Part shown: positions 1-64,000 of the stretch, piece after piece
How the letters are laid out: every line of letters starts with the position of its first letter
Numbering within the stretch: position 1 is the first letter of the stretch
Assembly: GCF_900215485.1 (NCBI RefSeq)
Contig: NZ_OCMZ01000002.1
Coordinates: 992,001 to 1,056,000 of the forward strand
DNA: 64,000 nucleotides
DNA from: Nitrosovibrio sp. Nv4
GTDB taxonomy: Bacteria > Pseudomonadota > Gammaproteobacteria > Burkholderiales > Nitrosomonadaceae
Direction: 5' to 3'
Made by a program: the position numbers and the translations under genes
Notes under the pieces: generated by a model
Database searches by the model: none
Told to the model about the DNA's origin: nothing
Seen by the model: only the letters and a program-made list of their open reading frames with translations

Positions 1-218
1 AAGCACTCACCGATATTCGGGCAGGAAGCTTCTTCGCACACTGTATGCAGTTTCTGCTCCCGCAGGATCCGTTTAACTTCGTAAAATTCCTGGCTGTTGG
101 AAGAACGTACCCGTATCCATGAAGGTTTACGGAGCAGCTCGGTGGTAGATTGCGGTGCGATCTTGATGGGATTGCGTGCGGTCTTTGCTACGCCTTTCTG
201 GCGGGTTTCAGTTGTCAT
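1..218 (-). CDS. lipA: Lipoyl synthase, N-terminal part (cut by window edge)
   Basis: The minus-strand reading frame from the ATG at 216-218 gives about 72 residues ending in a stretch typical of lipoyl synthase: [12 protein letters not shown], which holds the first cysteines of the auxiliary iron-sulfur cluster site. The family inserts sulfur into protein-bound octanoyl groups using radical SAM chemistry. The CxxxCxxC radical SAM motif would lie beyond the left edge. The gene lies downstream of lipB on the same strand, the usual partner in this pathway. Confidence 0.9.
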
Positions 219-444
219 GGCTAAGGGGTATGATTTCTAGAGATAGACAATATGAAAAAACTTATTCCTGCGGCTTGCAGTCCGGTTTCCCGTTATGCTG
301 TACCGCGCCGGACACAGTGTTGCAATATATTTCCTGTATATCAATCAAGCGCCGCGTGAACATTCTTGGGTGATCGCGACACATGGGCTTGTCGGGATTG
401 CGATATGCTTAAACCAACTTAGCCACCAAACTTAACTACCCAGC

Positions 445-1092
445 TTAACTACCCAAAAGCCTGATCTGTAATTTTTCCACAAGTTTTCTACGCAGTATTC
501 CCGGCTCGTCGGTTATTCCAAGATCTCTGGTTTGAGTTACCTGTAACCCGGAATAGCCGCAGGGATTAATTGCGGCAAATGGAACCAGGTCCATGTGTAC
601 GTTAAGAGCCAGTCCATGATAGCAGCAGCCTTTTTTTATTTTCAGCCCCAGTGCGGCGATTTTTGCGCCGCCCACGTACACGCCCGGCGCATCGGCGGAG
701 CCTTCAGCGTCGATGCCATAGTCACGTAGCAAGTCTACCACGGCGCCTTCCATTTTCCTGACCAGCTCGCGCACGCCCAGCTTAAGACGCCGCATGTCCA
801 GCAGCAGGTATGCGATAATTTGACCAGGACCATGGTAGGTAATCTGACCGCCACGGTCCGTTCGAATCACAAGAATCCCATTGTTGTAGAGCAGATGCTC
901 GGGCTTGCCTGCGATACCTTGAGTGTAAACAGCCGGGTGCTCCAGCAACCAGATTTCATCTGGAGTTATTTCCGTACGAGACGCCGTGAAGTCTTGCATC
1001 GCATGCCAGGCGGCAAGATAATCCGTCGCGCCTGAATATCTGATCTTGATATTTGACGTATCCGCTCCTGATTTGATCTCTATGAGGCACAT
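445..1092 (-). CDS. lipB: Octanoyltransferase LipB
   Basis: This enzyme moves octanoyl from acyl carrier protein to lipoate-dependent enzymes, the step before LipA. The sequence shows the family signatures RGGQITYHGPGQ, the catalytic lysine in GAKIAALG, and the catalytic cysteine in INPCGYSG. An ATG at 1090-1092 gives about 215 residues, the normal family length; a TTG at 1113 would add seven residues and is less likely. lipA follows on the same strand after about 226 bp. Confidence 0.96.
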   Translation of the reverse strand: MCLIEIKSGADTSNIKIRYSGATDYLAAWHAMQDFTASRTEITPDEIWLLEHPAVYTQGIAGKPEHLLYNNGILVIRTDRGGQITYHGPGQIIAYLLLDMRRLKLGVRELVRKMEGAVVDLLRDYGIDAEGSADAPGVYVGGAKIAALGLKIKKGCCYHGLALNVHMDLVPFAAINPCGYSGLQVTQTRDLGITDEPGILRRKLVEKLQIRLLGS

Positions 1093-1128
1093 GGTCGAAA
1101 AGCGTAGCCCCAAATTATAAGGGATTCG

Positions 1129-1449
1129 TTAAAGTACCATTACCACCGCGGGATGATCGCACAGTTCCTGGTATAGCGCATCCAGTTGTTCGCGGGAAGT
1201 GGCCCGAACGGTGCAGGTGAGACTCAGATAATTATTTTTGCTGCTGATCCTGACCTCCAGGCTGGTGTCGTCAAAATCGGGGGCATGGTGTTTCACAATC
1301 ATCAGCACTGCTTGAGTGAAATCCTGCCGACGATGCTCCAGCGTGGCGGCACTGGATAGAGAACCCGGCAAAGAGCCAACTCGTCCCATGATCTTTACAG
1401 GAAAATCACAGGGGTATTCGATCAATGTGGTTTGGTCGGACGAACTCAC
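1129..1449 (-). CDS. DUF493 / YbeD-like protein
   Basis: A 106-residue protein starting at GTG 1447-1449; the open frame continues upstream but that part overlaps the aminotransferase gene and looks non-coding. The core, IEYPCDFPVKIMGR ... LEVRISSKNNYLSLTCTVRATS ... LYQELCDHPAVVMVL, matches the ferredoxin-like YbeD/DUF493 family, which usually sits beside lipB. The family is thought to have an ACT-like regulatory fold; its role is not established. Confidence 0.88.
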   Translation of the reverse strand: MSSSDQTTLIEYPCDFPVKIMGRVGSLPGSLSSAATLEHRRQDFTQAVLMIVKHHAPDFDDTSLEVRISSKNNYLSLTCTVRATSREQLDALYQELCDHPAVVMVL

Positions 1450-1462
1450 AGGTTGCCGTTTC

Positions 1463-2323
1463 CTACGATATTGAAGGGGCGCCCCGCATAGTAGTCTGTT
1501 TATAGCTCTGGTAGAGGCGGTGCAGTAGTGCGAACATCGTTCCCGGCTTCCCATCTCCCACCGGTTTGTCATCGAGACGGGTGATAGGCATTATTTCTTT
1601 AGTTGAGGAGGTAAGCAGCAGTTCCTGGGCGGTACGCACCTCATATTCCGAAACCTCTCTCACTTCACATGGAATCTTTTCGGCAGCCGCCAACTCAAGC
1701 ACGACATCATAGGTAATGCCAGGCAGCATCAGATGATTTTTTGGCGGCGCCAGCAGAATCCCGTTTTTAACCACAAAAATATTACTGGCTGCGCCCTCGG
1801 TCATGAAACCTTCCCGCAGCAATACTGTTTCCATTGCACCTGCATCAACCGCCATTTGACGCAGCAGTACATTGGGTAACAGCGAAATTGCCTTGATGTC
1901 GCAGCGTAGCCATCGGTTGTCACTGGCCGTGATCGCCGCCACACCGGTAGCGAGTAATTCTCTCGGCGGCGCCAGGAGAGGATTGCTCATGATGAATACG
2001 GTCGGCACGGCGCCTTTTGGAAAGGCATGGTCCCGCCTCGCCACACCGCGGGTGATATGCAAATAGAGATACTGGTCATCACCTTCATTGCCCGCGATGA
2101 CTTGTTCCAGCATGTCGCTCCATTCGCTGTCGGAATGGGGGTTTTGCAGACGAATGCCGTCAAGGCTGTGCTGCAGGCGGAGTAGATGCTCGGCCAGCCG
2201 AAAAGGCTTGCGGGAATAAACAGGAATGACTTCATATACCCCATCACCAAAAATGAAACCCCTGTCCAGCACTGGAACACGTGCTTCCTCGATAGGCAGG
2301 AAATCACCGTTGAGATAGATCAT
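1463..2323 (-). CDS. Class IV PLP aminotransferase, D-alanine transaminase-like
   Basis: 286 residues of fold-type IV aminotransferase, beginning IYLNGDFLPIEEARVPVLDRGFIFGDGVYE. The PLP lysine is in DIKAISLLPNVLLRQ, and EGAASNIFVV is the conserved phosphate-binding region. The N-terminal pattern and gene position between the lipB cluster and a D,D-carboxypeptidase favour a D-amino acid transaminase making D-Ala/D-Glu for peptidoglycan. A branched-chain or aminodeoxychorismate lyase activity cannot be ruled out by reading alone. Confidence 0.88.
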   Translation of the reverse strand: MIYLNGDFLPIEEARVPVLDRGFIFGDGVYEVIPVYSRKPFRLAEHLLRLQHSLDGIRLQNPHSDSEWSDMLEQVIAGNEGDDQYLYLHITRGVARRDHAFPKGAVPTVFIMSNPLLAPPRELLATGVAAITASDNRWLRCDIKAISLLPNVLLRQMAVDAGAMETVLLREGFMTEGAASNIFVVKNGILLAPPKNHLMLPGITYDVVLELAAAEKIPCEVREVSEYEVRTAQELLLTSSTKEIMPITRLDDKPVGDGKPGTMFALLHRLYQSYKQTTMRGAPSIS

Positions 2324-2373
2324 GATGAGCCTTGTTCATAATCGGTACTGAAACGCGTCCACACTAGTTTGCG

Positions 2374-3513
2374 CTAATTAAATATCAGCCGCAAACTATC
2401 CCAGGCGCGGCCAAAAAAGTTGGCGGCACTCACAGTTTCCAATGCTACCAGCGGATGTTCGGCCACGGGTTTACCGTTGAGCGTGAACTTCACCACACCT
2501 ACTTTTTGTCCTGCATTAATGGGCGCCACCAAGGGTTGCTTATATTCCATCTTCGCCTTCAGTTTATCCGCCTCAGATTTGGGAAGCGTAAAGTAAACAT
2601 CATAACCGAACCCTGTCTTGAGTTTGTCCTGCGCGCCTTTCCATAGCTGGATGGCAATCACCTCATGCTCCTTCGGATACAGGCGGATCGTGTCGAAGAA
2701 CTGAAAACCGTGATTCAACAGGCGCTGGCTTTCCATAGCGCGCGCAGCTTCGGATGCGGTTCCCATCACTACGGAAATTAAACGCCGCTCGCCGCGTCTG
2801 GCTGAAGTAACAAGGCAATAGCCGGCGGCTTCCGTATGTCCTGTTTTGACTCCATCCACGTTGGGGTCAAGCCACAGCAGGCGGTTACGATTGGGTTGGG
2901 TAATTTTATTGTAGGTATACTCACGCAGAGAATAAAGCGGATAGTATTCGGGAAAATCCCGGATCATGGCTACCGCCAGCAAGGCGAGATCGTGAGCGGT
3001 ACTGTAATGCTCGGCATGCGGCAGCCCGGTTGAATTGGTGAAACGAGTGTTCTTCATTCCCAAACGGCTCGCCTCCTTATTCATTAGCTGCACGAAGGCG
3101 CTCTCCGAGCCGGAGACAGCTTCTGCCAGCGCTATGCACGCATCATTACCTGACTGCACGATCATTCCGCGCATCAATTCATCAACCGTTACCAATTTGT
3201 TCGGCTCGATAAACATGCGGGACCCTTGTGAGCGCCAGGCACGCTCTGACACTGCCACAGACTGTGTCAAGGTGATGCGCTTCTGGTAGAGGGCCGAGAA
3301 AACCACATATGCCGTCATCAGCTTCGTAAGCGATGCAGGTTCAACACGTTCGTGAGCATTCTGACCGATCAAAGTCTGTCCACTCTGAAAATCAGTAAGA
3401 ATGTACGATTTGGCGGCCAGCGATAACGCTTGCGGCGCGACGTGGATCTGAGATTGCTGAGCAGCCACAGGCAAGGCAAGCAGGCACAGCAATAGGGGAA
3501 GGCAACGTTTCAT
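2374..3513 (-). CDS. D-alanyl-D-alanine carboxypeptidase (PBP5/6 type)
   Basis: A 379-residue low-molecular-mass penicillin-binding protein. It starts with a signal peptide (KRCLPLLLCLLALPVAAQ) and has the three active-site motifs: SLTK (SxxK), SGND (SxN) and KTG in DGVKTGHTEAAGY. A C-terminal beta domain follows, ending in the amphipathic helix FGRAWDSLRLIFN that anchors this family to the inner membrane. It trims the terminal D-Ala from peptidoglycan stem peptides. It lies next to the D-amino acid transaminase, on the same strand with a 50-bp gap. Confidence 0.95.
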   Translation of the reverse strand: MKRCLPLLLCLLALPVAAQQSQIHVAPQALSLAAKSYILTDFQSGQTLIGQNAHERVEPASLTKLMTAYVVFSALYQKRITLTQSVAVSERAWRSQGSRMFIEPNKLVTVDELMRGMIVQSGNDACIALAEAVSGSESAFVQLMNKEASRLGMKNTRFTNSTGLPHAEHYSTAHDLALLAVAMIRDFPEYYPLYSLREYTYNKITQPNRNRLLWLDPNVDGVKTGHTEAAGYCLVTSARRGERRLISVVMGTASEAARAMESQRLLNHGFQFFDTIRLYPKEHEVIAIQLWKGAQDKLKTGFGYDVYFTLPKSEADKLKAKMEYKQPLVAPINAGQKVGVVKFTLNGKPVAEHPLVALETVSAANFFGRAWDSLRLIFN

Positions 3514-3594
3514 GGCAAAACTGCAAAAAACGTTATTATAGCCCAGCCACGGGGAACACGTTATCCGGTATGTCAGGCGGGCTTTTGTCCCGCG

Positions 3595-3879
3595 TCATTT
3601 GCCGCCACGGTTGCGACCGCAAAGGCTGAACCCGTCCTTCCAGCCCAGCCGGTATTGAGCATCAGCAGTAAATCGGCGCTGGTCCTTGAATCCGTAAGAA
3701 GTTTTTTTTGCGGTCTCGCAACCATCAATATACCCGTCCTTGAAGGCGGCCGAGTAGCCGGCAAGGTTATAAACGGGCCGCGTGGTTGTCGGCAAGGGTC
3801 CGGCGGGACGTTGGCTCGGCCCCGTGGTCGTGCAACCTGCGAACGTAATCATCAGAAAAATTGCCACGATCAAACGCAT
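3595..3879 (-). CDS. Small predicted lipoprotein
   Basis: 94 residues with a lipoprotein signal ending FAGC, so the mature protein would start at the cysteine near residue 15. The mature part carries GYIDGCETAK and GWKDGFSLC, two similar G-x-x-D-G units with one cysteine each, possibly paired. No function is recognised. It reads in the same direction as its neighbours. Confidence 0.7.
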   Translation of the reverse strand: MRLIVAIFLMITFAGCTTTGPSQRPAGPLPTTTRPVYNLAGYSAAFKDGYIDGCETAKKTSYGFKDQRRFTADAQYRLGWKDGFSLCGRNRGGK

Positions 3880-4022
3880 GGCCGCCCTCCTCTACTTGAT
3901 AGGGATATTGCCAAATAACCCCAAGTCATCTCGGGTCGGCATGAAGGCCGACCGCAGTAGCCGAAAATACCGAGAGCTGCTTGGCCCCGCACCCATACAA
4001 CATCGAGAGAATATTGTAACCG

Positions 4023-5546
4023 TCAGCGCCTGCGCCCACTACCAAAGATACTACCTAAAACACCCCGAAAGATTTCCCGGCCGACCCGTGAACCAATGGA
4101 GCGAGCCGCACTTTTCGCTGCCGCATCGAGAATGCCCGGCTGATGGCCGCCGCGCGGGCCATTTTTACCGAGCAGCATATCGCCCAGCATATCCATCATG
4201 CCGCTGCTGGCGCCCGTCCTTTCCGACCTGTCCGACCGGGGTACTGCATCGCTCCCGTCATCTTGTTTGAGTTCTGTACGACTTTTGATTATTTCATACG
4301 CCGATTCCCGATCCACTCTCTGCTCGTAATGGCCGAAAATAACGGATGACCGGATGATGGCGCTGCGTTCCGCCTCGGTGATCGGACCTATTCTCGATGC
4401 AGGCGGCAGGATGAATGCTTGCTCGACCATGTCGGGACGGCCTTTCTCGTCCAGTAACGACACGAGAGCTTCACCGACCGAGAGTTCGGTGATTGCTTTT
4501 TCGGTATCGAAAGCGGGGTTGGCGCGCATGGTTTGGGCGGCCGACCTGACTGCTTTCTGGTCGCGCGGGGTAAACGCGCGTAACGCATGCTGCACACGGT
4601 TGCCAAGCTGACCTAAAACACTCTCCGGGATGTCCAGCGGATTCTGAGACACAAAATACACGCCGACGCCCTTTGAGCGTATCAATCTCACCACCTGCTC
4701 TATTTTCTCCAGCAGGGATCTGGGCGCTTCGTTAAACAGGAGATGAGCTTCATCGAAGAAAAATACCAGCTTCGGCTTCTCCGGATCACCTACTTCGGGA
4801 AGATGCTCGAACAGTTCCGACAAGATCCACAGCAGAAACGTCGAATACAGCTTCGGAGAGTTCATCAGCTTGTCCGCTGCCAGGATATTGATCATGCCGC
4901 GACCCCCGGCGCCGGTTTGTATCAGGTCATTGATGTCGAGCATCGATTCGCCGAAGAAGTGATCGCCACCCTGTTGTTCGATCTCCAGCAGCGAGCGCTG
5001 AATTGCACCGATCGAGGCGGCTGAAACGTTGCCATACTGAACCGTGAACTCCTTCGCGTTAGTGCCGACAAACTGCAACATGGTGTGGAGATCTTTCAAG
5101 TCAAGCAGCAATAGCCCGTTATCATCTGCGATTCTGAATACGAGGGTCAGCACGCCCTGTTGTGTGTCGTTAAGGTTGAACAACTGCCCGAGCAACAGCG
5201 GTCCCATATCCGATATGGTTGCGCGCACCGGGTGTCCGGATTTACCGTAAATGTCCCAGAATGTAACCGGGCACGCCATCCATTGCGGCTCATCAAGCTT
5301 GAGTTGCGCAAGCCGCTCCTTCATTTTCGGCGAAACCGCACCTGCAACGGAGAGGCCTGCGAGATCGCCCTTGACGTCAGCCATGAACACGGGCACGCCA
5401 ATCGATGAGAATCGCTCGGCCAATACCTGTAGCGTAACGGTTTTGCCAGTACCGGTCGCCCCGGTGATCAGCCCATGCCGATTGGCAAAATGGGGCAAGA
5501 GCGCGATTGCGCTATCGGAAGGAGCAATTATCAACGGTTCTGGCAT
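4023..5546 (-). CDS. HerA/YjgR-type ATPase (DUF853)
   Basis: 507 residues of a P-loop ATPase of the HerA-FtsK group. Walker A is GATGTGKT near residue 30 and Walker B is [12 protein letters not shown]. The block [43 protein letters not shown] is characteristic of the DUF853/YjgR branch. The tail is basic and glycine-rich, ending GSGRRR. The family is widespread and chromosomal; its cellular role is unclear, although relatives pump or unwind DNA. Confidence 0.9.
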
Positions 5547-5622
5547 GGGTTCGGGATTGGTTTAACAAGACTTCAACGACTTGGCATTATCGGTTTCGCG
5601 ATTAAAAATCCACTCTTTTTGC

Positions 5623-6534
5623 TTACCCGGCCCAGGTGGCAATCTCCAGCAGCAGAAGCAGCGCAAGCCACAAAATCAGGGTGCGCCAAACCAGGCCAAC
5701 GGTACTTTGCAGAAAATCCGCGTCGGCTTCTTCGCCCACGCCTAATTCGGGACGATAGTGCCTGCTGCCGGCCTCTCGCAACGGATCTCCCAGGCAGACT
5801 CCAAGTGCACCCGCACCACTGGCCAGAATGATGCCCTGGTTGCGGTCCATCCAGGATGCCGCTTGTGCACGCCAGCAATAAATCGCATCCTCGAAATTGC
5901 CCGCGATGGCAAAACTCATGGCAGTCGCTCTTGCCGGCAGCCAGTCAATGATCCTGAATGCTTTCACGGCAAAGTCCCCAAATGCGTCCGGACGTGCGCC
6001 CCAGCGCTCATCCAATAGTTCTGCCAGTCGATACAGGACCGCCCCCAACGGTCCGGGCAGTAGTGCGAAACAGATAATAACCCCGAACACATAGCGATGC
6101 GAATAAATCAGGCCCATCTCGATGGTGATTCGCGCAATTTCCTGGCTGCTGAGGTCGTCTGCTTCCACCCCATGCAGCTTCCACAACAGCTTGCGAGCAA
6201 GAAACAAATCCTTGTTCTGCAGCGCATCGCTGATTTCATTGGATGAATAGCTGAACTGGCGAAAACACATGGTGAGATAAAGCGTTATTACGTTCCATGC
6301 CCACGCCAGCAGGGGGCTGAGGCTATACAATAAATAGTAGATCCAGCCGGAGAGCAGCAGTACGGGGATTACGGCGACGACCCAGGCAGCGATGATGTGT
6401 CTGCGCAGGCCGGTGTTGAAATAACCCTCCAGCGAATCGGCATAGGAGAGAAAAAGCGAGACAATACGGTTGCGATCGCTACCGGGACGCCATCGCTCCA
6501 GCAGGAGAACGAAAATCAATGAAAAAAAGGTCAT
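5623..6534 (-). CDS. CobD/CbiB-like integral membrane protein
   Basis: 303 residues with four to five hydrophobic segments (near residues 1-10, 48-80, 140-165 and 285-303). It resembles the CobD/CbiB family, including FRIIDWLPARATAMSFAIAGNFEDAI (compare the typical D-W-x-PAR-x-T motif), but lacks other cobalamin genes around it. Relatives in non-cobalamin contexts are annotated only as CobD/CbiB-family or AmpE-like. The real substrate is unknown. Confidence 0.78.
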   Translation of the reverse strand: MTFFSLIFVLLLERWRPGSDRNRIVSLFLSYADSLEGYFNTGLRRHIIAAWVVAVIPVLLLSGWIYYLLYSLSPLLAWAWNVITLYLTMCFRQFSYSSNEISDALQNKDLFLARKLLWKLHGVEADDLSSQEIARITIEMGLIYSHRYVFGVIICFALLPGPLGAVLYRLAELLDERWGARPDAFGDFAVKAFRIIDWLPARATAMSFAIAGNFEDAIYCWRAQAASWMDRNQGIILASGAGALGVCLGDPLREAGSRHYRPELGVGEEADADFLQSTVGLVWRTLILWLALLLLLEIATWAG

Positions 6535-6587
6535 TGCAAAAAGGCCATTGTAGTCAAGTCAACTCGCTTTCAAATATGCTGGCAACA

Positions 6588-7466
6588 TTATCGCAGCACT
6601 GATTTGAGCACCTTGCCCATCTCGGCCGGATTTCGCGTGACTTTTATCCCGCACTCCTCCAGCACCGCCAGCTTTTCCTGCGCGGTGCCCTTGCCACCCG
6701 AGATGACTGCACCGGCATGCCCCATGCGTCTGCCTGGCGGCGCCGTCAGGCCCGCAATGAAACCCACCAGTGGTTTTTGCATATTATCCCTGACCCAGCG
6801 GGCGCAGTCTTCCTCGTCGGAACCGCCGATTTCGCCTACCATCAAAACGGCATCCGTTTCATCGTCGTCATTGAACAGTTTCATCACATCAAGGTGTTTC
6901 AGGCCATTCACCGGATCACCGCCAATACCTATACAGGTGGACTGCCCCAATCCCTGCCCCATCAATTGCGCCACCGCCTCGTATGTCAATGTTCCAGAGC
7001 GCGACACCACGCCGATGCGGCCCTTCTTATGAATGTAGCCCGGCATGATACCTATCTTGATTTCGTCGGGTGTGATAATGCCCGGACAGTTGGGGCCGAT
7101 CAATCGGGTCTCACGCCCCTGCATCTTGTAGCAGGTTCGCAACATGTCGCGAACCGGGATGCCCTCAGTAATGCAGATTACCAGGTCCAGTTCAGCATCC
7201 ACCGCCTCATCAATCGCGGCAGCAGCAAATGGCGGCGGCACGTAGATTACGGAAACCGTTGCACCGGTCGCCTGCTTTGCCTCCCTGACGGTAGCAAATA
7301 CCGGAATACCTTCGAAGTCCTCGCCCGCTTTTTTCGGATTCACGCCGGCGACAAAACAATCTTTTCCGTAAGCGTAATCACGGCACATCCGAGTATGGAA
7401 CTGCCCGGTCTTGCCGGTAATACCCTGCGTAATCACCCGGGTGTCCCGGTTAATCAGGATGGACAT
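6588..7466 (-). CDS. sucD: Succinyl-CoA ligase, alpha subunit
   Basis: 292 residues from the ATG at 7464-7466, which lies 1 bp past the stop of sucC. It has the CoA-binding Rossmann start ([16 protein letters not shown]) and the phosphohistidine loop [15 protein letters not shown]. It catalyses the substrate-level phosphorylation step of the TCA cycle together with SucC. The open frame upstream of this ATG runs into sucC and is not coding. Confidence 0.97.
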
Positions 7467-7467
7467 G

Positions 7468-8664
7468 TTATGCTCCTCCCATCGCTGATTCCGCTGCCGA
7501 TGCTGCTGCCGTAACAGCCTTCTCCGCAGCGTCGGCCATATTACCCGCCGAAATAATCGGCAATCCGGACTCGGCGAGAATCTTTTTGCCCAGGTCCACA
7601 TTGGTGCCTTCGAGTCGCACCACCAATGGCACCTTCAGCTTCACCTCGCGCGCCGCTGCCACCACCCCTTCGGCAATCACGTCGCACTTCATGATGCCGC
7701 CAAATATGTTTATCAATATTGCTTGCAGATTCGGGTTGCGTAACATCAGTTTGAACGCTTCCGCCACCTTCTCGGCGGTTGCGCCGCCTCCCACGTCCAG
7801 GAAGTTAGCGGGGTTTCCTCCATAGAGCTTGATGATATCCATGGTTGCCATTGCCAGACCCGCGCCATTAACCAGGCATCCGATATTTCCGTCCAACGAG
7901 ATATAGGAGAGATCATGCCTGGATGCCTCGATCTCCGCCGGATCTTCCTCGTCCAGGTCACGCAGTTTGGCAATATCAGGATGGCGGAACAGGGCGTTGT
8001 CGTCAAAATTCATTTTCGCGTCGAGAGCGACGAGGCGGCCCTCAGCGGTTAATATCAGTGGATTGATTTCGAGCAGCGAGGCATCGGTGCTGTCATAGGC
8101 CTGATACAAGTCCTGCAGCAGGGTTCGCGTTTCTGCCACGGCTGAGTCCTCAATACCGATTTTCCGCGCGACATCTTCGGCACTCTGGACGGTCAAGCCG
8201 ACCAACGGATCGATGAACACCTTGTGAATCTTTTCCGGCGTTGCGGCGGCAACCTCTTCGATGTCCATCCCGCCTTCCGAACTTGCTACCAGGCAAACGC
8301 GCCTGCTGCTGCGATCCACCACCAGGCCGATATAAAGCTCTTTCGCGATATCGACCCCTTGCTCAATGAGAAGCCGTCGCACAACCTGACCCTGCGGGCC
8401 GGTCTGATGCGTAACAAGCGTCATACCAAGTATTTTCGCGGCGAACTGTTTCACTTCGTCGAGCGACTTCGCCAATTTTACGCCGCCGCCCTTGCCCCGT
8501 CCGCCGGCGTGAATCTGTGCCTTAACAACCCAAGCGCTGCCACCCAGTTGCTCAGCTGCCGTCACCGCTTCATCAATGCTGAAGCAGGCAATGCCGCGTG
8601 GTGTGTTAATGCCGAACCCGCGCAAGATATCTTTAGCCTGGTATTCGTGAATTTTCATGGCCAC
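7468..8664 (-). CDS. sucC: Succinyl-CoA ligase, beta subunit
   Basis: 398 residues: an ATP-grasp domain at the N terminus ([17 protein letters not shown] ... [20 protein letters not shown]) and the C-terminal CoA-ligase domain ([35 protein letters not shown]). It forms the alpha/beta complex with SucD, and the two genes form a tight operon. The TTG/ATG region upstream (8665-8823) is the likely promoter region. Confidence 0.97.
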
Positions 8665-8823
8665 CCCCGCGATTCAATAATGGAGTATATCGTAATAGTT
8701 TTGCCGACGTTGCATGAAGGGGCGCAATCCCGCCGGGATCGACAAGGCCCTGAGAAACAAGGCCCGATACTGCAGATACCCCATCATAGGGCGCCGCTCG
8801 CCCGTTGAAAATTAAATGACTGT

Positions 8824-9555
8824 TTATATCTCCGCCTCGCATAGAACCACAGTGACGTTGTCTCTTCCTCCAGCTGCTATCGCGGACTCGACCAAACTCT
8901 TCGTTTTGCGTTGAATCAATTCGTTAGAGGCGAGAATGTCCTGGATCACCGAATCATCCACCATATCTGTTAGTCCATCCGAGCAGAGCAGAAAAACGTC
9001 ATGGTTGAGCACCGGGCCGTTTAAAATATCGCAGCAATCTGATGAGTCGGCCCCGATGGCGCGGAGGATAATATTTTTTTGAGGATGATGTTTAGCCTCT
9101 TCGGGACTCAATGCTCCGCTATCCACTTGCAACTGCACCAAGGAGTGATCTTTAGTGAGCTGTTGCAGCCTCCCATCCCTTAGCAGATAGACCCGGCTGT
9201 CTCCAATATGGCCGATAATGTATGTGTTTTCGGAAAACACCAAAAGGTCACCGGTGCATCCCATCCCCTTGTCACCTGGATGTTGTGCGATATGCTCCGA
9301 TATCCGCTTATTTGAGTCCCTGAACACCTTTTGGACAAGTTCGCATGTTACTTGGCCGGATGAAGGAATTCGATTACCAAGAACGACCTGCACCGTTTCA
9401 ATAAAATATCCGCTGGCAATTTCGCCTGCCGCAGCCCCACCCATCCCGTCCGAGATCGCAAAAAGACCGGCTTCTGGCAGGAGGAGAAAAGCATCCTCAT
9501 TGTTACTACGCCAAAGCCCTACATCGGTGGCACCCGCAGCAAGCAACCTGACCAT
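8824..9555 (-). CDS. PP2C-family serine/threonine protein phosphatase
   Basis: 243 residues with the full set of PP2C motifs: DVGLWRSNNEDAF, ISDGMGGAAAGEIAS, GHIGDSRVYLLRDGRLQQLTKDHS, LLCSDGLTDMVDD and GGRDNVTVVL. The aspartates that bind the two metal ions are present. Soluble, with no extra sensor domain, so similar to Stp/PrpC-type enzymes that reverse Hanks-type kinase phosphorylation. No kinase gene is visible in the window. Confidence 0.94.
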   Translation of the reverse strand: MVRLLAAGATDVGLWRSNNEDAFLLLPEAGLFAISDGMGGAAAGEIASGYFIETVQVVLGNRIPSSGQVTCELVQKVFRDSNKRISEHIAQHPGDKGMGCTGDLLVFSENTYIIGHIGDSRVYLLRDGRLQQLTKDHSLVQLQVDSGALSPEEAKHHPQKNIILRAIGADSSDCCDILNGPVLNHDVFLLCSDGLTDMVDDSVIQDILASNELIQRKTKSLVESAIAAGGRDNVTVVLCEAEI

Positions 9556-9958
9556 GTGCCCTCTCCCTCAAATTTGTTGAGCCCATTTCTCTTCTTTCTT
9601 TTTTATTTTGATACGGTAATCTCTACGAGTCGTCCTAGATGAGGAGTTTTGTAATTTAAGCGGAAGATCAAGCCTCAACTGTCTCGTCATACTTCGTATG
9701 AGATGAACATGAAGATATTAACAATACTTCATTATTGATCTTAGAACGCTTGATTATCTTACGGCGCGTTGGATTAGTAGGCGTCGATGGGTATGCAGAA
9801 ACGACCTATATTCCTGCCAAACTCGGTTCACGCATCTTAACGCTCCTAAAACACGAGTAGCAGAATATGAAATCATTGCCCCAGGAGTTGGGCAAACTCC
9901 AGTCCACCCCCAACGCGTTGAACTTGGTTTGCTTTCCCGAATACTCAGCTCTTATTAA
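9556..9958. other. Intergenic, AT-rich junction between core and accessory DNA
   Basis: No convincing gene. The stretch just after 9555 is T-rich and should hold the promoter of the minus-strand phosphatase gene. The composition becomes more AT-rich than the housekeeping block, consistent with the start of acquired DNA. Confidence 0.5.
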
Positions 9959-10261
9959 AAGCCAGCAAGCTGGTTTGATCAGTCAACCGCGCCGCTGCTT
10001 TCCGGTTACGTTAAATCAATCCCCTCTCATGAAACCCTGGCGATACGGTTTGACGCGATTGAAGCGACGTTATCAGATGTGAGTGGCGATTTGAAGACAC
10101 TGAGCAAGCTTCACGCAGTGATTGAGCGTCAAGCCCGGCTTATTCTGACGTTTGCCACAAAACTGAGACTCGCTCAGCAATCACGCTACACCCCTACTAT
10201 TGCTGCTGTAGCTGCCGGCAAGGCATCGGGAGTCCGGCCGTGGGCCATGGGACGAGGGTAA
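9959..10261 (+). pseudogene. Remnant of a P27-type phage terminase small subunit
   Basis: The frame is open from just after a stop at 9956-9958 to a stop at 10259-10261 and reads FDQSTAPLLSGYVKSI ... LSKLHAVIERQARLILTFATKLRLAQQSRYTPTIAAVAAGKASG. This resembles the C-terminal part of P27-family small terminases, which end in a helix followed by a short S-R-Y-T-P-like tail. No start codon or N-terminal part is in frame; a 71-residue open frame at 9867-10082 in another phase may be the frame-shifted beginning. Annotation by resemblance only. Confidence 0.5.
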
Positions 10262-10434
10262 GTGATGACGAGACTCTACCAGAAGCCCTGCAATCGCTTT
10301 AGATCAAGCTCTGGCTACCTCCATATCCTCAGTTAGTCTCCCAACTGATTCTCAAGTGTACTTCAGTCCAATAGCAATTAGTTCCAATCGATACTATTGT
10401 GATAACTGCTTACACAGCTGAGCTAAGGACCGCA

Positions 10435-10662
10435 ATGGCGTTATATCAAGACCAGAGCTTTCTCATTCAATCCAGTCAGCCCCTTTTCGATCTGAAGAAC
10501 GCTCCTGGCGCCATCGCTACCGCTTCGGGAATTTATAGATGCAATGGATGTGGATGTGAAATAGCAGTCGAAAAAGGATATGAACTACCATCCCATGCCA
10601 AGCACGACCATGGATTCCAGTTTGGACCAGCGACTTGGCAACTCATCGTTGCGGCTATATAA
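10435..10662 (+). CDS. Small zinc-ribbon-like protein
   Basis: 75 residues from the ATG at 10435. A hydrophobic/neutral first half is followed by YRCNGCGCEIAVEKGYELPSHAKHDHGF and a closing W-Q-L-I-V-A. The CxxC plus histidine-rich segment suggests one bound metal. The layout (G-I-Y-R-C-x-G-C-G-x-E-I-A ... W-x-L-I-V) is that of a small protein family seen in many proteobacteria with no known function. It stands alone between phage debris and the tRNA fragment. Confidence 0.65.
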   Translation: MALYQDQSFLIQSSQPLFDLKNAPGAIATASGIYRCNGCGCEIAVEKGYELPSHAKHDHGFQFGPATWQLIVAAI

Positions 10663-10789
10663 CGGGGGCTTTAAACCAATGAATGACCAGTATGCCGAAT
10701 GTACGAGCAACGGAGTTACAGATCAAGAATCAATAGGGCTGATTTGAATCTAAGGGTTACAAAACGGTTACATTACCCAATAAAGCAAA

Positions 10790-10821
10790 AAGGAGTTACA
10801 AGCCTTCGCGTATAACTCCTT
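10790..10821. terminator. Bidirectional intrinsic terminator after tRNA 3' end
   Basis: A perfect 9-bp stem, AAGGAGTTA (10790-10798) and TAACTCCTT (10813-10821), with a 14-nt loop. The flanks CAATAAA and TTTTATTG extend the pairing, and there are T-rich tails on both strands. It lies just downstream, on the minus strand, of the tRNA 3' half at 10829-10874, so it is probably the original terminator of that tRNA gene. Confidence 0.75.
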
Positions 10822-10833
10822 GTTTTATTGGCA

Positions 10834-10874
10834 GGTCTGGCTGGACTCGAACCAGCGGCCAAGGGATTATGAGT
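10834..10874 (-). repeat. tRNA(CAU) 3'-half fragment, attachment-site-like (left copy)
   Basis: On the minus strand this is the 3' half of a tRNA from anticodon loop (CTCATAA, anticodon CAT) through a perfect T-arm (GCTGG TTCGAGT CCAGC) to CCA at 10829-10831. It is 40/41 identical to the copy at 59355-59395. The 5' half of a tRNA is absent on the high-coordinate side, so it is not a working gene. Breaks in the anticodon loop are typical of tyrosine-integrase attachment sites. Confidence 0.8.
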
Positions 10875-11776
10875 CGGAGTCAATCAATACTTCACAGCAA
10901 TCCGCAACAAATCAAAACAATTGAATCAATAGCTTATTACATCAAGCATGTTGCTACTGATTGTATTTTATTGCAGGTTTTTATAGGCAAGTGCCCCATC
11001 ATTGCCCCCTCGCAGATGGGGCATTGGTTTGCCGATGCTTACCTCGCTATCTAGGGGCGGGAGGGGCGTCTCAAAAAGACATGGAAATCAATTCAGGCTT
11101 ATATCGCCTGTTTCTCTATTTCTTTTTAGCTGTATTTTTACCTGTTTTATTCCTTGTTAAATGAGATCCTTCGCCTTTTCATTTTTCCGCATATGCTTAT
11201 GGAGTCGCCGATTACCCTCCACGGTAGGTAGTTATATCGAATATGTATTATTGATAACGTATTTTTTATCGGCCTTATGCAACAGCATTCTAGGTTAGCC
11301 TTGATTAGTTTTAAACTAGCAATCAGGCATGGGCAATTCCGAATCGCCTCATGTCTTTGCAGTTCCTCTTGCCTTGTTTATGGTTTCTACTAGCTCCTGT
11401 ACTCGTTTTCCATCCTTGCTAAATAGATATTCAAGGCTAGAGGTCAATTATATCGAGCGCATCGAATATATCATCACGCGTCAACTCATCGGTATGGCTG
11501 GCTTGATTTCCAATCCACTTAACTGCATTCAAATAAGAAAATAGTTTTCCATCATGTGTATTTGAATCATTAATGCGTTGGCCCAGGCTTAGACGAACGC
11601 TATCTCCATTTTTTCTACTGCACCGTGTAGCTAATTACTGGGAGCAGGTCAGAACTACTACAATTTATTGAACGGCTCCATTTAGTGCGACTACGGCGTA
11701 AGCCAGCTTACTGGCGTGTTTATTAATTCACATTCCTTTTATGACCGACCGTTTCCTTCTACCCCAATTAGCCCAA
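10875..11776. other. Gene-free stretch with attP-arm-like repeats
   Basis: No convincing protein gene in about 900 bp. At 10990-11023 it has GTGCCCC, TTGCCCC and an inverted GGGGCA, a clustered arrangement like integrase arm-binding sites. A matching AGTGCCC pair is found inside the other end of the island at 21369-21386. The rest is AT-rich with only short open frames. Confidence 0.5.
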
Positions 11777-13504
11777 TTAAATAATCGTTTTGCGTGAACA
11801 AAAGTGATTAAAAGGATCTCTCGCATGAGTTTGTTTTATTCTTACCAGTTCTTCATAACTTTTATCGAAATAGGTTTTGGTAGGCACCGAGCTGTCTTTG
11901 AAACTGATAAAGGCACCTGAGGTATTGGGAATATCGTAATCGCGACAAACATCCACCCAGTCAAGCGCACGGTTTACACGGGTGTGCACTTCGTTGTTCT
12001 GGTCTTTCTTCTTTTGTTCATCAGTTTCGTTCCACCAGGTTTGGTACTGTATGGTGAATAGCTTATCCTTGTAAGGAAAGGCGCTTTTTGTTTTCTGCTC
12101 TGGGGTAATCACATGCTGATAGTAGTTTCCGGTGATGGCACCCAGAGTAATATAGGTAAACAGTCCCAAACTTTCGTTGCCGGGTAGTACGAGCGGAGAG
12201 GTGAGACTCTCCAAGAGCTTATAACATCCTTCTTCGCCAAGACCCTGTGCATCAACGAGGCGCGAGGTGATTTTATGAGGCGCTGGTTGATCCTCATCAG
12301 GAGGAAACGGCAATCCTTCCAATCCCCGCATCAGGAGATCCACGTTGTGAAACGAATAGCGATCCCAAGAGCTCATCAAGTGATCACCATAGGGCACGTG
12401 CTTGTTGCCGTTGCCCTTGGGACTGTTGTACTTTCTCCCGGCCCTGCCAGGAATGACAAGCTTACCGCCGGATCCGAAATGTTTATGTTTAAACTCCGTC
12501 AGGCTGTTTTCATCTCCTTCCCAGTAGCCATACATCACACAGTTGTGACTTACGGTAGGAGGATCAAATGGCGCATTTTCGGGAGCATGCTTAGCAGTGA
12601 TTTTCAAATTGGTTCCGACCAGTTGATTGGCTTCCGGACCGGTAGAAGCAATGATTTCTTCCCAAGCTTTCAATATGGTAAGAGTGGAGGTAGGTGCTGA
12701 GCTGCGTATGGCAAATACCTTGTCTTCAGGCACATAATGCAGTTCGTTCCACTGGATCTCAAACTTGATCATCTCCCAAGGCAGCTCAAAGGTTTCGATC
12801 ACAAACTCAGTAACAATGCCATAGCTGAAACCACCACCGCCCTTAATCGCCCACAGCAGTTCTCTTTCCTCCTTAAGCAGTTTTTTTTCTTCCTCAGACA
12901 GTTCTTCTTCCCGATGAGAATTTCTGTCCATACGCAATTCGCGTATGGTGCCATCACCAAGCACTACGGTCGCACCTACCACACGCTCGCAGCACATACC
13001 ATGCTTGCGGGTCCATGGGCCCCAACCTCCGCCCATCGTATAACCAGCTATGCAAACGGTGCCACAAGTACCATGCGGAATCATGACGTCTTTTTTTGCC
13101 AGTTCCGTAGTGAGTTCCTTAAATGGTGTACCGGGTTGCACGCAGACCACCTGAGGTTTTGAACCAACTTCGACCCAGCCAATTTTATTCATTGGCGAGA
13201 GATCAAGGAGAATAGTATCAGTACCAGAACATTCACCTTCATGGTCGTGGCCGCCCGAGCGCACCCGCAAGGGCAGAGCAAGCTTGCTCGCAAATTTAAC
13301 CGCCACACTTACCTGTTCGGTAGTAGTACATAGCACAATGGCGGCTGGCATAAACCGAAACCTGGTGTTGAAAATCTCGCGGCGTTCATCGTACTTTTCC
13401 CCATTTTCTTCCTTATTTTCCAGAGAAAGAATTATAGGAGTCTTCACTTTAGCTAAGTAGTAAGCCGTTCTGAGAGCTTCTCTGAGTTCAAGAGTAACAT
13501 TCAT
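11777..13504 (-). CDS. FAD-linked oxidoreductase, berberine-bridge-enzyme type
   Basis: 575 residues. The PCMH-type FAD domain shows RVRSGGHDHEG, whose histidine is the usual covalent FAD attachment, and PHGTCGTVCIAGYTMGGGWG, where the Cys of GTCGTV aligns with the second covalent flavin link of BBE enzymes. The C-terminal BBE motif is RDPFNHFCSRKTI. The family oxidises sugars, alcohols or alkaloids with oxygen or another acceptor. There is no signal peptide, and a highly charged KEENGEKYDERRE insert lies near the N terminus. Substrate unknown. Confidence 0.87.
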   Translation of the reverse strand: MNVTLELREALRTAYYLAKVKTPIILSLENKEENGEKYDERREIFNTRFRFMPAAIVLCTTTEQVSVAVKFASKLALPLRVRSGGHDHEGECSGTDTILLDLSPMNKIGWVEVGSKPQVVCVQPGTPFKELTTELAKKDVMIPHGTCGTVCIAGYTMGGGWGPWTRKHGMCCERVVGATVVLGDGTIRELRMDRNSHREEELSEEEKKLLKEERELLWAIKGGGGFSYGIVTEFVIETFELPWEMIKFEIQWNELHYVPEDKVFAIRSSAPTSTLTILKAWEEIIASTGPEANQLVGTNLKITAKHAPENAPFDPPTVSHNCVMYGYWEGDENSLTEFKHKHFGSGGKLVIPGRAGRKYNSPKGNGNKHVPYGDHLMSSWDRYSFHNVDLLMRGLEGLPFPPDEDQPAPHKITSRLVDAQGLGEEGCYKLLESLTSPLVLPGNESLGLFTYITLGAITGNYYQHVITPEQKTKSAFPYKDKLFTIQYQTWWNETDEQKKKDQNNEVHTRVNRALDWVDVCRDYDIPNTSGAFISFKDSSVPTKTYFDKSYEELVRIKQTHARDPFNHFCSRKTII

Positions 13505-13675
13505 GTTATTTATTAGTTATTAAATTCGTGAGTTGAGCAAACAGCCAGTTTTACTGGACCGTAGCAGAATGTTGCTGCACCGGGTCCTGTTTGAGCAGAG
13601 ACTATAGGAATAGTAATGGCGGGCTACTTCTCGTGCCTGCGCACCAGGCCTAAAGTCCTAATGGTCTAAAAGGAC

Positions 13676-14701
13676 TTAACCCAGGCTTTGTTCTAACCAT
13701 GCTGTGCCTGAGACGAAATCGTTATCAAACAAGCCCTCGCAACTTGCGACGCCCTCATATACATCCGCTCCATCGTCTACGAATAATTGGTTCGGCATCA
13801 AGCTAGTGACTACAAACGACGCGGTCAACTGGGGGCTATTAATCTCGACTCGAAATTGCAAATAATATTCGAGGCGTTTCTCGCTTATTAAAGGTGATCC
13901 GAGTGGCGTGGTAGAACTCTTCACAAATATGGTCCTGCCATCCGGCCACAACACAGTAACGTTCGATCCCATTGCTACGTTTTCCATGGGCTTAACGCCA
14001 ATATTTGTATAGTTCGAGAGGTGCACACCATTACTCAGTTGCATATCCTGTAATACCCAAATTACAGGCGTGCCATCTTTGTTGGAAAAAAAGCCGTACT
14101 CGTGATCCATCCAAGTCATTCCTGTGACGGCCAATTTCTCCGCTCCGATAGTAAGGAGGCCTGAGGCTTTAAGCCGAGTAAGGGAATAGTAGTAGTTGTT
14201 CTTTGTAAGTGGTGTCGTGCCCTCTGGGTTGACCTCAAAGCAACCAGTTCCCCAAACAAGCAGAGGGGGGCCTTCCTGGTAAAGCTGGAGATTAAGTTTG
14301 CATGGTGTAGAAGTGGTACGGTCTACAAAAGTGGCCTTAACATCCATATTTAGGGGATTGTTATCGATGGCCTGCATCGATATCGCACCATCATCCTGCT
14401 TCTCAATGGAGCCGCCCAAGTTCACATACCAGGGTTTTGTGATGTCGGATTCTGCCCAACCGGAAGGCAACGCTGCAACAACGTTGACTTTCTGATAGTG
14501 GCACTGTCTCTCTACATCGATGATTGCTATTTGAGTGAAGCCATAAGGCGGCGTGCCCGTCGCATTTATCTCAAAACCAAATTTGCGTCCACACTCGGTT
14601 AATAGAGAGCCCGTGTGCCACCACCACTCCGTGGGTGCGCCTTTATGGGCATACTGATCTTTAGGAAGTGAGATTACGGGGCTATCTGGTTTTAATGACA
14701 T
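13676..14701 (-). CDS. AttH/CrtC-type lipocalin-like protein
   Basis: 341 residues. The N-terminal pattern YAHKGAPTEWWWHTGSL and the later MTWMDHEYGFF match the AttH / hydroxyneurosporene-synthase-like fold (tandem lipocalin-like barrels). Family members include carotenoid 1,2-hydratase and proteins beside secondary-metabolite genes. No signal peptide is seen. It shares its strand with the flavoprotein downstream (about 170 bp gap), so they may be co-transcribed. Confidence 0.82.
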   Translation of the reverse strand: MSLKPDSPVISLPKDQYAHKGAPTEWWWHTGSLLTECGRKFGFEINATGTPPYGFTQIAIIDVERQCHYQKVNVVAALPSGWAESDITKPWYVNLGGSIEKQDDGAISMQAIDNNPLNMDVKATFVDRTTSTPCKLNLQLYQEGPPLLVWGTGCFEVNPEGTTPLTKNNYYYSLTRLKASGLLTIGAEKLAVTGMTWMDHEYGFFSNKDGTPVIWVLQDMQLSNGVHLSNYTNIGVKPMENVAMGSNVTVLWPDGRTIFVKSSTTPLGSPLISEKRLEYYLQFRVEINSPQLTASFVVTSLMPNQLFVDDGADVYEGVASCEGLFDNDFVSGTAWLEQSLG

Positions 14702-15329
14702 TATTACGCTCCGAAATTTAATGTTCGCTGCAGCAAGGGATAGTTAGGGCATTTGCACAGTTAAAGAATGCTTAACAATATAGATAGTTATGCCTTCTAA
14801 CTCCAAGTAAAGCTTTCACGGTGAGCCACCGTTTGCCTTCCTTTTCGCATGGGCGATTGGTTTTATGAGCACAAGTGGAAACTCGACGCGTTAGCCCAAC
14901 TGAGTATAAGCTCTAACTCAAACTCAGCAAGCTGTAAATTCTTACAGCTATTTCTCCATCAATATATCTCCGACAATGTACTGCGTCTTATGTCATTGTC
15001 GTGATTGTTAGGATCTTGGTAGTCAATTTGAAGTGAGTCTCCATGTTAAGTTTTTACATGGAGCAGTGATTTAGGGAAGAGCAGAATTGGAATTTGCATG
15101 AAGGAGAAGTTGACGACCGTTACTGGTGACATTAATCGTAAGCACAGTAGATATTTTTCCGCCGCTAGCCATCCGGTTGCGGACAGTGCTGAGGTTTAAA
15201 GGGAATTGCAAAAAAACCAGTTCCCGTCCCACTAAGTCGAGGGGAGTGAAATCCGGCAATGTGATGAAAAGCTAAGTCTTGATAATTCACTACCCTCTTT
15301 TGAATTAAACAAGAAGAACAGGAAAAACT
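14702..15329. other. Divergent intergenic region with possible tiny gene
   Basis: Lies between the minus-strand AttH-like gene and the plus-strand cytochrome gene, so it should carry both promoters. A 62-residue minus-strand frame at 15071-15259 (starts MPDFTPLDLVGRELVFLQF) has protein-like composition, and an 8-bp hairpin, CTCCATGT/ACATGGAG at 15039-15063, follows its stop. This is too little to call a gene with confidence. Confidence 0.35.
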
Positions 15330-17153
15330 ATGAAATCCATTTTAGGTTTAATGTTTCGCGCACTAATCTTTATCTGTATTAGCTTAAGCGCGCTGTTACC
15401 TGCGTATGCTGCTGAAGATACAGACTCCTTTACCTCTATAGATTCTATTTCATATTTTCAGGCTGCTATTAAGGATGCTGAATACTGTTCAATGACCCTT
15501 GCGGGGGGAGAACTCACTCCCATCAACAGCCGGACCGGCAAGGCGTTGAGTAATGCCGCAATGCTTTGTCCAGACATGTTCTCTTGGAAACTTTTTGCTG
15601 AGGCGATTCACGCTAAATTTTGGTCAAACTGGGCTGACGAGACAAACAATTGGCCAAGCGAGCCTTATGCGCTTTGCAAAACTGGCCAGTCCCCCGACAC
15701 ATATGAGCCTGGTTGTTGCATGCCCGGAGCCGGAGCTAAAAATAATTCTGTTCATTGTCCCGTATACCCAGGTAGCCAGTATGAGGCAACACTTAAAAGC
15801 CTGACTCGGGGGCTACCGGAAGAGGCGCATAAGTTGGCTCGCGATCCCGTCTTACGGCGTAATACCCGTTTGCCATTCCATGATTCACTCACACCTATTG
15901 GTCGTGCTGGTAGACTCGGTAGACTCAAATCCATGAAGGGCGATACTGCCGCACCTACTTCATGTTCAGAACACCTGGTAGCAGAAATCGTCAAGAAATT
16001 TAACCCCACTGATGCGGAAAGTACTGGCAGGGTCATCCGCCAGACCAATGCTGAGTTGACGGTCCGTAACCGTGAATTTCATGACTACCTCTTCGCAAAC
16101 AATTTATATAACGCTAACGGCGTCCTAGAGGTGTTCGCTGCTAACCAGATAAATATGCAGGAGGAGAGGCCTTACCGTCGTGCTAATCAATCATCTAAGG
16201 ATGGAAAACCTGGTTCACTTTACCGGGTGGATTTACCACCTGATGCTGTAATGATCAAGAGTAACTGGTTGCACCAAGATCTGGCTAAAGCATTGGGATT
16301 GCCAAGTGATCAAAAACAGTACATTAGCAAATTTTTACAGACCGAGATTGACCTGAAAGCGCTCGGCATCAGCAAGACAGATCAGACGTGCAACCTTGAG
16401 GGGATCCATCACTTAGTAGCATTTCATATTTCCTCAAAAGACATTCCCAATTGGGTTTGGGCCACCTTCGAACACGTCAACTTGCCAGGTCGTTGCGATA
16501 TTACTGGTTGCAATGATGCTTACGGTTATGCGAGCGGCGACAACAATCGTCCAACGGCGACTGCAGCCAATTATGTCAAACCGAATCAGCGTTCAGATGG
16601 GTTGAATTCAAGCAGTACTATCTTCGATTCAGGAAAAACTTATCCTCTCGAAAAGATCCGGCCAGAATGGAATGAGCTCCTTGTCAAATTAAGTATCGGC
16701 ACCGGCACCAGCACTAGTGAGGTTGAGCCTGATCCTGAAGATATGGCTTGGCGTAATTTTCGCCTCAAGGGGTCGCAAGTAGAGTTTGTTAACTCAGTCG
16801 GTCAATCGACGCTATTGGGCAATTCGGTTACCGAGGGGGGCTTTATGGATGGCTCAAGCTGTATCAGCTGTCACGCCAGAGCAGGTGCAGCGGCAGAAAC
16901 AATCAATCCCCCTCCCCTCTCAGTATTCGAACGAAGCCTGACCAATTTTGGGTATGCGCGCAGTCATCATGGCATTCCTAATCCCTTCTGGTTTTACAAC
17001 GATATCAACCGTGGGCCAAAAATGCTGGTCATGCAAACAGACTTTGTTTGGGGGTTCCTCAATGCGAAAGGCATCTGCCGAAACATGAAGAAACAGGATG
17101 GCTCGATCGGCCCGGTCTGCGACAAGCTTGGAGCAGGGAAGGAGGAATTTTAG
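15330..17153 (+). CDS. Exported mono-heme c-type cytochrome family protein
   Basis: 607 residues with a Sec signal peptide ending LLPAYA|AE. One heme c site, CISCH, is at residues 511-515 near the C terminus. Around residues 370-385 it has WVWATFEHVN and a paired-cysteine segment GRCDITGCNDAYG. Several other cysteine pairs (CCMPG, SVHC) suggest disulfides, consistent with a periplasmic location. It is probably an electron-accepting partner or an oxidase with an internal heme. It ends in a strong terminator. No close named family is recognised. Confidence 0.75.
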   Translation: MKSILGLMFRALIFICISLSALLPAYAAEDTDSFTSIDSISYFQAAIKDAEYCSMTLAGGELTPINSRTGKALSNAAMLCPDMFSWKLFAEAIHAKFWSNWADETNNWPSEPYALCKTGQSPDTYEPGCCMPGAGAKNNSVHCPVYPGSQYEATLKSLTRGLPEEAHKLARDPVLRRNTRLPFHDSLTPIGRAGRLGRLKSMKGDTAAPTSCSEHLVAEIVKKFNPTDAESTGRVIRQTNAELTVRNREFHDYLFANNLYNANGVLEVFAANQINMQEERPYRRANQSSKDGKPGSLYRVDLPPDAVMIKSNWLHQDLAKALGLPSDQKQYISKFLQTEIDLKALGISKTDQTCNLEGIHHLVAFHISSKDIPNWVWATFEHVNLPGRCDITGCNDAYGYASGDNNRPTATAANYVKPNQRSDGLNSSSTIFDSGKTYPLEKIRPEWNELLVKLSIGTGTSTSEVEPDPEDMAWRNFRLKGSQVEFVNSVGQSTLLGNSVTEGGFMDGSSCISCHARAGAAAETINPPPLSVFERSLTNFGYARSHHGIPNPFWFYNDINRGPKMLVMQTDFVWGFLNAKGICRNMKKQDGSIGPVCDKLGAGKEEF

Positions 17154-17214
17154 CTAAGTTAGAAAATCTCTTTTTCTGTTCAATCAGTAAGAATCTACCG
17201 AAAGCTCTCTGGAA

Positions 17215-17240
17215 TAACAGGCCCTTTGTAGGGCCTGTTA
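17215..17240 (+). terminator. Hairpin terminator after the cytochrome gene
   Basis: A perfect 10-bp stem, TAACAGGCCC / GGGCCTGTTA, with a 6-nt loop, 61 bp after the stop at 17153. There is no long T-run, so termination strength is uncertain. Confidence 0.6.
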
Positions 17241-17248
17241 AACAAACC

Positions 17249-17284
17249 TGATCTCTCACTAGGGCTAGCCCTAGTGAGAGATCA
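17249..17284. repeat. 36-bp perfect palindrome
   Basis: Both halves read TGATCTCTCACTAGGGCT, joined with no spacer at 17266/17267. It sits 8 bp after the preceding hairpin and between convergent genes, so it may be a second terminator or a binding site for a dimeric protein. Confidence 0.85.
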
Positions 17285-17582
17285 TTTAACCCCCCTAAAA
17301 GCCTATCATTAGACACATTTTTGACTTCTGATTGGACCTCTATCACATCATCTTTAATCCGTGTGAGAGCAAATGATCATTGGCTACGCGAGAAACTTCA
17401 ACTATCGATCAAACGGCCGGTTTCGAGGCGCAGCTCAAGGAACTTGAAGGTATCAAGTGTTAAAAAATCTTCCGGGAATAGACATCATCGCTTGGCGTTC
17501 GTCCACAGCTAGAAACGACGGCACTGGAGTTCATGCGGGAAAGTAGCCATCGAACAAGGTCCTTTCACGTCCTATTTAATCC

Positions 17583-20500
17583 TCACGAAATAGCGACAAA
17601 TCTCGCCTCCGATGGCACGCCCTGGTTGTTCACGACAAAGAGCATGTAAAACCCCGGTGGGGCAATATTGCCATTGGCTGGGGCGGCGGTTTCCAGGGTG
17701 GTTGCCGTGCGCGAGTTGATGGGCAGCTTGATGTAGCGCTGCCCCGCGTCGGTATGGTGCGTGACGGAAATGGGTGCAATCAGCGCGACGCTGCCAATAT
17801 TTGCTGCCTGCGGCGTTTCGACCGAGAAAGTAGTGCCATAGGTCACGCTGGGCGGTGCGGTCGAAATGATAGGACGTGCCCCTAGGCTCAGGTAGCCGGG
17901 CGAATACAACTCCAGGGTGTGCTGATCGGGATCAGCCGTGCCGGGCGCGACTCCTCCGGCGGCAAGAATCCTGCCGTCAGGCAGGAGAATACATACCGAA
18001 TGATACTGGCGCGGGAAGTTCAGGGAAGCGCCGGGTGTCCATTCATCCGTATCCGGGTTGTAGGTTTCGACCGGAAGCACGGGCGTGGGGGACCATTTTT
18101 GACCATTGCTGTGGCCGCCAATGATGAGTATCCGGCCGGTGGGTAGTACCACCGCGTTGACATTGGTTCGTCCGAAATTCATGTCGGCGATGCGCCGCCA
18201 GGACGATCCTCCCACGCCGCCGCTGAATTCGATCACTTCGGCGGTAGCATTGTTGCGCGCCGTGGCCGGGCCGGATACGCCGCCGCCGAAGATGTACAGG
18301 CGGGTTCGCTCCGGTGAGGCAGTCGTGTCGATTGTGAGCAGGCTCATGCCCTCCTGCCGGTCGTAGAATTGCTCCTGCCCATAATCGGTCCAGCTGCCGC
18401 TAGTTGGCCCGCTCAAAGTCAGGTAAGCAGTTTGCGTTCCTGTCGCGCCCGCCCAGCCTGCGCGGGTGTAGAAGATTTCTCCTGATGGCAACAGGTGTAG
18501 CCCGGGATAAAGCTCCTCAAAGGTCCGATCCACTCCTGTTACCGGCGCCCAGCTTGTGCCGTCGTAGACCTCGACTTCCGCCGCAATGGGATGGCCACCG
18601 GAAAAAGCCAACACGCGTCCATCGCTCAGGCTGACCGCCGTCGGGTACCAGCGGGCATGAGCCATGCTGGCCGTGGCCGAGAATGCACCGGCATCCGGAT
18701 TGGTCGTGTCCGGCGTGAAGATGAAGCAGCGGTTATTGGTGTGCCCCGCGCCGTTGGTATCGCCGCCTACCACCAGCAGGCGGCCGTCCGGCAGGAATAT
18801 GTGGCCGGAACAGAAAAAATCTTCCGGAAGGGTAATGACACTCGGCATGATCTGTCTCGTTGTCGGGTCCCAGATGCGGCCTTCCAGGGGATAGTTTCTT
18901 TCCGCCGCTCCGGAAAAGAGCAGTACGTGGCCGGTATGCAGCAGCGCGCCATGAACCGTGAAGATGGGTGAGGGGTCAAGCAGTTCCCAGGAGTCCTCGC
19001 CATCGGCCCCGCAAGGGTGATGACCCACCTCGGGGCATTCGTGCATGCGCACATTGGGCAGCTGATAGCAGATCCGCTTCACCTCATCCTCGCTCAACTC
19101 CACTTCCTGGATGGCGCGCAATATCGCCGCCATGCCTTCCATCATGTGCATCTCGACGTGGCAGTGAATCAGGAAATCGCCCTGCAACTGGTATCTTTTG
19201 CATTCTCTCTGCCGATCCGGATAAGCGCTGTCGCATTCCCCGGAATGCTCATGCGAATGTTCGTGCTGGCCTCCGGAATGGGGAGATGGGTCGGATGCCT
19301 CCGATTCGAAACGGGAAGGGTGGGCATGGGTGTGTGCCCCGGCTCCTGCCGCATTCGCAGCACCGAGACGAGCCGGTTGGGCACGGCCTCCCTGCTGATT
19401 CCCCTCTTCTTCCGCGCCATGCTCGGGTTCATGGCCGGGCCCGTTCTGGCCATTCTCACGCGGCTTGCAGCAGCAATCCAGTGGAAGGGGTTCGAGAATG
19501 ACGCGCGGCACGATCGTGTCTGCGACGAAGGATTCAGCAGGGCCGAGCGAGCGAGTGTCAACCCACTCCGTCCCCCAACGCCAGCGCTGCCCGTGCAGAT
19601 GGAAATTGTGCCATACCATGCTCATGTCCAGGTTGAACACATACCAGCGTATGCGCTTGCCAGACTCGGCGACGATTGTGGGTGTATTCCCCACGAAGGT
19701 GCGGCCGTTGATGGCATAGGACTCCAGCCCCGCTCCCGCACGCTCGGTCACGGTATGCGGTTGGTTGCCTGCATGGTTCCAGGTGACCTCCGCCCCTACT
19801 CCCACCGTAACGTCATCCAGTTCAAAACGGGCGGGTGTGTCGAGGATATTGATGGTTGCTGTGAGGGGGCCTGTCGCCGTGACACGCACTCGTCCCTGCA
19901 TTGGATGAAAACGGCAGTAGTATTCAAACGTGCCTTCCTCATTAAAGGTGTGTGCAAAGGTATCGCCGGGGTTGAGGGTATCGCTGTCGAAGGCTGCTTC
20001 AGCAATATCGACATTCGCGGTAAGGCGATGGAAGAAAATGGGAACTTCGAGGTCCACCTTCTCGCAATGGGGATCACGGACGATAATGCCGCCGAATAGC
20101 CCACGCTTGACGACCTCCTCGATATGCATATGGTGGTCGTGAAAAGGCCAGCAGCCAATCGTATCTTCCCTGGCATCGAAGATATAGCACCACTGCTCAC
20201 CGGGGCAAATGGCATCGCTGCGGTTGGGACCGTCATATTCCTGCACGCCAAAGGGCCACGATCCGTCCGAGTCGATGCCATAGTGCAGGCCATGGACGTG
20301 CAGGCTGTGCGGCTCGATGTCGCCGTTGAGCACATGCACGTAGAGCCTTTCGCCAGGCTGCGTGTAAATCACCGTTCCCGGAATGCGCCGCTCCACCCGC
20401 GGCTCATTGGTATCGGCGGCAATGAGCGGATCGTCCTTGAGTATGGTATAGGCTCCATCGAGGTATTCCCGGTAGACCAGGGCGTTGAGCGTGCGCCGAT

Positions 20501-20648
20501 CCACCTCTGCCTGGGGAATGGTGGCATCCTCATGCCCCATGTTCCTCATGCAGTCGAGACGGTGCTTGTGATGTTCCGCATCGTCTGGCGCGACCGGGCT
20601 GTAATTGGGTATTTCCTCGATTTTTACGTATATGTGTCGCGTTTGCAT
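17583..20648 (-). CDS. Fusion of multicopper oxidase and galactose-oxidase-like radical copper oxidase
   Basis: 1021 residues. Residues 90-515 form a multicopper oxidase with HVHG (117-120), HDHHMH (170-175), HNFHLHG (347-353) and HCHVEMHM (495-502). A cupredoxin-like CRFHPM motif lies at 245-250 and a His-rich linker at about 435-475. Residues 560-1021 form a kelch propeller plus a DUF1929-type C-terminal domain. The radical-copper-oxidase residues are all there by motif: Cys613 (DFFCSG), Tyr668 (ARWYPT), Tyr882-His883 (RQYHSV) and His964 (SVTHHTD). No signal peptide is evident. The substrate is unknown; the radical site suggests oxidation of alcohols or aldehydes to yield peroxide, with the multicopper half handling oxygen or metal. 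Confidence 0.88.
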   Translation of the reverse strand: MQTRHIYVKIEEIPNYSPVAPDDAEHHKHRLDCMRNMGHEDATIPQAEVDRRTLNALVYREYLDGAYTILKDDPLIAADTNEPRVERRIPGTVIYTQPGERLYVHVLNGDIEPHSLHVHGLHYGIDSDGSWPFGVQEYDGPNRSDAICPGEQWCYIFDAREDTIGCWPFHDHHMHIEEVVKRGLFGGIIVRDPHCEKVDLEVPIFFHRLTANVDIAEAAFDSDTLNPGDTFAHTFNEEGTFEYYCRFHPMQGRVRVTATGPLTATINILDTPARFELDDVTVGVGAEVTWNHAGNQPHTVTERAGAGLESYAINGRTFVGNTPTIVAESGKRIRWYVFNLDMSMVWHNFHLHGQRWRWGTEWVDTRSLGPAESFVADTIVPRVILEPLPLDCCCKPRENGQNGPGHEPEHGAEEEGNQQGGRAQPARLGAANAAGAGAHTHAHPSRFESEASDPSPHSGGQHEHSHEHSGECDSAYPDRQRECKRYQLQGDFLIHCHVEMHMMEGMAAILRAIQEVELSEDEVKRICYQLPNVRMHECPEVGHHPCGADGEDSWELLDPSPIFTVHGALLHTGHVLLFSGAAERNYPLEGRIWDPTTRQIMPSVITLPEDFFCSGHIFLPDGRLLVVGGDTNGAGHTNNRCFIFTPDTTNPDAGAFSATASMAHARWYPTAVSLSDGRVLAFSGGHPIAAEVEVYDGTSWAPVTGVDRTFEELYPGLHLLPSGEIFYTRAGWAGATGTQTAYLTLSGPTSGSWTDYGQEQFYDRQEGMSLLTIDTTASPERTRLYIFGGGVSGPATARNNATAEVIEFSGGVGGSSWRRIADMNFGRTNVNAVVLPTGRILIIGGHSNGQKWSPTPVLPVETYNPDTDEWTPGASLNFPRQYHSVCILLPDGRILAAGGVAPGTADPDQHTLELYSPGYLSLGARPIISTAPPSVTYGTTFSVETPQAANIGSVALIAPISVTHHTDAGQRYIKLPINSRTATTLETAAPANGNIAPPGFYMLFVVNNQGVPSEARFVAIS

Positions 20649-20834
20649 GGTCCCTGTCTCCTGTTCGTTCGACCATAACCTGATGCTTCATGATTAAAAA
20701 TAGCGGGAATTCAAGGGAATGCAAGGAGAAACAATTCAAGTGAGAAATAGCAGGAACAGGGGATGGGAAATTTTCGCGAACGCGAAATCAATTTTTTTAC
20801 TTAAGTCTTCCCCTTAGCCCCTTAGCCGGCGGCC

Positions 20835-21269
20835 ATGAAGGCCGGCAATCTCGAACGAGTCGTCCGCCTCTATACGCAATCGCTCAATCGGGCGACCGAC
20901 AACTATCGCTCGTTCATCGCGGCTTGGTCATCGCTGGAGATCCTAGTCGGCAAGATCTTTCCTGTCTACCACCAGCTTCTCGCAGCGGAACTGCAGAAGG
21001 TGAGCCAAGCCCCCGGCCTCCACGCGTACCTTGACCGCATCATGTTAGTGATGGGAGGAAAGCACAATCTAGCAGACAAGTTCTCGGTAATTTCGATGTT
21101 TCTCGATGACGAGCGTAACCCCGAAGAGATAAAGACCTTTCGTAAGCTGAAAAACGTTCGTGATCACTTGTCCCATGGCAAAGAGCTGCCCGAAGATAGT
21201 TTGCCCACGACAGAGGTGCAGAGATTATTTGACAAGTACCTCCGGAATCATTTGCGTCATGGCGCGTAA
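20835..21269 (+). CDS. HEPN-like protein (possibly truncated)
   Basis: 144 residues, largely alpha-helical: YTQSLNRATDNYRSFIAAWSSLEILVGKIFPVYHQLL, then FRKLKNVRDHLSHGKELP. The second segment contains R-x4-H (RDHLSH), the motif of HEPN RNases/binding domains common in defence and toxin systems. The frame is closed by a stop just upstream of the ATG, and related ApeA-type proteins are longer, so the N-terminal part may be lost. It lies 120 bp from the prophage end. Confidence 0.6.
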   Translation: MKAGNLERVVRLYTQSLNRATDNYRSFIAAWSSLEILVGKIFPVYHQLLAAELQKVSQAPGLHAYLDRIMLVMGGKHNLADKFSVISMFLDDERNPEEIKTFRKLKNVRDHLSHGKELPEDSLPTTEVQRLFDKYLRNHLRHGA

Positions 21270-21368
21270 GGGCTTTTATCGAGCGGGCTCGGCAGAAGTC
21301 TTGAGCAGTAGCCAATCTTGACCTTCAACCTTTTTTTTGCCAGAGGTAGCTGCAATGTTTTCTGACTT

Positions 21369-21386
21369 AGTGCCCCTTCAGTGCCC
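21369..21386 (+). repeat. AGTGCCC direct repeats, attP-arm-like (right end of island)
   Basis: Two AGTGCCC copies lie side by side (tagTGCCCC and cagTGCCCA), the second forming part of the 5-bp prophage target. With the prophage removed they would sit about 70 bp inside the tRNA fragment at 59355. Similar TGCCCC repeats occur 115-150 bp inside the other fragment. Confidence 0.45.
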
Positions 21387-21387
21387 A
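21383..21387 (+). repeat. Prophage target-site duplication, left copy
   Basis: GCCCA directly before the TG terminus; an identical copy follows the CA terminus at 59299-59303. Five base pairs is the duplication length of Mu. Confidence 0.9.
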
Positions 21388-21495
21388 TGTGGGGGGGTGT
21401 TCAGTTTGAGACATTAAGAGAGAAGAAAAAAAAGCGCGAAAACCGCACAGATTAAGGATTTAGGCGGATTTTAAGGCGCTTTCGTCATTTGAGAC
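21388..21495 (+). promoter_or_regulatory. Prophage left end with two transposase-type sites
   Basis: Starts TGTGGGGGGG. TTGAGAC occurs at 21406-21412 and again at 21489-21495, each followed by an A-rich tract (ATTAAGAGAGAAG; AAAATAAGAAAAAACG). They are the probable L1 and L2 binding sites for the transposase. The region up to 21570 shows no gene. Confidence 0.8.
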
Positions 21496-21570
21496 AAAAT
21501 AAGAAAAAACGATAAGAAAATGGTGACTTTTGCGATTTATTTGGAACTACTCTGATAAATCAGTAGTGAC

Positions 21571-22356
21571 TTACATTCGTCGCCCAGCCCATACCACCCT
21601 TCCCACTACGTTCAGCGTGGAGGCCCTCGATGAGTCCAGTACCTCATCTGAGTACTGCTTGTTGTCGTTCATAACCACCATTGTGTCATCCAGTTTTCGG
21701 TGAATACGCTTGCAACGCAAGTCGCCGTTGTGCGCCAGCACATAAACTGCATCATTTTCAACCCGCCCACTATGTGTATCAACCAGAACCATATCGCCGC
21801 TCGATAGCGTGGGTATCATGTTGTCGCCCTTTACGCTAATTAATGCCAGGTCTCGGGGCGCCACACCCAGGTTGTGTTTAACCCAATCTGCCTTGAATGC
21901 CCAGTGGTCCAGGATCTGATCAGAATGAACAGCAGGACCACCGCCGGCGCGCGCGTGTAGGTCATGTCGCGGCACCTGGACAAACTCTTCCAGGTGGGGA
22001 TGTTTGAAATCATCGGCTCGGCGACCATAACGAACGCGAGACCCATCCTTCTCATCACGCACTATCGGCGCGTTACCAGGCGCTTTTTCTGGAGCTTTTT
22101 CAGTAAGTTTATCAATAACTTGTTTCGGTACTAAAAAGAATTTAACCCCTTCCTTTGCACCCTTTCCAGGCCGGTTAATTTGGGGCCACCCTTCCCGAGC
22201 CGCCGTTTTATAAATTCCAGCCCGTGTCGTCGGTAGTCCAGGAACCTTTAGCTCCGCAAGCTTTGTTGCGGAGTAATACGTTCCCTCCTTGCTCACAATC
22301 ATCCCTCGCTCGCTTTCCATCATATCTCCACGCCGATCTTTTTCGCTTTCGCTCAT
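21571..22356 (-). CDS. Lysogeny repressor: Mu-type winged helix plus S24-like domain
   Basis: The N-terminal region (about residues 20-80: YYSATKLAELKVPGLPTTRAGIYKTAAREGWP ... FFLVPKQVIDKL) is the Mu repressor/transposase winged-helix domain. The C-terminal half is LexA/CI-like: VKGDNMIPTLSSGDMVLVD ... LRCKRIHRK. In the usual GDSM nucleophile motif, Ser is replaced by Asn here, while the catalytic Lys region is kept, so RecA-stimulated self-cleavage looks unlikely. ATG 22354-22356 is chosen because AGGTG lies six bases before it; a GTG at 22363-22365 is also in frame. Divergent from the early operon. Confidence 0.9.
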   Translation of the reverse strand: MSESEKDRRGDMMESERGMIVSKEGTYYSATKLAELKVPGLPTTRAGIYKTAAREGWPQINRPGKGAKEGVKFFLVPKQVIDKLTEKAPEKAPGNAPIVRDEKDGSRVRYGRRADDFKHPHLEEFVQVPRHDLHARAGGGPAVHSDQILDHWAFKADWVKHNLGVAPRDLALISVKGDNMIPTLSSGDMVLVDTHSGRVENDAVYVLAHNGDLRCKRIHRKLDDTMVVMNDNKQYSDEVLDSSRASTLNVVGRVVWAGRRM

Positions 22357-22480
22357 AACTGTCACCTAACTGTTACCAACTGTAAAATAAAAAGACGTAC
22401 CTTTATTTGAGTATTTACTTCGTAAAAACAATAGCTTAGACAAATTCATGGCTGCACTAACTGTCACCATAACTGTTACC
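22357..22480. promoter_or_regulatory. Repressor operator cluster between repressor and Ner
   Basis: Two pairs of near-identical 10-mers: AACTGTCACC at 22357-22366 with AACTGTTACC at 22368-22377, and AACTGTCACC at 22459-22468 with AACTGTTACC at 22471-22480. Spacing within a pair is 11-12 bp, one helical turn, and each pair is followed by a TGTAAA tail. They sit where Mu has its O1/O2 operators and internal activation sequence. Confidence 0.8.
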
Positions 22481-22493
22481 TGTAAATTATTTG

Positions 22494-22522
22494 TTGACAG
22501 CTATACAGAGTCGGTTTACAGT
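22494..22522 (+). promoter_or_regulatory. Early promoter of the prophage
   Basis: A consensus -35 TTGACA (22494-22499), a 17-bp spacer and -10 TACAGT (22517-22522). It starts 14 bp after the second operator pair, so bound repressor would cover or crowd it. It reads into ner and the A-B operon. Confidence 0.78.
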
Positions 22523-22556
22523 TCGATTCATGTATATAAACAAATCAACGTTAAAC

Positions 22557-22901
22557 ATGACAAAAAAACCAGCCTCGAAAGACTGGCAGCGCTGGCGAAT
22601 CATCGGCGCGGTTCGCGAAACCGGCACCAACCTGCAGCAGCTCTCATTATCAATCGGCTATTGCCGCACAGCCCTCAGCAATGCCCTTTACGGGCCCTGC
22701 CCAAAGTACGAGCGCCTGATCGCGGAGTATCTTGGCGTAACGCCTCAAATCATCTGGCCCAGCCGTTATCACGCCGATGGAACACCGCGCAGTGGACGTG
22801 GAGAGCGCGGGCTGGGCCGTTTTAAAGCCAAGAACGTGAATGGTAGCACCGTTAAAAAAACGCGCAACGTATATGCGTTAAACAAAGCGGGGGTAGCGTA
22901 A
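22557..22901 (+). CDS. ner: Ner-like early regulator
   Basis: 114 residues from ATG 22557 (an earlier ATG at 22530 would fall at the transcription start). DWQRWRIIGAVRETGTNLQQLSLSIGYCRTALSNAL ... YLGVTPQIIWPSRY is plainly the Mu Ner/Nlp helix-turn-helix family, including the closing IWPSRY. Ner turns down the early and repressor promoters during lytic growth. The C-terminal 40 residues are basic and longer than Mu Ner. Confidence 0.92.
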   Translation: MTKKPASKDWQRWRIIGAVRETGTNLQQLSLSIGYCRTALSNALYGPCPKYERLIAEYLGVTPQIIWPSRYHADGTPRSGRGERGLGRFKAKNVNGSTVKKTRNVYALNKAGVA

Positions 22902-23329
22902 TGCGCAAGCGCGACATCATTACCCAGGATATGTTCACGGTCCCTCAGCCAGCTCCCCGCTCGGCCGGGAGCTTAGCCTGCAGGGTAGAGATCGCGCACA
23001 CCATGAGCGAAGCTCTGGACGGACACGACCGCTACGAAGTTTCTGCCACCATGAGCCGGTTGCTCGGCCGCGACATCAGCAAGCACATGCTGGACGCCTA
23101 TACCGCTGAATCGCGGGAAGACCACATTCCACCCCTGGATACCGCCATTGCCTTCGACATGGCGACCAGCGACATATCACTACTCAATCTCTACGCATCC
23201 AAACTCGGCGCGCGAGTATCCGTTGGTAAGGACGCCTTAAATGCGGAGCTTGGCAAGCTCGAAAACATGCGCGACGAAGTGGTCAAGCAAATTAAGCGCC
23301 TTAAAAAGGTAATGGGAGAGCGGCCGTGA
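22901..23329 (+). CDS. Conserved Mu-like early protein, function unknown
   Basis: 142 residues. The ATG overlaps the stop of ner by 1 base (TAATG), and its own stop overlaps the transposase start. The middle part (YEVSATMSRLLGRDISKHMLDAYTAESREDHIPPLDTAIAFDMATSDISLLNLYASKLGARV) looks like a helical DNA-binding fold. The C terminus is a charged helix (AELGKLENMRDEVVKQIKRLKK). Position between Ner and A suggests a regulatory or transposition accessory role. Confidence 0.75.
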   Translation: MRKRDIITQDMFTVPQPAPRSAGSLACRVEIAHTMSEALDGHDRYEVSATMSRLLGRDISKHMLDAYTAESREDHIPPLDTAIAFDMATSDISLLNLYASKLGARVSVGKDALNAELGKLENMRDEVVKQIKRLKKVMGERP

Positions 23330-25419
23330 GCGCGCTCAAAAGCCATTACTCATGTGCCGAATTGGCAGCAATGAGGTTGACCGGATTCCCTTCCACCAAA
23401 AAAGGTTGGATCGAGTTGGTGTCACGTCAAAAATGGCAGAAACAAGAGCGCGTGGGACGTGGCGGCGGATTTGAATACCAAGTACCTTCAAAGGTGCTCA
23501 CGCGAATAAAAGAAGAGGCTGTGCAGGCTCTGGTTAAAGCCGTGCCAATCGATCAGCTGCAGCCGGATACTGATGTAGCGCAGTTAGAAAGTGTTAAACC
23601 TGCCGAGTTGAAGGACTGGCAGCGGAAGACTGCCCAGGCCCGGGCTGCAATTTGCGCCGAAGTGCGCCGTCTGGCCGAGGTCGGCGGCACGGAGCGAGCC
23701 ATTCGTTCTGTGCTCGATCTGGCCGCACGCGGCAGCCTGGCGCCGCATTTGCAGCGCCTCGTACCCATTGCCAACGCGAAAGCCGGAACAGACCGCGCAT
23801 TGTCACGCGGCACCCTTTATCGCTGGCTTAACGATGCCCAAGGAGGTTGGGCGGAGCTTGCCCCGAAATCCCGCGAATCTATCGAAGTGCCCGTCTGGGC
23901 ACCCTATCTCTTGAAGCTGTACCAGCAGCCACAAAAGCCAAGCCTCGCTTACTGCATAGAACAGCTCCCTTCAATACTTCCATCTGCAATCACGCCGCCC
24001 TCCTACCACGCCGCCAATCGGTTTCTGAAAAAGATGAGCAAGGTGGACGTGCAGCGCGGGCGCATGGGAAGTCGTGAAATTAAATCCATTCGGCCGTTTG
24101 TGCGACGCGACACAGCTCAAATGTGGCCAACTGATGCATATACCGCAGATGGTCACACCTTCGATGGAGAGGTGGCTCATCCGGCTCATGGTAAGGCGTT
24201 TCGTCCTGAAATCACGACAGTGATAGACATCGCCACACGTCGTGCGGTTGGCTGGTCGGCCGGGTTGGCAGAATCCACTTGGGCAGTACTGGATGCCCTA
24301 CGCCATGCTTGCGAAACAGGCGGTATTCCCTCCATTTTCTATGTCGATAACGGTTCTGGTTATCGCAATGCTGCCATGTCCGACGCCGCAACCGGTTTCA
24401 TGGAACGGTTGAGCATCACGCTTACCCATAGTCTCCCTTACAACTCCCAGGCTCGAGGTGTTATCGAGCGCGCGCATCAGACAATCTGGGTACGCGGCGC
24501 AAAATCTTTGCCGACCTACATGGGCGCGGCAATGGATCGCCAGGCGAAACAGGCTGCTTACAAGATCACTCGTGCTGACATCAAAACCAGCGGCACCTCC
24601 AGACTACTCATGGGCTGGAACGACTTCACCAGTTGGTGCCAGCAGCAGGTCGATGACTATAACGGCCGGCCGCACCGGGCCCTACTAAAGGTGCGTGACG
24701 AAGGCGGCAAGCTGCGCCATCAGACACCTAACGAAGCCTGGGCGCAAGCAATAGCGGAAGGCTGGAAGTCCGTACCAGTTTTGGCGCATGAGGCCGAGGA
24801 TCTCTTCCGCCCCTACAAGGAAGCCAAGGTCAGCCGAGCAGAAATACGCATGTTCGGCAACCTTTACTTCCACCAGGATCTGGACCCCTACCACGGCGAG
24901 ATGGTCCGCGTCGGATACGACATCCACGACGCCAGCCGGGTGTGGGTCCGTGACCAGGAAGGCCGCATGATCTGTGTGGCTGAGTTCGAAGCCAACAAGC
25001 GCAATTACTTTCCGACGTCTTTCCTGGAACAAGCCGCCCAGAAACGAGCAGAAGGCCGCATCAAACGTGCGCAGGTCAAGATCGAGGAAGCTGAGGCCGA
25101 ACTCAACCCACCCCAGATGCTGGAATACCAGCCTGCAGTTGAGTTGGCTCCGATGCGAATTGAATACCCCAGAGAGGAGCAGGAAAGGCAGTCGGATAAG
25201 CCAGGCGTGGAAGTCGCCGAAACCGCTGTAGCCAGCGTCGTCAACCTGCCTAAGCGTCGCCCTATGTTCAGTACCGATGCAGCTAAATACCGCTGGCTGA
25301 TGACCAACGCCGAACAGATTAACGCAACAGATGAAGGATGGCTGGACTGGTATCGGTCCACCCCCGAATGGGAAGACATCTTTTCGGGAACGGAAGATGA
25401 AGAGGTGACCGTACGGTAG
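23326..25419 (+). CDS. Mu-type DDE transposase A
   Basis: 697 residues (MuA is 663), GTG start overlapping the preceding stop. The N-terminal winged helix (residues 7-60) resembles the repressor's. The integrase-fold catalytic triad is Asp270 (MWPTDAYTADG), Asp341 (FYVDNGSG) and Glu381 (RGVIERAHQTIW). A Mu-transposase C-terminal beta barrel with RPHRAL follows, then a C-terminal tail that recruits B. It cuts and joins the ends at 21388 and 59298 for integration and replicative transposition. Confidence 0.97.
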   Translation: MSALKSHYSCAELAAMRLTGFPSTKKGWIELVSRQKWQKQERVGRGGGFEYQVPSKVLTRIKEEAVQALVKAVPIDQLQPDTDVAQLESVKPAELKDWQRKTAQARAAICAEVRRLAEVGGTERAIRSVLDLAARGSLAPHLQRLVPIANAKAGTDRALSRGTLYRWLNDAQGGWAELAPKSRESIEVPVWAPYLLKLYQQPQKPSLAYCIEQLPSILPSAITPPSYHAANRFLKKMSKVDVQRGRMGSREIKSIRPFVRRDTAQMWPTDAYTADGHTFDGEVAHPAHGKAFRPEITTVIDIATRRAVGWSAGLAESTWAVLDALRHACETGGIPSIFYVDNGSGYRNAAMSDAATGFMERLSITLTHSLPYNSQARGVIERAHQTIWVRGAKSLPTYMGAAMDRQAKQAAYKITRADIKTSGTSRLLMGWNDFTSWCQQQVDDYNGRPHRALLKVRDEGGKLRHQTPNEAWAQAIAEGWKSVPVLAHEAEDLFRPYKEAKVSRAEIRMFGNLYFHQDLDPYHGEMVRVGYDIHDASRVWVRDQEGRMICVAEFEANKRNYFPTSFLEQAAQKRAEGRIKRAQVKIEEAEAELNPPQMLEYQPAVELAPMRIEYPREEQERQSDKPGVEVAETAVASVVNLPKRRPMFSTDAAKYRWLMTNAEQINATDEGWLDWYRSTPEWEDIFSGTEDEEVTVR

Positions 25420-25443
25420 TTGCAGCTACCGCACGGTCTTTTT
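25407..25443 (+). terminator. Terminator-like hairpin between A and B
   Basis: GACCGT-A-CGGTAG, a 6-nt loop, CTACCG-C-ACGGTC, then TTTTT. The left arm overlaps the end of the A gene. This could attenuate B and the distal early genes relative to A. Confidence 0.65.
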
Positions 25444-25474
25444 GACGCACTACAGCAAAAAGGAGTGTAGCACA

Positions 25475-26212
25475 GTGAAAAATGTGTTTGTAAAAACCAG
25501 CAATTATGAGCGGTTCCGCACTGGCATTACAGCGGTCGAGGATCGTGGCGCAGCCGAGGCCAGCCTTATGCTGGTCACCGGCGAGGCCGGGTATGGAAAG
25601 AGCGAAACGGTTGACCATTGGGCTATACAGAGCGGCGCCGCATATCTGCGCGCTAAGGTGGAATGGACTCCCCGTTACTTCATGACGGAACTGGCGGAGC
25701 ATCTAAAGATCGATTCGCGCGGTCGTGCTAAGGATATCTTTGCGCGCATCTCCGGTTACATCGGCGTGCAGCAGACCCCGCTTGTGATCGACGAGGTCGA
25801 GCATTGTCTGCGTGACAACGCTCAGGTGCTGGAAGCGATCCGTGACCTTTCCGACCTGACTGAGGTGCTGGTCATTTTGGTCGGCATGGAGCAGGTCCAG
25901 GCAAAGATTGCGCGCCATGCCCAGATAAGCAGCCGTATTGCAAAAGTTGTGGAGTTCCAGCCTTCCACCATTGACGATGTGGCGCTTGCATGCCGGCAGT
26001 TGGCAGAGGTGGAAATCCTTCCGGAATTGATTGCCGAGATCCACAGGCAAAGCACTGGCCGCATGCGTGAAATCATGAATGCGATCGCAATTTGCGAGCG
26101 TACTGCGAAGCGCAACGGCATCGCCAAAATTGGCCTGCAGGAAATGGCCGGCCAAACCCTTACCCACGACTGGCAAGCACGCCGCCCCCGTGTCGTAAAG
26201 GCGGTGCGGTGA
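25475..26212 (+). CDS. Mu-type transposition ATPase B
   Basis: 245 residues from GTG 25475, which has AGGAG nine bases upstream; MuB is 312 and has a longer N-terminal domain. AAA+ motifs: Walker A GEAGYGKSE, Walker B PLVIDEVEH, and sensor region LVGMEQVQ. MuB binds target DNA, stimulates A and prevents transposition near existing copies. The N-terminal helix-turn-helix region of Mu B is missing, as in several shorter B proteins of Mu-like phages. Confidence 0.93.
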   Translation: MKNVFVKTSNYERFRTGITAVEDRGAAEASLMLVTGEAGYGKSETVDHWAIQSGAAYLRAKVEWTPRYFMTELAEHLKIDSRGRAKDIFARISGYIGVQQTPLVIDEVEHCLRDNAQVLEAIRDLSDLTEVLVILVGMEQVQAKIARHAQISSRIAKVVEFQPSTIDDVALACRQLAEVEILPELIAEIHRQSTGRMREIMNAIAICERTAKRNGIAKIGLQEMAGQTLTHDWQARRPRVVKAVR

Positions 26213-26463
26213 TGCAACTCCATCCCATAGATGAAAACGTTTTAGTTTTCCACGTGAGCGGGGAGCGTGGTGCTCACGGCGACCTAATATTGAGCGTATG
26301 GCGATATGAAGATCTGGGAATGCGCACCGTTCAGTTGTCCTTTGTGATCGCCGGACGAGGTGCCATTGATGTGGAGCTCACTCCTGAAGGCGCGTTGAAT
26401 TTCGCAGCAAGGCTGGATTCCCATGCGCGCACCATCATGGCTCTCAATGAGGAGAACCGTTAA
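26212..26463 (+). CDS. Small early protein, unknown
   Basis: 83 residues, ATG overlapping the B stop (TGATG). Sequence MQLHPIDENVLVFHVSGERGAHGDLILSVWRYEDLGMRTVQLSF suggests a compact beta-rich fold. No function recognised. The earlier in-frame start lies inside B and is not needed. Confidence 0.65.
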   Translation: MQLHPIDENVLVFHVSGERGAHGDLILSVWRYEDLGMRTVQLSFVIAGRGAIDVELTPEGALNFAARLDSHARTIMALNEENR

Positions 26464-27063
26464 ATGGCGTGGATCTCCGAACAACTCTTAGCGGCCATCG
26501 GCAAGCATTCGCCTGATGAGTGTATCACCGTCGAGCGGCTGATCGCACTCACCGGGCTGGATGTCAGGCAAGTGGACAACGCGCAGCGCAAGCTGCGCAA
26601 CCACGGGCTGATCGAACTGACGGGGCCGGGCTGCTACCGGCTCACCAGTGCGGGCAAAGAGGCGCTTGCAGCTGGCAGTACTGCGCTGCGGGCAGGCCCG
26701 AAAGGCGCTCAGCCAGGGACGAGGATATTCAGGGATACCCTTCGCTCCCGAGTCTGGCGCGCCATACGCATCCGCCGCAAGTTCAGCATTCCAGATCTCG
26801 AAATGCTGGTAGCACAAGGCGGCGAACGTGACATCGCCAGCAATATCCGCAAATACCTGCACGGACTGGAGCGTGCCGGTTATTTGATGAAACTGCCAAG
26901 GCGAGAGGCTGGGACAGCGCTTACCTCCAATGGTTTTGCGCGATGGTGGCTGCCGGATGATAAGGACACGGGACCGAGGGCGCCAGTCTTGAGCGTAGCC
27001 AAGGGTACCGTTTATGACCCGAACACCGAGGCCAAAATCCGGATCAGCGGGAGGCCGGCATGA
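26464..27063 (+). CDS. Winged-helix early protein
   Basis: 199 residues starting one base after the previous stop. Two helix-turn-helix-like parts: residues 1-60 (ITVERLIALTGLDVRQVDNAQRKLRNHGLIELTGPGCYRLTSAGKEAL) and residues 90-165 (RSRVWRAIRIRRKFSIPDLEMLV ... IRKYLHGLERAGYLMKL). The first is an MarR/winged-helix pattern. Likely a phage regulator or replication accessory. Confidence 0.72.
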   Translation: MAWISEQLLAAIGKHSPDECITVERLIALTGLDVRQVDNAQRKLRNHGLIELTGPGCYRLTSAGKEALAAGSTALRAGPKGAQPGTRIFRDTLRSRVWRAIRIRRKFSIPDLEMLVAQGGERDIASNIRKYLHGLERAGYLMKLPRREAGTALTSNGFARWWLPDDKDTGPRAPVLSVAKGTVYDPNTEAKIRISGRPA

Positions 27064-27371
27064 GTTGGATGGAGCTGCTGATATCCGCCGTGGCCGCCAC
27101 CAATAAGGCAAAGGTGGCAAGCGATCTTGGCGTCTCTCGAACCGCGATCAGCCTGGTGGTGTCGGGCAAATATCCAGCCAAAACCGACAAGATCGCAACC
27201 AAGGTGATCGAGACGTATGGTCGCGTTACCTGCCCGCATCTTAGGGTGGAGATCAGCCTAAGCGAGTGCAAGACCTACCACACGGGACAAGTGCCGACCA
27301 GCAGCCCACGCGCTATGAAGCACTGGCGCGCGTGCCAAACCTGCCCCAACAATCAAGCGAGGAGACCATGA
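27060..27371 (+). CDS. Small HTH protein with cysteine-rich tail
   Basis: 103 residues, ATG overlapping the previous stop. An HTH of the LacI/Cro kind (TNKAKVASDLGVSRTAISLVVSGKYPAKTDKIATKVIETYG) is followed by CPHLRVEISLSECKTYHTG and CQTCPNN, probably one zinc site. This HTH-plus-Cys layout is common in early operons of Mu-like phages. Confidence 0.72.
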   Translation: MSWMELLISAVAATNKAKVASDLGVSRTAISLVVSGKYPAKTDKIATKVIETYGRVTCPHLRVEISLSECKTYHTGQVPTSSPRAMKHWRACQTCPNNQARRP

Positions 27372-27484
27372 AAACAATCAAAAGAATCATGCTGGCGTGC
27401 CGCCTATGGAGTGACCCTGCTCTGGGTTACACCCTGGGCGGCGCATGGAGAACGGCATCGGTACTGGTGAGAGCGGCATCATGA
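27368..27484 (+). CDS. Very small early protein (38 aa)
   Basis: MKTIKRIMLACRLWSDPALGY ... WRTASVL. ATG 27368 has GGAG directly upstream and overlaps the previous stop region; its stop forms an ATGA overlap with the next gene. The tight coupling is the main support for it being real. Confidence 0.55.
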   Translation: MKTIKRIMLACRLWSDPALGYTLGGAWRTASVLVRAAS

Positions 27485-27783
27485 CAACTCCACCCCTTCC
27501 CAACGCGTCGTCTATCGGCGTGAATTATCAAATGATGGATGCCCTCGCGCGAGTAAAGCGCGTCGCCTTAATGCTTGTGCATCGGGGGTTCCGCATCCTA
27601 GAAATCCGGATGAGTCCGATCGCATCGGTCATCACCATCATGCCGGAGGTCGAGTGCTCAAGCCTGGGTGTGGCGGAGATCAGCCGTAACGAGCACCGGG
27701 GCGGCATGGATTACACGATGGTGGTGTCGCACGATGGCGTCGATGTCCAGTGGACGGTTACAAAGCGCAGGAGTCTGTCATGA
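27481..27783 (+). CDS. Early protein, paralogue A of a tandem pair
   Basis: 100 residues from ATG 27481 (ATGA overlap). LPNASSIGVNYQMMDALARVKRVALMLVHRGFRILEIRMS and DYTMVVSHDGVDVQWTVTKR align with the protein at 27944-28342. Function unknown. The fold appears to be a helix followed by beta strands. Confidence 0.7.
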   Translation: MTTPPLPNASSIGVNYQMMDALARVKRVALMLVHRGFRILEIRMSPIASVITIMPEVECSSLGVAEISRNEHRGGMDYTMVVSHDGVDVQWTVTKRRSLS

Positions 27784-27947
27784 GCGAAATCCAATTACTC
27801 TTAGGCACGATCGCGCAGCTGGCTGACGTGATGCAGCGGTGCGACGCGGAGGTCGCGCAAGACAATCCCACAACCGATGAAGAATGGGATGCCGCCCTGA
27901 ATCAGGCTGCGCACGTGTTGCTTGAATCGGAAGGGAGGCCGCTATGA
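27780..27947 (+). CDS. Small acidic early protein (55 aa)
   Basis: MSEIQLLLGTIAQLADVMQR then CDAEVAQDNPTTDEEWDAALNQAAHVLLESEGRPL. All-helical and acidic, ATGA overlaps on both sides. It lies between the two paralogues. Unknown. Confidence 0.62.
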   Translation: MSEIQLLLGTIAQLADVMQRCDAEVAQDNPTTDEEWDAALNQAAHVLLESEGRPL

Positions 27948-28342
27948 ACAACCGGTATATGCCGCCTGATCCGCAGGATATGGAGCGGCCCGAGTCCGGG
28001 TTACCACCTGTACGGCACGCGGAGAATGGCATCAGTGCCCATGATGGCGGCAACATGACAGCACAGCCTGTACTCAATGCGCCGTCAATCGGCCAGCAAA
28101 ATCAGGGCGTCATCGATTCCACAAGTCGCGCAAAGCGCGCTGCCGTTCGGCTTGCGCGAGCAGGATGCACGATAAAACACATTGCGGTGGGTAACCGGAA
28201 TACGCGTGTCCTGGTCGAGAATCACCCGCTGCTGCCGATCTTTCTGGAAGCCTCCCCGATCAAATACACCGGCACGGAAACCACCATGGCCGCCAGCATA
28301 GAGGGCGTCCAGGTCGAGTGGGTTATCAGGAGGGTGCCATGA
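27944..28342 (+). CDS. Early protein, paralogue B of a tandem pair
   Basis: 132 residues from ATG 27944; an internal ATG at 28055 would begin at the point where homology to paralogue A starts (MTAQPVLNAPSIG). The shared block is A-x-R-x-K-R followed by a V-x-V/E-W-x-x-x-x-R end. The extra 37-residue N-terminal part is proline-rich. Unknown function. Confidence 0.68.
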   Translation: MNNRYMPPDPQDMERPESGLPPVRHAENGISAHDGGNMTAQPVLNAPSIGQQNQGVIDSTSRAKRAAVRLARAGCTIKHIAVGNRNTRVLVENHPLLPIFLEASPIKYTGTETTMAASIEGVQVEWVIRRVP

Positions 28343-28629
28343 GGAGAGTCTGGTATCCAGGCCATCTGGGCCGCGCTATAGGTCTCACCAGCCTTTGTTT
28401 AGTAGTGGCTGGCGCCTTCGTGCTCAGCGATCGCGATCACGCGCAGCGCAACGAAATCTCTCGTTTGTCCTCTACGTGCCCGCCAGCCCAGGCGGGCGAG
28501 CAGCTGGCCGCTACGGTGCAAAGCGAATGCGGGAGCGGAGGCGAAGAATTGCGTTGCGTGTACATCTCAACCAGCGGCTACGGCCGCATCATGCGCAGCC
28601 GCCCGGCTGCGCCAGGGGGATCGTCATGA
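28339..28629 (+). CDS. Small single-pass membrane or exported protein
   Basis: 96 residues from ATG 28339 (ATGA overlap). A signal-anchor-like segment AIGLTSLCLVVAGAFVLS at about residues 11-28, then a soluble region with three cysteines (STCPP, SECGSGG, LRCVY). Might act at the membrane in the early phase, for example against competing phages. Inference only. Confidence 0.6.
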   Translation: MRRVWYPGHLGRAIGLTSLCLVVAGAFVLSDRDHAQRNEISRLSSTCPPAQAGEQLAATVQSECGSGGEELRCVYISTSGYGRIMRSRPAAPGGSS

Positions 28630-28922
28630 CCACGTATACATTTCCGACGCTTGCCAACCCGGCAGCATTGACCGAGCAGGAATTGCGTGTGGAGTTGGAG
28701 CGCGTCAATCACCAGGTGCTAACACTGGTCTCGCAGCTAAACACGTTGTCAGAACAGTTTAATGCGCATCGGAGCGTGTTGATGGGTATATCAAGCAGTA
28801 TGGCCCGAATCGTGGTTGAGCGCATGAAGAAGGACAAGGGCGACGTCAACTCGATTATCGATGAAATCATCCGCACGAACATAATCATGGTGCCCCAAGG
28901 CGGGTCAGGCGGGGTGCACTGA
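28626..28922 (+). CDS. Coiled-coil early protein
   Basis: 98 residues from ATG 28626 (ATGA overlap). A long helix (TEQELRVELERVNHQVLTLV then SQLNTLSEQFNAH) with heptad-like leucines, then a second helix (SSMARIVVERMKKD). Unknown function; likely oligomeric. Confidence 0.62.
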   Translation: MTTYTFPTLANPAALTEQELRVELERVNHQVLTLVSQLNTLSEQFNAHRSVLMGISSSMARIVVERMKKDKGDVNSIIDEIIRTNIIMVPQGGSGGVH

Positions 28923-29248
28923 TGATGCGGACAGAAACTCAAGAGAGCATCTCCGCTTGGGCCGAGCACGTATTCGGCCCAGCTGGTAGCAATGCGCGCA
29001 CTGTCGGCCGGGCAAATGAAGAAATGGCCGAGTTGATCCGGGCAGCGACAAGCGACAGACCGATACATGAGCTGGTCGAGGAAGCGGCTGATGTTGTGAT
29101 CGTGTTGTATCGGTTGGCAGCGCGAAACGGGTACAGCCTTGATGCCGCAATCGACGCCAAGATGGCGCTCAACCGGATCCGGAAATGGACGAAGGATGGT
29201 ACCGGTCACGGATATCACGTCCGCGCTGACAAAGGGGAGGCGCGTTGA
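28922..29248 (+). CDS. MazG-like nucleotide pyrophosphohydrolase
   Basis: 108 residues. NEEMAELIRAATSDRPIHELVEEAADVVIVLYRLAARNG carries the metal-binding E-E-x2-E ... E-E-x2-D pattern of the all-alpha NTP-PPase superfamily (MazG, dCTPase, DUF550). Such phage enzymes clear modified or signalling nucleotides such as ppGpp or dUTP. ATG 28922 overlaps the previous stop (TGATG). Confidence 0.82.
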   Translation: MMRTETQESISAWAEHVFGPAGSNARTVGRANEEMAELIRAATSDRPIHELVEEAADVVIVLYRLAARNGYSLDAAIDAKMALNRIRKWTKDGTGHGYHVRADKGEAR

Positions 29249-30186
29249 TGGAGGCCAAGAGAAAAATCCTGAATCTACTAGCAGACAGCAGCTCGCAAAA
29301 CCCTATGCCAGAGGCAGCGTTGTTTTTGCAGCTGGACCTATCAGCTGTCGACTACCTCCGCGTGCTCACGGAGTTGTATGACGCCAGGGCTATCAATCGG
29401 GCGACTATCCATCGCGACGGCCGCACGGAAGACTATCTTTGGCCCACCGGCATGATCTCGAAAATCAATTACGGCAGGCAATACATCGTCTCAACCCCGC
29501 CCCCGAGTGACCGCAAAGCGGAAGCCCCAATCACAAAAACCCAGGAGAAACAAATGGAACAAACAATAAGCAAGACCCAGATCATGCTTGATCTACTCAA
29601 AAAAAATGGTTCCGCAACCAGTAAGGAATTGATTGCGGCCTCCGGTGCTGCGTCCGTTAAACCGTATCTGGAAGGTTATTTCAAGCGCGGCTTGATAGTG
29701 TCCGAGGGAAGCTACTCAGACAAAGTTTACAGCCTTGCGCCAGGCGTAAAGCCAGAGGATTTGGTTCCTGCACCAAGAAAGCGTGCAACGCCAGTGTCTG
29801 CGGCAACCTCGCCTGTGGAAGTGATCAGCCACACGCACTCTCTACGCCGCACATCAGCTAAAGGTCTAGGCCAAGAATTTATTGGGACTTGTGTTCAGTG
29901 CGGACAGGAAGACCTCACCATTGCTGATCTGGAAGGGTGCCCGAACCCGATCGGTATCACTGAGAGTGAGGCCGTGATCGAAGCTGTGGCACCGCTAGCG
30001 CCAGAGCCTGAGCCAGCTAAAACCAGTCAGGAGGCGCCCGCAAAATCTCGCTTTCGCGTGGCTATTACATCTGACCAAACCATCATGTTGTTTGGATTGA
30101 GCACGCAACCGATCGAGCTGGACCGCGAGCAGGCCAAAACGCTGGCTGAGTTCGTGTCGGATAAAGGCGAGCTTCTGTGCGTCTGA
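29248..30186 (+). CDS. Early protein with two winged-helix-like segments
   Basis: 312 residues from ATG 29248 (TGATG overlap). The first segment (residues 1-70) contains EAALFLQLDLSAVDYLRVLTELYDARAINRA. The second (105-165) contains TSKELIAASGAASVKPYLEGYFKRGLIVSEG. There is then a proline/alanine linker with CVQCGQEDLTIADLEGC, a possible zinc site, and a C-terminal beta region. An internal ATG near 29554 with AGGAG upstream could give a shorter second product. Unknown function. Confidence 0.65.
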   Translation: MEAKRKILNLLADSSSQNPMPEAALFLQLDLSAVDYLRVLTELYDARAINRATIHRDGRTEDYLWPTGMISKINYGRQYIVSTPPPSDRKAEAPITKTQEKQMEQTISKTQIMLDLLKKNGSATSKELIAASGAASVKPYLEGYFKRGLIVSEGSYSDKVYSLAPGVKPEDLVPAPRKRATPVSAATSPVEVISHTHSLRRTSAKGLGQEFIGTCVQCGQEDLTIADLEGCPNPIGITESEAVIEAVAPLAPEPEPAKTSQEAPAKSRFRVAITSDQTIMLFGLSTQPIELDREQAKTLAEFVSDKGELLCV

Positions 30187-30788
30187 TCTGTCCCTGTTGC
30201 CACACCGATTTCCCGATCGAGGCCGCGATCAACGATATCGCGGCCCGCAATGCGGTGGTGCGCGCTTTTTCAGTCACACCATTCGGGGATCTGCTGATCG
30301 GCTATGTGCAGCTATTCAAACCGGCGCAGCGGGCTCTTTCAATGCCGCGCCTGGTGAAATTACTGGATGAGCTGATGCCAATGATCCAGACGGGACGAAT
30401 CGAGCGCGGTGGGCGTATCTGGCCAGCTCCCCAGGAATACTGGCGCCAGGCGTTTGAAGAGATGCTGGGCAAGCGCGACCAGCTCACCCTGCCCCTCAAA
30501 TCGCACGGGTACCTGCTCACGATCATTGCCGGCTATGCGGACAAGGCAGAAGCAAAGGTAGAAGCAAAGTCAGAGGACCGGCGAGCTGGTAGGACGCCAG
30601 TAGGCGGGCAAGTAGTGAAGGAAGCAGGGTTAAGTGTGGACGAAGCTGGCGCCGAGCTCATGAAATTGGTGGATGCCAGCAGGAAACCCGCAACGCAACG
30701 CCCAGCCATGCCCACGTCCGTCAGGCAGCAGCTCGACAAATTCAAATCCCGTCCCGAATTACCAACCGAAGGAGAAAACCATGGCTAA
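30177..30788 (+). CDS. Zinc-ribbon-start early protein
   Basis: 203 residues, GTG 30177 inside the end of the previous gene. It opens with a CPCCHTDFPIEAAINDIAARNAVVRA motif that occurs in Mu-like early operons. The middle helix block LLIGYVQLFKPAQRALSMPRLVKLLDEL is followed by a charged tail. Possibly single-strand DNA or replication related; not established. Confidence 0.68.
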   Translation: MRLICPCCHTDFPIEAAINDIAARNAVVRAFSVTPFGDLLIGYVQLFKPAQRALSMPRLVKLLDELMPMIQTGRIERGGRIWPAPQEYWRQAFEEMLGKRDQLTLPLKSHGYLLTIIAGYADKAEAKVEAKSEDRRAGRTPVGGQVVKEAGLSVDEAGAELMKLVDASRKPATQRPAMPTSVRQQLDKFKSRPELPTEGENHG

Positions 30789-31305
30789 AACCGCCACCAG
30801 ACTCAAAGCCCAGGCGCAGGCTTATGTGCCGCAAACAAAGGATGATGCTGCCGCTGATATCCGCAAGATCGGCGACCTGCAGCGCCAGCTGCTGCGTGCC
30901 GCCACGGAAATGAATGATGCCGTCGCCATCGTCACACAAAATTTCCAGCCACGCATGGAGGCAATCAAGAATCAACTGCAGATCCTCCAGGATGGCGTGC
31001 AAGGCTACTGCGAAGCACATCGGCTGGAGCTGACGGACGGCGGCAAGGTCAAGACCGCAAACCTCATCACAGGAGAGGTGCAGTGGCGCAAGCGGCCAGC
31101 GAGCGTTTCGGTGCGTGGTGTTGAAGCCGTGATTGAAACACTCAAGCGGCTGGGCCTCGGCAAGTTCGTACGCACGAAGGCGGAAATCAATAAAGAGGCC
31201 ATCCTCAATGAACCGGATGAGGTGCGTGGCGTTGCTGGGATCACGTTGGTTACCGGCGTCGAGGATTTTGTGATTACACCGTTTGAGCAGGAAGTGACGG
31301 CATGA
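30781..31305 (+). CDS. gam: Gam, host-nuclease inhibitor
   Basis: 174 residues, the same length as Mu Gam, from ATG 30781 with GAAGGAG upstream. The long helical hairpin (IGDLQRQLLRAATEMNDAVA then IVTQNFQPRMEAIKNQL) and YCEAHR are typical, as is the C-terminal GITLVTGVEDFVITPFE. Gam dimers ring DNA ends and block exonucleases, as Ku does, protecting linear phage DNA. Confidence 0.92.
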   Translation: MAKTATRLKAQAQAYVPQTKDDAAADIRKIGDLQRQLLRAATEMNDAVAIVTQNFQPRMEAIKNQLQILQDGVQGYCEAHRLELTDGGKVKTANLITGEVQWRKRPASVSVRGVEAVIETLKRLGLGKFVRTKAEINKEAILNEPDEVRGVAGITLVTGVEDFVITPFEQEVTA

Positions 31306-31520
31306 AGCTACAGGTCAACCTCAAAGGCGCTTGGCGCGAGGTGCTCTCATTTTCCGACAGGAACGCGGGGGGCGTTTGTGAAGAAGCCGCCCGGCTCGGT
31401 CGTCTTGCGGACAGGAAGGTCAAATTCCGCATTGCAGATGACGCGAATCGTGCGCTGGCACACTGCGAAGGACCCTATTTTATTTGGAGCGAGGCGGGCG
31501 GCAAGTCGGAACCCACGTAA
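31302..31520 (+). CDS. Small Mu-like conserved protein (72 aa)
   Basis: MKLQVNLKGAWREVLSFSDR ... EEAARLGRLADRKVKFRIADD. ATG overlaps the gam stop (ATGA). This protein type commonly follows gam in Mu-like phages. Function unknown. Confidence 0.65.
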   Translation: MKLQVNLKGAWREVLSFSDRNAGGVCEEAARLGRLADRKVKFRIADDANRALAHCEGPYFIWSEAGGKSEPT

Positions 31521-31585
31521 AAATGCTTGCCAGAAGGCGTTAACCATAGCGCCTTCGATCAAGTTTTTTTAACGGAACAGAAACC

Positions 31586-32032
31586 ATGTCAACCAGCAAA
31601 TACACTCTCACGAAAGACCAATGGCAAAAGATCGAAACGGAGCTATCTAGCCCTTATGGGAACGTAAAGCTGCGCTGTGACGGTTACGAGATTACTGCAT
31701 CAATACAACGCTTGAAGCCCCTCCAGAGCTGCATCGCGGTCTATGTTGATGGCTGGATTAAAGGCGAATGGATGAACGGGAAGGATGAGCGTGCCCTAAA
31801 GTTTTACTGTGAGAAAAAGAGATTTCTTTGGTCCGTCCAGAACCGGAGTGAAGCAAAAAAGAAGTTGCTCAACCGACGACTGGGTAAGTTTCTCAAGGAT
31901 TTTTACAAAAAGATGGTTGAGAGCAGCTTTTCCGTGTGGGAACCATACTGGACCAGTCCGAAAGCATTCTGCCGCCATATCCGCAAAACATGCCAGTCCA
32001 TCGAACTGGTGAAAACTGGATTTGTTGACTGA
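31586..32032 (+). CDS. Basic hypothetical protein
   Basis: 148 residues, rich in Lys/Arg and aromatic residues: YTLTKDQWQKIETELSSPYG ... KRFLWSVQNRSEAKKKLLNRR ... SPKAFCRHIRKTC. It probably binds nucleic acid. It is the one gene here not overlapping its upstream neighbour (65-bp gap), and its base use is slightly more AT-rich than the adjacent genes, so it may be a later addition. Confidence 0.6.
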   Translation: MSTSKYTLTKDQWQKIETELSSPYGNVKLRCDGYEITASIQRLKPLQSCIAVYVDGWIKGEWMNGKDERALKFYCEKKRFLWSVQNRSEAKKKLLNRRLGKFLKDFYKKMVESSFSVWEPYWTSPKAFCRHIRKTCQSIELVKTGFVD

Positions 32033-32033
32033 G

Positions 32034-32453
32034 ATGAAACGCCCAACCCCTGATCTCCGCAAACGCGAGCTTGCACAGATCCACATCGGCAAGGCGCAGC
32101 TCGGCCTGGATGATGAGACGTACCGCGCAATGTTGCAAGCGGTTGCCGGCGTCGGCTCGTCCGCAGAGCTGGATCATGCCGGGCGGCGCCTGGTGCTACA
32201 GCACATGCGTGCCCGTGGCTGGAAGAACGATAGAAAGCGGGTTACCCCTCCATCCGCAACGCAGAGCAAACAGGCGTTGATGCGCAAGATCGCCGCTATG
32301 CTGCACACGGCTGGGCGGCCTTGGCAGTACGCGGACGGTATGGCACGGCATATGTTCGCCGTGGAAAAGGCAGCCTGGTGCGATGTTGCACAGTTGCGGA
32401 AGATTATTGCGGCGTTGGGTTATGACGCCAAGCGGAGACAGGGCCATGGTTGA
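32034..32453 (+). CDS. gemA: GemA-like regulator (DUF1018)
   Basis: 139 residues. RELAQIHIGKAQLGLDDETYRAMLQAVAG then QKAL-like and W-C-D-V-A-Q-L-R-K-I-I are family marks. In Mu GemA affects host gyrase/gene expression during the early to middle switch. ATG 32034 is two bases after the previous stop; an upstream TTG at 32022 is less likely. Confidence 0.88.
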   Translation: MKRPTPDLRKRELAQIHIGKAQLGLDDETYRAMLQAVAGVGSSAELDHAGRRLVLQHMRARGWKNDRKRVTPPSATQSKQALMRKIAAMLHTAGRPWQYADGMARHMFAVEKAAWCDVAQLRKIIAALGYDAKRRQGHG

Positions 32454-32832
32454 GCTGGACGAAAGCTTGTTGCCAGGCATCTTGCGTGATATCGCGCGCC
32501 TGATCGGTTTGCCTGGCACGCTCCAGCTAGTGAAGCACTACGGTGGCGTGCGGCTGTATGTCCCGAAGCGGTTCGATCCGGATCATGTGCTGGTCAAGGT
32601 TATCGGTCCGGTGGCCGTAATCATACTGATCAAGCATTTTGGGGGTGAGGCTCACTTTGATATTCCGCGAGCGCTCGCGGCTGCCAATGCCGTGCGCAAC
32701 GCCGCTATCCGGGCGGAATATGCGGAGTTAAGCCAAAGGCGGTTGGCACAGAAGTACAACCTTACAGAGCGCCAGGTGCGAAACATTCTGGCTGGGGATG
32801 AGCCTGATGAAATGCAGGAAAAGTTGTTCTGA
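32446..32832 (+). CDS. mor: Mor-family middle/late transcription activator
   Basis: 128 residues (Mu Mor 129) from ATG 32446, overlapping gemA by 8 bases. It has the dimerisation region (LPGILRDIARLIGLPGTLQLVKHYGGVRLYVPKR) and the C-terminal HTH LSQRRLAQKYNLTERQVRNILAG. Mor activates the middle promoter in Mu, and its relative C activates late promoters. No second family member is visible, so this protein may do both jobs. Confidence 0.94.
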   Translation: MVELDESLLPGILRDIARLIGLPGTLQLVKHYGGVRLYVPKRFDPDHVLVKVIGPVAVIILIKHFGGEAHFDIPRALAAANAVRNAAIRAEYAELSQRRLAQKYNLTERQVRNILAGDEPDEMQEKLF

Positions 32833-32859
32833 TATCAATAATAAAACAAGGAGCAGTAA

Positions 32860-33573
32860 ATGTTAAAGATATTGCTGGTTACAGGAATCGCTGTTTTTTT
32901 ATCTGGATGCGCTAGCGAAAAAGAAAGCCTTCCGCCCAAAGAGCGATGTGCTGCCGCGATGGAATCTCAATCACAGTCAGATATCGATCGTGAATGTAGC
33001 TCCCTGTCAGGAGACGACGTCAAGGCGGCAGGAGAGTTGGTGGCTAAACGCAATCCCTCCCTTAATGTCGTAATTGACGATAAGCGCGTTGCACCTAAGC
33101 AAGCTTCCCTGGGTATTACTCCGGCTGAATTCAAAACAGAATTCAATAAAGTCGCTAAGGAATTGCGCATGAAGTTCGCTATCGGCGATATTACGATCAG
33201 CAGCAAAGGCGAGGTATTCGATACTTTTAATGTTCAGTTTGGTGAAAACAATGGACTCATTGGCGCTGTGACAAAGGATGGAATGCTCTCTTCTGTCACC
33301 TCAATATCGACTGGCGATGGCTCCGTGGAATCGGGTGCCAGAACAATGGTCTTGGCTTTGATGATCGTCAGATCCGTCATCCCGAATCTGGAAAAGGATG
33401 AGGCTAGTCTGATTACGCTGGACTTGATAAAGAAAAGCACAACATCCCCAAACGGAATACCGTACAAGCAAATTGTTAGCGGTGTGAAATTGTGGGCGTT
33501 ACTCACTGAGCGGATAGGGTTTTTTTTCGGGGTAGAGACTCCCAAAGATGATGATGTCAATGAGCCGGGTTGA
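32860..33573 (+). CDS. Prophage-encoded lipoprotein, likely cargo (moron)
   Basis: 237 residues with a lipoprotein signal (LKILLVTGIAVFLSGC, Cys at 17). The mature part has one long region with SLGITPAEFKTEFNKVAKELRMKFAIGDITISSKG, resembling small bacterial surface or periplasmic proteins. Base composition is more AT-rich than the flanking phage genes. It sits between mor and the lysis operon, a usual cargo position. A role in superinfection exclusion or envelope change is inference. Confidence 0.7.
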   Translation: MLKILLVTGIAVFLSGCASEKESLPPKERCAAAMESQSQSDIDRECSSLSGDDVKAAGELVAKRNPSLNVVIDDKRVAPKQASLGITPAEFKTEFNKVAKELRMKFAIGDITISSKGEVFDTFNVQFGENNGLIGAVTKDGMLSSVTSISTGDGSVESGARTMVLALMIVRSVIPNLEKDEASLITLDLIKKSTTSPNGIPYKQIVSGVKLWALLTERIGFFFGVETPKDDDVNEPG

Positions 33574-33679
33574 CGTCAGGGAAAATCCCGCATAATCTGT
33601 TCCCCATCCGCCCGGCCCATCCGGGCGGAATTGTTTCCACCTTAACTCCTTCCCCGGCCGCCAGCAGAATGGCGGCATG
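33570..33679 (+). promoter_or_regulatory. Candidate late promoter and leader of the lysis operon
   Basis: TTGACG (33570-33575), 15 bp, then CATAATCTG (-10 at 33591-33596), an 8-bp GC hairpin at 33608-33628, and a 45-bp block (33635-33679) ending in the amidase ATG. The block is 39/45 identical to the one before the protease gene. Its last part can pair GCCGCC with GGCGGC directly before the start codon. Confidence 0.65.
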
Positions 33680-34156
33680 TCCTCAAGGCTCATCAATTTA
33701 ATCGTTGTCCACTGTGCGGCTACGCCCAACGGTCGCCGTACGACCGTGGAAGACGTCAACTCATGGCATTACCAGCGTGGATTCAGGCGCTCTCCAGCGT
33801 TCCGCGCACGGCAAAACCATTCTCTTGACGCAATCGGCTACCACTTCCTGGTCTATATCAATGGGGCGATAGCAACCGGGCGTCACCTCGACGAAATTGG
33901 CGCGCACGCGGCCGGCTTTAACCAGAAGAGTGTTGGCGTATGCATGGCCGGTACGGATAGCTTCACTTTGGCGCAATGGGACGCTCTGCGCGGCAACGTG
34001 CAGCTGCTGATGGATAGGTATCCGCAGGCGCGAGTAGTCGGCCATCGAGATCTGCCCAAGGTGGCTAAATCCTGCCCTGGCTTCAACGTGGCGGACTGGC
34101 TTCGCGGAGATATGGCGCCATTGGCCGGACATGTGCTTGAGGCAAGCCGCCCATGA
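33677..34156 (+). CDS. Endolysin, N-acetylmuramoyl-L-alanine amidase
   Basis: 159 residues of the amidase_2/T7-lysozyme fold. The zinc ligands are His in LIVVHCAAT, His in VVGHRDLP and Cys in KSCPGFNV; YHFLVYINGAI is the core strand. No signal peptide, so it needs the holin next to it. Start ATG 33677 follows the conserved leader hairpin; a preceding out-of-frame ATG at 33669 could give a 10-codon leader peptide. Confidence 0.93.
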   Translation: MSSRLINLIVVHCAATPNGRRTTVEDVNSWHYQRGFRRSPAFRARQNHSLDAIGYHFLVYINGAIATGRHLDEIGAHAAGFNQKSVGVCMAGTDSFTLAQWDALRGNVQLLMDRYPQARVVGHRDLPKVAKSCPGFNVADWLRGDMAPLAGHVLEASRP

Positions 34157-34377
34157 AACTCGCTGACCTTGTCAGGGACGCGGGCACGGGCCAGCTATCC
34201 CAGACCAAGCTGTGGACCAATATCGCTTACGCGGTTGGCACCATCGCATTTCTTTATCCGGTGGTTAAGTCTGGTACGCCGCCGGACCCGGAATCGTTAT
34301 TGATCTATCTGGGCGTGGTCGGCTCACACTGCGCTGTCTCCAAATTCATTTCCATGAAATACCGCAACGTGCCGTAA
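34153..34377 (+). CDS. Holin-like small membrane protein
   Basis: 74 residues with two hydrophobic segments (WTNIAYAVGTIAFLYPVV at about 21-38 and LLIYLGVVGSHCAVSKFI at about 49-66). ATG overlaps the amidase stop (ATGA). Size, topology and position fit a holin or antiholin of Mu-like phages. Confidence 0.72.
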   Translation: MKLADLVRDAGTGQLSQTKLWTNIAYAVGTIAFLYPVVKSGTPPDPESLLIYLGVVGSHCAVSKFISMKYRNVP

Positions 34378-34953
34378 ATGAGAAAAACTCTAATCCTGTG
34401 CGGGTTTGGCCTGATAGTAGTGGCGCTGCTATGGGGATGGCACGTTTCTCAGTTGGAGCCCTTGCCTCCAGTCAACGTTTCCATGCCGGCCGAGATTGCC
34501 CCGGAGGTTGAGGACAGCCCCAAGGTGCCGGTTGTCATCAAGGCGCCAGTGCAGGTCTACAGCGGTGGTCGCGCGCTCAAGAAAAAACTGAAGCTGCCGG
34601 ACGTTGTAACCATCGATCCAACCAAGGAAGTCATCGCGTCCAGCCAAGTCAAGGCGGATGAGCGGCCGCAAACAATCACAACCATCATCAATACGGAAAC
34701 CGGCGAGAGCGAGACATTCGTGCGCCGTGATCCGCTGCCGTGGCTCGCTTGGGATACCAGTGGCGAGGTCGGGGCCTATGTAGGCATCAAGAACGGACAA
34801 CAGGCCGTGCGGCTGCAGGCGCGGCAGGGGATCGTGCAGGTCAAGGGATTGCACCTGGGCTTGATTGGATCTGTCGACCAGGCTATGAGCGGCACCGCCG
34901 TGGTGAACGGGACGGATTACTTTGTCGGTGCCGGTATCTGGGCTAAGTGGTAG
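34378..34953 (+). CDS. Membrane-anchored protein in lysis cassette
   Basis: 191 residues starting right after the holin stop. One N-terminal anchor (LILCGFGLIVVALLWGW), then a proline-rich stretch (PLPPVNVSMPAEIAPEVEDSP) and a soluble domain ending VGAGIWAKW. The position matches Mu genes 23-24, where spanin-type proteins lie. It lacks the coiled coil of an inner-membrane spanin. Not assigned. Confidence 0.6.
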   Translation: MRKTLILCGFGLIVVALLWGWHVSQLEPLPPVNVSMPAEIAPEVEDSPKVPVVIKAPVQVYSGGRALKKKLKLPDVVTIDPTKEVIASSQVKADERPQTITTIINTETGESETFVRRDPLPWLAWDTSGEVGAYVGIKNGQQAVRLQARQGIVQVKGLHLGLIGSVDQAMSGTAVVNGTDYFVGAGIWAKW

Positions 34954-35180
34954 TGGATCAGTTCGATCGGGCGCAGGCGCTGGAACAGGCAGAGCGGGAA
35001 AGCATCCTGCGGAGCCAACGTTCCAGGACGGCCGAGCAAAACAAACCTCCGCTGTCGCACTGCGAGGATTGCGGCGATGAAATACCGAAAGAGCGACGCC
35101 TGGCAACGCGCGGCATAACGCGCTGTATCGGATGCCAGAACGTTTTTGAATTTGAAATCAAACGCAGAGGCAGGAGATGA
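34953..35180 (+). CDS. TraR/DksA-type zinc-finger protein
   Basis: 75 residues from GTG 34953 (1-base overlap with previous stop). CEDCGDEIPKERRLATRGITRCIGC is the C4 zinc finger of the TraR/DksA family, preceded by a helical arm AQALEQAERESILRSQR. TraR-like proteins bind the RNA polymerase secondary channel and mimic DksA with ppGpp. Confidence 0.9.
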   Translation: MDQFDRAQALEQAERESILRSQRSRTAEQNKPPLSHCEDCGDEIPKERRLATRGITRCIGCQNVFEFEIKRRGRR

Positions 35181-35395
35181 GTGATGATCAATCGCGCTCG
35201 CTGGGGCGCATCGAAGGGAAACTGGATATGCTGATTGCTCAGCATGCGGATACGAATACCCGCCTGGGAAAGATGGACGGACGCCTTCGTGATGTCGAGA
35301 TGAAGGCGGCGACAAACGGGGCTGTAACAGGCGGACTGGTTTCGGTTGGTGTCGCGCTGGTGATCGAGGTGAGCAAGCACGTAACTGGGCTCTAA
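35177..35395 (+). CDS. Small tail-anchored coiled-coil protein
   Basis: 72 residues: a helical N-terminal part (GRIEGKLDMLIAQHADTNTRLGKMDGRLRDVE) and a C-terminal hydrophobic helix (AVTGGLVSVGVALVIEVS). ATGA overlap upstream. This layout recalls XhlA/DUF2730-type lysis helpers of Mu-like phages. Confidence 0.68.
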   Translation: MSDDQSRSLGRIEGKLDMLIAQHADTNTRLGKMDGRLRDVEMKAATNGAVTGGLVSVGVALVIEVSKHVTGL

Positions 35396-35896
35396 ATGGC
35401 GCATCCTCAAGAAAAGATAAGCGCCGCCCGAGGGGCGTATGTCTACGAAGCGTTAACCATGGACGCAATCGCGCGGAAATGTAACGTTTCTGCCGGCACG
35501 CTCGCACGCTGGAAAAAAGCTGCGCTTGCTGATGGCGATGACTGGGACCGTGCTCGCGCAGCGGCACGGCTATCGGGCCAGGGTGCGGAAGCGGTCACCC
35601 AGGCTGTGCTGGAGGATTTCGTGCTGTTGTTTCAGAGCACGTTGACCGAGGTAAAGGCAGACAAACAGATCAAAGCTTTGGCCAAGGCGGAGGTGATCAG
35701 CCGTTTGTCCGATGCCTACAACAAGACTATGAGCGCAGTTGCCAAGGGTAACCCCAAGCTCAACAAGCTGGCGGTGGCCATGGAGGTACTGCAGGCACTC
35801 GCGGAGTTCGTCAGGCAGCACTACCCCAAGCATGCCAACGCGTTCGGGGAAATTCTTGAGCCTTTTGGCGAGGAAATCGCAAAGAGCTATGGCTAA
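35396..35896 (+). CDS. Terminase small subunit-like protein (DUF1804, Mu gp27 position)
   Basis: 166 residues. An N-terminal HTH (YEALTMDAIARKCNVSAGTLARWKKAALADGDDWDRARAAARLSG) followed by an all-helical region is the DUF1804 pattern, which always precedes Mu-like large terminase. It likely recognises the phage end for packaging. Confidence 0.88.
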   Translation: MAHPQEKISAARGAYVYEALTMDAIARKCNVSAGTLARWKKAALADGDDWDRARAAARLSGQGAEAVTQAVLEDFVLLFQSTLTEVKADKQIKALAKAEVISRLSDAYNKTMSAVAKGNPKLNKLAVAMEVLQALAEFVRQHYPKHANAFGEILEPFGEEIAKSYG

Positions 35897-37511
35897 TCGC
35901 TCAGCACGCCGGGAATTCCTTGACGGCATTGCCAATCTTGCTGCCGAGTATCGCCGCCAGATCGAGGCTGGCGTGGATGGTTTCGCGCCTGATCCGGCTG
36001 CGCGCCAGAAGCGAGTGAAGAAGGCCAACCACGATCTGGAGTATTTCGCGCGGACGTATTTCCCGCACTACGTCAAGCACGCCAACGCGCAGCTGCACGA
36101 ATTCCTCTACAAACGCCTGTTGGAAATTGTGGACAACGGCGTGGGCGACCATGACGCGATCGCGGCGCCGCGCGGCAATGCCAAGTCGACCATCGTCACG
36201 CAGATCTTCGTGATCTTCTGTGTAGTTACAGGGCGGAAGCGCTTCCCAGTAATCATCATGGATGCGCTTGACCAGGCGCTGCCAATGCTGGAAGCGATCA
36301 AGGCTGAACTTGCGTTTAATCCACGCCTGGCGATGGATTATCCAGAGGCAACCGGTCAGGGGCGCGTGTGGCAGGTCGGCACGATCATTACCGCCAACGA
36401 TGCCAAGGTGCAGGCATTCGGATCGGGCAAGAAAATGCGCGGCCTGCGGCATGGACCGCATCGCCCTGACCTAACGATCTGCGATGACCTCGAAAACGAC
36501 GAGAACGTGCGTAGCCCCGAACAGCGCGACAAACTGGAGTCCTGGTTGAAAAAAACCGTGCTATCGCTCGGTCCCGCCGATGACAGCATGGACGTGATCG
36601 CGATCGGCACCATCCTGCACTATGACTCAGTCTTGGCGAGGCTGCTCAAAAACCTGTTATGGAAGTCGCGTAAGTTCAAGGCGGTGATCGCATGGCCGCA
36701 CAGAATGGATCTGTGGGACAAATGGGAAGAGCTGCTGCTCAATACCGGAGAAGATGAGGCGCGGGCTTTCTATGCGGCGCACTCGACCGAGATGGAAGCA
36801 GGTGCCGTGGTGAGCTGGCCAGCTGCGCAGCCACTCTACAAACTCATGGTAAAACGCGCCAGGGATGGCCGGGCGGCTTTCGATTCAGAACAGCAGAACG
36901 ACCCGATCTCAGGCGAGGATGCGCCCTTTGCCAACTGTATCAGCTTCTGGGTGAATCGGCTGAGCGAGTGGTCATTCTATGGCGCATGCGACCCTAGCCT
37001 GGGTAAGCATGGCGCGAGCCGCGACCCTTCGGCGTTGCTGATAGGCGGCTTTAACCGGCTCACTGGCATCCTGGACGTGGTCGAAGCGCTCATCAAGAAG
37101 CGTCTGCCGGACCGCATCATAGAAGACATTATCGCGCTGCAAGTGCAATATCACTGCCGCTTATGGGTGGTCGAGACTGTCCAGTTTCAGGAGTTCCTGC
37201 GGACGGAACTTGTCAAGCGTAGCGCGAAGCGTGGCATCCCGGTTCCCGCCCGCCCCGTGATTCCGCACGCCGACAAACTGCTGCGCATCGAATCGCTGCA
37301 GCCACACATGGCCAACGGTCTGATTCGGCTGCATCCGTCACAAGCCACGCTGATCGATCAGCTGAGGCATTTCCCCAAGGCCGACCACGATGACGGACCG
37401 GATGCCCTGCACATGCTATGGATGGCGGCGGTCACGCGCGGTGCGGGCATGGCCTACCAGGGCGCGCGGAGCAGCAATAAGGATGAATTAACGGGAGCAG
37501 GCGCATGGTAG
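35889..37511 (+). CDS. Terminase large subunit (Mu gp28-like)
   Basis: 540 residues from ATG 35889, overlapping gp27. ATPase: APRGNAKSTIVTQ (Walker A variant), DLTICDDLENDENVRSPEQRDK (Walker B region). Nuclease: YGACDPSLGKHGASRDPSALLIGG and HDDGPDALHMLW. It packages phage DNA by the Mu headful route, taking host DNA beyond the right end. Confidence 0.95.
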   Translation: MANRSARREFLDGIANLAAEYRRQIEAGVDGFAPDPAARQKRVKKANHDLEYFARTYFPHYVKHANAQLHEFLYKRLLEIVDNGVGDHDAIAAPRGNAKSTIVTQIFVIFCVVTGRKRFPVIIMDALDQALPMLEAIKAELAFNPRLAMDYPEATGQGRVWQVGTIITANDAKVQAFGSGKKMRGLRHGPHRPDLTICDDLENDENVRSPEQRDKLESWLKKTVLSLGPADDSMDVIAIGTILHYDSVLARLLKNLLWKSRKFKAVIAWPHRMDLWDKWEELLLNTGEDEARAFYAAHSTEMEAGAVVSWPAAQPLYKLMVKRARDGRAAFDSEQQNDPISGEDAPFANCISFWVNRLSEWSFYGACDPSLGKHGASRDPSALLIGGFNRLTGILDVVEALIKKRLPDRIIEDIIALQVQYHCRLWVVETVQFQEFLRTELVKRSAKRGIPVPARPVIPHADKLLRIESLQPHMANGLIRLHPSQATLIDQLRHFPKADHDDGPDALHMLWMAAVTRGAGMAYQGARSSNKDELTGAGAW

Positions 37512-39058
37512 GCATCGTCGACGTCAACGGCAATCCAATCAATACCGGACTGATCAAGGAAGCGCAAAGCGCCAGGGTTGGAGCCCTTCGACATGAGTTC
37601 GCAGGCCACCCCAGCCGTGGCCTCACCCCCGCCAAACTGGCGCGCATCATGGAATCCGCCGAGCAAGGCGATATCCGCGCCCAGCACGATCTGTTCCTGG
37701 ACATGGAGGAGAAGGACGGCCATATCTACGCCGAGATGAGCAAGCGCAAGCGCGCGCTGCTCACGGTCGATTGGGATATCGTGCCGCCGCGCAACGCCAG
37801 CGCCAGGGAAAAGAAGGCGGCCGCGTACGTGAAGGAGCTGCTCACCGACGTGCCCAATTTCGAGGATGTGATCCTGGATGCGCTCGATGCCATCGGCCAC
37901 GGCTTTGCATGCCAGGAGATCCAATGGCAGATGTTGGGGCGGGAGTGGCTCCCAAAAACGATCAGCCATCGCCCACAAAGCTGGTTTCAGACCGACCGTG
38001 AAACGCGCTCGCAGATCCGGCTGCGCGATATGTCGCTTGATGGAGCCGAGTTGCAGCCGTTCGGCTGGATCACTCATGTGCATAAAGCCAAATCAGGCTT
38101 CCTTTCCCGCGCGGGACTGCACCGTGTGCTGGCCTGGCCCTTCCTGTTCAAAAATTACAGTGTGCGGGATCTGGCCGAGTTCCTCGAAATCTACGGCCTT
38201 CCCCTGCGCCTGGGCACGTATCCGACCGGCAGTAGTGACGATGAGAAAGGCACGTTGCTGCGCGCGGTGACCCAGATCGGCCACGACGCGGCCGGAATTA
38301 TTCCGGAAGGGATGATGATCGATTTCAAGGAAGCCGCAAAGGGCAGCCATGATCCATTCCAGGCGATGATGGACTGGTGCGAGCGCACCCAGAGCAAGGC
38401 TATCCTGGGCGGGACGCTGACCAGCCAAGCTGATGGCAAAAGCAGCACCAATGCCTTGGGACAGGTGCATAACGAGGTGCGGCACGATCTCAAGGTATCG
38501 GATGCCATCCAGCTTGCCGGAACATTAACCCGCGATCTGGTGTATCCGGTGCAGGCGCTTAACGTCGGCGGCGTCGAGGATCTTCGCCGAGCTTCACGCC
38601 TGGTGTTCGATATGCGTGAGCCGGAAGACTTCAAGATGATGGCCGAGTCGCTACCCGGCCTGGTGGACGTGGGCGTGCAGATCCCGGTTAACTGGGTGAG
38701 CGACAAATTGCGCATCCCGCAGCCGGCAGAGGGCGAAGCGGTGCTGGTCAGAGCGCGTCCGGAATCGGGCGGGGCCGGACAACCGTCCACGATGGCTACT
38801 GCCGCATTGTCTGCATTGCCTCCCGATGCGGATGAGTTTGACGTTCTTGCCGATGAGCTGGCCGGCGACTGGGAGCGCGTCACAGATCCTCTAATTGCTC
38901 CGATAATTGCCCTGGCGGCCGAGGTGGATGATTTCGAGGCATTTCAGGCGCGCCTGCCGGAACTGATCCATGACATGGACCCGGCAATACTGGCGGAAAC
39001 CCTGGCGCAGGGACAATTCGCGGCCCGTATCTGGGGCAAGGTCAATGGCGGGAATTGA
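37505..39058 (+). CDS. Portal protein (Mu gp29, DUF935)
   Basis: 517 residues. GLTPAKLARIMESAEQGDIRAQHDLFLDMEEKDGHIYAEMSKRKRAL is the DUF935 signature, with LPLRLGTYP and the GHDPFQAMMDW-like block further in. It forms the ring at the capsid vertex. ATG overlaps the terminase by 7 bases. Confidence 0.95.
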   Translation: MVGIVDVNGNPINTGLIKEAQSARVGALRHEFAGHPSRGLTPAKLARIMESAEQGDIRAQHDLFLDMEEKDGHIYAEMSKRKRALLTVDWDIVPPRNASAREKKAAAYVKELLTDVPNFEDVILDALDAIGHGFACQEIQWQMLGREWLPKTISHRPQSWFQTDRETRSQIRLRDMSLDGAELQPFGWITHVHKAKSGFLSRAGLHRVLAWPFLFKNYSVRDLAEFLEIYGLPLRLGTYPTGSSDDEKGTLLRAVTQIGHDAAGIIPEGMMIDFKEAAKGSHDPFQAMMDWCERTQSKAILGGTLTSQADGKSSTNALGQVHNEVRHDLKVSDAIQLAGTLTRDLVYPVQALNVGGVEDLRRASRLVFDMREPEDFKMMAESLPGLVDVGVQIPVNWVSDKLRIPQPAEGEAVLVRARPESGGAGQPSTMATAALSALPPDADEFDVLADELAGDWERVTDPLIAPIIALAAEVDDFEAFQARLPELIHDMDPAILAETLAQGQFAARIWGKVNGGN

Positions 39059-39836
39059 TCTCAAGGCATTGCCACCGAAAGAGTCGATCGGGTATTTCCG
39101 GCAGAAGGGCTACAAGATTGGTTTTAGCTGGGAAGATGTCTGGCAGCAGGAACACCAGGCGGCCTTCACGGTGGCCAAGGCCATGCAGCTCGACATCCTG
39201 CGCGACATTCGGGCTGGTGTTGATGATGCTCTGGCAAACGGCACAACGTTTGCCGATTTCCGCAGGAACCTGAAACCGCTGCTGGTGCAGAAGGGTTGGT
39301 GGGGCAAGGCGGAAATGACCGATCCGGCCACAGGCGAGGCTAAGGCTGTTCAGCTTGGCAGCACGCGCCGCCTAAAGACGATCTACGATACCAATCTGCG
39401 TACTGCTCACGCAGAGGGCCAGTGGGAGCGCATCCAGGCAAGCAAGGCCAGTTTTCCCTATCTGCAGTACTCCGGCAACAACAGTGAGCACGCGCGTTTG
39501 CAGCATGCGGCGTGGGACGGGCTGATACTGCCCGCCGACGACCCTTTCTACCAGGCGCACATGCCGGTCAAGGCATGGGGTTGCAAATGTCGGGTAATAC
39601 AGATGAGCCAGGGCATGCTCGACCGGCGCGGCTTGAGTGTGGGTGAGACGCCTGTCGTGCCGCAATACACGTACATCAATAAGAGGAGCGGCGAGGTGCA
39701 GAAAATTCCCCAAGGAGTCGATCCTGCGTTTCATTACCCTCCAGGCGGGCGCCAACAGAGCCTGGACAAGATGCTCGCAGAGAAGATCGAGAAACTGCCG
39801 GAGGATTTTCAGGGAAAAATCGATAAAACAAAATAA
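39045..39836 (+). CDS. Head morphogenesis protein (Mu gpF, gp30)
   Basis: 263 residues from ATG 39045, overlapping the portal gene. The MuF domain is clear: LKTIYDTNLRTAHAEGQWERI ... YSGNNSEHARLQHAAWDGLILPADDPFY ... WGCKCRVIQMS. It is shorter than Mu F and ends in a basic helix. About 260 bp of gene-free DNA follows before the inserted cargo gene. Confidence 0.94.
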   Translation: MAGIDLKALPPKESIGYFRQKGYKIGFSWEDVWQQEHQAAFTVAKAMQLDILRDIRAGVDDALANGTTFADFRRNLKPLLVQKGWWGKAEMTDPATGEAKAVQLGSTRRLKTIYDTNLRTAHAEGQWERIQASKASFPYLQYSGNNSEHARLQHAAWDGLILPADDPFYQAHMPVKAWGCKCRVIQMSQGMLDRRGLSVGETPVVPQYTYINKRSGEVQKIPQGVDPAFHYPPGGRQQSLDKMLAEKIEKLPEDFQGKIDKTK

Positions 39837-40095
39837 GCGGTTTTGGAGCCTGGCCCGCCTTAGTGGTGGCATAGGTAGCGGGAATGTCCTGTTACCCGCG
39901 TTAGACCCCCGTTAAATTCGCTTGGAAGGGCATTCAAACCTTCGACGCCGCCTGCCAATCCAAGCTCCTGGCGTGAGCAAACTCAATGGGCAGTACGGTT
40001 CGGCCTAACTGCCATGTCCCCTTTAGACGTAGGTCGCCAGGATTCCACACAAGCGAACCCCAGCCTAGGACCGCAACTCGCGCGCTTGCTCCTGC

Positions 40096-42114
40096 TCAAA
40101 GTATCGGAATCTGGAGGCGCTCGAAGAACGACCTGTTTCGTTTTTTGGCATCACTCAGCACTTTGTCATAGGACAATATTTCAATATAGCAGCCCGAGTG
40201 CTTGTGATACTGAAAATATCCCTCGTTGTCCGGAGTTTTTACGAAGTCTCGACTCTCTGCGATTGCGCGGATGCGGGGGGTAAGACTGCACAGGATATAC
40301 GCGTAGAACGGAATTGCCCCAACGTTGAGAGTCTTTCCATCTCTGTCTTTCGCTAGCCCGTCTTTGATCTTACTGACATAGCGCAGGACTTGGCCGACAG
40401 GATCCTCCTCTCTCAAAGGATATTCATTCCTCTCCGGGCGCTTGAACTCCACGATCACGACCGATTGATAGGGACTCCGCGTGTCTGAGAACGCCCGTGG
40501 CGTATTGAAGACCACCAAGTCCGGTTCATCTCCGCCGTCGACGTTAATCACCTTCAATCGACTAACCGGGAGGTCGGAAGCTAGGTGCCAGTGATACGCC
40601 AATCGTTCGTCAACAACCCATAGGTTCTGCTTTTCAAACTCCACATCGTCCGACGTCTTTTGCATCGGGTAAATAAGTTGGTGCACAAAGTCTTCCCGGG
40701 CGTAGGCACCACTCTCTTGGAGCTTCAAAGCACTGTCGAGCATTTCGAGAATTGTCCGCCTGTGCACAACGTATTTCGCCAGGGCTGCCTTCCCCAATTC
40801 GTTCTCTTCGTGCAAATACTGGTCGTAGAGAGCTTGATATTCGAGGGCGCCCGTAGCGGATTCTGGAGGCGGTACCTTAATTTGCGCAGCCAGTTGTCGG
40901 TGTTCGACCTCGATGTCTTGTTGCGTCTTGTAAAGCTCAACGTCGAGTTGCTCATCAGTAAGATTTGGAGGAATCTTCGCAAGCCGGGCACTGTGGCGCT
41001 CCTGCAGAACGTACCGAAATTGAGGTGCCTTCTGCTGCACAAAGGCCTCAATAGTTTGGCGCTTCTCCTGCTGAAGCGCGGTCGTGTATGGCTCAGCTAT
41101 AGTGCGGAGAACGTTGGCGACTTCAGCGTCCAGCTCGGCCCGTGTCATCTCGCCCGGAAACTCAAGGTCCGCATCCTGTAGGAACATGAAGTCTGTCCGT
41201 TCCGAATTAACTCGAGCGTCGAGATAAGATCCTGAAACATACGCCTTGAAGACAAATGACTGACCATGCTCGTCAGTGAATCTGGCATCGAACTCTGGCA
41301 TGGATTTTGCTGCTTTCCGCTCAAGTACTTCACGCTGGTTCGCGCAATATGAGACAGTGTGGTGTTTCTTGGAACTGGACTGAAACCGCAGGATCTTTGC
41401 CTTAAATCTCTGTGCACGTATGCTGAACTCCACGTCCTGCGCGCGTTGCTTGGCCTCCTCGGCGAACACATAGTTTAGGTTGATCGAGTGACCAGTATTG
41501 TCGTGAAGTGCAATTTGCGGACAGGATCCGCTGACGAAATGGATCAGGAAATGGTCTATTACTTTATGGCCAATGGTCTCAAGCGACTTCGGGAAGTGCT
41601 TCTGATACTCAAGGCGTAGCCCGGTGAGCTTCACGGCGGTCTTGCGGTGGCGTGTTGATGAGGGCTCCACCCGCTCGTTCTCGACGCCATTCGTCGTCTT
41701 TACGAAGTCAAATGTACGCCGCGTCCAAGCTTCACCGTCATGGAAGATACTGTCGATAATCGCCTTATCGAAAACTTTCAGCCAAGTAAAACGTCCTATG
41801 CCCTTGTTGCCACGGGTAGCTTTGCCTGTAGAGTCCGAGAGGAAAAACGCTCGCGCATTGCCGTCGTCGAATCCCCTTCCATTGTCGAAGACGGAGATGT
41901 TTCGAATCGGCGCAATATTGATCTCTTCGGAGCCAGAGCCAGGTAGGGCCGCCTGGGAGAGATCTCGCTCGACATGAACATCGATACGCCCATCAGCGGC
42001 CTTCGCATCTTCGATGGCCTCAATTGAATTAACTAGACATTCGAACAGTGGGAGGAATGGCTGAGTCAGCGGGAGTTGGAGATTATTTACCCGCCCAGCG
42101 ATATCAACCTGCAT
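40096..42114 (-). CDS. GHKL ATPase with C-terminal PD-(D/E)XK-like nuclease, candidate anti-phage cargo
   Basis: 672 residues on the strand opposite to the late genes. ATPase boxes: Glu25/Asn29 in ECLVNSIEAIED, DNGRG at 77-81, GNKGIG at 102-107. The middle is helical/coiled (about 340-480). Near the C terminus Asp532 (DEPDLVVFN) and Glu556-Phe-Lys558 (VVIVEFKRP) form a PD-(D/E)XK nuclease core. A Shine-Dalgarno-like GGGAGGG lies before the ATG. Base use differs from the phage genes around it. Related MutL/MORC-type GHKL proteins occur in restriction and other defence loci. The exact family was not identified; function in immunity is inferred. Confidence 0.82.
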   Translation of the reverse strand: MQVDIAGRVNNLQLPLTQPFLPLFECLVNSIEAIEDAKAADGRIDVHVERDLSQAALPGSGSEEINIAPIRNISVFDNGRGFDDGNARAFFLSDSTGKATRGNKGIGRFTWLKVFDKAIIDSIFHDGEAWTRRTFDFVKTTNGVENERVEPSSTRHRKTAVKLTGLRLEYQKHFPKSLETIGHKVIDHFLIHFVSGSCPQIALHDNTGHSINLNYVFAEEAKQRAQDVEFSIRAQRFKAKILRFQSSSKKHHTVSYCANQREVLERKAAKSMPEFDARFTDEHGQSFVFKAYVSGSYLDARVNSERTDFMFLQDADLEFPGEMTRAELDAEVANVLRTIAEPYTTALQQEKRQTIEAFVQQKAPQFRYVLQERHSARLAKIPPNLTDEQLDVELYKTQQDIEVEHRQLAAQIKVPPPESATGALEYQALYDQYLHEENELGKAALAKYVVHRRTILEMLDSALKLQESGAYAREDFVHQLIYPMQKTSDDVEFEKQNLWVVDERLAYHWHLASDLPVSRLKVINVDGGDEPDLVVFNTPRAFSDTRSPYQSVVIVEFKRPERNEYPLREEDPVGQVLRYVSKIKDGLAKDRDGKTLNVGAIPFYAYILCSLTPRIRAIAESRDFVKTPDNEGYFQYHKHSGCYIEILSYDKVLSDAKKRNRSFFERLQIPIL

Positions 42115-42394
42115 TTGCTTATTCCCTCCCCAGAGCCCTCGGGGGCATCATGGCTATATGTGAGACACGTAGCTTACATGACTTGTGTCGATAACGGATG
42201 AGTTTTGGCATGCATGTCAGATCATAGTGCCCTGTCTGTTCGGTGAACGATCCTATCCAACAGTTGATATAGCAACGCTGCAACTCATTTAGCAATTACG
42301 GCCTGGATTGCTTAAACTTGAATGAATTCGAATGCGCGTAACAATTGATATGGAGTGTGATTAGCATAGGCGAGTGTAAATTCACATCCTTCAA
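42115..42394. other. Gap upstream of the cargo gene
   Basis: About 280 bp between the minus-strand cargo gene and the protease promoter. AT-rich, no gene. It should hold the promoter of the cargo gene, but I see no box strong enough to mark. Confidence 0.5.
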
Positions 42395-42504
42395 TTGACG
42401 ACTCATGTTTTGCAATGCTAATCTGACTTAACTCTTCTCCCGTTTCCGGGAGGAAATGCTTCCGCCTTAACTCCTCTCCCAGCCGCCCGCACAATGGCGG
42501 CATG
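42395..42504 (+). promoter_or_regulatory. Candidate late promoter and leader of the head operon
   Basis: TTGACG (42395-42400), 16 bp, GCTAATCTG (-10 at 42417-42422), a 6-bp hairpin CTCCCG/CGGGAG at 42437-42452, then a 45-bp block (42460-42504) 39/45 identical to that before the amidase gene. It also ends in GCCGCC ... GGCGGCATG. An out-of-frame ATG in the loop gives a 3-codon ORF here. Confidence 0.65.
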
Positions 42505-43611
42505 AATCGCAAGCACAAACTATCTCGTTCCGCAATCGGCATTGCCGTGTGCGCGTTCACCTTGTCCGCGAGCAAGGAAGTGCAGCTGCTGCCTGCCGGA
42601 CAATTCCGCGCCAAGGACGGCCGCCCCAAAGATGTGCCGCACTGGTATATCGATGCGGCGCTGGCCGAAATCATCATTGCCGAAATTGCCAGGCTGAACA
42701 ATTCCCTGGTCATCGACTACGAGCATCAATCCCTGCTGGCCGTCAGCAACGGCCAACCCGCCCCGGCCGCCGCTTGGTTCAAAAAGCTGGAGTGGCGCGA
42801 GGCAGATGGCCTTTACGCTATCGACGTGGAATGGACGCAACGCGCAGCCGCCATGATCGAGGCCAAGGAGTATCTCTACATTTCCCCGGTTTTCAGCTAC
42901 GACAAAAAAACCGGCGCGATCAAATCAATCATTAACGCAGCGCTGACCAATAACCCTGCCCTCGATGGAATGGATGAGGTGACAGCCCAGGCTGCCGCTA
43001 CACGTTTTTCAACTGAAACACAGGAGCTTTTAACTATGAACCTCGATGAGCTGTTGGCCAACATCCGTTGGCTTTTGAACTTGCCGCTCCTGGCAACGCC
43101 GGAAGAGATTGCTGCGGAGCTGCAGAAGGCTGCCGATGTAATCAAAAACGGTAATCCGGAAGCGGCTGCAGCTGGATTCAGCCTGCCGGCACTGCTCGAA
43201 GCGCGGAACACGGAAATCGTTGCACTCAGGGCTGCCGCGCCAGATCCCGCCAAGTATGTGCCGATCGATGCGATGCAGGCCGTGCAAACCGAGCTGGCGA
43301 CGCTGCGGGCAGACGTGAACGGACGCGAGGTGGATGGCCTGGTTACCGCCGCTCTGACCGACGGGCGTTTGTTGCCTCCGCAGGAAGCGTGGGCGCGTGG
43401 GCTGGGCGGCAAGGATATCGCGGCACTGAAAAGCTATCTCGACATCGCGCAACCGGTTGCGGCCCTGAGTGGCACGCAGACCGGCGGCAAGAAACCCGGC
43501 GACAGCGGAGACGGTGAGCAATTAACCGAATCGCAGCTGGCTGTATGCAAGGCGATGGGCGTTTCGGAGGACGACTTCAAGAAAACCCTGCAGGCTCAGC
43601 CGCAAGGCTGA
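42502..43611 (+). CDS. Prohead protease/scaffold precursor (Mu gpI-like)
   Basis: 369 residues (Mu I 361). VQLLPAGQFRAKDGRP, SLVIDYEHQSLLA, AAWFKKLEWREADGLYAIDVEWTQRAAAMI and YLYISPVFSYDK are Mu I-family marks; the DYEHQ histidine is in the likely active site. The C-terminal half is an alanine-rich scaffold. It lies directly downstream of the candidate late promoter. Confidence 0.93.
   Translation: MNRKHKLSRSAIGIAVCAFTLSASKEVQLLPAGQFRAKDGRPKDVPHWYIDAALAEIIIAEIARLNNSLVIDYEHQSLLAVSNGQPAPAAAWFKKLEWREADGLYAIDVEWTQRAAAMIEAKEYLYISPVFSYDKKTGAIKSIINAALTNNPALDGMDEVTAQAAATRFSTETQELLTMNLDELLANIRWLLNLPLLATPEEIAAELQKAADVIKNGNPEAAAAGFSLPALLEARNTEIVALRAAAPDPAKYVPIDAMQAVQTELATLRADVNGREVDGLVTAALTDGRLLPPQEAWARGLGGKDIAALKSYLDIAQPVAALSGTQTGGKKPGDSGDGEQLTESQLAVCKAMGVSEDDFKKTLQAQPQG
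43036..43611 (+). CDS. Internal in-frame scaffold start (Mu gpZ-like)
   Basis: ATG 43036 is in frame with the protease gene and has AGGAG at 43022-43026, nine bases upstream. It would give a 191-residue scaffold product without the protease domain, beginning MNLDELLANIRWLLNLPLL. In Mu, Z is made from an internal start in I in the same way. Confidence 0.65.
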   Translation: MNLDELLANIRWLLNLPLLATPEEIAAELQKAADVIKNGNPEAAAAGFSLPALLEARNTEIVALRAAAPDPAKYVPIDAMQAVQTELATLRADVNGREVDGLVTAALTDGRLLPPQEAWARGLGGKDIAALKSYLDIAQPVAALSGTQTGGKKPGDSGDGEQLTESQLAVCKAMGVSEDDFKKTLQAQPQG

Positions 43612-43670
43612 TCGCGTCCGGGGAAGCGGCGCTGGCCGCATTTATCCATCAATAGAAAAAGGAGAATCAC

Positions 43671-44339
43671 ATGGCAGCTCTCGCAGCAGATCGCAACACA
43701 CCGATGAAAGACGGCGAGCTGATTTCCGTCTCCGTTGCCGCCGCCGTCAAGATTTATGCAGGCTCCCTGGTAGCGGTCAACGCCTCAGGCTATGCCACGC
43801 CTGGCGCCCTTGCTGCCACGTTGACTTATCTGGGCCGTGCGGAAGAGCAAGTGGACAATACTGGCGCTGACGGAGCGAAGTCGGTGCTGGTGCGTGTCGG
43901 GAAAACGTTCAAGTGGCTCAACCACGGCGCTGATCCCGTGGTTCAGGCTGACCTCGGCAAGCCTTGTTATATCGTCGACGATCAAACCGTGGCCAAGACC
44001 AACGGCAATGGAACCCGTTCTGCCGCAGGCACGGTGATTGCAATTGATTCGGATGGTGTCTGGGTGGCGGCTTCGGTGCGAGGCAATCTGACCGCCACTG
44101 CAGCACTGGATTTTGCATCAATCGCCGCTGCTGCCAGCGCGGATCTCACTATCGCAGTGGCGGGTGCTGCAGTAGGCGACGCGGTATCTCTGGGATTGCC
44201 CGCAGCGCCGACGGCGGGGCTCATTTTCCAGACGTTCGTATCCGCAGCCGGCATCGTCACTGTGCGCGCCACAAACATTACAGCCGGGGCAGTCGATGCG
44301 GCGTCCGCGACGTACCGTGTCACGGTGCACAAGTTGTAA
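43671..44339 (+). CDS. Head decoration/fibre-like protein
   Basis: 222 residues, ATG 43671 after GGAG. The N-terminal half (MKDGELISVSVAAAVKIYAGSLVAVNASGYATPGA) is a DUF2190-like capsid decoration pattern. The C-terminal half (AADLTIAVAGAAVGDAVSLGL then PAAPTAGLIFQTFVSAAGIV) resembles head-fibre domains. It lies just before the capsid gene. Confidence 0.78.
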   Translation: MAALAADRNTPMKDGELISVSVAAAVKIYAGSLVAVNASGYATPGALAATLTYLGRAEEQVDNTGADGAKSVLVRVGKTFKWLNHGADPVVQADLGKPCYIVDDQTVAKTNGNGTRSAAGTVIAIDSDGVWVAASVRGNLTATAALDFASIAAAASADLTIAVAGAAVGDAVSLGLPAAPTAGLIFQTFVSAAGIVTVRATNITAGAVDAASATYRVTVHKL

Positions 44340-44402
44340 AGCCTCATCGATCAACTGATCGACCAACTGAATTATTGATCAATCTTCAGGAGATATACAA
44401 AC

Positions 44403-45440
44403 ATGAATCCAAGCAAGATACTCGTCCTGGCCTGCGCTGGTTTGCTCGCCATGGCATTAATACCGTTCGGTGCGATGGCTGCGCTGCCCCTGCCAATGCC
44501 TGACACGGACGTGGAAGTGATCGGCCTCCTTGGCCTCCTGGTAAACAAGGCAACCATCAGCAATGTTTTCATCAGTCTGAAAACGACTTTCAACAATGCT
44601 TTTGGCGCCGCGCCGACCGTATGGCAGAAAATCGCCATGAAGGTGACATCGACCACGGGCCAGAACGATTACGCATGGCTTTCCAAGTTTCCCAAGATGC
44701 GTAAATGGATCGGGGACAAGGCCGTCAAGTCGCTGGAGGCGTTCAAATACACCGTCGTCAACGATGACTTCGAGGCAACCGTAGAAGTCGATCGCAACGA
44801 TATCGAAGACGACAACCTTGGCATCTATGGTCCCCAGGCACAGATGGCTGGCGAGTCTGCCGCGCAGTTGCCGGATGAGATCGTGATGGATCTGGTGAAC
44901 AACGGTTTCACCAACCTGTGCTTCGATGGCCAGTATTTTTTCGATACTGACCACGTTGTGGCCGGCGCCAGCGTATCCAATAAGGGCACTAAAGCACTTT
45001 CCATTGCCACCCTGGCATTGGCGCAAGCCAGCTACGGCGCTTACCGCACCGCGATGAAGAAATTCAAAGATGATGAAGGCCGCCCGCTTAACGTCAATCC
45101 GAATATTCTGCTAGTTGGCCCCTCTCTGGAAGATACCGCCAACGCATTGATGACGGTGGACCGCCTGGAAGACGGCAAGCCCAACCCGTACAAGGGCACC
45201 GCCACCGTTGTGGTTGACGCACGTATCACCTCGGACACCGCATGGTACCTGCTGGATACCACCAAGGCCGTCAAGCCCTTCATCTACCAGGAGCGTAAGG
45301 CCCCGGTGTTTGTCGAGCAGACGGCCTCCGAATCCGACGACGTATTCAACCGCAAGAAATTCAAATTCGGGGCGGAAGCGCGGGCAGCCGGCGGCTACGG
45401 TTTCTGGCAACTGGCTTATGGTTCGGACGGTACCACCTAA
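44403..45440 (+). CDS. Major capsid protein (Mu gpT) with signal-peptide-like leader
   Basis: 345 residues; Mu T is about 305. The family core starts near residue 45 (LLVNKATISNVFISLKTTFNNAFGAAPTVW) and includes FPKMRKWIGDKAVKSLEAFKYTVVNDDFEATVEVDRNDIEDD. The first 27 residues read like a Sec signal peptide: KILVLACAGLLAMALIPFGAMA|ALP. The start is supported by AGGAG about ten bases upstream. A GTG at the DVEV segment could be an alternative start. Confidence 0.92.
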   Translation: MNPSKILVLACAGLLAMALIPFGAMAALPLPMPDTDVEVIGLLGLLVNKATISNVFISLKTTFNNAFGAAPTVWQKIAMKVTSTTGQNDYAWLSKFPKMRKWIGDKAVKSLEAFKYTVVNDDFEATVEVDRNDIEDDNLGIYGPQAQMAGESAAQLPDEIVMDLVNNGFTNLCFDGQYFFDTDHVVAGASVSNKGTKALSIATLALAQASYGAYRTAMKKFKDDEGRPLNVNPNILLVGPSLEDTANALMTVDRLEDGKPNPYKGTATVVVDARITSDTAWYLLDTTKAVKPFIYQERKAPVFVEQTASESDDVFNRKKFKFGAEARAAGGYGFWQLAYGSDGTT

Positions 45441-45472
45441 GCCGGGTTAACCCAAGCGGATGCAAATGCAGG

Positions 45473-45492
45473 CGCCCCGTTAAATCGGGGCG
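45473..45492 (+). terminator. Hairpin after the capsid gene
   Basis: Stem CGCCCCG / CGGGGCG with a TTAAAT loop, 33 bp after the capsid stop. No T-run, so more likely an RNA-stabilising hairpin that raises capsid mRNA level than a full terminator. Confidence 0.5.
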
Positions 45493-45522
45493 TAACCCCC
45501 GATAGGATTAACGGAGATTGAT

Positions 45523-45885
45523 ATGGCAAAAAAACAGAAAGAAGTGAAGGAAAGCGAAGGCACGGCACCCGCTGAGGCCGCGCCTCTGAGCAACCAGGCA
45601 CCGCAGAGCGAAGTCGTTTCTGAAACTGAACAGGCGCCGCAGACCGAAGCCGTTTCCGAAGCTGAACAGGCTCCGGAGACGAAAACCGCTATTGAAGCTG
45701 AACCGGACAATTCTGTGAAAGCGTTGATTGTTGTGGCAGCGCGAGGCGGGTTCCGGCGTGCGGGAATTCAGTTCGGCAAGGAACCGGTCACTCTAAACCT
45801 GCATGATCTGACGCCCGAGCAAGTGGACCAGATCATCAACGAGCCGATGCTGACCGTTACCCCGATTGAGGGTGTCGCGGAATAA
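45523..45885 (+). CDS. Mu gp35-like protein with acidic repeats
   Basis: 120 residues. Residues 20-60 carry near-repeats of S-E-x-E-Q-A-P-x-T (low-complexity linker). The C-terminal 55 residues (VVAARGGFRRAGIQFGKEPVTLNLHDLTPEQVDQIINEPMLTVTPI) match the small FluMu gp35-type domain. Confidence 0.8.
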   Translation: MAKKQKEVKESEGTAPAEAAPLSNQAPQSEVVSETEQAPQTEAVSEAEQAPETKTAIEAEPDNSVKALIVVAARGGFRRAGIQFGKEPVTLNLHDLTPEQVDQIINEPMLTVTPIEGVAE

Positions 45886-46388
45886 TGACCTACGCCACCG
45901 CCACAAATCTGCTTGACCAGTTCGGCGCCGAGGAAATCGCGCAGCGGGCCGATCGCGGCACGCCGCGCCTGGTGACGGAAGACATGCTCAAGACCGCAGC
46001 TACCGGAGGAAGCTTGGCCGCTTACACGGCGGCCGAGCAGGCGGCAACGGTGGTGGCGCTGGCATTGGTCAACGCCAGGCTGCTCGATGCGGATAGCACG
46101 ATCAATGGCTATCTCGCTACGCGCTACTCCGTACCTCTGATTACGGTGCCGCGCCTGGTAATGGTGGCGGCATGCGACCTTGCCCGCTATGCGCTATACG
46201 ACGACGCTGCCACCGAGACTGTAACCGATCGTAATAAGAACGCGATCAAGCAGCTGGAAGCGATCGCAAAAGGCATGATCAGCCTGGGCGTCGATACGTC
46301 CGGCAACCGGCCAGCCGCCAACGATGCGGCACAAATATCATCCACCACTCCGGTATTTCGACGTGGCGATGCGGGAGGGTTTATCTGA
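45885..46388 (+). CDS. Head-tail joining protein gp36 (DUF1320)
   Basis: 167 residues, beginning TYATATNLLDQFGAEEIAQRAD; then LVNARLLDADSTINGYLATRYSVPLITVPRLVMVAACDLARYALYDD. This is the DUF1320 connector-type pattern. The ATG overlaps the previous stop (TAATG). Confidence 0.92.
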   Translation: MTYATATNLLDQFGAEEIAQRADRGTPRLVTEDMLKTAATGGSLAAYTAAEQAATVVALALVNARLLDADSTINGYLATRYSVPLITVPRLVMVAACDLARYALYDDAATETVTDRNKNAIKQLEAIAKGMISLGVDTSGNRPAANDAAQISSTTPVFRRGDAGGFI

Positions 46389-46894
46389 TGGCCGTGCCTG
46401 GTATCGCCATTCGTATGGAGCATAACGATGCGAAGATCCGCGCGAAGCTGCTTAACCTGCTCGCCTTCGGCCGCGACCAAAGCGATGCGATGCGCGACAT
46501 TGCCATTCTGGGAGGAAGCAGCACGCGCGAGCGCTTCCGCACCGAAGTCGGACCGGACGGCAAACGCTGGAAGCCCAGCCTCCGCGTTCAGATCAGTGGG
46601 GGCAGGACGCTAACTCAGGACGGGCACCTGGGCGATTCCATCAATATCCGTTCCGGACGCGATTTCGCGGAATGGGGCGTTAACCGCATTTATGCCGCCA
46701 TCCACCAGTTCGGCGGCAAGATCAAACCCAAGAGCGCCGCATCGCTCCGTTTCAGGCTGGCTAACGGCGCATTTGTCAGCGCTAAATCGGTGACTATCCC
46801 AGCGCGGCCCTATCTGGGCATTGATGCTGGGGATGAGGCGGACATATTGGACATTTTGCAAAGCAGGATTCAGGGGTTTGTCAATGCTGGCTGA
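46388..46894 (+). CDS. Virion morphogenesis protein (gpG/tail completion type)
   Basis: 168 residues. STRERFRTEVGPDGKRWKPS, ILTQDGHLGDSI-like GGRTLTQDGHLGDSI and VNRIYAAIHQFGGK are the phage virion-morphogenesis family marks. In Mu the G gene lies before I; here it follows gp36. Confidence 0.9.
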   Translation: MAVPGIAIRMEHNDAKIRAKLLNLLAFGRDQSDAMRDIAILGGSSTRERFRTEVGPDGKRWKPSLRVQISGGRTLTQDGHLGDSINIRSGRDFAEWGVNRIYAAIHQFGGKIKPKSAASLRFRLANGAFVSAKSVTIPARPYLGIDAGDEADILDILQSRIQGFVNAG

Positions 46895-47489
46895 AGCCGA
46901 AAACGAGTTAATCATCCTGATCAAGGCTTCACCCCTTGGGGCCAAGCTGCGCGAGGTTGCAAGCCTGCCGGATCTGTCTGGGGAAAGCCTGGTGAAGAAA
47001 TTCGGGATCGCTGCACCAGCGGTATATCTGGCTGCGGGATCTCTGCGGGTGTCGGACCGCTCGGCTCAGTTGCGCTTTGGCGCGGCATGTGTCGCGCGCA
47101 ACAGCAGGGGACATGATGCCGCCCGCCAGGGCGATGGCGCCATTGGCCCGATTGGCCTGTATGAAATGCTGGAAACTGTCTCGGGCCTGCTTGACGGCGC
47201 GTCGGCAGGGAGCAGCAGCTGGAAAGTGACCGCCATCGATTTCATAACAGACGAAACGCTTTACAAGGCCGGCGTCTATGCCGGCGTGGTCCAGATCGAG
47301 ACATACGGTACGGTCGACCTGCCCGCGCCGGTGGATGAGGCAACGCTGTCGCCATTTATCACGTTCCACAGCGATATAGACATCCCGCCACATGAGGCTG
47401 GGGCCGAGCATGAGAAGTGGTTGCAGGAGCCGCCAGATCAAACGGCATCCAAGCCGGATGCGGAAGACCAGGTGGGGTTGGGTGAGTGA
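46884..47489 (+). CDS. gp37-like tail connector protein (DUF1834)
   Basis: 201 residues from ATG 46884, overlapping the previous gene by 11 bases. LAEAENELIILIKASPLGAKLREVASLPDL and GPIGLYEMLETVSGLLDG fit DUF1834. The C-terminal tail is acidic (EHEKWLQEPPDQ then TASKPDAEDQ). Confidence 0.85.
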   Translation: MLAEAENELIILIKASPLGAKLREVASLPDLSGESLVKKFGIAAPAVYLAAGSLRVSDRSAQLRFGAACVARNSRGHDAARQGDGAIGPIGLYEMLETVSGLLDGASAGSSSWKVTAIDFITDETLYKAGVYAGVVQIETYGTVDLPAPVDEATLSPFITFHSDIDIPPHEAGAEHEKWLQEPPDQTASKPDAEDQVGLGE

Positions 47490-47788
47490 TGGTTTACGTC
47501 GACGATATGAAAGCGTGGTTTGGCAGGATGATTATGTGCCACATGATTGCAGATACAGAAGCTGAACTGCATGAAATGGCGGGCAGAATCGGGATCGCGC
47601 ATCGTTGGTATCAAGGCGATCACTATGACATTTCCTTGTCCAGGCGCGCCCTTGCGGTTGCTGCAGGGGCGGCTGAAATCACGTTACGCCAGTGCGGTGT
47701 AATGGTTATGCGCCGCCGCGCCACAGGATCGCTTGGCCTGCCCGGCGACGCCTTCGAGTGGTTTAAAACCAGAAAATTGGAGAAATGA
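47489..47788 (+). CDS. DUF4031 protein
   Basis: 99 residues: MVYVDDMKAWFGRMIMCHMIADTEAELHEMAGRIGIAHRWYQGDHYDISLSRRALAVAAGA. DUF4031 is a small domain of unknown function common in phages; it recalls HAD or Toprim-like cores. TGATG overlap with the gene before. Not usual at this place in Mu. Confidence 0.85.
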   Translation: MVYVDDMKAWFGRMIMCHMIADTEAELHEMAGRIGIAHRWYQGDHYDISLSRRALAVAAGAAEITLRQCGVMVMRRRATGSLGLPGDAFEWFKTRKLEK

Positions 47789-47955
47789 TGCAAACCAGAT
47801 TTATCAAGCCAGCACCAGGCTTGCTTGTGCGCATGCCAAACGGAAACGTTCTGCCGGCAGAAGGGGCTGAAGTTGAGATGAACAGTTACTGGCTGCGTCG
47901 CCTGGAAGACGGCGACATTGATGTGGTCAGGACGGTAAAAGGCAAAAAAAGCTAA
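47788..47955 (+). CDS. gp38-like small protein (DUF2635)
   Basis: 55 residues, MQTRFIKPAPGLLVRMPNGNVLPAEGAEVEMNSYWLRRLEDGDIDVV. The P-A-x-G-x-x-V-R-x-P pattern and place before the sheath gene identify DUF2635. ATG ATG at 47785-47790; the second is used here. Confidence 0.85.
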   Translation: MQTRFIKPAPGLLVRMPNGNVLPAEGAEVEMNSYWLRRLEDGDIDVVRTVKGKKS

Positions 47956-48018
47956 CTTGCGCAAAATCGCAAACTGAACGGAATGCTTGACCAGACAGTT
48001 AACCAGGAGAAATAAGCT

Positions 48019-49491
48019 ATGCCAGAAAATGTAAGTTTTGCCGAGATACCGGTGGACATTCGCACACCCGGCCAGTACATCGAGATCGACAACAGCAAGG
48101 CGGTGCAGGGACTACCTACTCAGGATCGGAAGATCCTCATTCTCGGCCAGCGGCTGGCGGCCGGTACCGTTGCACAGAAAGTCCCCATGCGCGTACTCAA
48201 TGCCGATCAGGCGGCCGGATACTTTGGCCGTGGATCTCTGCTGCACGGCATGATCGCGGCGGCCAAAGCTGCAAACCCTTATACCGACATGTGGGCGGTG
48301 GCGCTGGACGATGCTGGCGCCGGGGTGGCGGCAACCGGAACCATTACGGTGACTGGCACCCCGACCGAGGCTGGCACGATCAATCTCTATATCGGCGGTG
48401 TCCGGCTGCAGGCGGGCGTTGCAGCCAATGATTCGGTGACGGTTGTGGCTGCCGCTATCGCGGCTGCGATCAATGCTGCAGCCGATCTTCCGGTGACGGC
48501 AACCTCCGCGCTTGGCGTGGCGACCATTACTGCCCGGCACAAGGGCGAGACCGGAAACGCCATCGATGTGCGTTTCAACTATTACATGGGCGAGGCGACG
48601 CCGAAAGGCATCACCCTCGCGATCGCGGCGATGTCCGGCGGCACCGGCAATCCTGCCATGGCGGACGCGCTCTCCGCGATCGGCAGCGATCAGTATTACA
48701 CCATTGCCACGCCCTGGACCGACTCGGCCAATATGGTGGCGCTGGAGTCCGAACTGGGTACTCGCTGGGGGCCAATGAGCCAGAAAACCGGCCACGCCTT
48801 TGCCGGGCTGTCGGGTACGCATGGCACGCTTACCACCTACGGCGCTGCACGCAACTCGCTGCACTCCACTGTGGTTGGTTCCGGCAAATCGCCGAGCGCA
48901 CCGTGGATCTGGGCCTCGATACTGGCAGCCGTTTGCGAGTTCAACGGCGCGATAGATCCGGCCCGGCCTTTCCAGACGTTATTGCTGCCCGGCTTGCTGC
49001 CGCCGAGCGAGAAAGAGCGCTTTACGCGCGACGAACGCAATCTGTTGCTGAAGGATGGCATCAGCACCTTCCTGGTCGATGCGGGCGGACGTGTTCTGAT
49101 CGAGCGTGTCATCACGACTTATCAGACCAATTCTTTCGGCGTTGAGGATATCAGTTACCTGGACCTGGAAACCAAGTGGACGGTGGACTATATCCGCTAT
49201 GCCGTGCGAGCCCGCATCGCACTCCGTTTTCCCCGCTACAAGCTGGCAAATGACGGCACCAACTTTGCTCCCGGCCAGGCAATTGTCACACCGCGCGTGA
49301 TACGGGCCGAGCTGCTCGGTTTATTCCGCGAGCTTGAGCAGTCCGGCCTGGTGGAAAACTTCGACCAGTTCAAAGCGGACTTGCTGGTGGTGCGTTCCAA
49401 CAGCGATCCGAACAGGATCAACGCGGTCATTCCTCCGGATATCGTCAACCAGTTCCGCGTGTTTGCAGCTGCGGTTCAGTTCCGGCTGTAA
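48019..49491 (+). CDS. Tail sheath protein (Mu gpL)
   Basis: 490 residues (Mu L 495). VSFAEIPVDIRTPGQYIEIDNSKAVQGL at the start, an inserted beta domain (residues 90-190), and KWTVDYIRYAVRARIALRFPRYKLANDG ... LLGLFRELEQSGLVENFDQFK near the end. Contractile tail, hence a myovirus. Confidence 0.96.
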   Translation: MPENVSFAEIPVDIRTPGQYIEIDNSKAVQGLPTQDRKILILGQRLAAGTVAQKVPMRVLNADQAAGYFGRGSLLHGMIAAAKAANPYTDMWAVALDDAGAGVAATGTITVTGTPTEAGTINLYIGGVRLQAGVAANDSVTVVAAAIAAAINAAADLPVTATSALGVATITARHKGETGNAIDVRFNYYMGEATPKGITLAIAAMSGGTGNPAMADALSAIGSDQYYTIATPWTDSANMVALESELGTRWGPMSQKTGHAFAGLSGTHGTLTTYGAARNSLHSTVVGSGKSPSAPWIWASILAAVCEFNGAIDPARPFQTLLLPGLLPPSEKERFTRDERNLLLKDGISTFLVDAGGRVLIERVITTYQTNSFGVEDISYLDLETKWTVDYIRYAVRARIALRFPRYKLANDGTNFAPGQAIVTPRVIRAELLGLFRELEQSGLVENFDQFKADLLVVRSNSDPNRINAVIPPDIVNQFRVFAAAVQFRL

Positions 49492-49534
49492 TAAAGAGCA
49501 GTTAAACCAGGACAACTTTTAACGGGAGAGTTAG

Positions 49535-49888
49535 ATGGCGAATCAAATTACCGGTCGAGTATTTGTCAGCATCAACGGCAAACGCCTGGCATCCAAAGAG
49601 GGTGGGAAGCTCGGCTTTGGAACAGTCGAGCGAGAGGCAGTGCTGGGCGATAGCGGCGTGCTGGGCTACAGCGAAAAGTCGACCGTACCATATGTCGAGT
49701 GCACCATCGCGCACAAGAGCGATACGTCGCTCAAAGAGTTGCAGGACACCACCGACGCATCCATTACGTTCGAGGCGGATACCGGCAAAGTATACATGTT
49801 GCGTAATGCCTGGAATGCAAAAGCGATCGAGTTGGACAAAGGTGAGGTCGCATTGCGTTTCGAAGGCATGAGCGCGGAGGAAGCGTAA
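49535..49888 (+). CDS. Tail tube protein (Mu gpM)
   Basis: 117 residues (Mu M 118): ITGRVFVSINGKRLASKEGGKLGFGTVEREAVLGDSGVLGYSE then LDKGEVALRFEGMSAEEA. Forms the inner tail tube inside the sheath. Confidence 0.94.
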   Translation: MANQITGRVFVSINGKRLASKEGGKLGFGTVEREAVLGDSGVLGYSEKSTVPYVECTIAHKSDTSLKELQDTTDASITFEADTGKVYMLRNAWNAKAIELDKGEVALRFEGMSAEEA

Positions 49889-49892
49889 ATCC

Positions 49893-50213
49893 ATGGAAAC
49901 CACAGGCGGAAAATTCAAGCACGGCTTCAAGATCGGCGAGAAGGTCTACACCGATTTCGTGATGCGTGAAATAACGGTGCAGGATATGACCGATGCCGAG
50001 GTGGCGGCCACCCGGCAAGGCGGCGGCGTGCACACACCGATAACATTCAATGCGCATGTGATGGTGCGGCAACTGCAGGCTGTCTCCAACAAGGATGGCG
50101 AAGTCTACGAAGGGCCATTCACTTTCGCCATGCTGCAACGGCTGAAGCCCGCCGATTACTGGGAGCTGCGCAGGACGCAGCAGGAGTTGGATGAGCTGGG
50201 GGAAGCCGGGTAG
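49893..50213 (+). CDS. Tail assembly chaperone, first frame (Mu gp41)
   Basis: 106 residues: VYTDFVMREITVQDMTDAEVAATRQG ... NAHVMVRQLQAVSNKDGEVYEGPFTFAMLQRLKPADYWELRR. A run of five G (50198-50202) lies within the last few codons, where ribosomes could slip to the next frame. Confidence 0.9.
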   Translation: METTGGKFKHGFKIGEKVYTDFVMREITVQDMTDAEVAATRQGGGVHTPITFNAHVMVRQLQAVSNKDGEVYEGPFTFAMLQRLKPADYWELRRTQQELDELGEAG

Positions 50214-50227
50214 CGCAGCAAAAGGGA

Positions 50228-50350
50228 ATGCTGGATAGCATTTTTTTGCTTGCGCTAAAAACCGGCTGGTCCTATCGGGAAATCAAGGCTCTCCCAGTAT
50301 TCGAATTTAATCATTTTCTATCGCATCTGACAAAAACCAAGAATGGCTAA
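50228..50350 (+). CDS. Tail assembly chaperone, second frame (gpE/gp42-like)
   Basis: A 40-residue unit, LDSIFLLALKTGWSYREIKALPVFEFNHFLSHL, with the W-S-x-x-E-I-x-x-L-P/M pattern of gpE-type extensions. It is in the -1 frame relative to gp41 and that frame is open back past the G-run, so it is probably made as a gp41 fusion by frameshifting. Its own ATG has a poorly spaced ribosome site. Confidence 0.7.
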   Translation: MLDSIFLLALKTGWSYREIKALPVFEFNHFLSHLTKTKNG

Positions 50351-52082
50351 TCGCGATCTCACCCTGGCAATGAAACTGCATGCGGACGCAACCCGGTTTG
50401 TCACCGGGTTGACTTCGGCTGGAGGCGGGGTACGCAGATTCACGGGCGGGGTCAAGCGTGAGTTCGAAGCGCTGAAGGGCGCGCTGAGCAGTGTCGAGGG
50501 CAGACTGGCGTCGATTGGTGTGTCCGTTGGCACTGTGGCCACGATAATGCAATCGGCGCGCATGGACAAGAGCCTGACGCAAATTGGCCAGACGGCAGGC
50601 GCAAGCCGGGCTGATGTGGCAGGGTTGCGCAGTGAGCTGTTCCGCATGTCCAGGGATACCGGGCAGGACGTGGATGATCTGCAGCAAGGGTTCAATAACG
50701 CGGTGCAGTCCGGGTTGCAATTCAAAGAGGCTCTGCCGGTGATCGATGCCACCAATAAGGCGGTCGCGGTAACCGGCGCAAAGGCGGACATTCTAACCGG
50801 TGCGCTGACTGTTGCGGCCACCGCGTTCGAATTCGACCTATCGAAACCAGAAATGGCGGTAACCCTACTCGATAAGATGACTGTGGCGGGTCGGCTGGGC
50901 AACGCAGAGCTGGAAAATCTCTCAAGTATATTCGGTCGGGTTGGCCCGAACGCGGCCGCGGCTGGTTTTGGGTTCGACCAGACGCTGGCGTTTGTAGAAG
51001 GTTTATCGCAAATCGAGCGCCAACCGGAGCGCTTGGCCACGTTAGCGGATAGCACGATCCGCTTGTTTACTAACTTGCGCTACATGAAGGATGCGCAGAA
51101 AGCGACCGGCGTGAAGTTCTTCGATGCCTCTGGTAGCCGTCGCGATGCGGTCACAGTGCTGAAAGATATCAAGGTTCAATACGACAAGCTTGGTACAGAG
51201 CGGGATCGTGCGCTGTTTGTGCAGAAAGCGTTTGGACAGGCGGATCTCGACACCATCAAGGGCATGCGTGTGCTCCTATCCGGCGACATGCTGAACATGG
51301 TCAGTAACTTCTCAGGTGAGATTGCTGCCGCAGGTGGTGCGATCGGACGAGATCTGCCGGCGGCGATCAGCAACTCGGTCGACCAGGTGGGGAGGCTCAA
51401 GGCTGCGTTGCGCCAGGCAGCGGATAGTTTCGTGCAGCCTATCAACGAGACGCTTTCCAGATCCGTCAAGCGCGCTATGGACAGCAAGGCGGATGGCGGC
51501 ATGGGGCTCGACGGCAAGGATATGATCCTCGGCGGCGGCGCGGCACTGCTCGCGACCTTAGGCTTGGCGCGCTACGGCGGAAAGGCGGTCGGTGCACTTG
51601 CCAAGCGGTTTGGCGGAACGGCTGCTGGCGTGGCCGAAGGCAAGGCGCTGGAAGCAGCTGCCGGCGTGACGCCAGTGTATGTGGTCAATATGCCAGAGGG
51701 AGGCGTAGCGGGGGCAGCCGGAAGCCTGCTTGGCGGAGTGACCGGTCTGGGCAGCTTGGCCGGAGGCGCGATGTTGGCCAAGGCAGGGCTTGCCGCTGCG
51801 GCAGTAGGTGCGGCCGGCTACGGGGTTTACAAGGTAGCCGAGGGCACCGCAATCGGTGACAGAATCGGCGCGACCTTCGATAAGGTAATGGCGTTCTTTG
51901 GTAGCCAGCAAGCTGAACAGGCGATCGCGCTTGAACAGAAGCTGCAATCCACTGATATCGGCGGCACGATCAATATCAAGATTGACTCTGAAGGCCGTGC
52001 CGCCGTGATAAGCACATCTTCAAGTAACAAAAACGTGCGCTTCAATGTAGATGCCGGCATGACAATGGCGGGGGCGTACTAA
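50343..52082 (+). CDS. Tail tape measure protein
   Basis: 579 residues. SLTQIGQTAGASRADVAGLRSELFRMSRDTGQDVDDLQQGFNNAVQSGL is the phage TMP core. A hydrophobic/Gly-Ala-rich stretch near residues 395-500 (GGAALLATLGLARYGGKAVG; GSLAGGAMLAKAGLAAAAVG) follows. Short for the family, so the tail should be short. ATG overlaps the end of gpE. Confidence 0.93.
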   Translation: MANRDLTLAMKLHADATRFVTGLTSAGGGVRRFTGGVKREFEALKGALSSVEGRLASIGVSVGTVATIMQSARMDKSLTQIGQTAGASRADVAGLRSELFRMSRDTGQDVDDLQQGFNNAVQSGLQFKEALPVIDATNKAVAVTGAKADILTGALTVAATAFEFDLSKPEMAVTLLDKMTVAGRLGNAELENLSSIFGRVGPNAAAAGFGFDQTLAFVEGLSQIERQPERLATLADSTIRLFTNLRYMKDAQKATGVKFFDASGSRRDAVTVLKDIKVQYDKLGTERDRALFVQKAFGQADLDTIKGMRVLLSGDMLNMVSNFSGEIAAAGGAIGRDLPAAISNSVDQVGRLKAALRQAADSFVQPINETLSRSVKRAMDSKADGGMGLDGKDMILGGGAALLATLGLARYGGKAVGALAKRFGGTAAGVAEGKALEAAAGVTPVYVVNMPEGGVAGAAGSLLGGVTGLGSLAGGAMLAKAGLAAAAVGAAGYGVYKVAEGTAIGDRIGATFDKVMAFFGSQQAEQAIALEQKLQSTDIGGTINIKIDSEGRAAVISTSSSNKNVRFNVDAGMTMAGAY

Positions 52083-53275
52083 TGGCCGGCTGGCGCGATC
52101 AGCTCCAGGCCGCGACCTTCCGAGGGGTGCCGTTTCATGTGCGCTCGGGTGACGGCACGATCGGGCGCCGCACGGTCTCGCATGAGTATCCAGGGAAGGA
52201 CGTCCCATACGTCGAGGATCTGGGTCGCCGCGCGCGTGAATTCACGCTGGAGGCATTTGTGCTGGGCGCGGATGTCATGCGCGATCGCGATGCGCTGATC
52301 GCCGCCCTTGAGGAGCCAGGCACCGGCGAGCTGGTGCATCCCTATAAGGGCCGCATGAAGGTGGCGGTACCGAACGGGCGCTGGTCGCAGTCTCTCGATC
52401 AAGGGGGCATTGTCCGCTTTTCGATCACGTTTCAGGAATCGAGGGACGTGGTGCAGCCGACGGTGCGCGCCGATACCCAGGCAGGTGTGGAGGTTGCCGC
52501 CGATAACGCCGAGAGTGCGGTGATTTCTGAGTTTGAGGAGGCGTTTACCGTCGACGGTCAGCCCGATTTTGTGAGTACTGCGGCGCTGGCCAACGTCGCA
52601 ACGGCGTTGGATGAAATCAAGGCTTCAGCAAATGGCGTTCTGCAAAATTCCGCGACCATGCCCCAGTTTCTGCGCGATCTCGCCGCGATCAGCACTACCA
52701 GCGCCAGCCTGATACGGTTTCCAAATAGCCTGGCGGGAAGTCTGTTCTCGCAGGTGCGCAGCCTGCGCGCGATCGCGCTTTCGCCGGCAGCGGCGTTTCA
52801 CTCTCTATCCGGGTTGTTTGACTTCGGGACTACTGGTTTTTCACCGCTCACCGGTACCACGGCCGCCTATCAGCAACGCGCTGCAAACCAGCAGGCCGTG
52901 ATCAACCTTACCCGCAATGCGGCGCTGATCGAGGCATCCCGCGCCAGCAGCCAAACGGAGTTTGCCAGCTACGATGACGCGATTGATGCCCGCGTTGTCT
53001 TGGCCGATCAGCTGGAAGCCGCCGCCGAGACCGCCCCGGACGCTACTTACGCTACCCTGATTGACCTGAGGGTGGCAGTGGTACGCGATATCACCACCCG
53101 TGGCGCCGATCTGTCGCGCATTGTGCAATTCACGCCTAACACGACACTGCCTGCCCTGGTGGTGGCGCATCAGCTATATGGCGATGCTGAGCGGGAGACT
53201 GAGATCGTGGCGCGCAACCGCATCCGCCACCCTGGCTTTATTACCGGCGGACAGCCGCTTAAGGTGCTGACATGA
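52082..53275 (+). CDS. DNA circularisation/tail protein (Mu gpN, gp43)
   Basis: 397 residues. WRDQLQAATFRGVPFHVRSGDGTIGRRTVSHEYPGKDVPYVEDLGRRAREFTLEAFVLG is the family start; ELVHPYKGRMKVAV follows. The end is YGDAERETEIVARNRIRHPGFITGGQPLKVL. Mu N is a tail protein injected with the genome. Confidence 0.95.
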   Translation: MAGWRDQLQAATFRGVPFHVRSGDGTIGRRTVSHEYPGKDVPYVEDLGRRAREFTLEAFVLGADVMRDRDALIAALEEPGTGELVHPYKGRMKVAVPNGRWSQSLDQGGIVRFSITFQESRDVVQPTVRADTQAGVEVAADNAESAVISEFEEAFTVDGQPDFVSTAALANVATALDEIKASANGVLQNSATMPQFLRDLAAISTTSASLIRFPNSLAGSLFSQVRSLRAIALSPAAAFHSLSGLFDFGTTGFSPLTGTTAAYQQRAANQQAVINLTRNAALIEASRASSQTEFASYDDAIDARVVLADQLEAAAETAPDATYATLIDLRVAVVRDITTRGADLSRIVQFTPNTTLPALVVAHQLYGDAERETEIVARNRIRHPGFITGGQPLKVLT

Positions 53276-54351
53276 GCAAGGTTGAGCTCCGGGTTAATGG
53301 TGCTTTCTATGGCGGGTGGAAAACCATCCGCATCGAGCGCGGTATCGAGCAGATTGCCGGCACATTCGAGCTGAGCGTGACCGATCGCTGGGCGGAACAA
53401 TCAGCGGTGCGGCAAATAAATCCAGGCCAACCATGCGAAGTGAGAATTGACGAAGCCGTGGTAATTACCGGTTACGTCGACACAGTGGCGCCGCAATACG
53501 ATAAGCAGCAGCACACCATTACTGTGAGCGGCCGTGACAAGACTGGAGATCTGGTTGACTGCTCAGCGATTCACAAGAGCGGACAGTGGTCCGGCCGCAA
53601 GCTGGACCAGATCGCCGCCGATCTCTGCCAGCCGTTCGGGATTACGGTTTTTCGCAATACAGACGTCGGGAGTGCTTTCAATCCCCCATTTTCAATAGAA
53701 GAAAGCGAGACGGTATTCAACTGCCTGGAGCGCGCTGCCCGGATGAAAGCAGTGCTGCTGGTATCCGACGGCCTGGGTAACCTGGTGCTTACTCGTGCCG
53801 GCTCCGGCGCTTCGGTGGCAGTGCTGACCGAAGGCGAAAATATTCTCGCCGGCAAGGGAGAATACTCGTGGATAGACCGGCACAGCCGCTATGTCGTCAA
53901 GGGCCAAGGTGTGGGCACCGATGATTTTAACGGCCCGCAGGTCGCGCATCAGCAAGCTGAATCGATAGACTCAACAATTACCCGCTACCGGCCATTGACG
54001 GTGCTGGCCGAAGACCAGGGCACAGGTGCTACCCTTTCCCAGCGGGCGCAATGGGAGCGCAACGTGCGTATGGGACGCGGCAATCGCGCCACGATTACCG
54101 TGCAAGGCTGGGCGCACGACGGCAATTTGTGGAAGCCGAACACAATGGTGCATTTGCGATCGCCCATGCTTTATGCAGACCATGATTTGCTGATCGCCTC
54201 GGTGGTTTTTCTCCTTGATGAGCAGGGTACCCGCACGGAGCTGCAGCTCGTGCGCCGCGAAGCCTTTGACCTGGTAGCCGGAGTTAGCCTGACCGGCAAG
54301 CAGAATAAAGCCAAAAAGGCAAAAAGCGATGATTGGAGTATCGGGTTTTGA
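53272..54351 (+). CDS. Baseplate hub protein (Mu gpP, gp44)
   Basis: 359 residues. ELRVNGAFYGGWKTIRIERGIEQIAGTFELSVTDRW and VVITGYVDTVAPQYDKQQHTITVSGRDKTGDLVDC match the Mu P / gp27-like hub. ATGA overlap with gpN. Confidence 0.95.
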   Translation: MSKVELRVNGAFYGGWKTIRIERGIEQIAGTFELSVTDRWAEQSAVRQINPGQPCEVRIDEAVVITGYVDTVAPQYDKQQHTITVSGRDKTGDLVDCSAIHKSGQWSGRKLDQIAADLCQPFGITVFRNTDVGSAFNPPFSIEESETVFNCLERAARMKAVLLVSDGLGNLVLTRAGSGASVAVLTEGENILAGKGEYSWIDRHSRYVVKGQGVGTDDFNGPQVAHQQAESIDSTITRYRPLTVLAEDQGTGATLSQRAQWERNVRMGRGNRATITVQGWAHDGNLWKPNTMVHLRSPMLYADHDLLIASVVFLLDEQGTRTELQLVRREAFDLVAGVSLTGKQNKAKKAKSDDWSIGF

Positions 54352-54779
54352 TGCGCGCTATTAATAAGCTGCTGGCGCCACTGACCCGCCGGGTACGGCT
54401 GATGGTCGGGCGCGGGGTGCTTTCCCTGGTAAACGATGGGCTCAAGATGCAGGGCGTGCAGGTTCAATTGCTCGCTGATGAAGTGCGGGATCTGGAGCGT
54501 TTCCAGGACTACGGCTTTACCTCTGTACCTCATGTCGGGGCGGAAGTTGCGGCGGTATTTGTCGACGGCAACCGGGATCACGGCATTGCCATCCGCATCG
54601 ATGACCGGCGCTACCGCGTCAAGGGACTGAAGTCCGGCGAGGTGGCCATCTATACGGATGAGGGTGACAAGGTTGTAATGAAGCGTGGACGTATTATCGA
54701 GATAACTGCGGGCACGAAAGTGCGCATGGTGACACCGCTTCTCGAAGTGACGGGCGAGATCAAGGGTCTTCAGCCGTGA
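54351..54779 (+). CDS. Baseplate assembly protein V (Mu gp45 spike)
   Basis: 142 residues from ATG 54351 (TGATG overlap). GVQVQLLADEVRDLERFQDYGFTSVPHVGAEVAAVFVDGNRDHGIAIRID is the OB-fold part of the central spike. The C-terminal beta-helix is short (VRMVTPLLEVTGEIKGLQP), so the tip is shorter than in Mu. Confidence 0.93.
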   Translation: MRAINKLLAPLTRRVRLMVGRGVLSLVNDGLKMQGVQVQLLADEVRDLERFQDYGFTSVPHVGAEVAAVFVDGNRDHGIAIRIDDRRYRVKGLKSGEVAIYTDEGDKVVMKRGRIIEITAGTKVRMVTPLLEVTGEIKGLQP

Positions 54780-55228
54780 GCGATATTCGCACATTATTCT
54801 TCGGGTTCGAGCGGGGCGCGGATTATGCGCTCGATGCCCTTGGCCTGACGTCAGACGATGGGCTGGAAACCGCCGTAATCCTCTCGCTTTTCACAGACCG
54901 CCAGGCTGAGCCGGCGGACATCATCCCGGATGGCACAACTGACCAGCGCGGCTGGTGGGCGGATGCTTTTGCCGATGTGCCGGCGGACAAGATAGGCAGC
55001 CGATTATGGTTGCTCCATCGGGAAAAACAACTCCAGTCCGTGGTGAACCGCGCACGTGAGTATGCCCAGGAGTCGCTCGACTGGCTGGTGGATGATGGCG
55101 TGGCCAAGGCAGTGACTGTCACTGCAGAAGTCGTGCGCACGGGTGTGTTAGGTCTATCCATCGAGATTGTCCGGCCCGATAGCACTGTTGCTAAATTCCG
55201 TTTTGATAATTTCTGGAAGGCTGCGTAA
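54776..55228 (+). CDS. Baseplate protein gp46 (gpW/GP25-like)
   Basis: 150 residues. ADYALDALGLTSDDGLETAVILSLFTDRQAEPAD and RGWWADAFADVPADKIGSRLWLLHREKQ are typical of Mu gp46. ATGA overlap with gp45. Confidence 0.94.
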   Translation: MSDIRTLFFGFERGADYALDALGLTSDDGLETAVILSLFTDRQAEPADIIPDGTTDQRGWWADAFADVPADKIGSRLWLLHREKQLQSVVNRAREYAQESLDWLVDDGVAKAVTVTAEVVRTGVLGLSIEIVRPDSTVAKFRFDNFWKAA

Positions 55229-56275
55229 ATGCCATTTTCCCGCCCTACACTTGCCGATCTGATAGAGCGTTCGATTTCCGATATCGAAGCGCGCCTGCCA
55301 GGCGTGGACGCCCGCCTGCGCCGATCCAACCTCAACGTTCTCTCGCGGGTGCATGCCGGAGCAATTCATGGCCTGTATGGCTATCTTGACTGGCTGTCCA
55401 AACAGGTGATTTACGACACCGCCGAAGCGGAAATCCTCGACCGCTGGGCAACGATCTGGCTGGCACAGCCGCGCAAGGCCGCCGTATCGGCCATTGGCGA
55501 TATAACTTTTACCGGTACCGATGGCGCGGTGATACCGACGGGAACTCTGCTGCAGCGCGCCGACGGCGCGGCATTCACCACCAATGCCGCTGCTACCATT
55601 TCCGCAGGCACCGCCACCGCCGCAGTCACGGCTTCGCTTGCCGGTACCGCTGGCAATACGGATGCCGCCGCGACGTTAAATATGGTGGTGCCGATTGCCG
55701 GGGTTAACGCCGCCGCCACCGTTGCTGTGGGCGGACTTTCCCAAGGCTCCGACACTGAGGCGGATGCCAATCTGCGCGCCAGGCTGATAGCGCGCATCCG
55801 GCAGCCGCCGCACGGCGGCGCGGATTATGACTATATCGCCTGGGCGCTTGAAGTCGCTGGCGTAACCCGTGCATGGGTGTATCCGAAGGAGCTCGGCCTT
55901 GGCACCGTTACGGTGCGCTTCGTGCGCGATGATGATGCAAGCATCATTCCAGACGCCGCCGAGGTGACAGCGGTGCAAGACTATATCGACGCTCGCCGTC
56001 CGGTAACAGCTGTGGTAACGGTGGTCGCGCCGGTAGCGGCGGCGCTGAATTTTACCATCTCGGCAGTTACGTCAGTCCGGGACGCGATCGCTGCTGCGCT
56101 TACTGACATGCTGCTCCGTGAGGCCGAGCCGGGCGGCACCATCCTTCTCTCGCGCATTCACCAGGCTATCAGCGTCGCGGCGGGAGACAACGATTACACG
56201 TTGAATGTGCCGAGTGCGGACGTAACGCATACCGCAGGCAAATTGGCGACGATGGGGACCATCACATGGGCATAA
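55229..56275 (+). CDS. Baseplate protein gp47 (gpJ-like)
   Basis: 348 residues. RPTLADLIERSISDIEARLPGVDARLRRSNLNVLSRVHAGAIHGLYGYLDWLSKQV and GGLSQGSDTEADANLRARLIARIRQPPHGGADYDYIAWALEVAGVTRAWVYP. Baseplate wedge protein. Confidence 0.96.
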   Translation: MPFSRPTLADLIERSISDIEARLPGVDARLRRSNLNVLSRVHAGAIHGLYGYLDWLSKQVIYDTAEAEILDRWATIWLAQPRKAAVSAIGDITFTGTDGAVIPTGTLLQRADGAAFTTNAAATISAGTATAAVTASLAGTAGNTDAAATLNMVVPIAGVNAAATVAVGGLSQGSDTEADANLRARLIARIRQPPHGGADYDYIAWALEVAGVTRAWVYPKELGLGTVTVRFVRDDDASIIPDAAEVTAVQDYIDARRPVTAVVTVVAPVAAALNFTISAVTSVRDAIAAALTDMLLREAEPGGTILLSRIHQAISVAAGDNDYTLNVPSADVTHTAGKLATMGTITWA

Positions 56276-56850
56276 CGGCTGACGATTATCTGAGCCAGTT
56301 GCAATCGTTGCTACCGCAGGGGCAGGCATGGCCGCGCGAACCGGACGCCACGCTTACCCAGTTGATGGCAGCGCTGGCCGAGGAATTTGCCCGTTTTGAT
56401 GCCCGCACCCAGAGGCTGTTCGACGAAGCCGACCCGCGCACCACGGTCGAGCTATTAGCCGACTGGGAGCGGGTGGCGGGACTGCCGGAAGCCTGCCTGG
56501 CTGCAATCGCCCAGACGACGGGAGAGCGTCGCTCTGCGCTGCTCTCCAAACTGATCGGCGTGGGTGGACAGAGCAGGCAGTATTTTATTGGTATTGCGGC
56601 CGCGCTCGGATATACGGTCACCCTAACCGAGTTTCGGCCATTCCAAGTTAATTCAGAAGTAAACGATGCCCTCCGGGGCGAGCAATGGCGGTTTGCCTGG
56701 CAGGTCAATTCCGCATTGATTACGGTGCGCGCCTCCACCGTGGCCGCAGCGGTTAATGATCCGCTTCGGTCGTGGGGGAATGCGGCGCTGGAGTGTGTTA
56801 TTTCAAAATACAGCCCGGCACATACGAAAGTTTTATTCGCTTACACATAG
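56266..56850 (+). CDS. Baseplate protein gp48 (DUF2313, gpI-like)
   Basis: 194 residues. DDYLSQLQSLLPQGQAWPREPDATLTQLMAALAEEFARFDARTQRLFDEADPRTT and LPEACLAAIAQTTGERRSALL mark the YmfQ/DUF2313 family. Overlaps gp47 by 10 bases. Confidence 0.95.
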   Translation: MGITADDYLSQLQSLLPQGQAWPREPDATLTQLMAALAEEFARFDARTQRLFDEADPRTTVELLADWERVAGLPEACLAAIAQTTGERRSALLSKLIGVGGQSRQYFIGIAAALGYTVTLTEFRPFQVNSEVNDALRGEQWRFAWQVNSALITVRASTVAAAVNDPLRSWGNAALECVISKYSPAHTKVLFAYT

Positions 56851-56866
56851 AAAGAAGAGGAACAGC

Positions 56867-57676
56867 ATGGACAATAGAAAGTTTCAGACCGCCGCTTCCG
56901 CCAGCCCGCCGCCCGCCGAGGCAGCCCCATCGACCGGGTACCCGACCGATGGCAACCCGTCCCTCGCACTGCCGGCCACCGTGCCGGGCGCCGCGTGGTT
57001 CCACCAGATTGGCGAGGAGCTGCGAAACCTGCTGACACAGGCGTCCATCATACCCAGCGCTGCCGATCTTACGCAGCTGCATGCGGCCATAAAAACATTG
57101 TTCAGCAACGCGACGATCACCAGCGCCGGTGCCGCGCCGACCTTTACCCTGACACCGTCACCAGCGATTGCCGCGTACGTCGCCGGGCAGCGGTATCGGA
57201 TCAATTTTCATGCTACCGGAACCACGGGTAGCAACACGCTGAACGTGTCTGCGCTGGGTGTCAAGAACCTGAAACAGTACGATGCCTTCGGTGCGAAAGT
57301 GCCAGCGATGGTCGTGTCTGGACAATTGACAGATGTCGAGTATGACGGCGTGGATATGGTGATCCTTGACCCATTGATGGTTGACTTTTCGAGGAAGCCT
57401 ATCTCTGCAAATGATTATCAGCTGCTACCGAGTGGATCTATTATTCAATGGGGAATCAATGCGCAAAACATAACCGCTGGAATAGAGAGCGCAGCCGTTA
57501 TGTTTCCGATCACTTTCCCGAATGCCATTTTTGGTATTTTTATTTGTCATATCGGCGCGATAGAGACTGTAAATGTAATCATTTCCAACACAACTCCACA
57601 TACCACATCGAAGTTTCACTGGAAATCGAATCATACCGGAAGCCAATCTCATTTCTGGTTCGCCATAGGACGCTAA
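56867..57676 (+). CDS. Tail fibre protein, short
   Basis: 269 residues from ATG 56867 with AAGAAGAGG upstream. N-terminal baseplate-binding part (TGYPTDGNPSLALPATVPGAAWFHQIGEELRNLLTQASI) common to phage fibres, then a TLTPSPAIAAYVAGQRYRINFHATGTTGSNTLNVSALG repeat and a His-rich tip. From about 57430 the base use turns strongly AT-rich (NAQNITAGIESAAVMFP ... SKFHWKSNHTGSQSHF), pointing to recent exchange of the receptor-binding end. Confidence 0.85.
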   Translation: MDNRKFQTAASASPPPAEAAPSTGYPTDGNPSLALPATVPGAAWFHQIGEELRNLLTQASIIPSAADLTQLHAAIKTLFSNATITSAGAAPTFTLTPSPAIAAYVAGQRYRINFHATGTTGSNTLNVSALGVKNLKQYDAFGAKVPAMVVSGQLTDVEYDGVDMVILDPLMVDFSRKPISANDYQLLPSGSIIQWGINAQNITAGIESAAVMFPITFPNAIFGIFICHIGAIETVNVIISNTTPHTTSKFHWKSNHTGSQSHFWFAIGR

Positions 57677-57690
57677 TAAGGATAACTGCC

Positions 57691-58227
57691 ATGTTCTACT
57701 CACCATCAACCTTCGGTTTTTACCACCCTTCTATACACGGCGACAACATTCCTGTTGATGCCGTCGAAATCACTATTGATGAGCATGCCGCACTGCTCTA
57801 TGGCCAGTCCCAAGGCAAACGTATCGTTGCAGACCAGTTGGGCCGCCCGGTTCTCGCCGATCCCCTGCCGCCGACCGCTACCGTGATGATTGCCGCCGCG
57901 CTGGCACGCATCAATGCTGCCTATGAAGGGGCAGTAGCGTCAATGACAGCGGGCTACCCGGAAGATGAGGTAAGAAGCTGGACAAAGCAGGAAACGGAAG
58001 CCAGGGAGTGGCTTAAGGACCCGGCCACGGCAACGCCATGGATTGATGGGGCGGTCTTGGCACGTGGCATAGCGAAGGCCGATCTCGTTACCAAAATTAT
58101 CGAGAATGCTAACCTTTTTGCGCCCATGCACGGTGAGCTGACCGGGAAAAGGCAGAAACTCCGGGATCAAATAGGGGCACTCGGAGCAAGTCCTACGCAG
58201 CAGCAGCTGGACGCAATTCGGTGGTGA
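57691..58227 (+). CDS. Tail fibre assembly protein
   Basis: 178 residues from ATG 57691. Middle section LYGQSQGKRIVADQLGRPVLADPLPP is the fibre-assembly chaperone pattern, with a C-terminal helical DUF4376-like part. Follows the fibre gene by 14 bases. Confidence 0.87.
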   Translation: MFYSPSTFGFYHPSIHGDNIPVDAVEITIDEHAALLYGQSQGKRIVADQLGRPVLADPLPPTATVMIAAALARINAAYEGAVASMTAGYPEDEVRSWTKQETEAREWLKDPATATPWIDGAVLARGIAKADLVTKIIENANLFAPMHGELTGKRQKLRDQIGALGASPTQQQLDAIRW

Positions 58228-58295
58228 CTGCAATGAAAGTAAAGAAGAGAGAGCGGCCGAAATCATGCTGTAACATGGTCCCGGCCGCCGTAACC

Positions 58296-58354
58296 CACAG
58301 GACACACCTGTGAGCCACAGCCAAGGCTCCCTGCCAGTCGACCGGCAACGGGAG
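58296..58354 (+). promoter_or_regulatory. Two hairpins in the leader of the methyltransferase gene
   Basis: CACAGG/CCTGTG with a 5-nt loop (58296-58312), then CTCCC-TGCC / GGCA-AC-GGGAG with an 8-nt loop (58327-58354), 28 bases before the methyltransferase ATG. A 26-codon frame at 58232-58312 ends inside the first hairpin. Confidence 0.6.
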
Positions 58355-58382
58355 TCTAGCATAACCATGAGAGAGGCTCACA

Positions 58383-59144
58383 ATGCACAACCCTATTATT
58401 CCGTGGATCGGCGGTAAACGCCGCCTGGCAAACAAGATCATGCCGCTTTTCCCAGCCCATGAATGCTATGTCGAACCGTTTGCCGGCGCGGCCGCGTTGT
58501 ATTTCCGGAAGGCGCCGGCACAGGTCGAAGTGCTCAACGACATCAATGGCGAGTTGGTGAATTTATACCGAGTGGTCAAGCATCATATGGAAGAGCTTGC
58601 CAAGCAATTCAAGTGGGCGTTAACCAGCAGACAAATATTCAAGTGGCTGCAGGCAACACCAGAGGAAACGCTGACCGATATCCAACGTGCGGCCAAGTTC
58701 TATTACCTGCAAAAACTGGCATTCGGCGGCCGAGTGGAAGGCCAGACCTTTGGCACAGCCACTACCTCACCGCCCAGACTTAACTTGCTACGGCTTGAGG
58801 AGGATCTGAGCCAGGCTCACCTGCGCTTGGCCAGAACCTACATCGAACATCTGGATTGGCAGGAATGCATCAGCAAGTACGACCGGCCGCACACTCTTTT
58901 TTATCTCGATCCGCCGTACTGGGGGACCGAGGGATATGGCGTCGGGTTCGGTCTGGAGCAATATGATGAGATGGCGAAACTGGCCAAGACGATAAAGGGA
59001 AACATGATCATCAGCGTCAACGATATCCCTGAGATGCGAAACGCCTTCGCTGGACTGACGATGGAGTCAGTCGATATCAACTACACGGTCGGTGGAGCGC
59101 AGAGGTGCGGGAAGCGTGCCGAGCTGATCATCAGGAGTTGGTGA
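58383..59144 (+). CDS. D12-class adenine DNA methyltransferase (Dam-like)
   Basis: 253 residues. IPWIGGKRRLANKI is the AdoMet-binding FxGGK-type motif; EPFAGAAALYFRKAP and LFYLDPPYWGTEGYG carry the catalytic DPPY. It takes the position of mom in Mu, the DNA-modification gene at the right end, so it probably marks phage DNA against host restriction. No partner nuclease is beside it. Confidence 0.94.
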   Translation: MHNPIIPWIGGKRRLANKIMPLFPAHECYVEPFAGAAALYFRKAPAQVEVLNDINGELVNLYRVVKHHMEELAKQFKWALTSRQIFKWLQATPEETLTDIQRAAKFYYLQKLAFGGRVEGQTFGTATTSPPRLNLLRLEEDLSQAHLRLARTYIEHLDWQECISKYDRPHTLFYLDPPYWGTEGYGVGFGLEQYDEMAKLAKTIKGNMIISVNDIPEMRNAFAGLTMESVDINYTVGGAQRCGKRAELIIRSW

Positions 59145-59273
59145 GCATCGGCATGTTAAGTTTTCTGACCATTCTGTATGGTGTGATTTATTAACACCGG
59201 CGCAGGAGGAGGTGGATGGCCGTTAAAATGGCGGAAACGTTTCCGCCCTCAGTCCCAAATTACGCGCAAAATA

Positions 59274-59298
59274 GTCTCAAGCAAAACGCGCGTTTACA
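59274..59298 (-). promoter_or_regulatory. Prophage right end
   Basis: Reading inward on the minus strand: TGTAAACGCGCGTTTTGC then TTGAGAC at offset 19-25, exactly as at the left end. The last base A59298 is followed by the second GCCCA. Confidence 0.88.
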
Positions 59299-59303
59299 GC
59301 CCA
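59299..59303 (+). repeat. Prophage target-site duplication, right copy
   Basis: GCCCA, identical to 21383-21387. Confidence 0.9.
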
Positions 59304-59342
59304 ACAAAAAGAAAAGGCTCACGATAGCAATCGTAAGCCTTT
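59304..59342 (-). terminator. Intrinsic terminator after the second tRNA fragment
   Basis: On the minus strand: AAAGGCT-T-ACGAT, short loop, ATCGT-G-AGCCTTT, then TCTTTTTG. Downstream of the tRNA 3' half at 59350-59395, the same order as at 10790-10874. The prophage inserted immediately beyond its T-run. Confidence 0.8.
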
Positions 59343-59354
59343 GTAAAATTGGTG

Positions 59355-59395
59355 GGTCTGGCTGGACTCGAACCAGCGACCAAGGGATTATGAGT
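59355..59395 (-). repeat. tRNA(CAU) 3'-half fragment, attachment-site-like (right copy)
   Basis: Second copy of the sequence at 10834-10874 (one mismatch), from anticodon loop CTCATAA to ACC-A-CCA (CCA at 59350-59352). Acceptor end CAGACCC would pair with a 5' GGGTCTG, which is not present to the right. So this too is a junction, not a gene. Confidence 0.8.
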
Positions 59396-59603
59396 TACTC
59401 TTTCTGCTGGTTGAATATAAATGAAATCAATAATATCAGATACTTACAAGATGCGACAAAAGCAATAAACCGCTAAAAGTGCTATTGGATGGCAAAATAA
59501 TCCGCACCAACATTTGTCATAAGTTAATTTGGCACAATTCCACCAGATTAAACCAGTGCTATACTCCCCTAATGGTCCCGTCCATCCTCTTCTTCATAGC
59601 CCG

Positions 59604-59753
59604 ATGCTGACATTCTTAGCCGCCCTTCTCGGTATCGCCATGGTCCTTGTCATGACCCCGGCCCTTATCGGCGCGATTCTGAAACACAGTGACGCGCTCC
59701 CAATTGTCGGGATCATGTTTGCGGCAATAATAATCTTCGGCGTTATCTGGTAG
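59604..59753 (+). CDS. Very small membrane protein (49 aa)
   Basis: ATG 59604: LTFLAALLGIAMVLVMTPAL then IGAILKHSDALPIVGIMFAA. Two hydrophobic helices. Its stop overlaps the end of the large minus-strand gene by 11 bases. Unknown function; the clean two-helix pattern favours a real gene. Confidence 0.5.
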   Translation: MLTFLAALLGIAMVLVMTPALIGAILKHSDALPIVGIMFAAIIIFGVIW

Positions 59754-62700
59754 CCTCGACATAGCGCTTATTGAAGTCGGACATTAGCACCCTTTTCCGC
59801 TCCGCCAGTTCTTTCAATTTTTCCCGCTTATCATCCGGATTCGATTTCTCGATCGCGCGTTCACGTTTCCGCATGTTTTCCAGAATGTTCGATACGAACT
59901 TTGCCCGACCGGAGAGTTTAAGTTCCCCATATTCATCACGCAGCGCAGCCCGCTTTTCTGGATCGCCGCGGAAGTTCTTTAACTCCTCTTCCGCCAGGTT
60001 CACGCTTTTGAGGTTCTGGTAGAACTTGCGCTCAGTCTGGTATTCCGGTTTCGCGCTCAGAAAGATATTAGCGAACGGAACTTCCTTTGCCTGAATCTCT
60101 TCATCCTGGGCGGCTTTTATCGGCAGGCTGAATGCTTGCAGATAAGTGCGCCCAGCGCCGCCGGCAAGCGATGAAACCGCAAAGTCCAATAGCGCGGGGT
60201 TGGTATCTATGAATCCAGGCCGAACCTCATTCCCCCCCGTTGCATCGTTCAGAAACTCAGTCAGCCATTTAGCCGGCGCGCTGGTTGATTTAAACCCCAT
60301 TTGATATTCAGGCTTCGGCACACCAAAGGGCGATTGCTCGCGCCTCATCGGATTGCCAGCGAAGTTCTTGTTTTCGCCCCACTGCACAAGAGGATCGCCG
60401 ATGGTCGGCGCAATTAATTGTGTTACTGAACCTGCCTGCCCTACCGGGCTGAACGCATCGAAGAATACGGCTGCGAGCTCAACCGCGCTATTTGCAGGAC
60501 TATAGTTCTCCCTGAACATACCCTCGCTCATCTTCCGGCCAACCGAGGCAAAGAAGTTGTAACCGTAAGGCATGGGAACAGTTACCGGCCTGCTGCCCGC
60601 CATAAAGACAAAGTTCATGGCTTTTGTATGTTCGGGCAATTGGTCGTAATCGTTCTCACCATCGTCGTCATCGTCACCCGCCATTGAACGAGCAAGAATA
60701 TCCATAAGGAAGCCGGAAGCGACTATGCCGCCCACGATCTTCTGAACTTGCTTATTGCCCAATGCTTGGATGAGCCTTGCCGTGCCCTGAATGGATGCGT
60801 TCATGAACATGTACCACATATTCAGTTCCGTGCTCTTGGCGCCCTTCAGATTAAAGTTAACCGTGAGCCCCTTGGCAACTGAGCTGCTTTTACCCTCCGA
60901 TAACCCGCGCTTGCGCGCATTCACGTAAACCGCCAGGCGGATTCCATTCTCGACGGCACTATTCGCGTCTTCGATCAATTCCCACCAGTCCTTCGCAAGC
61001 CGCCGGGTAAAATTCCACTTGCCCGGCCCCATGACCTCAAGTTGATTCCTGAGCTTATCTGCCCGCTCGCCAATGTCCCGGTAGTTGTCCATCCAGCCAA
61101 CTTGCCCGCCGGAATCCCTGAATTCCCGGGCATCTTTCGCCCACTGAGAATTCATGTTGCCGCGGGTTAATTGCCACATGCCCCGGATAGCCTTTGGCAC
61201 ATCCGCAAATACCTGTCTTTTCATCCCCGCAAGTTCGGTATCTGACAAATTGACATAAGCCGTCTGCAGGTCGCGTAAGAAGTTACGAGCAACAAACACC
61301 GGGTTTGCCGTGGTATTCATCGTTGCCAGAAAGCGCGTGAATTTACCGACTGCCTGAGTCACTTCCCCGAGTTGCTGAGTGCTCAGATTCTTGATGGATG
61401 AGGCAAGCCGCATTGCTGCCGGATTCTGTTTATTGAATTCGATGGTATGCTCTTCGCCGTCGATCTTGAACGTCAACACTTCATCGCGCTGCTTATACAA
61501 GGGATCAACACGCTCGACTACAAGTCCTGTTACCGGATCCATTTCGCGCTTGGTATCCTGATCATCCACCTTCCACAGCTCCGGATCCGGGTGCGCCATA
61601 ACGAATTCAAATAAAGCATTGTCCACTCTGGATTTCTCGGCCCGAATAATTGCAGTTTCATGCTGCGCAACCACATGAGCGAGAATGTCCGTTACCGCCC
61701 TATTCGATCCGGTAGCCCGCTTGCTTTCCTTGCCTCGGATATTAAAGCCCCGGCCTACAGGCGGATTCGTGTTTCCACCAACTTCATCGCGATGTAAAGG
61801 AACATAGTGATCGTACTTCGCCTCCCATGCGGCGATCATCTCGGGAGTCTCCAAACCGGCATCCACGATCACTTTTCTGGTTGCAGTAGTTATCTCATCA
61901 ACCATGGATGAAGCGCGCTGCAGGGCCTCTAATTTGCCCGTTTCCTTGACTTTCTGGATTACTGCTTTTGCCGCGGCGTCACTCATTCCAGACAATGCCG
62001 TATTGTCGCCATCGAACGGTTTCATATTTTGCAACCGCTTCAATTGCTCAATTGACTGCACGTAATCCTGAACGGCTTTTTTCTTCCGCAGCTCAGATAC
62101 TTCTCTATCCAACAGAATCTCGTCGGTGGGATCGACAAGACCATCCTCAACGTCAGATTGCGCCTGTCTCAACTCGCGCCGCTTCTGGATGAACTCGACA
62201 ACATTTTTATCCTTGGCCAGCCTGTCACGAGTCGCCGCAAGTTTCTTGATGCGCTCATCCAACTCCTGAACGGTCGGGTTGATGTCCTTCATGGCCGCAT
62301 TGCGGGATGGAGCGTGCATCGCGTGCAGGAACTCTTCAACCTCCTCATATTTCAGATTACCGTCATGGATAGCCTGAATAAGCGGATCACGCATATCATC
62401 ATGGAAGTCATCGGTGCGCGCGCGAACACGGCCAGGATAGTTAATCTCAGCAAGCGATGCGTCCATATCCTCATTCACCGGCCCCGCTTCTTTCTGAATA
62501 TCCCGAAGATCCATGAACCGATCCTGGAAGTTGAATATCAGAGAGTCAACGATACGGCTGGTTCTGGAGGGGCCGGATGAGGCGTTATTGTCGGGCCGGG
62601 ATGGTTTGCGGCTGAACATCGTTCCGCTCGACGCTTCCCTATAAGCCTCAGCCTGCTTGTCATCAAACAGCGATACCTCGTTCTCCGCCATTCCAACAAC

Positions 62701-64000
62701 TTCCGCCCCAGCCACCAACTGTTCAACCATCTCATCAGTAAAGGTGAGATTAAATCTCTCCGCGATCCATTGCTTGATGAAGCGCACGAGTTTCTTCCAG
62801 CCGTTAAGCGCCTTTGCCCGGTCAATCGACATATCGGCAAGAACTTCCTCGACGGCCGTTTCCTTGGACATGTCTTTGTGCAATCGCATCATCCGGTCCG
62901 CGGCATCGCGTACACGCTTATTCGTCGCGTAGATTTGCCGCATGATCGGATCAATACCGGGACCAAACATCTTCCTAAACCCACGGTGACGCGCCTCATG
63001 CATTGTCACCAGGAAAACCTCGAACGCATCATTCAGTTGGTCGGCGACGAGCCATATTTCGTCTGGGGCAGGAATGTAAACGCCACGCACACCCCCTGCA
63101 TTTTGAGACTTGATCTGCTCCTTAACGGCTTTCGGCAAGTCGCTTTGGGTGGCGGCAATATTGATCTTCTTGAACCCGGCTTGTTGCAGGGGCTCAATGA
63201 GTTTCTCGACGCCGGAAACAGAAAGGCCACCGCGATGGGTGGCCTGTTTGGATTTGGTGGATGCTGCTTTTAGGCGCTTACGGGTTTCGGCGATTCTTTC
63301 ACGGTTGAATTTAATGCCTTCATCTGCTATATTAGAATTACTTTGGCCGCGAGCGATGGGGTCGTCCTGACTGGAACTTGCTTCAGGATTGGCAGCGTAT
63401 GCGGGCTGTTTTCCAGTGACAGCGAGTGTGGGTTCGCTCCCACTCCAAAGCACCTTCATCCCTTTCTGTAGTTGCTTCTCAAGATAATCTCGGCTGGTTG
63501 GAAACGCCGTGTTTATCCGGTAATAGTCTCCGTTCTCGCTCGGCTCAAGCTGCACAAACATCACATCTTTCCGGCCATTCTCTACAGCAACAAGTAGCTG
63601 ACGGCCGCTAGCATGAAGAATTTCATTGAAGTTCTTCGCTACATGCGCGACAAAAGATTCAACTGATTCAAACCCGGCGTTCCTAATCTGTTTTCCATGG
63701 TTGGCCTCTATATGCACGAGGCCATGCCCTGAGCCATCAGGCTTGTGTACCCCATGCGCGAGGCGAATGGGCGCGGCCTGGCGCTTAATCTTGCTCCCCA
63801 CTTCCTTGTTTATATGACCAAAGTCAATCCCGCCGTCTGGGGTCTCTACAAAATCCGCCGGTTGTGGCGCGCGACTGAATTTTGGCGCATCAGTAGTTGA
63901 TTCCTTCGCCTTCACCGCCTCCGCAATCTGCCGCAAAATCTTCGCCGCTTCAGCATCAGCCTTCTCGAACGCCTTGGCTTGCAGGCTGAAATACCTTCCC
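59743..64000 (-). CDS. Large polyvalent phage/mobile-element protein (start beyond window)
   Basis: At least 1,418 residues, open to the right edge. From the visible N-terminal side: a phage-type nuclease-like domain (GHINKEVGSKIKRQAAPIRLAHGVHK ... GHGLVHIEANHGKQIRNAGFESVESFVAHVAKNF ... RDYLEKQ), a metallopeptidase-like segment TMHEARHRGF, long helical regions, then NTTANPVFVARNFLRDLQTAYVNLSDTE and a hydrophobic patch (VGGIVASGFLMDILARSM). This multi-domain make-up is that of polyvalent proteins delivered with phage or conjugative DNA. It belongs to a different element than the Mu-like prophage. Confidence 0.75.
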   Translation of the reverse strand, partial: GRYFSLQAKAFEKADAEAAKILRQIAEAVKAKESTTDAPKFSRAPQPADFVETPDGGIDFGHINKEVGSKIKRQAAPIRLAHGVHKPDGSGHGLVHIEANHGKQIRNAGFESVESFVAHVAKNFNEILHASGRQLLVAVENGRKDVMFVQLEPSENGDYYRINTAFPTSRDYLEKQLQKGMKVLWSGSEPTLAVTGKQPAYAANPEASSSQDDPIARGQSNSNIADEGIKFNRERIAETRKRLKAASTKSKQATHRGGLSVSGVEKLIEPLQQAGFKKINIAATQSDLPKAVKEQIKSQNAGGVRGVYIPAPDEIWLVADQLNDAFEVFLVTMHEARHRGFRKMFGPGIDPIMRQIYATNKRVRDAADRMMRLHKDMSKETAVEEVLADMSIDRAKALNGWKKLVRFIKQWIAERFNLTFTDEMVEQLVAGAEVVGMAENEVSLFDDKQAEAYREASSGTMFSRKPSRPDNNASSGPSRTSRIVDSLIFNFQDRFMDLRDIQKEAGPVNEDMDASLAEINYPGRVRARTDDFHDDMRDPLIQAIHDGNLKYEEVEEFLHAMHAPSRNAAMKDINPTVQELDERIKKLAATRDRLAKDKNVVEFIQKRRELRQAQSDVEDGLVDPTDEILLDREVSELRKKKAVQDYVQSIEQLKRLQNMKPFDGDNTALSGMSDAAAKAVIQKVKETGKLEALQRASSMVDEITTATRKVIVDAGLETPEMIAAWEAKYDHYVPLHRDEVGGNTNPPVGRGFNIRGKESKRATGSNRAVTDILAHVVAQHETAIIRAEKSRVDNALFEFVMAHPDPELWKVDDQDTKREMDPVTGLVVERVDPLYKQRDEVLTFKIDGEEHTIEFNKQNPAAMRLASSIKNLSTQQLGEVTQAVGKFTRFLATMNTTANPVFVARNFLRDLQTAYVNLSDTELAGMKRQVFADVPKAIRGMWQLTRGNMNSQWAKDAREFRDSGGQVGWMDNYRDIGERADKLRNQLEVMGPGKWNFTRRLAKDWWELIEDANSAVENGIRLAVYVNARKRGLSEGKSSSVAKGLTVNFNLKGAKSTELNMWYMFMNASIQGTARLIQALGNKQVQKIVGGIVASGFLMDILARSMAGDDDDDGENDYDQLPEHTKAMNFVFMAGSRPVTVPMPYGYNFFASVGRKMSEGMFRENYSPANSAVELAAVFFDAFSPVGQAGSVTQLIAPTIGDPLVQWGENKNFAGNPMRREQSPFGVPKPEYQMGFKSTSAPAKWLTEFLNDATGGNEVRPGFIDTNPALLDFAVSSLAGGAGRTYLQAFSLPIKAAQDEEIQAKEVPFANIFLSAKPEYQTERKFYQNLKSVNLAEEELKNFRGDPEKRAALRDEYGELKLSGRAKFVSNILENMRKRERAIEKSNPDDKREKLKELAERKRVLMSDFNKRYVEATR

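Follow-up and report, generated by a model that had tools for sequence, protein, structure and literature searches.

The window analysed here, a stretch of 64,000 nucleotides from Nitrosovibrio sp. Nv4, contains the late region of a Mu-like prophage and, within it, one gene on the minus strand that we refer to as the cargo gene. Its reading frame is complete, with 672 codons, an ATG start and the stop codon within its coordinates. PHROGs profiles identify its neighbours as phage late genes (terminase, portal, minor head protein of the Mu F type, head protease and major head protein), confirming the preliminary description, which had placed it between the MuF (gpF) gene and the protease gene. 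The genes and the spacer next to them are as follows:

39045..39836, plus strand: MuF-type minor head gene, 263 aa, C-terminal part absent
40096..42114, minus strand: cargo gene, putative GHKL ATPase / PD-(D/E)XK nuclease of the paraMORC3 / VcSduA type, 672 aa
42115..42501, no strand: low-GC (0.470) stretch of 387 bp, upstream of the cargo gene, from its start to the protease gene
42502..43611, plus strand: head maturation protease gene, right neighbour (PHROGs)

The cargo gene was also said to differ from its neighbours in strand and base use, and it does: its GC content is 0.520 and its GC3 0.591, against 0.558-0.607 and 0.628-0.724 for six neighbouring late genes. The low-GC spacer at 42115..42501 may hold its promoter. 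A promoter scan found no sigma-70-like site in this spacer; the two sites that the promoter scan returned and the single site of the terminator scan did not rise above shuffles, and Rfam gave no match on 39700-42600. A chance reading frame was considered and rejected, because in 49 plasmid records a relative covers at least 80% of the length, and because the motifs are conserved in the alignment described below.

Lying inside the late region and adjoining head genes, the cargo gene might be taken for a structural or packaging gene of the prophage. We rejected this role and regard it as scarcely credible: the gene is on the opposite strand, its base use is different, and it is absent from relatives that have the adjoining protease gene. 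Among 101 close relatives the cargo gene occurs in one, namely the window's genome itself. The protease gene occurs in five other genomes of this set, none of which has the cargo gene anywhere. The earlier statement that Mu has no such gene was checked on these five genomes in place of Mu. In addition, six late proteins of the prophage were matched at just 3 of 126 family loci (flanks of up to 10 kb): the window's own contig (L101), L109 (portal and MuF) and L135 (a weak major head match).

Domains of the encoded protein

An AlphaFold2 model of the cargo protein, built with 73 sequences, has a mean pLDDT of 87.1 and a pTM of 0.71. Together with motifs and profile comparisons it suggests four parts, listed here from the N-terminus:

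41605..42114, minus strand: GHKL ATPase domain, residues ~1-170 (boundaries approximate), with E25, N29, DNGRG 77-81 and GNKGIG 102-107; from Foldseek
41200..41604, minus strand: middle domain, residues ~171-305, mixed strands and helices; from the model
40705..41199, minus strand: helical linker, residues ~306-470, with long helices at 325-361, 387-412 and 420-463; from the model
40099..40695, minus strand: nuclease domain, residues ~474-672, with E474, H478, D532 and E556-x-K558; from hhalign and weak Foldseek matches

The motifs named in the preliminary description (E25/N29, DNGRG, GNKGIG, D532 and E556-x-K558) all lie at the positions given for them; E474, the first acidic residue of the E-D-ExK pattern, was absent from that account. 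To this we can add how widely the residues are kept. In a script-made alignment of 137 sequences, the window protein included, whose relatives are 25-69% identical to it, E25, N29, D77, G79, G81, G105 and G107 are identical in all 137, as are the nuclease residues E474, H478, D532, E556 and K558; G102 is kept in 136, and R306, at the end of the middle domain, is invariant (137/137). Loss of the DxExK residues across the family was thus not seen in any aligned sequence. Left out before the count were L101 and identical sequences, three partial matches (L028, L145, L148) and two with a stop codon inside the match (L053, L142). Also outside it are L002/L102 (57% identical), which has the same residues in two smaller alignments, A1 (18/18) and A2 (73/73), and the plasmid-borne L013, similar to L010 except for its end. 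Because both active sites are kept across this range of identity, we argue that both activities are selected together, and their joint retention in 137 sequences is a reason to see ATP-controlled cutting as the function of the whole family. Family matches interrupted by a stop codon occur at four loci (L053, L142, L223 and L231), so some copies are probably decaying.

The ATPase assignment is well supported by predicted structure. Foldseek comparison of the model with the PDB gave 450 matches at E<=0.001, and the best 50 of the 450 are GHKL ATPases with probability 1.00, including Hsp90, TRAP1, SMCHD1, gyrase (GyrB) and topoisomerase IV. Most alignments extend past the GHKL domain into the next one, where a paraMORC3 protein would have its S5 domain (~420-470 columns), but among the matches listed the TM-scores by query are about 0.25-0.34 and the rmsd values 7-12; the domains are therefore predicted to be arranged differently from those of the GHKL matches. 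A sequence search of the PDB with the cargo protein led nowhere; of the profile searches of the PDB, one gave nothing and another three chance matches with E above 1. Pfam HATPase_c matched 15 of 18 family members at E<=1 (best 2.1e-6), and the window protein has a sub-threshold match to HATPase_c_3 (E 0.024). MutL, GyrB, Hsp90 and SMCHD1 resemble the cargo protein in ATPase fold and motif types; they have housekeeping or chromatin roles, and we know of no such fused nuclease domain in them. At the loci examined, the full-length family was in no case seen in a housekeeping setting.

The nuclease domain is predicted from its residues and by profile. Residues 430-672, modelled alone, gave a pLDDT of 84.0 and a pTM of 0.84, and a Foldseek search with this model gave no match at E<=0.001 (best E 0.014). 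The first matches, all weak, are McrBC, Shedu, BstEII and NucC, which we take to be PD-(D/E)XK nucleases, with unrelated folds further down. Bacillus cereus Shedu (8ti8) ranks fourth, with E 0.047 and probability 0.85, and its query TM of 0.44 is the highest among the 50 matches listed. In hhalign, the C-terminal part of the family aligned with a profile of seven Shedu proteins (an eighth, L155, gave no frame and is outside the profile) across the PD and ExK stretches with a probability of 91% and a score of 53, compared with 15.4 for the reversed Shedu profile and at most 23.5 for 29 column-shuffled profiles. The Pfam Shedu domain SduA_C (PF14082, DUF4263) did not match the window protein, and matched one of 18 family members with E 0.15. 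Because the profile aligns but the SduA_C cut-off is failed, the domain, judged from sequence, appears Shedu-like, yet it is not a Shedu domain by the Pfam cut-off. The likeness to Shedu SduA (PF14082; BcSduA, 8ti8) covers the ExK nuclease core and the strand-helix end that follows it, by profile, with a weak fold match; the cargo protein differs in having no SduA_C match and a GHKL ATPase in front. A separate, ordinary Shedu SduA gene is also present in this genome, ~55 kb before the window (L151, G000:C2:935978-936511); its protein has 421 aa and matches PF14082 at 3.6e-27.

Known relatives, carriers and gene neighbourhoods

Proteins of this composition have been described before. According to Iyer, Abhiman and Aravind (2008; PMC2292703), paraMORC3 proteins join a GHKL and S5 module to an extra C-terminal restriction-endonuclease-fold domain with E-D-ExK, and have a wide but sporadic distribution, with a subset that stands alone. 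The cargo protein likewise begins with a GHKL domain whose ATP-binding motifs are intact and ends with a nuclease domain bearing E-D-ExK, and its family is also widespread yet sporadic, the window copy being a standalone gene; the difference is that this copy sits among the late genes of a Mu-like prophage. Another counterpart, linked by its authors to both paraMORC3 and Shedu (PMC12137116), is VcSduA, a GHKL-type Shedu protein of pandemic Vibrio cholerae reported in 2025 as a single-gene anti-phage system. In E. coli it acts against Drexlerviridae, it is also active against vibriophage X29, and either E27A or K557A abolishes defence.

By its published description, VcSduA has the two domains of the cargo protein in the same order, and shares with it a single-gene organization on a mobile element, similar rarity, and equivalent positions of the catalytic Glu and Lys (E27/K557, against E25/K558 in the cargo protein); it differs in its carrier, the VSP-II island, the cargo gene being carried by a prophage. 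The Glu-Lys spacing of 530 published for VcSduA falls within the family range of 501-558 and was found in 11 of the 137 sequences. Three relatives, from Vibrio albus (L093), Aliagarivorans (L089) and a viral contig (L106), each have 672 aa with E27 and K557; in the plasmid-borne copies from Vibrio fluvialis and Salinivibrio the two residues are E27 and K556. From these comparisons the cargo gene looks like a further case of a defence gene type already on record, described in 2008 (paraMORC3) and tested in 2025 (VcSduA). An already catalogued PADLOC 2023 system was considered and rejected, the cargo protein having no match to any PADLOC model.

The family is spread widely, at low frequency. The genome collection gave 534 of 539 pattern matches, in several phyla, of which the best 80 matches were retrieved. 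Within the order, 4 of 300 genomes (the window's own included) had a match at E below 1e-100, 4 more at 1e-34 to 1e-17, and 2 a weaker one; 14 further genomes had short matches (1e-5 to 1e-3) lying within open frames longer than 1,000 codons, which are probably other ATPases. Within the phylum the count at E<=1e-10 was 11 of 398 genomes, the window's own included and some matches split or partial, a frequency similar in size to the published ~1.2% of genomes examined in which a VcSduA homologue was found (PMC12137116).

The carriers include mobile elements. Relatives occur in 58 plasmid records (30 typed conjugative, Agrobacterium Ti plasmids included), 49 of them at a coverage of at least 80%, and at 48 loci in viral contigs, a number that includes the contig of the window itself and a few partial matches. 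The phage collection contains one relative (L004, phage PJN03, ON245412, 2485-4509), beside an integrase. It is annotated as N-acetylmuramoyl-L-alanine amidase, a label that its sequence does not support. Agrobacterium accounts for 17 of the 58 plasmid records, and the Ti plasmid relative L016 (NC_002377, 5884-7914) has a TIR gene and a VapC toxin nearby. The abundance of plasmid carriers, many of them conjugative, is what would be expected of a guard directed mainly at competing plasmids or other mobile DNA instead of phages. We consider such a guard very unlikely, given that relatives are found in viral contigs and a phage too, and that the tested homologue, VcSduA, stops phages (PMC12137116).

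To characterize the neighbourhoods, 17 annotated loci (16 plasmids and one phage) were picked by hand from the matches, without a control set; an eighteenth chosen locus had no annotation. Genes named as defence genes lie in the retrieved flanks of 9 of the 17:

L006: SIR2, XamI restriction and SAVED genes
L007: AbiE
L008: type I restriction and Shedu; the cargo relative follows the type I restriction operon
L009: type I restriction; the cargo relative follows the operon
L010: SAVED/ThiF/nucleotidyltransferase set, CBASS-like
L013: LlaJI restriction
L015: restriction gene overlapping the start of the relative
L016 (Ti plasmid): TIR gene
L017: Abi gene

The other 8 loci have no defence-named gene; some have toxin-antitoxin, HEPN or helicase genes. 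A controlled comparison points the same way. At 30 of 47 usable genome loci the four closest frames were taken, and these 120 proteins matched 285 PADLOC models at E<=1e-10. A control of equal size, 120 proteins from 30 of 40 regions placed arbitrarily in single-contig genomes belonging to the window's phylum, matched 17 models, none of them restriction-modification. The best 25 of the 285 include type I, II and IIG restriction-modification, pAgo, DRT, HerA and Mokosh. Defence genes are clearly enriched near the family; we do not express the enrichment as a factor, because the models are redundant, with many of them open to a match by one protein, and because more phyla are represented in the case loci than in the control. 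Some models (e.g. mad8) match both sets. Among the Pfam families listed for the 120 case neighbours (25 of 133, this set only) are N6_Mtase (4), phage integrase (4), Eco57I (3), ResIII (2) and HerA (2), along with ordinary families.

The positions of the relatives in L008, L009 and L015, behind or overlapping restriction genes, recall the restriction-accessory role that the 2008 paper suggested for certain standalone paraMORC3 genes (PMC2292703). Applied to the window, the cargo protein would be an accessory subunit serving a restriction-modification system whose genes lie elsewhere in the genome. The window copy, however, stands alone among phage genes, and VcSduA works by itself in E. coli (PMC12137116); we hold the accessory role to be highly improbable.

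Proposed anti-phage function

We consider it probable that the cargo gene is a single-gene anti-phage effector of the paraMORC3 / VcSduA type, carried by the Mu-like prophage and acting broadly as follows. The protein would dimerise through its GHKL domains, as in the model published for VcSduA, which has a dimer and a clamp (PMC12137116). The middle and helical parts would form a clamp that opens and closes with the binding and hydrolysis of ATP, and a structure made by an incoming phage, once held by the clamp, would be the trigger. The C-terminal Shedu-like nuclease domains would then be permitted to cut the incoming phage DNA, and the lysogen would survive.

Several lines of evidence favour defence: both active sites are complete and invariant, the folds are predicted, the contexts of the family are mobile and rich in defence genes, its distribution is patchy, and the gene lies on DNA that is extra to the late region of the nearest prophage. 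Weighed against it are the missing SduA_C match, the weak Foldseek matches of the nuclease, the 8 of 17 loci with no named defence gene, the lack of a matching PADLOC model, and the lack of a promoter-like site above chance. The preliminary description had proposed a candidate single-gene anti-phage system, with the fused nuclease under the control of a GHKL ATPase, and it named a domain search, a neighbourhood survey and an effect on phages as checks. The proposal draws support from the VcSduA experiments on the same architecture (PMC12137116), active-site conservation and the defence neighbourhoods. Of the checks, the first finds a GHKL fold at probability 1.00 and E-D-ExK in 137 of 137 sequences with weak fold matches, and the second, defence genes at 9 of 17 loci and the contrast of 285 with 17 models; on the third, the published homologue does act on phages (same source).

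The nuclease might instead, once activated, cut host DNA or RNA, so that the infected cell dies or stops growing. Abortive infection of this kind has a precedent in WonAB, another ATPase-nuclease system, which shuts down translation, but cultures with VcSduA were robustly protected at all phage doses tested, which its authors read as direct restriction (both PMC12137116). We judge it distinctly unlikely, although it comes first among the alternatives, followed in falling order by the anti-plasmid guard, service to a restriction system and a role in the virion.

If the anti-phage reading is right, a Mu-like prophage is added to the carriers of a defence family in which, to our knowledge, one member has been tested. 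Being a single gene, it is tractable for asking what the GHKL switch senses in phage infection. In the literature searched we found no report of this gene type in a Mu-like prophage, which is not proof of absence. For the specialist it is a useful further example and no surprise; the unusual detail is its insertion site, next to a shortened MuF gene.

The interval behind the MuF gene

Two features delimit the extra DNA by comparison with the nearest related prophage, L166, which comes from the same genus and is apparently the same as IMG/VR locus L165:

39893..39922, no strand: 30-bp element, identical in L165/L166, with flanks 79-81% identical
39923..42415, no strand: stretch without match in L166, 2,493 bp against 71 bp in L166

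On both sides of the interval the two prophages are ~79-81% identical. Homology ends at 39745, inside the MuF gene, returns at 39893-39922 and resumes at 42416. The MuF protein has 263 aa in the window, against 422-424 aa in L166, L167 and L168, and the part missing from the window gives a sub-threshold MuF_C match in the relative (E 0.0011, 19.4 bits; cut-off 27.6). In other temperate phages, MuF C-terminal domains are reported to be toxin modules (PMC5576092).

The absence of the MuF C-terminal part, the presence in the interval of an opposite-strand gene of anti-phage type, and the 30-bp element alongside suggest a tentative reading, which we think rather unlikely: the interval behind MuF would be an exchange site, at which the phage trades its MuF C-terminal module for a defence gene. 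The 30-bp element is identical in the related phage that retains the MuF C-terminal domain, and within the viral collection its 18-base core occurs only in the window prophage and this relative. Among direct or inverted repeats that might mark an insertion sequence, we found only short, imperfect pairs. The cargo gene marks the stretch behind MuF as a place to look for cargo genes.

In L166, L167 and L168 the MuF gene, a short gap and the protease gene follow each other in this order. L169 has a longer, different MuF protein and ~2.9 kb of unassigned sequence before the protease, and in the 10 kb of L170 no MuF gene was found. Before its protease gene, at 4152-6911, L170 has three minus-strand frames, one of which, by eye only, resembles a serine protease of the ClpP/SppA type.
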